Notes under the pieces: generated by a model
The model's input: the letters and a program-made list of their open reading frames with translations, nothing else
Databases searched by the model: none
What the model was told of the DNA's origin: nothing
Shown here: positions 1-12,114 of the stretch, in pieces
How the letters are laid out: each line of letters starts with the position of its first letter
How positions within the stretch are numbered: position 1 is the first letter of the stretch
Source: an uncultured Clostridium sp.
GTDB taxonomy: Bacteria; Bacillota_A; Clostridia; Lachnospirales; Lachnospiraceae
Length of the DNA: 12,114 nt
Reading direction: 5' to 3'
Assembly: GCA_900556965.1 (NCBI GenBank)
Contig: USQV01000011.1
Location: 1 to 12,114, forward strand
Position numbers and translations under genes: made by a program

Positions 1-1004
1 AGATGGAGCAGGCTGTTCAGAGCACGGTGGTGCAGGCGAGTGAGCCGAAGACCGGAAACATCTATCTGACAACAGAGCTGACCGGAACGATTGAGCCGGA
101 TGATGTGGTCCATGTATATGCAAAGGCCTCCGGAGACGTTACGGCAGTCAATGTGAAGGCCGGAGATACCGTCACGGCAGGACAGGTGCTTTTTACGATC
201 GACACGGAGCAGGTCGCAAGCGTTAAAAATTCTCTGGATTCTGCTTCCATGAATCTTGAGAAAGCCCAGAGCGATCTCGCAAGGATGAAGATCCTGTATG
301 ACGGAGGGGATTTATCGGAGCAGGAATATGAGCAGTATACGAATGCGGTGAGATCGGCTGAGCTCCAATATAAATCGGCAAAAACCTCCTACGACCAGCA
401 GGTCAGCTACAGCAGTGTGACCGCACCGATATCCGGAAAAGTGGAAAGCTGCTCGGCAGAGGTCTACGACAGAGTAAATATGAACGGAGAGCTCTGTGTC
501 ATCTCCGGTGAGGGAGAGAAAAAGGTGACTTTTTATGTCACACAGAGAATGCTGGAAAATATGGAAGCCGGAGACACAATGACGGTGGAAAAGAGCGGAA
601 ATACATATGAGGCCGTGATCGATGAGATCAGCACGATGGTGGATGATGCGACAGGGCTTTTTAAGATCGAGGCTCAGCTTGCCGATGCAGAGAATGCGGC
701 GACGGGCAGTACCGTAAAGCTTTGCGTTACCACGGGAAAGGCCGAGAATGTCATGACGATCCCGGTGAACGCCGTTTATTATGGCGGCGGGAAAGCCTAC
801 GTCTATGTTTATGAAGACGGAAAAGCAAAAAAGGTATCGATCGAGGTCGGTATCAATGATGATGATAATGTGGAAGTAACCGGAGGGCTTTCTGAAGGTG
901 ATCTTGTGGTAAGCACCTGGAGCAGCAATCTGTATGAGGGAGCGGACATCCAGTTGGCAGGAGCGCCAGCCGCGGATAGCAGCGCCGCATCACAGGAGGG
1001 CTGA
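1..1004 (+). CDS. RND efflux periplasmic adaptor (membrane fusion protein), 5' partial
   Basis: This is the adaptor subunit that links an RND permease to an outer conduit in tripartite efflux pumps. The visible 333 residues show the usual hairpin-like order: a first beta-barrel/lipoyl half (about 20-66, with a GDVTAVNVKAGDTVTAGQ lipoyl signature), an alpha-helical coiled-coil hairpin (about 67-133, rich in Glu, Lys, Gln), the second lipoyl half beginning VTAPISGKVES (139-149), a beta-barrel domain (about 172-245) and a membrane-proximal domain ending in a low-complexity Ala/Ser tail. The first visible Met is at base 3, but no ribosome site and no signal peptide or membrane anchor can be seen, so the real start is almost certainly upstream of the window. 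The stop is 2 nt before the permease start, and the permease ribosome site lies inside this gene. The family assignment is firm; the substrate is unknown. Confidence 0.9.
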   Translation, partial: MEQAVQSTVVQASEPKTGNIYLTTELTGTIEPDDVVHVYAKASGDVTAVNVKAGDTVTAGQVLFTIDTEQVASVKNSLDSASMNLEKAQSDLARMKILYDGGDLSEQEYEQYTNAVRSAELQYKSAKTSYDQQVSYSSVTAPISGKVESCSAEVYDRVNMNGELCVISGEGEKKVTFYVTQRMLENMEAGDTMTVEKSGNTYEAVIDEISTMVDDATGLFKIEAQLADAENAATGSTVKLCVTTGKAENVMTIPVNAVYYGGGKAYVYVYEDGKAKKVSIEVGINDDDNVEVTGGLSEGDLVVSTWSSNLYEGADIQLAGAPAADSSAASQEG

Positions 1005-1006
1005 TT

Positions 1007-4000
1007 ATGGGACTTACGAGATATGTATTAAAACGTCCGGTGACGACGATCTTAGCACTGCTCTGTATTCTTGTGTTCGGTATCTCCTCTGTGTTCAGTG
1101 CCACCCTTGAGCAGATGCCTGACACAGACCAGCCCATGCTAATTGTACGGGCCTCCTATTCCGGTGCGGCTCCGGAGGATATGGATGAGCTGGTAACAAA
1201 GCCCATAGAAGATCAGGTAAGCCAGCTGGAGGGAGTAAAGAGCATGTCCTCCACCTCTAACGAGGGGAATGCCATGATCATGCTGGAATATGATTACGAT
1301 GCAGATATGGATGAGGCTTATAATGAGCTGACCCGTTCCTTAAACAGCATCCGCGGTCTTCCGGAGGATTGCAGCACCAGCGTCATGGAGATGAACATGA
1401 ACGGCGGAGACGACATCATGCTGTCGATCTCTCATGACACTCAGGAGGATCTTTACGATTACGTGGATCAGAATGTGACACCGGTATTTGAGCAGCTCTC
1501 TACGGTGGCTCAGGTGGAATCCCGAGGCGGCTCCTCCGAATATATCAAGGTTGAGCTGGATCCGGTAAAGATGAAGCAGTATAAGGTGACCATGAACCAG
1601 ATCACGAGTGCTATGGCCTCTGCCGACCTTTCTTATCCTTCCGGTGATGCGGAATACGGGGATCTTTCTCTCTCAGTCACCACCTCAGTAAAGGCGTCAA
1701 CACTGGACGATCTTCTGAAGGTGCCGATCACGACCCAGAGCGGAAAGATCGTATATCTGGAGGATATCGCAGAGGTATACACGGCTGAGAAAAATATGGG
1801 CGGCATCTCCCGTTATAACGGACAGGAGACAATCTCCCTCTCGGTATCAAAAAAACAGAGCAGCTCTGCGATGAAGCTTTCTTCCGATGTTAAAGAGGCG
1901 GTGGAAACGCTGGAGGCCGCTGATCCAAAGCTTCATATCGAGATCGCCCGGGACAGCTCTGAGAGCATCAAGGAATCCCTTCTTGACGTTGCGGAAACGA
2001 TGGTATTAGCGGTCATCATATCCATGGTCATTATCTGGCTTTTCTTTGGAGATTTTAAGGCATCCCTGATCGTCGGAAGCTCGATCCCGACCTCGATCCT
2101 TGTATCCCTGATCCTGATGACCCGGGTAGGCTTTACGCTTAACGTTATCACCATGAGCGCTCTCGTTCTTGGCGTCGGCATGATGGTGGATAACTCCATC
2201 GTTGTTTTAGAGAGCTGCTTCAGGGCGATCGATAAGATGGAGGAGCGCGGCTTTGTGGAATACGCGAAGGCGGCCCTCGACGGCTCCGGCGTAGTCGCCA
2301 TGTCGGTTCTTGGCTCAACACTTACGACCTGTGTTGTATTCCTTCCGCTGACGACCATAAGCGGCATGAGCGGACAGATGTTTACCCCTCTCGGCTGGAC
2401 GATCGTATTCTGTATGAGCGCATCCCTCCTTTCTGCGATCACCGTCGTTCCTCTTACCTATATGTTATACAAGCCAAAGGAAAGGGAGCATGCGCCCTTA
2501 TCCGGTCTGATGAGGCTTTTACAGGCACTCTACCGTAAGGTGCTTCCGGGTATCCTTAAGCATAAGGTGATCGTCATGCTGGGCTCGATCGGGTTGGTTT
2601 TGGCAACCTTTTTCTTGGCCAGCGGTATGCAGAGCGAGCTGATGACCTCAGATGACAACGGAACGATCTCCGTGAACATCACCACGCGTCCGGGACTTCT
2701 CGATTCCAAGGCCGATGATATCGTCAATCAGGTGGAGGAGATCGTAAAGAGCCATGAGGACGTGGAATCCTATATGCTCCGTTATAACGGCAGCAGCGGA
2801 ACGGTCAGCGCCTATCTGAAGGATGATCGAAGGATGAGCACGGATGAGATCGTAGAGCAGTGGGAAGATGAGATGGCAGGACTTGAGAACTGTACCATCG
2901 AGGTCGAGGCCTCTGCCTCCATGAGCTTTATGGGAAGACGCCGCGGCTACGAGGTGATCTTAAGCGGAAGCGATTACGACACCGTAAAAGAGGCCGCGGA
3001 CAAGATCGTAACTGCCATGGTGGCTCGTGACGATGTGAAAAATGTTCATTCGGATGTGGAAAACACAGCGCCGGTCGTATCCATCAATGTCGATCAGGTG
3101 GCAGCCTCCGCAGAGGGCTTGACCGCCTCCTCCATCGGACAGCAGGTTAAATACATGCTGGATGGAGCGAAGATCGCAACGCTTACGATCGACGGCAATG
3201 AGGTCAGCGTAAATGCGGAATATCCGGAGGGCATGTACCGCACGGTCGAGCAGGTCAAGAACATGCTGCTGACGACCGGAAGCGGCAAGAGTGTTTCGCT
3301 TTCCGATGTGGCTGATGTCGAATTTAAGGATAACCCGTCCTCCATCTCCAAGACAGATAAGTCGTATGAGGTAACGGTATCGGCAGATTATGTCAACGGA
3401 AATGTTAAAACTCTGCTGGATAATGAGGTGGTTGCACCGAATCTGCCAAACGGCGTAACGATCGGAACAAATTCGATGGATCGGATGATGGCGGAGGAGT
3501 TTTCTTCCCTCTATAATGCCATTGCAGTTGCCGTATTTTTAGTCTTTGTGGTTATGGCAGCGCAGTTTGAATCACCGAAGTTTTCCTTTATGGTCATGAC
3601 TACGATTCCCTTTAGTCTGGTCGGTTCCTTTGGGCTCTTAAAGTTAACGGGAACCACCATCAGCATGACTTCTATTTTAGGCTTTCTTGTACTGATCGGT
3701 ACCGTCGTAAACAATGGTATCCTCTATGTGGATACCGTAAACCAGTACCGGATGACGATGGATCTTAAGACGGCGCTTGTGGAGGCCGGAGCAACGCGTT
3801 TACGCCCGATCCTAATGACCAGCTCCACCACGATCCTTTCCATGATCCCGATGATGCTTTCAAACGGAAGCAGCGCATCCACGACAAAGGGTCTGGCCGT
3901 TGTAAATATCGGCGGACTTACGGCAGGTATCTTAGTGGCATTATTTATCCTTCCGGTATATTATGCCATCATGAACGGCAAAAAAGAGCGGAAGGTGTTA

Positions 4001-4009
4001 GACATATAG
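1007..4009 (+). CDS. RND-superfamily efflux permease (AcrB/HAE-like)
   Basis: This is an inner-membrane proton/substrate antiporter subunit of 1000 residues, close to the family's usual 1000-1050. A first membrane helix follows YVLKRPVTTILALL at the N terminus. The large extracytoplasmic loops cover about 35-325 and 545-830, with helix bundles at about 330-490 and 832-990. The TM4 signature is GVGMMVDNSIVVLE (389-402), keeping one acidic residue (D395) where AcrB has the D407-D408 pair; the second position is Asn. The TM10 lysine of AcrB (K940) is replaced, since the segment reads GTVVNNGILYVD (N902/N903). RLRPILMT (931-938) matches the AcrB TM11 region with its conserved Arg. These substitutions resemble my recollection of other Gram-positive RND permeases. 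The start has an AGGAGG at 994-999, 7 nt before ATG. Substrate is not deducible; drug, lipid or peptide export are all possible. Confidence 0.93.
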   Translation: MGLTRYVLKRPVTTILALLCILVFGISSVFSATLEQMPDTDQPMLIVRASYSGAAPEDMDELVTKPIEDQVSQLEGVKSMSSTSNEGNAMIMLEYDYDADMDEAYNELTRSLNSIRGLPEDCSTSVMEMNMNGGDDIMLSISHDTQEDLYDYVDQNVTPVFEQLSTVAQVESRGGSSEYIKVELDPVKMKQYKVTMNQITSAMASADLSYPSGDAEYGDLSLSVTTSVKASTLDDLLKVPITTQSGKIVYLEDIAEVYTAEKNMGGISRYNGQETISLSVSKKQSSSAMKLSSDVKEAVETLEAADPKLHIEIARDSSESIKESLLDVAETMVLAVIISMVIIWLFFGDFKASLIVGSSIPTSILVSLILMTRVGFTLNVITMSALVLGVGMMVDNSIVVLESCFRAIDKMEERGFVEYAKAALDGSGVVAMSVLGSTLTTCVVFLPLTTISGMSGQMFTPLGWTIVFCMSASLLSAITVVPLTYMLYKPKEREHAPLSGLMRLLQALYRKVLPGILKHKVIVMLGSIGLVLATFFLASGMQSELMTSDDNGTISVNITTRPGLLDSKADDIVNQVEEIVKSHEDVESYMLRYNGSSGTVSAYLKDDRRMSTDEIVEQWEDEMAGLENCTIEVEASASMSFMGRRRGYEVILSGSDYDTVKEAADKIVTAMVARDDVKNVHSDVENTAPVVSINVDQVAASAEGLTASSIGQQVKYMLDGAKIATLTIDGNEVSVNAEYPEGMYRTVEQVKNMLLTTGSGKSVSLSDVADVEFKDNPSSISKTDKSYEVTVSADYVNGNVKTLLDNEVVAPNLPNGVTIGTNSMDRMMAEEFSSLYNAIAVAVFLVFVVMAAQFESPKFSFMVMTTIPFSLVGSFGLLKLTGTTISMTSILGFLVLIGTVVNNGILYVDTVNQYRMTMDLKTALVEAGATRLRPILMTSSTTILSMIPMMLSNGSSASTTKGLAVVNIGGLTAGILVALFILPVYYAIMNGKKERKVLDI

Positions 4010-4031
4010 TAAGAAAGGGAGGTCATAGAAA

Positions 4032-5189
4032 ATGAAACGATGGAAAATTGCAGGGCTTTTTGCCATGGCGTTCGTGCTCAGCACGGCGCCCCTTAAGGCC
4101 TTAGCTGTCAGCCCGGAGTTTGCGTACACAGAAGAAAAGTGGGCTTCTCTTAAAGATAACAAGCTGGAATATGAGGAGATCTCAGAGCTGATCCACGAAT
4201 ATAATACGACGGTACGCCAGAATGCTCGGGATTATCAGGAATACAGAGGCAAAACGAGTACGGAGATCTCAAAGGAATATTATGAGTCGGCAGACGAGGT
4301 TACCCAACGGATCTCCTATCCAGATGATGTCAGTGACGGCTATGCGTCCCAGATCTCCTCGGCTCTAAACGGTGAGATCTCAGCGGAGAATCTGATCGAG
4401 CAGGGAGATAAAAACGTGGATGACGGGGAGATCAAGCGTCTTGGCTATGAACAGACGGAAAAAAACCTTGTGCAGCAGGCACAGAAGCTGATGATCTCAT
4501 ATTACAGTGGGAAAGAAGCCTTGAAAACGTTAGAGAGCTCCGTAACACAGGCAGAAACAGCTTATGAACAGGCAAAAACAAAGGTGGCAGCCGGTATGGC
4601 CCTTTCTTCCGGTGTTGACACGGCAGCAGAGACGGTTACGAAAGCAAAGGCATCCCTCAGGTCCGCAGAAACCAGTCTGGATAAGACAAAAAAGCAGCTT
4701 CTGATCCTTCTGGGCTGGAGTGCCGATTCGGAGGTGGAGCTCGGGACTCTGCCGGAGATAGATCTTTCCTCCCTATCGTCTATTGATATCGAGGCAGATA
4801 TCAAAACGGCAGTCACCAATAACTACAGTGTCAGGATCACCAGACAGCGGCTTTCCAATTCGCAGTCAGAAAATAATAAGATCACCTATACGAATACGCT
4901 GAAGAATCAGGAGGATACCGTAGCGGCAAATGTCAGAAACACCTACAACAGCCTGCTTCTTACTAAGGACAGCTATGAGCAGGCTAAGACGGCCTATGAG
5001 CTTTCAGAAAAGGAACGGGCGGCAGCAGAGCTTAAGCTTTCAGCCGGAGTCATCACAAAGAAAACGTATGAAAAGCAGGAAGCAGCCTGCCTGTCTGCTA
5101 AAACGGAATTGGAAACGGCAAGACTTGAGCTTCTGACCGCAAAATTAACGTATGACTGGGCAATCGCAGGGCTCGCTTCGGCATCATAA
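4032..5189 (+). CDS. TolC-family protein, first of two paralogs, probably barrel-less
   Basis: This secreted alpha-helical protein has the internal duplication of TolC-type outer-membrane factors. A Sec signal peptide (basic MKRWK, hydrophobic core, ALA at 23-25) has no lipobox Cys. Two matching helical hairpins follow: one around 150-225, with AAGMALSSG and an LLILLGW end, and one around 300-383, with LSAGVITKKTYEK and LTYDWAIAGL. A linker with GTLPEIDL (about 238-245) separates them. At 385 residues it is shorter than classical TolC proteins (about 450-490). Between the NNYSVRI helix (about 263) and NTYNSLLL only about 40 residues remain, where classical members carry a membrane beta-hairpin. 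I infer a purely helical tube or periplasm-equivalent element partnering the upstream adaptor and permease. The start is supported by AAGGGAGGT at 4015-4023, 22 nt after the permease stop. Confidence 0.82.
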   Translation: MKRWKIAGLFAMAFVLSTAPLKALAVSPEFAYTEEKWASLKDNKLEYEEISELIHEYNTTVRQNARDYQEYRGKTSTEISKEYYESADEVTQRISYPDDVSDGYASQISSALNGEISAENLIEQGDKNVDDGEIKRLGYEQTEKNLVQQAQKLMISYYSGKEALKTLESSVTQAETAYEQAKTKVAAGMALSSGVDTAAETVTKAKASLRSAETSLDKTKKQLLILLGWSADSEVELGTLPEIDLSSLSSIDIEADIKTAVTNNYSVRITRQRLSNSQSENNKITYTNTLKNQEDTVAANVRNTYNSLLLTKDSYEQAKTAYELSEKERAAAELKLSAGVITKKTYEKQEAACLSAKTELETARLELLTAKLTYDWAIAGLASAS

Positions 5190-5207
5190 GGCGGGAGATG
5201 AAAAAAA

Positions 5208-6368
5208 ATGAAGAAATGGAACAGAGCGTTAACGGGGATACTCACCGGATTTGTACTTACCGCTTCTATCGTAAGCAATGGAGGCATGACCGCCCTTGCT
5301 GCGGAGAATACAGAAAACAGTCAGTCGGCTGTTACCACGATCGAGTATGGGGATCTGCGGGAGTGGATCAAAAAAGGAAACTTTTCCTATCTTCAGAGTG
5401 CAGAGGCCCAGAGCCTTCAGAGTGCACCTTATGAAAAGATGCATGAAACGTTAAAAACGGAATATGAGGAGCTGATGAAGATGGCCGATTCCTATAAGGA
5501 TGACGGCGATACTGATATGCAGGCCTTATATGAGAGCAACGCAAAGAGCATCCGCCGTTCTATGGCACAGGTGCAGTCGACGATCAATCGGATGAATTCC
5601 TCCGGTCAGGAAAAGAACATGGAGGATATGGCAGATACGCTGACCGCATCGGCACAGAATCTGATGTATTCTTATAACCAAATGAAGGAGAACGTTGCCG
5701 CAGAGGAAAAAAGTCTGGAGGCCCTGCAGGCCGATTATGACGCAGCCTGTAAAAAGCGTGCCGCAGGACTCATCAAGGACACGGAGTTAGAGACAAAGGC
5801 AGGAGAGCTGGAAAAAAAGAAAAACTCTCTTGCCTCCATGAAGGAGCAGCAGAGACAGCGAAAGGAGGAGCTGCTGACGCTTTTGGGACTGTCCGGTCAG
5901 GAGAATGTAAAGATCGGCACAGTTCCTGAGCCGGATCTGGAAGCGATCCGTGCCGTTTCCGTGGAGAATGATCTGGAAACAGCCATCAGCAATGATCCGA
6001 CTTGGGCAAGTGAGATGCTCTCAAAGGTCAAGGGAACAGATAACCGTGAATTGAAAAAGGAGCGGATCCGTGAGGCGGCAGAGAATGCCGAGATCAACCT
6101 CAGGGCAGCTTATGAAGATCTGCAGAATACTCTCTCAAAATACGAGGCAGCCCAAAGCTCCTTTTCGGCAGCCCAACAGGAATGGGATACCGTTTGTAAG
6201 AAGCAGTCAGCCGGAATGTTATCCAAAAACGGATATCTAACCGGGGAAGCCGGATGGCTTTCCGGTAAAGCAGCCTTAAATACGGCAAAGCTGGAGCTGG
6301 CATCAGCTTATCAGACATATTTATGGCAGGTTCAGGGAGTCGGAGGCGGGATGAGTACCATGAAGTAA
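5208..6368 (+). CDS. TolC-family protein, second paralog, probably barrel-less
   Basis: This is the tandem paralog of the preceding gene (386 residues). Aligned landmarks include AAGLIKDTELETKAGELEKK, LLTLLGLSG, IGTVPEPDL, AISND and KQSAGMLSKNGY, in the same order and spacing as in its neighbour. It has a signal peptide (MKKWNR, hydrophobic core, probable cleavage after ALAA at 29-32) and no lipobox. Most of the mature protein is Lys/Glu/Gln/Ala-rich helix, with coiled coil predicted by eye at about 155-225 and 290-340. As in the first copy, the region that would hold the second beta-hairpin is only about 40 residues and reads as continuous charged helix. The ribosome site GGGAG (5193-5197) gives 10 nt spacing to ATG 5208. 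Another ATG at 5198 abuts it and is out of frame, so 5208 is preferred. The pair could form a hetero-oligomer or serve alternative pump states. The function of the duplication is unknown. Confidence 0.78.
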   Translation: MKKWNRALTGILTGFVLTASIVSNGGMTALAAENTENSQSAVTTIEYGDLREWIKKGNFSYLQSAEAQSLQSAPYEKMHETLKTEYEELMKMADSYKDDGDTDMQALYESNAKSIRRSMAQVQSTINRMNSSGQEKNMEDMADTLTASAQNLMYSYNQMKENVAAEEKSLEALQADYDAACKKRAAGLIKDTELETKAGELEKKKNSLASMKEQQRQRKEELLTLLGLSGQENVKIGTVPEPDLEAIRAVSVENDLETAISNDPTWASEMLSKVKGTDNRELKKERIREAAENAEINLRAAYEDLQNTLSKYEAAQSSFSAAQQEWDTVCKKQSAGMLSKNGYLTGEAGWLSGKAALNTAKLELASAYQTYLWQVQGVGGGMSTMK

Positions 6369-6377
6369 ACATACTAA

Positions 6378-6432
6378 AGGGGCGCTGCAAGTCTGGCATA
6401 TCCAATAGGATAGCCAGTTTTGCGGCGCCCTT
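6378..6432. terminator. Long nested hairpin between convergent genes, possible bidirectional terminator
   Basis: The sequence folds into one long imperfect hairpin. The outer arm GGGCGCTGCAA (6380-6390) pairs with TTGCGGCGCCC (6420-6430) through one U-G wobble. A short mismatch at 6391-6392/6418-6419 follows. The inner arm CTGGC-A-TATCC (6393-6403) pairs with GGATA-GCCAG (6408-6417), leaving A6398 bulged and an AATA loop. It sits 10 nt after the second TolC-like stop and 18 nt from the stop of the convergent DUF1540 gene. The placement suits a shared terminator, but neither flank has a convincing T-run (only TT on the plus strand, TTT on the minus), so factor-independent termination is uncertain. 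It could instead be a 3'-end stabiliser or a dispersed palindromic repeat. Confidence 0.5.
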
Positions 6433-6449
6433 CGTGTTAAAGAGATCCC

Positions 6450-6623
6450 TTAAGACATTTTGTACTGGAAGGAATCACAGTCGGTACATTCCTTCATTTT
6501 CGGATCCGCCTCGTGCGTTCCGACATGGATCTTTTCTAAGGTGCAGTAGTCCACAGTACCGGCATGGTGTACGCAGTTGTGGATCGAGCACTGGATGCAG
6601 TCATTTTTACCCTGATTCAGCAT
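6450..6623 (-). CDS. DUF1540 domain-containing six-cysteine miniprotein
   Basis: This 57-residue protein matches the DUF1540 pattern: Cys at 9, 12, 17, 27, 46 and 49, with NDCIQCSIHNC, YCTLEKIHVGTHEADP and ECTDCDSFQ as landmarks. Members are small, cytosolic-looking Cys-rich proteins common in Clostridia. No biochemical role is established, and metal binding is only an inference from the Cys pairs. The reading frame opens at 6668, but the ATG at 6623 is chosen because it has AAAGGTGG 7 nt upstream; translation from 6668 would begin without a ribosome site and inside a strong hairpin. It is convergent with the efflux operon and lies 163 nt downstream of the M42 peptidase. I found no convincing promoter of its own, so it may be read through from the peptidase gene. 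Confidence 0.85.
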   Translation of the reverse strand: MLNQGKNDCIQCSIHNCVHHAGTVDYCTLEKIHVGTHEADPKMKECTDCDSFQYKMS

Positions 6624-6649
6624 AATTTCACCACCTTTGTTTTTTAGAC

Positions 6650-6678
6650 GCGCCGGTGCAGAAGCCATTTACCGGCGC
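6650..6678 (-). promoter_or_regulatory. Hairpin in the DUF1540 leader
   Basis: A perfect 8-bp inverted repeat, GCGCCGGT (6650-6657) and ACCGGCGC (6671-6678), encloses a 13-nt loop. It lies about 12 nt upstream of the DUF1540 ribosome site on the minus strand. A competing pairing is possible between GCAGA in the loop (6658-6662) and TCTGC outside the stem (6678-6682), so two mutually exclusive folds can be drawn. On the minus strand it is followed by an A-run and not a T-run, so it is not a standard intrinsic terminator. The rest of the 163-nt gap between the two minus-strand genes holds only a T-rich stretch after the peptidase stop with no clear stem. Confidence 0.4.
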
Positions 6679-6786
6679 TCTGCCGATGGGACGGTTCTAA
6701 ACTGACGCGATGGTCTTATTATGACCCCACGGGAGAAAATTATAACGGACAAAGAGTAAAAATGCTGGAAAAAAATTCCGGATCGA

Positions 6787-7878
6787 TTAGAAGCTCTTGA
6801 TGATCTCTGCATTCATCGATTTTACAAGCTCTACCGCTAAGCGGACAGTAGCCTCAAAATCATAGTAGGAGGTAATTCCGTGGATCGTGTGGATGTAGCG
6901 GACCGGAACACCGACAACGATTGCCGGAATGCCGTCCAGAGAGGTCTGTACGATGGCACCGTTGTTTCCGCCGCCTTCTCTTACCGAGGCCTGTATCGGG
7001 AGTCCCTTTTTCTCTGCAAGGTCAAGGGCAAAACGCTGATATCTCGGAGCACAGATGACGGATTTATCCATAAAGCGGAGCATAGGCCCTTTCTTGAAAG
7101 CGGTCTGGATCGCATAGGGCTCGGTGAAGGTATCGTCTGCCGGGCATCCCTCGAAGCAGATAGCGATCTGCGGCTTAACATGGTTAACGGCAACCTTCAT
7201 TCCGCGTTCACCGACCTCCTCCTGGGAAGAAAGCACGCCTACAAGATCCACGTCCAGATCCTCATCCTTTAAGCGGTGCAGCGCCTCGATCAGAGCAGCA
7301 CAGCCGATCCGGCAGTCAAAGGCCTTACCGAACATAAGATCATGCTCACTGTCGTATTCCATTGTTACGTCCGGAACGATCGGCTCTCCGATACGGATCT
7401 TGAAGTTTTCAACTGCATCCTTTGCATCTACCGCTCCGATATCGATAGAAAGGGAGGAAATGCTGGCAGCACCGGCAGATGCTTTCTCTGCTTCTGTCAT
7501 GAAGTGAACCGGCTTTGCCGCGATGATTCCCGGAAGATAGCGTCCCTCGGAATTGCGGACAAGAACCTTGGAGGATGCGAGGGAGCCTACGTTCCAGCCT
7601 CCGAGAGAAACAAAGCGCAGTGTACCGTTGGGACGGATGGAGTGAACCATAAAGCCTACCTCATCTCCGTGTGCATCCAGCATGAATACAGGCTTGTTTC
7701 CTGTATTTTTATTGCGGTACATATAAAAGTTTCTCATGCAGTCTTCCTCGGTGGAATATCCCTCACCGATGTGTTTTCTTGCTGCAAGGATCGTCTCATC
7801 CTCAAAGCCTGACGGCGCTTTAGCATTGGAAAGGTCTGCGATCATCTGCAGAGTTTCCGGATTGTAATTGATGCCCAT
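6787..7878 (-). CDS. M42-family metalloaminopeptidase (glutamyl aminopeptidase/endoglucanase-M type)
   Basis: This is a cytosolic, probably dodecameric, two-metal aminopeptidase that removes N-terminal residues from short peptides. The protein is 363 residues, normal for the family. Visible active-site elements are LDAHGDEVGF (metal-ligand H70, D72), GKAFDCRIGC (bridging D188), SSQEEVGERG (catalytic base E220 and ligand E221), an acidic ligand region CFEGCPADD (241-249) and the C-terminal ligand His in RYIH (330). The GGTDAG segment common in M42 enzymes reads GGGNNGA here (302-308), which I believe marks a clostridial subgroup and not a defect, but I cannot verify that. The start is supported by AGGAGG 7 nt upstream and a promoter at 7923-7951. 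Substrate preference cannot be read from the sequence. Older annotations call such proteins endoglucanase M. Confidence 0.92.
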   Translation of the reverse strand: MGINYNPETLQMIADLSNAKAPSGFEDETILAARKHIGEGYSTEEDCMRNFYMYRNKNTGNKPVFMLDAHGDEVGFMVHSIRPNGTLRFVSLGGWNVGSLASSKVLVRNSEGRYLPGIIAAKPVHFMTEAEKASAGAASISSLSIDIGAVDAKDAVENFKIRIGEPIVPDVTMEYDSEHDLMFGKAFDCRIGCAALIEALHRLKDEDLDVDLVGVLSSQEEVGERGMKVAVNHVKPQIAICFEGCPADDTFTEPYAIQTAFKKGPMLRFMDKSVICAPRYQRFALDLAEKKGLPIQASVREGGGNNGAIVQTSLDGIPAIVVGVPVRYIHTIHGITSYYDFEATVRLAVELVKSMNAEIIKSF

Positions 7879-7922
7879 AGTAAAAGCCTCCTGATTGTAT
7901 ATTTAATTTACAGCATAAGATG

Positions 7923-7951
7923 ATTGTATGCCGTAACGCCGTGAAATTCAA
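7923..7951 (-). promoter_or_regulatory. Sigma-A-type promoter of the M42 peptidase gene
   Basis: Read on the minus strand, TTGAAT (7946-7951) and TACAAT (7923-7928) are separated by exactly 17 nt. Transcription would begin near 7916, giving a leader of about 38 nt before the ATG at 7878. It is divergent from the promoter at 7988-8016, with 36 bp between the two -35 boxes, so one bound regulator could affect both. Confidence 0.68.
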
Positions 7952-7987
7952 GTAGTTCTTTACATTTTGGCATGTGTTTTTAGCTGG

Positions 7988-8016
7988 TTGACTTTTGCAG
8001 GGAGCCGTCTTATAAT
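7988..8016 (+). promoter_or_regulatory. Near-consensus sigma-A promoter of the Cys-rich membrane peptide
   Basis: TTGACT (7988-7993), a 17-nt spacer and TATAAT (8011-8016) differ from the sigma-A consensus at one base. The predicted start near 8023 gives a leader of about 47 nt before the ATG at 8070. It also rules out the upstream in-frame TTG at 8016, which lies inside the -10 element, as the start of the following gene. Confidence 0.8.
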
Positions 8017-8052
8017 TGGGCAAAAATGAGATAAGCTGTAATTTTAATTTAC

Positions 8053-8060
8053 GGGGGGGG
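8053..8060 (+). promoter_or_regulatory. Octa-G ribosome binding site
   Basis: A run of eight G residues ends 9 nt before the ATG at 8070, where an AGGAGG-type site would normally be. It can pair with the CCUCC anti-Shine-Dalgarno only through part of the run. It is the only plausible ribosome site for the gene. Homopolymer G runs of this length are prone to slippage. Confidence 0.6.
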
Positions 8061-8069
8061 AAATATATC

Positions 8070-8312
8070 ATGAATATCGGGGATTGGATCCTTATCATCG
8101 TGATCGCAGGAGCTGTCTTAACGGCAATGTGGTACAAAAGAAGACAGAAGAAACAGGGAAAAGGCTGCTGCGGCTGTTCGGGCTGTTCCGGCTGTCGGGG
8201 GTGTTCTGCCGGAGAGGCAAAACCCGACCGTACAGCTTCTTCTGACCGTACAGTTCCTTTTGACCGTACGGCTTGTTCTGATCGTAAAGACAGCTCCTGC
8301 CGCCCGAGCTGA
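8070..8312 (+). CDS. FeoB-associated-type Cys-rich membrane peptide
   Basis: The 80-residue product has one N-terminal membrane helix (about 6-22, DWILIIVIAGAVLTAMWY), a basic stop-transfer segment KRRQKKQGKG, then a glycine/cysteine cluster (Cys 33, 34, 36, 39, 42, 45) and a polar tail with Cys at 69 and 77. The order, a helix followed by basic residues and a GCCGCSGC-like cluster, is that of the short proteins often encoded beside ferrous-iron transporter FeoB. No feoA or feoB is visible here, so the name is by resemblance only; metal handling at the membrane is an inference. The tail consists of four DRTxxx-type hexapeptides and is longer than I would expect for the family. The ATG at 8070 is chosen because the promoter start is near 8023 and the G-run ribosome site precedes it. 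It is a monocistronic unit with its own promoter and terminator. Confidence 0.75.
   Translation: MNIGDWILIIVIAGAVLTAMWYKRRQKKQGKGCCGCSGCSGCRGCSAGEAKPDRTASSDRTVPFDRTACSDRKDSSCRPS
8226..8297 (+). repeat. Four-unit 18-bp tandem repeat inside the Cys-rich peptide gene
   Basis: Units start at 8226, 8244, 8262 and 8280, each 18 bp and beginning GACCGTACAG or a close variant (third unit GACCGTACGG, fourth GATCGTAAAG). They encode DRTASS, DRTVPF, DRTACS and DRKDSS. The first three share the nine-base core GACCGTACR at nucleotide level, while the fourth has diverged, consistent with expansion from one end. Confidence 0.85.
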
Positions 8313-8339
8313 CGGGTCGGCACGGGCTGTTTTCTTTTT
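8291..8339 (+). terminator. Rho-independent terminator overlapping the stop of the Cys-rich peptide gene
   Basis: The arm CAGCTCCTGCCGCCC (8291-8305) pairs with GGGTCGGCACGGGCTG (8314-8329), with one C-C mismatch and one bulged base. It is followed directly by TTTTCTTTTT (8330-8339). The stop codon (8310-8312) lies in the loop, so the last residues of the protein are encoded in the stem. It separates this gene from the potassium operon. Confidence 0.8.
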
Positions 8340-8349
8340 AACGCAGGTA

Positions 8350-8378
8350 TTGTAGATTCCGGGCGAAAATAGTATAAT
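8350..8378 (+). promoter_or_regulatory. Promoter of the trkA-trkH operon
   Basis: TTGTAG (8350-8355), a 17-nt spacer and a perfect TATAAT (8373-8378) predict a start near 8385 and a leader of about 29 nt. The weak -35 box with a strong -10 box is compatible with regulated expression. Confidence 0.65.
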
Positions 8379-8394
8379 AGCTTGTATACTATTT
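8367..8394. promoter_or_regulatory. Perfect 10-bp inverted repeat over the trk promoter, candidate operator
   Basis: AAATAGTATA (8367-8376) is the exact inverse complement of TATACTATTT (8385-8394), with an 8-nt spacer. The left arm covers most of the -10 element and the right arm begins at the predicted transcription start, a classic place for a dimeric repressor. The arms are AT-rich and no T-run follows, so a terminator or attenuator is less likely. No regulator gene is visible in the window. Confidence 0.55.
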
Positions 8395-8413
8395 CTGAAA
8401 AGGGAACTATGCC

Positions 8414-9772
8414 ATGAAAATAATAATTGTCGGCTGCGGCAAGGTGGGAACGAGCCTTGCGGAGCGCCTTAGTGTGGAAGACCATGATCTTGTAATGGTG
8501 GATCTGTCTGCAAAGAAGGTGGAGGAGGCCTCCAACCGTTTTGATGCATTGGGGATCGTGGGAAACGGAGCCAGCTTCAGTATCCAGCAGGAAGCAGGCG
8601 TGGAAAATGCAGATCTTTTCATTGCGGTAACGGGAGAGGACGAGCTCAATCTCCTGTGCTGCCTTATGGCGAAGAAAAGCGGAAAATGCCAGACGATCGC
8701 CAGAGTCAGGAACCCGCTTTACAGTCAGGAGATCCGTTTTATTCAGGAACAGCTGGGGATATCCATGATCATCAACCCGGAGCTCACTGCCGCGCGGGAG
8801 ATCCTTAAGCTTTTAAAATTCCCGTCAGCCATCAAGATCGATACCTTTGCCAAGGGCCGGGTAGAGCTTCTTAGATTCCGCCTTAAAAAAGAGATGGGCT
8901 TAGGCGGAAGATCCATTATGGAAAATATGAACCGCCTAAAGACAGACGTACTGATCTGTGCAGTAGAGCGGGATACGGAGGTAGCTATACCTAACGGAAG
9001 CTTTGTCCTTCAGGATGAGGATATCCTTTCGATCGTAGGCTCTCTCCAGAGTACGGCACAGTTTTTTGAAAAGATCGGTGTGCGAACGAAGCATGTTAAA
9101 AACTCCCTGATAATCGGAGGAGGAACGATCGCCCATTATCTGGCACTGGATCTGTTAAAGATCGGCTTCCGTGTGCGGATCATTGAGCAGAAGAAGGAGC
9201 GCTGCGATTACTTAAATGAGATACTTCCGGGAGCGGATATCATTAACGGAGATGCCAGCGATCAGAACCTTCTGATCGAGGAAGGGCTTACGTATGCGGA
9301 TTCCATGGTAGCCCTTACCGGCATCGACGAGGAGAATATCTTCCTCTCCCTGTTTGCAAAGAGGCACTCCAACGCCAAGCTGATCGCCAAGGTCAATAAG
9401 ATCGCCTTCAACGATGTGATCGACAGCTTCGATATCGACAGTCTGATCTATCCGAAGTATCTTACGGCTGACTATATCCTTCAGTATGTCCGTGCCCGCC
9501 AGAATTCCATCGGCAGCAACGTGGAAACTCTTTATAAGATTTTGGACGGACGTGCGGAGGCTCTGGAGTTTTCGATCAAGGAGGAGTCCAGCGTGACCGG
9601 TGTGCCGTTAATGGATCTGAATATCAGGGATAATCTGTTGATCTGCTGTATCAACCGGAATGGAACGATCCTTACGCCGCGTGGGCAAAACAAGATCCGG
9701 GTCGGTGATACGGTAATTGTTGTTACGACACACCGTGGGCTTCGCGATATCCGCGATATATTGAAAAACTAA
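8414..9772 (+). CDS. trkA: Trk potassium uptake system, NAD-binding gating subunit TrkA
   Basis: This is the cytosolic ring-forming subunit that gates the TrkH channel in response to nucleotides. The 452 residues contain two RCK units, as in full-length TrkA. The first Rossmann fold has IIIVGCGKVG (3-12, GxGxxG) and acidic D30, followed by an RCK-C domain at about 140-220. The second fold has LIIGGGTIA (232-240) with E258, followed by a second RCK-C at about 370-450. Both nucleotide sites look intact, although the second glycine motif is the degenerate GGGTIA form typical of second repeats. AAGGGA (8399-8404) supports ATG 8414; an ATG at 8409 opens only a two-codon frame. Its stop overlaps the ribosome site of trkH. 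Some Gram-positive RCK-C domains bind cyclic-di-AMP; that is possible here but cannot be seen. Confidence 0.94.
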   Translation: MKIIIVGCGKVGTSLAERLSVEDHDLVMVDLSAKKVEEASNRFDALGIVGNGASFSIQQEAGVENADLFIAVTGEDELNLLCCLMAKKSGKCQTIARVRNPLYSQEIRFIQEQLGISMIINPELTAAREILKLLKFPSAIKIDTFAKGRVELLRFRLKKEMGLGGRSIMENMNRLKTDVLICAVERDTEVAIPNGSFVLQDEDILSIVGSLQSTAQFFEKIGVRTKHVKNSLIIGGGTIAHYLALDLLKIGFRVRIIEQKKERCDYLNEILPGADIINGDASDQNLLIEEGLTYADSMVALTGIDEENIFLSLFAKRHSNAKLIAKVNKIAFNDVIDSFDIDSLIYPKYLTADYILQYVRARQNSIGSNVETLYKILDGRAEALEFSIKEESSVTGVPLMDLNIRDNLLICCINRNGTILTPRGQNKIRVGDTVIVVTTHRGLRDIRDILKN

Positions 9773-9784
9773 AGGAGCGGCTCC
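9771..9784 (+). promoter_or_regulatory. Ribosome site of trkH, overlapping the trkA stop
   Basis: AAAGGAG (9771-9777) shares bases with the TAA of trkA (9770-9772) and is 7 nt before the ATG at 9785. It also starts a short self-complementary stretch GGAGCGGCTCC (9774-9784) that could partly cover the site in free RNA. Ribosomes ending trkA would open it, which suggests translational coupling of the two subunits. Confidence 0.55.
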
Positions 9785-11227
9785 ATGAACTATTCTATGA
9801 TCTTTTATATCATCGGCTGGATCCTCAACGTGGAAGCTGTGCTTATGATCCCTTCTGTGGTGGTGGCAGCACTCTATAAAGAAAAAAGCGGGGTGGTATT
9901 TGCAGCTGTTATCGTATTCAGTGCAGCAGTCGGTCTGCTTCTTGTGAGAAAACAGCCCAAAAATAAAGTTTTCTATGCGAGGGAGGGCTGTGTAACAGTG
10001 GCTCTCTGCTGGATCATCATGAGTATCGTGGGAGCACTCCCCTTTGTGTTATCCGGTACGATCCCCGGCATTATTGATGCCTTATTTGAGACAGTATCCG
10101 GATTTACAACAACAGGTGCAAGTATCCTTCCCGAGGTGGAAGGTCTTCCCCACTGTATTTTATTCTGGCGGAGCTTTACTCACTGGATCGGAGGAATGGG
10201 AGTCCTTGTCTTCCTTTTATGCCTTCTCCCCCTGACCGGAGGCGGTTACCACATGAACCTGATGAAGGCGGAGAGCCCGGGACCGTCGGTGAGCAAGCTG
10301 GTGCCCAAGGTACAGTCGACAGCCAAGATCCTATATGGCCTTTATATTCTGCTTTCTATAGTGGAATTGGTGCTTTTGCTGGTCGGCAGAATGCCGCTTT
10401 TTGATGCGCTCTGTACGATGTTCGGTACAGCAGGTACCGGAGGCTTTGGAATAAAAAATGACAGCATTGCCGGATACTCGGTATATCTGCAGTCTGTCAT
10501 TACGATCTTTATGATCTTATTCGGTGTGAACTTTAACGTATATTTCCTGCTCTCAATGAAACGTCCGAAGGAAGCGTTTCAATGCGAGGAGGCCAGATGG
10601 TATCTCGGGATCATAGCCGCCTCGACCCTGATTATCACCGTGTTTATCCGCGGCATGTTTCCGTCATTTGGAATGGCATTCCACCATGCGGCGTTTCAGG
10701 TGGGCTCCGTCATAACAACGACCGGCTTTGCCACGGTGGATTTTGATCTCTGGCCGTCGATCCCTAAGATGATCCTTGTGATGTTAATGTTTATCGGCGC
10801 CTGTGCGGGCAGTACAGGCGGAGGGATCAAGGTATCCAGAGCACTCCTTATGTTCCGATCGGTGACAAGAGAGCTGTCCCTTACGCTTCATCCAAAGATG
10901 GTAAGGAGGATCAAATTTGAGGGGAGAGTGGTAGAGCATGAGGTGTTAAGGACGCTGCATGCGTTTATTGCCGCCTATATCCTGATCTTTGCCGCCTCTA
11001 CGCTGCTGATCGGTTTAGACGAATTTGCTCTGGTAACAAACTTTACTGCTGTAGCGGCAACCCTCAACAACATCGGCCCCGGTCTTGAGCTTGTGGGGCC
11101 GACGCAGAATTTCGGATTATTTTCTGACTTTTCAAAGCTTGTCCTGATATTTGACATGCTGGCGGGGCGTCTCGAGATATTCCCGCTGCTCCTTCTGTTT
11201 AACCGGGAGACATGGCGAAAATTTTAG
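9785..11227 (+). CDS. trkH: Trk potassium uptake system, membrane channel subunit TrkH
   Basis: This 480-residue integral membrane protein forms the K+ pore, with four M1-P-M2 repeats. The four filter loops are readable: TTTGAS (108-113), GTAGTGGFG (214-222), TTTGFA (311-316) and LNNIGPG (427-433), each with the key glycine. The segment GACAGSTGGGIKVSR (338-352) is the intramembrane gating loop after the third filter that characterises TrkH/KtrB proteins. Length matches the TrkH class and its N-terminal extra helices. It is translated right behind trkA, and the two products form one transporter. The stop lies 17 bp from the stop of the convergent methyltransferase gene. No plus-strand terminator with a T-run is visible, so transcription may run into the antisense of that gene. 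Confidence 0.95.
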   Translation: MNYSMIFYIIGWILNVEAVLMIPSVVVAALYKEKSGVVFAAVIVFSAAVGLLLVRKQPKNKVFYAREGCVTVALCWIIMSIVGALPFVLSGTIPGIIDALFETVSGFTTTGASILPEVEGLPHCILFWRSFTHWIGGMGVLVFLLCLLPLTGGGYHMNLMKAESPGPSVSKLVPKVQSTAKILYGLYILLSIVELVLLLVGRMPLFDALCTMFGTAGTGGFGIKNDSIAGYSVYLQSVITIFMILFGVNFNVYFLLSMKRPKEAFQCEEARWYLGIIAASTLIITVFIRGMFPSFGMAFHHAAFQVGSVITTTGFATVDFDLWPSIPKMILVMLMFIGACAGSTGGGIKVSRALLMFRSVTRELSLTLHPKMVRRIKFEGRVVEHEVLRTLHAFIAAYILIFAASTLLIGLDEFALVTNFTAVAATLNNIGPGLELVGPTQNFGLFSDFSKLVLIFDMLAGRLEIFPLLLLFNRETWRKF

Positions 11228-11263
11228 AAAAAGGAGGCAGGCATTTACAATTCCTGTGCCTCC
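11228..11263 (-). terminator. Intrinsic terminator of the methyltransferase gene, embedded in its 3' end
   Basis: On the minus strand the arm GGAGGCA (complement of 11257-11263) pairs with TGCCTCC (complement of 11233-11239). CA-bulged CC/GG pairs extend it inward, and the loop is about 11 nt. TTTTTC follows (complement of 11227-11232). The stop codon (11245-11247) is in the loop region. In the plus direction no T-run follows, so it would not efficiently end trkH transcription. Confidence 0.65.
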
Positions 11264-12114
11264 CACCTGCCGGACGCACCGCAGGGAAGTACGAGGCCGG
11301 AGGCAGATACCGGAAGACCGATCTCATCGGAGTTTACAATGCCGCCAAACTGCTTTTTGACCGTGCAGCCCAGCATGTAGGTAAGAACGGAGGGAGCCAG
11401 TCCGGTGGTATAAGAGTTAATAAGGAAAAACAACGGATCATCGGACAAAAGCTTCGCACAGAGCTTGACTAATGGGAAGATCGCATCCTCGATCTTCCAG
11501 ATCTCGCCCTTCGGCCCGCGGCCATAGGAGGGGGGATCCATAATGATGGCATCGTAGTGGTTTCCTCGGCGGATCTCACGCTCGACAAATTTGACACAGT
11601 CATCAATGATCCAGCGGATCGGAGCATTCTCCAGCCCGCTGGATCTTGCATTTTCCTTTGCCCATCCGACCATGCCCTTTGAGGCATCAACATGAGTTAC
11701 GGAGGCTCCGGCCTTTGCGGCAGCCAGCGTTGCCCCTCCGGTGTAGGCAAAGAGGTTTAAAACCTTGATGGGACGTCCTGCGTTTTGGATCTTTTCTCCG
11801 AACCAGTCCCAGTTGGCAGCCTGCTCCGGGAAAAGTCCGGTGTGCTTAAAGCTGAAGGGCTTTAACTGGAAGGTAAGCTCCTTGTAGTGGATACTCCACT
11901 GCTCCGGGAGGCTGAAAAATTCCCATTCGCCGCCGCCCTTGGCACTTCTATGGTAATGTCCGTTTAATTTCTTCCACTGTGGGGCGTTTTTTTCTGTATC
12001 CCAGATCACCTGGGGATCTGGACGGAGCAGGATATATTTACCCCACCGTTCCAGCTTCTCTCCACAGGAGCAGTCAATAACTTCGTAATCTTTCCATCCA
12101 TCTGCGATCCACAT
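11245..12114 (-). CDS. Class I SAM-dependent methyltransferase (RlmI/RlmK-like fold)
   Basis: The 289-residue protein has a Rossmann methyltransferase core: motif I VLNLFAYTGGATLAAAKAG (118-136), ribose-binding acidic D143 in THVDASKG, an acidic DD at 171-172 and motif IV MDPPSYGRG (192-200). The N-terminal part (WKDYEV, KLERWG, RPDPQVIW) is an accessory domain. The layout resembles RlmI/RlmK-type 23S rRNA methyltransferases. The SCS-type catalytic Cys motif that RlmI-type m5C enzymes carry after motif IV is absent; the matching segment reads LINSYTTG. The target base and whether it is rRNA are therefore open. The start Met occupies the last three bases of the window. It fits as an N terminus, but its ribosome site is not visible, so the gene could extend further. 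It converges with trkH. Confidence 0.85.
   Translation of the reverse strand: MWIADGWKDYEVIDCSCGEKLERWGKYILLRPDPQVIWDTEKNAPQWKKLNGHYHRSAKGGGEWEFFSLPEQWSIHYKELTFQLKPFSFKHTGLFPEQAANWDWFGEKIQNAGRPIKVLNLFAYTGGATLAAAKAGASVTHVDASKGMVGWAKENARSSGLENAPIRWIIDDCVKFVEREIRRGNHYDAIIMDPPSYGRGPKGEIWKIEDAIFPLVKLCAKLLSDDPLFFLINSYTTGLAPSVLTYMLGCTVKKQFGGIVNSDEIGLPVSASGLVLPCGASGRWEAQEL

Follow-up and report, generated by a model that had tools for sequence, protein, structure and literature searches.

A probable bacterial exporter of the RND type, with two TolC-like proteins rather than one and with no outer-membrane barrel in their predicted models, is encoded in the window (i.e. the whole stretch of 12 114 nucleotides that was analysed). 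The operon probably specifies an RND exporter of single-membrane Lachnospiraceae, in which the two TolC-like proteins, here called OEP1 and OEP2, would form a conduit of alpha-helices that leads into the cell wall or across it. Four things are established by computation: which parts the operon has and in what order, that the channel proteins are predicted to lack the barrel, that relatives lack genes for the assembly of an outer membrane, and that in this clade OEP1 and OEP2 constantly occur together.

The operon and its surroundings

Open reading frames and Pfam profiles place four genes on the same (+) strand, with intergenic gaps of 2 nt (1004/1007), 22 nt (4009/4032) and 18 nt (5189/5208), followed by genes of other functions:

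1..1004, + strand: HlyD-type adaptor (membrane fusion protein), frame 3-1004, 5′ end beyond the window edge (Pfam, NCBIfam)
1007..4009, + strand: RND permease, 1000 aa (Pfam ACR_tran)
4032..5189, + strand: OEP1, first TolC-like protein, 385 aa (Pfam OEP, 70 bits; AF2, Foldseek, VIA-align)
5208..6368, + strand: OEP2, second TolC-like protein, 386 aa (Pfam OEP, 30 bits; AF2, Foldseek, VIA-align)
3′ of the operon: DUF1540, M42 peptidase, TrkA, TrkH and a methyltransferase cut at the window end (Pfam)

The original prediction had described a complete operon with these gaps; the gene set and the gaps hold, whereas completeness does not, since the adaptor gene runs past the window edge. Its true start is not the ATG at position 3, which lies inside the gene: in an alignment made by eye on the shared TGNIY string, the adaptor of locus L001, the nearest full-length relative, is about 48 residues longer at its N-terminus, and this extra part includes a hydrophobic, anchor-like stretch. 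The identity between L001 and the window is 65% for the adaptor, 70% for the permease, 56% for OEP1 and 43% for OEP2. Promoter- and terminator-like sites in the region 3900-6800 are no commoner than at shuffle level; the operon is not a product of chance, because its gene order recurs across many genomes.

Upstream of the L001 operon lies a divergent frame that looks, by eye, like a response regulator of the OmpR type; the corresponding frame of L008 matches Response_reg and Trans_reg_C in Pfam. Between the M42 peptidase and TrkA genes of the window, a small Cys-rich frame (8070-8312) presumably resembles the FeoB-associated Cys-rich membrane proteins.

OEP1 and OEP2: the fold without the barrel

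Both proteins score above the Pfam OEP cut-off of 22 bits, and their AF2 models are all-helical (OEP1: pLDDT 85, input of 32 sequences; OEP2: pLDDT 80, input of 25 sequences). Neither model contains a beta-strand of three or more residues, so that the outer-membrane beta-barrel is absent from both, and the designation of these proteins as classical TolC, which had been the starting point, does not hold. When the layout of the repeats is read against that of TolC, the place of the first beta-hairpin appears to be taken by helices (76-93 and 104-127 in OEP1; within 59-99 and 102-129 in OEP2), and that of the second by what is predicted to be a short turn (277-279 in OEP1, 272-276 in OEP2).

The monomer models nevertheless match the alpha-helical barrel fold of the outer-membrane factors (OMFs). 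Foldseek returned 39 matches for OEP1 and 43 for OEP2 with E of at most 0.001, every one of them an outer-membrane factor of the TolC, OprM or CusC type, and the top 29 VIA-align entries are OMFs for either model, the lower scores of OEP2 (11.5 to 13) lying within the range where the tool warns about helical bundles. Searches of solved structures with the sequence only gave best E values of 0.26 (OEP1) and 0.098 (OEP2), and the OEP1 profile produced weak matches to OMFs and adaptors (best E 0.0048).

The N-termini of both proteins are, by eye, signal-peptide-like; from residue 41 onward neither contains a membrane-like stretch, and in Pfam neither of the two window proteins carries a recognised wall-anchoring domain. 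That the OEPs might be lipoproteins was considered and rejected: a lipobox-like string occurs in 16 of 136 frames (first 75 residues, upstream read-in included) and is absent from the two of the window. Region-wise conservation over 32 pairs is highest, for OEP1, in the N-terminal linker and the crown. At the mature N-terminus of OEP1, residues 29-46 (window 4116-4170) hold a strongly kept motif around PEFAYTEEKWASL.

Adaptor, permease and docking features

The window adaptor matches HlyD_3 (57 bits), HlyD_D23 (42 bits) and also Biotin_lipoyl_2 in Pfam, and reaches 191 bits against the NCBIfam model RND_mfp, the cut-off of which is 94.9. The permease covers profile positions 3-1020 of 1021 of ACR_tran with 667 bits and has MdtB as its best solved relative (E 8.9e-79); it stays under the cut-off of the NCBIfam multidrug subfamily (594.7 versus 1250).

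The RLS motif of adaptors is spaced R-x3-L-x6-S. At the hairpin tip of the window adaptor an RLS-type motif is found as R94-L98-S105 (numbered from the frame start at 3), and at this position 57 aligned adaptors (that of the window and 56 from the loci described below, only frames longer than 300 aa being used) read R/L/S in 55 cases, R/L/T in one and K/L/S in one. In contrast, 26 distinct adaptor-like frames (30 loci), taken from 20 of the 72 genomes of the order that have no PF02321 match, read R/L/S once and K/L/S twice; TIGR01730 is matched in 16 of these 20 genomes, and the contrast is a rough one, some of the 26 control frames being distant or badly aligned. The motif is named for adaptors in a figure legend of PMC8277102.

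On the other side of the putative joint, both adaptor-facing hairpin-tip glycines are conserved in OEP1 as well as in OEP2. Among 87 wider relatives (one PF02321 protein per genome, the better-scoring 87 of the 124 matching genomes of the order), a set which includes some adaptors, glycine stands at each hairpin tip in 84.

The OEP1-OEP2 pair across loci

Searched with an OEP1 profile, 84,980 species genomes yielded 73 loci; the seeds of the search were motifs of OEP1, so that systems without OEP1 lay beyond its reach. Two loci (L017 and L070) are cut by a contig end and not assessable. The tandem pair is present in all 71 others, with exactly two OEP frames in 69 (the second frame of L031 runs into a contig end) and three in the remaining two, where OEP1 is split and followed by OEP2. 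A tree was built by a quick method from 68 pairs (the window and 67 loci; six loci whose frames are split, cut or out of range were excluded). It has some long branches, and 65 of its pairs separate into a clade of first-position and a clade of second-position proteins; the exceptions are L068, which is swapped, and L065 and L066, both copies of which fall on the first side. The two TolC-like genes of this clade are an old tandem pair.

What precedes the pair varies. By tally over the 73 loci, a whole or partial RND permease is found upstream in 55, an adaptor with ABC-type genes in eight (the pumps being called MacB-type, with a Pfam check on L037) and no pump gene directly upstream in ten, namely L034, L036, L039, L041, L044, L047, L048, L050, L054 and L062. 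In L036 the gene of a TetR regulator stands before the pair.

That pairing might hold throughout the order was also considered and is rejected: of 20 regions elsewhere in the order, chosen around high-scoring PF02321 matches, one (L123) has two OEP genes and 18 have a single one, and L104, with frames called on the wrong strand, is not judgeable. The single OEPs are found behind RND pumps (L110, L115, L117, L120) and ABC pumps (L113, L116), among other settings.

Wall-type domains in relatives

SLH domains bind polymers of the cell wall; what Cu_amine_oxidN1 does is less well established. Pfam finds the OEP family in all 87 wider relatives, Cu_amine_oxidN1 in 11, SLH in one (L213, two stretches) and HlyD families in seven. 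An N-terminal Cu_amine_oxidN1 or SLH domain is thus present in 12 of the 87, all of them distant single-copy relatives, and in none of the paired clade as far as tested, and may point to wall anchoring.

Cu_amine_oxidN1 stands at the N-terminus of TolC-like proteins in L082, L084/L111, L097/L121, L102 and L174. The SLH case (L213:1936-3627, the same gene as in L074 and L214) is a TolC-like protein with SLH at its N-terminus, in two stretches. The idea that SLH-OEP fusions are widespread was rejected: in 22 genomes of the family, the sole full-length match among those listed was the query's own gene, the other listed matches covering the SLH part alone or the OEP part alone. OEP-adaptor fusions, suspected from the seven HlyD matches, were likewise discarded, given that four of these by Pfam (L183, L199, L202, L207) look like adaptors, the coiled coils of which cross-match PF02321. 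Two further OEP proteins, of 692 (L177:1435-3510) and 720 aa (L200:2409-4568), end in long C-terminal extensions for which Pfam gives no match.

A putative conduit in the wall

In the arrangement that we favour, the adaptor would be seated on the permease, and its RLS tips would meet, end to end, the hairpin tips of a tube of alpha-helices made of OEP1 and OEP2. The wall, not a membrane, would hold this tube, which would let the substrate out into or beyond the peptidoglycan. The two paralogues may form a mixed ring or two stacked tubes, or may act as alternates. Such a putative helical wall conduit agrees with the missing barrel, with the docking features that have been kept and with the wall-type domains fused in some relatives. 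Against it speak the lack of a recognised wall-anchoring domain in the OEPs of the window and the occurrence of the wall-type domains, as far as tested, in distant single-copy relatives outside the paired clade. A more specific version is possible but doubtful, namely that OEP1 and OEP2 build a heteromeric or two-storey, stacked trans-wall tube of alpha-helices which serves substrates of both RND and ABC pumps and replaces the trans-outer-membrane channel, with SLH or Cu_amine_oxidN1 domains anchoring some of the single-copy relatives.

The host envelope and alternative explanations

The original prediction that the rest of the window looks clostridial is supported. The TrkA protein of the window is 88% identical to that of Lachnospiraceae bacterium 45-P1, other matches being higher, up to 99%, and the named records that hold the 73 loci are labelled Clostridium, Lachnospiraceae, Enterocloster, Hungatella or Clostridia. 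The sole odd label is that of L047 (Gastranaerophilales), which is probably due to mis-binning, to judge from its second OEP, identical to that of the Enterocloster MAG L048. From 30 of the 73 loci, 28 genomes with the same system were reached, all with PF02321 over cut-off, and 196 genomes of the order were sampled besides, with PF02321 matched in 124 and over cut-off in 119, a few of the matches being adaptors.

The families and the gene order are those of Gram-negative pumps, as would be expected of an ordinary tripartite pump in a diderm bacterium. Profile searches of the 28 genomes with the system, however, found Omp85/BamA in none (positive in seven of 14 named controls) and LptD in none, the latter absence saying less because that search was positive in only two of the 14 controls. 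The seven Omp85-positive controls are all diderm. In the 196 genomes of the order, no Omp85 match exceeded the cut-off, with one weak match below it (G069). Owing to these absences the ordinary diderm pump is extremely improbable, and the lack of a barrel in both OEP models and the lachnospiraceal neighbour TrkA speak against it as well.

A different substitute for the outer membrane has been modelled in PMC8809574, i.e. a proteinaceous S-layer in which the TolC-like proteins would sit. The S-layer genes present in every example given there, the SLH fusion to an OEP in one member of the order (L213) and the SLH matches over cut-off in 22 of the 28 genomes, 11 of which have, by tally, at least two in one frame, are in its favour. 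Unlike those published examples, six of the 28 genomes have no SLH match; they include the isolates C. clostridioforme AGR2157 and C. porci, some of the other four are MAGs that may be incomplete, and other S-layer anchors are possible. CW_binding_2 was over cut-off in none of the 28, with weak matches in two. These absences weaken the published model, which we regard as unlikely here. It is also conceivable, if quite improbable, that the OEPs are no conduit at all and act as soluble extracytoplasmic scaffolds, plugs or relics on the adaptor tips, the substrate being released at the membrane surface. In favour of this, a tube that does not end in a membrane has no obvious exit to be sealed, Gram-positive adaptors of other systems function free of TolC according to the part of PMC5985334 that deals with them, and in ten of the 73 loci the pair has no pump gene directly upstream. 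Relics, on the other hand, are disfavoured because the pair is intact in 69 of the 71 assessable loci, OEP1 being split in the other two, and because the tips of both OEP1 and OEP2 are conserved.

Relation to known systems and significance

The core idea is not new, since PMC8809574 (2022) describes operons with altered-barrel TolC-like proteins in monoderm Firmicutes. According to its account of these bacteria, TolC-like proteins are widespread, many of them encoded next to the remaining two components of the pump in one operon, BAM is lacking, and a modelled C. difficile protein shows an omission in the barrel. The combination of a TolC-like gene with an adaptor and an inner pump is shared with the present operon; the barrel is altered there and missing in the models of the window, and in one clade here the pair is constant and found also behind ABC pumps and alone, whereas the S6 legend of that paper gives two TolC-like genes for only one of 12 operons (L. 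gingivalis).

With AcrAB-TolC and MexAB-OprM the system has in common the RND permease, the HlyD-type adaptor with its RLS tip and the OMF fold with tip glycines, and differs from them in having two OMF paralogues, OMF models without the outer-membrane beta-barrel and relatives without outer-membrane assembly genes. YknXYZ and the RND protein YerP are likewise Gram-positive, with an inner pump and/or an adaptor, but a TolC-like partner is not mentioned in the passages of PMC5985334 and PMC8277102 that concern them. A PF02321 protein and HlyD proteins are listed in a Gram-positive surfaceome (PMC4137172): Dred_3141 of Desulfotomaculum reducens resembles the present proteins as an OEP-family member in Gram-positive surface extracts, and differs as a single entry of a proteome list. 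In a literature search over titles and abstract starts, no paper on paired barrel-less TolC proteins was recognised. To a kind of system already known, the present analysis adds that the pair is constant, that the adaptors differ in their docking motif from those of the control genomes, and that some relatives carry wall-type fusions; the fixed OEP pair is a variant little described so far.

If the putative wall conduit is real, single-membrane bacteria would use the helical half of TolC to cross the wall, and the adaptor-docking role of the channel would be separable from its membrane role. The finding would then bear on the fate of pumps once most Firmicutes had lost the outer membrane. PF02321 is matched in 124 of the 196 genomes sampled from the order, so that the question extends to common gut bacteria, and as a pair the proteins provide a testable system of two components.
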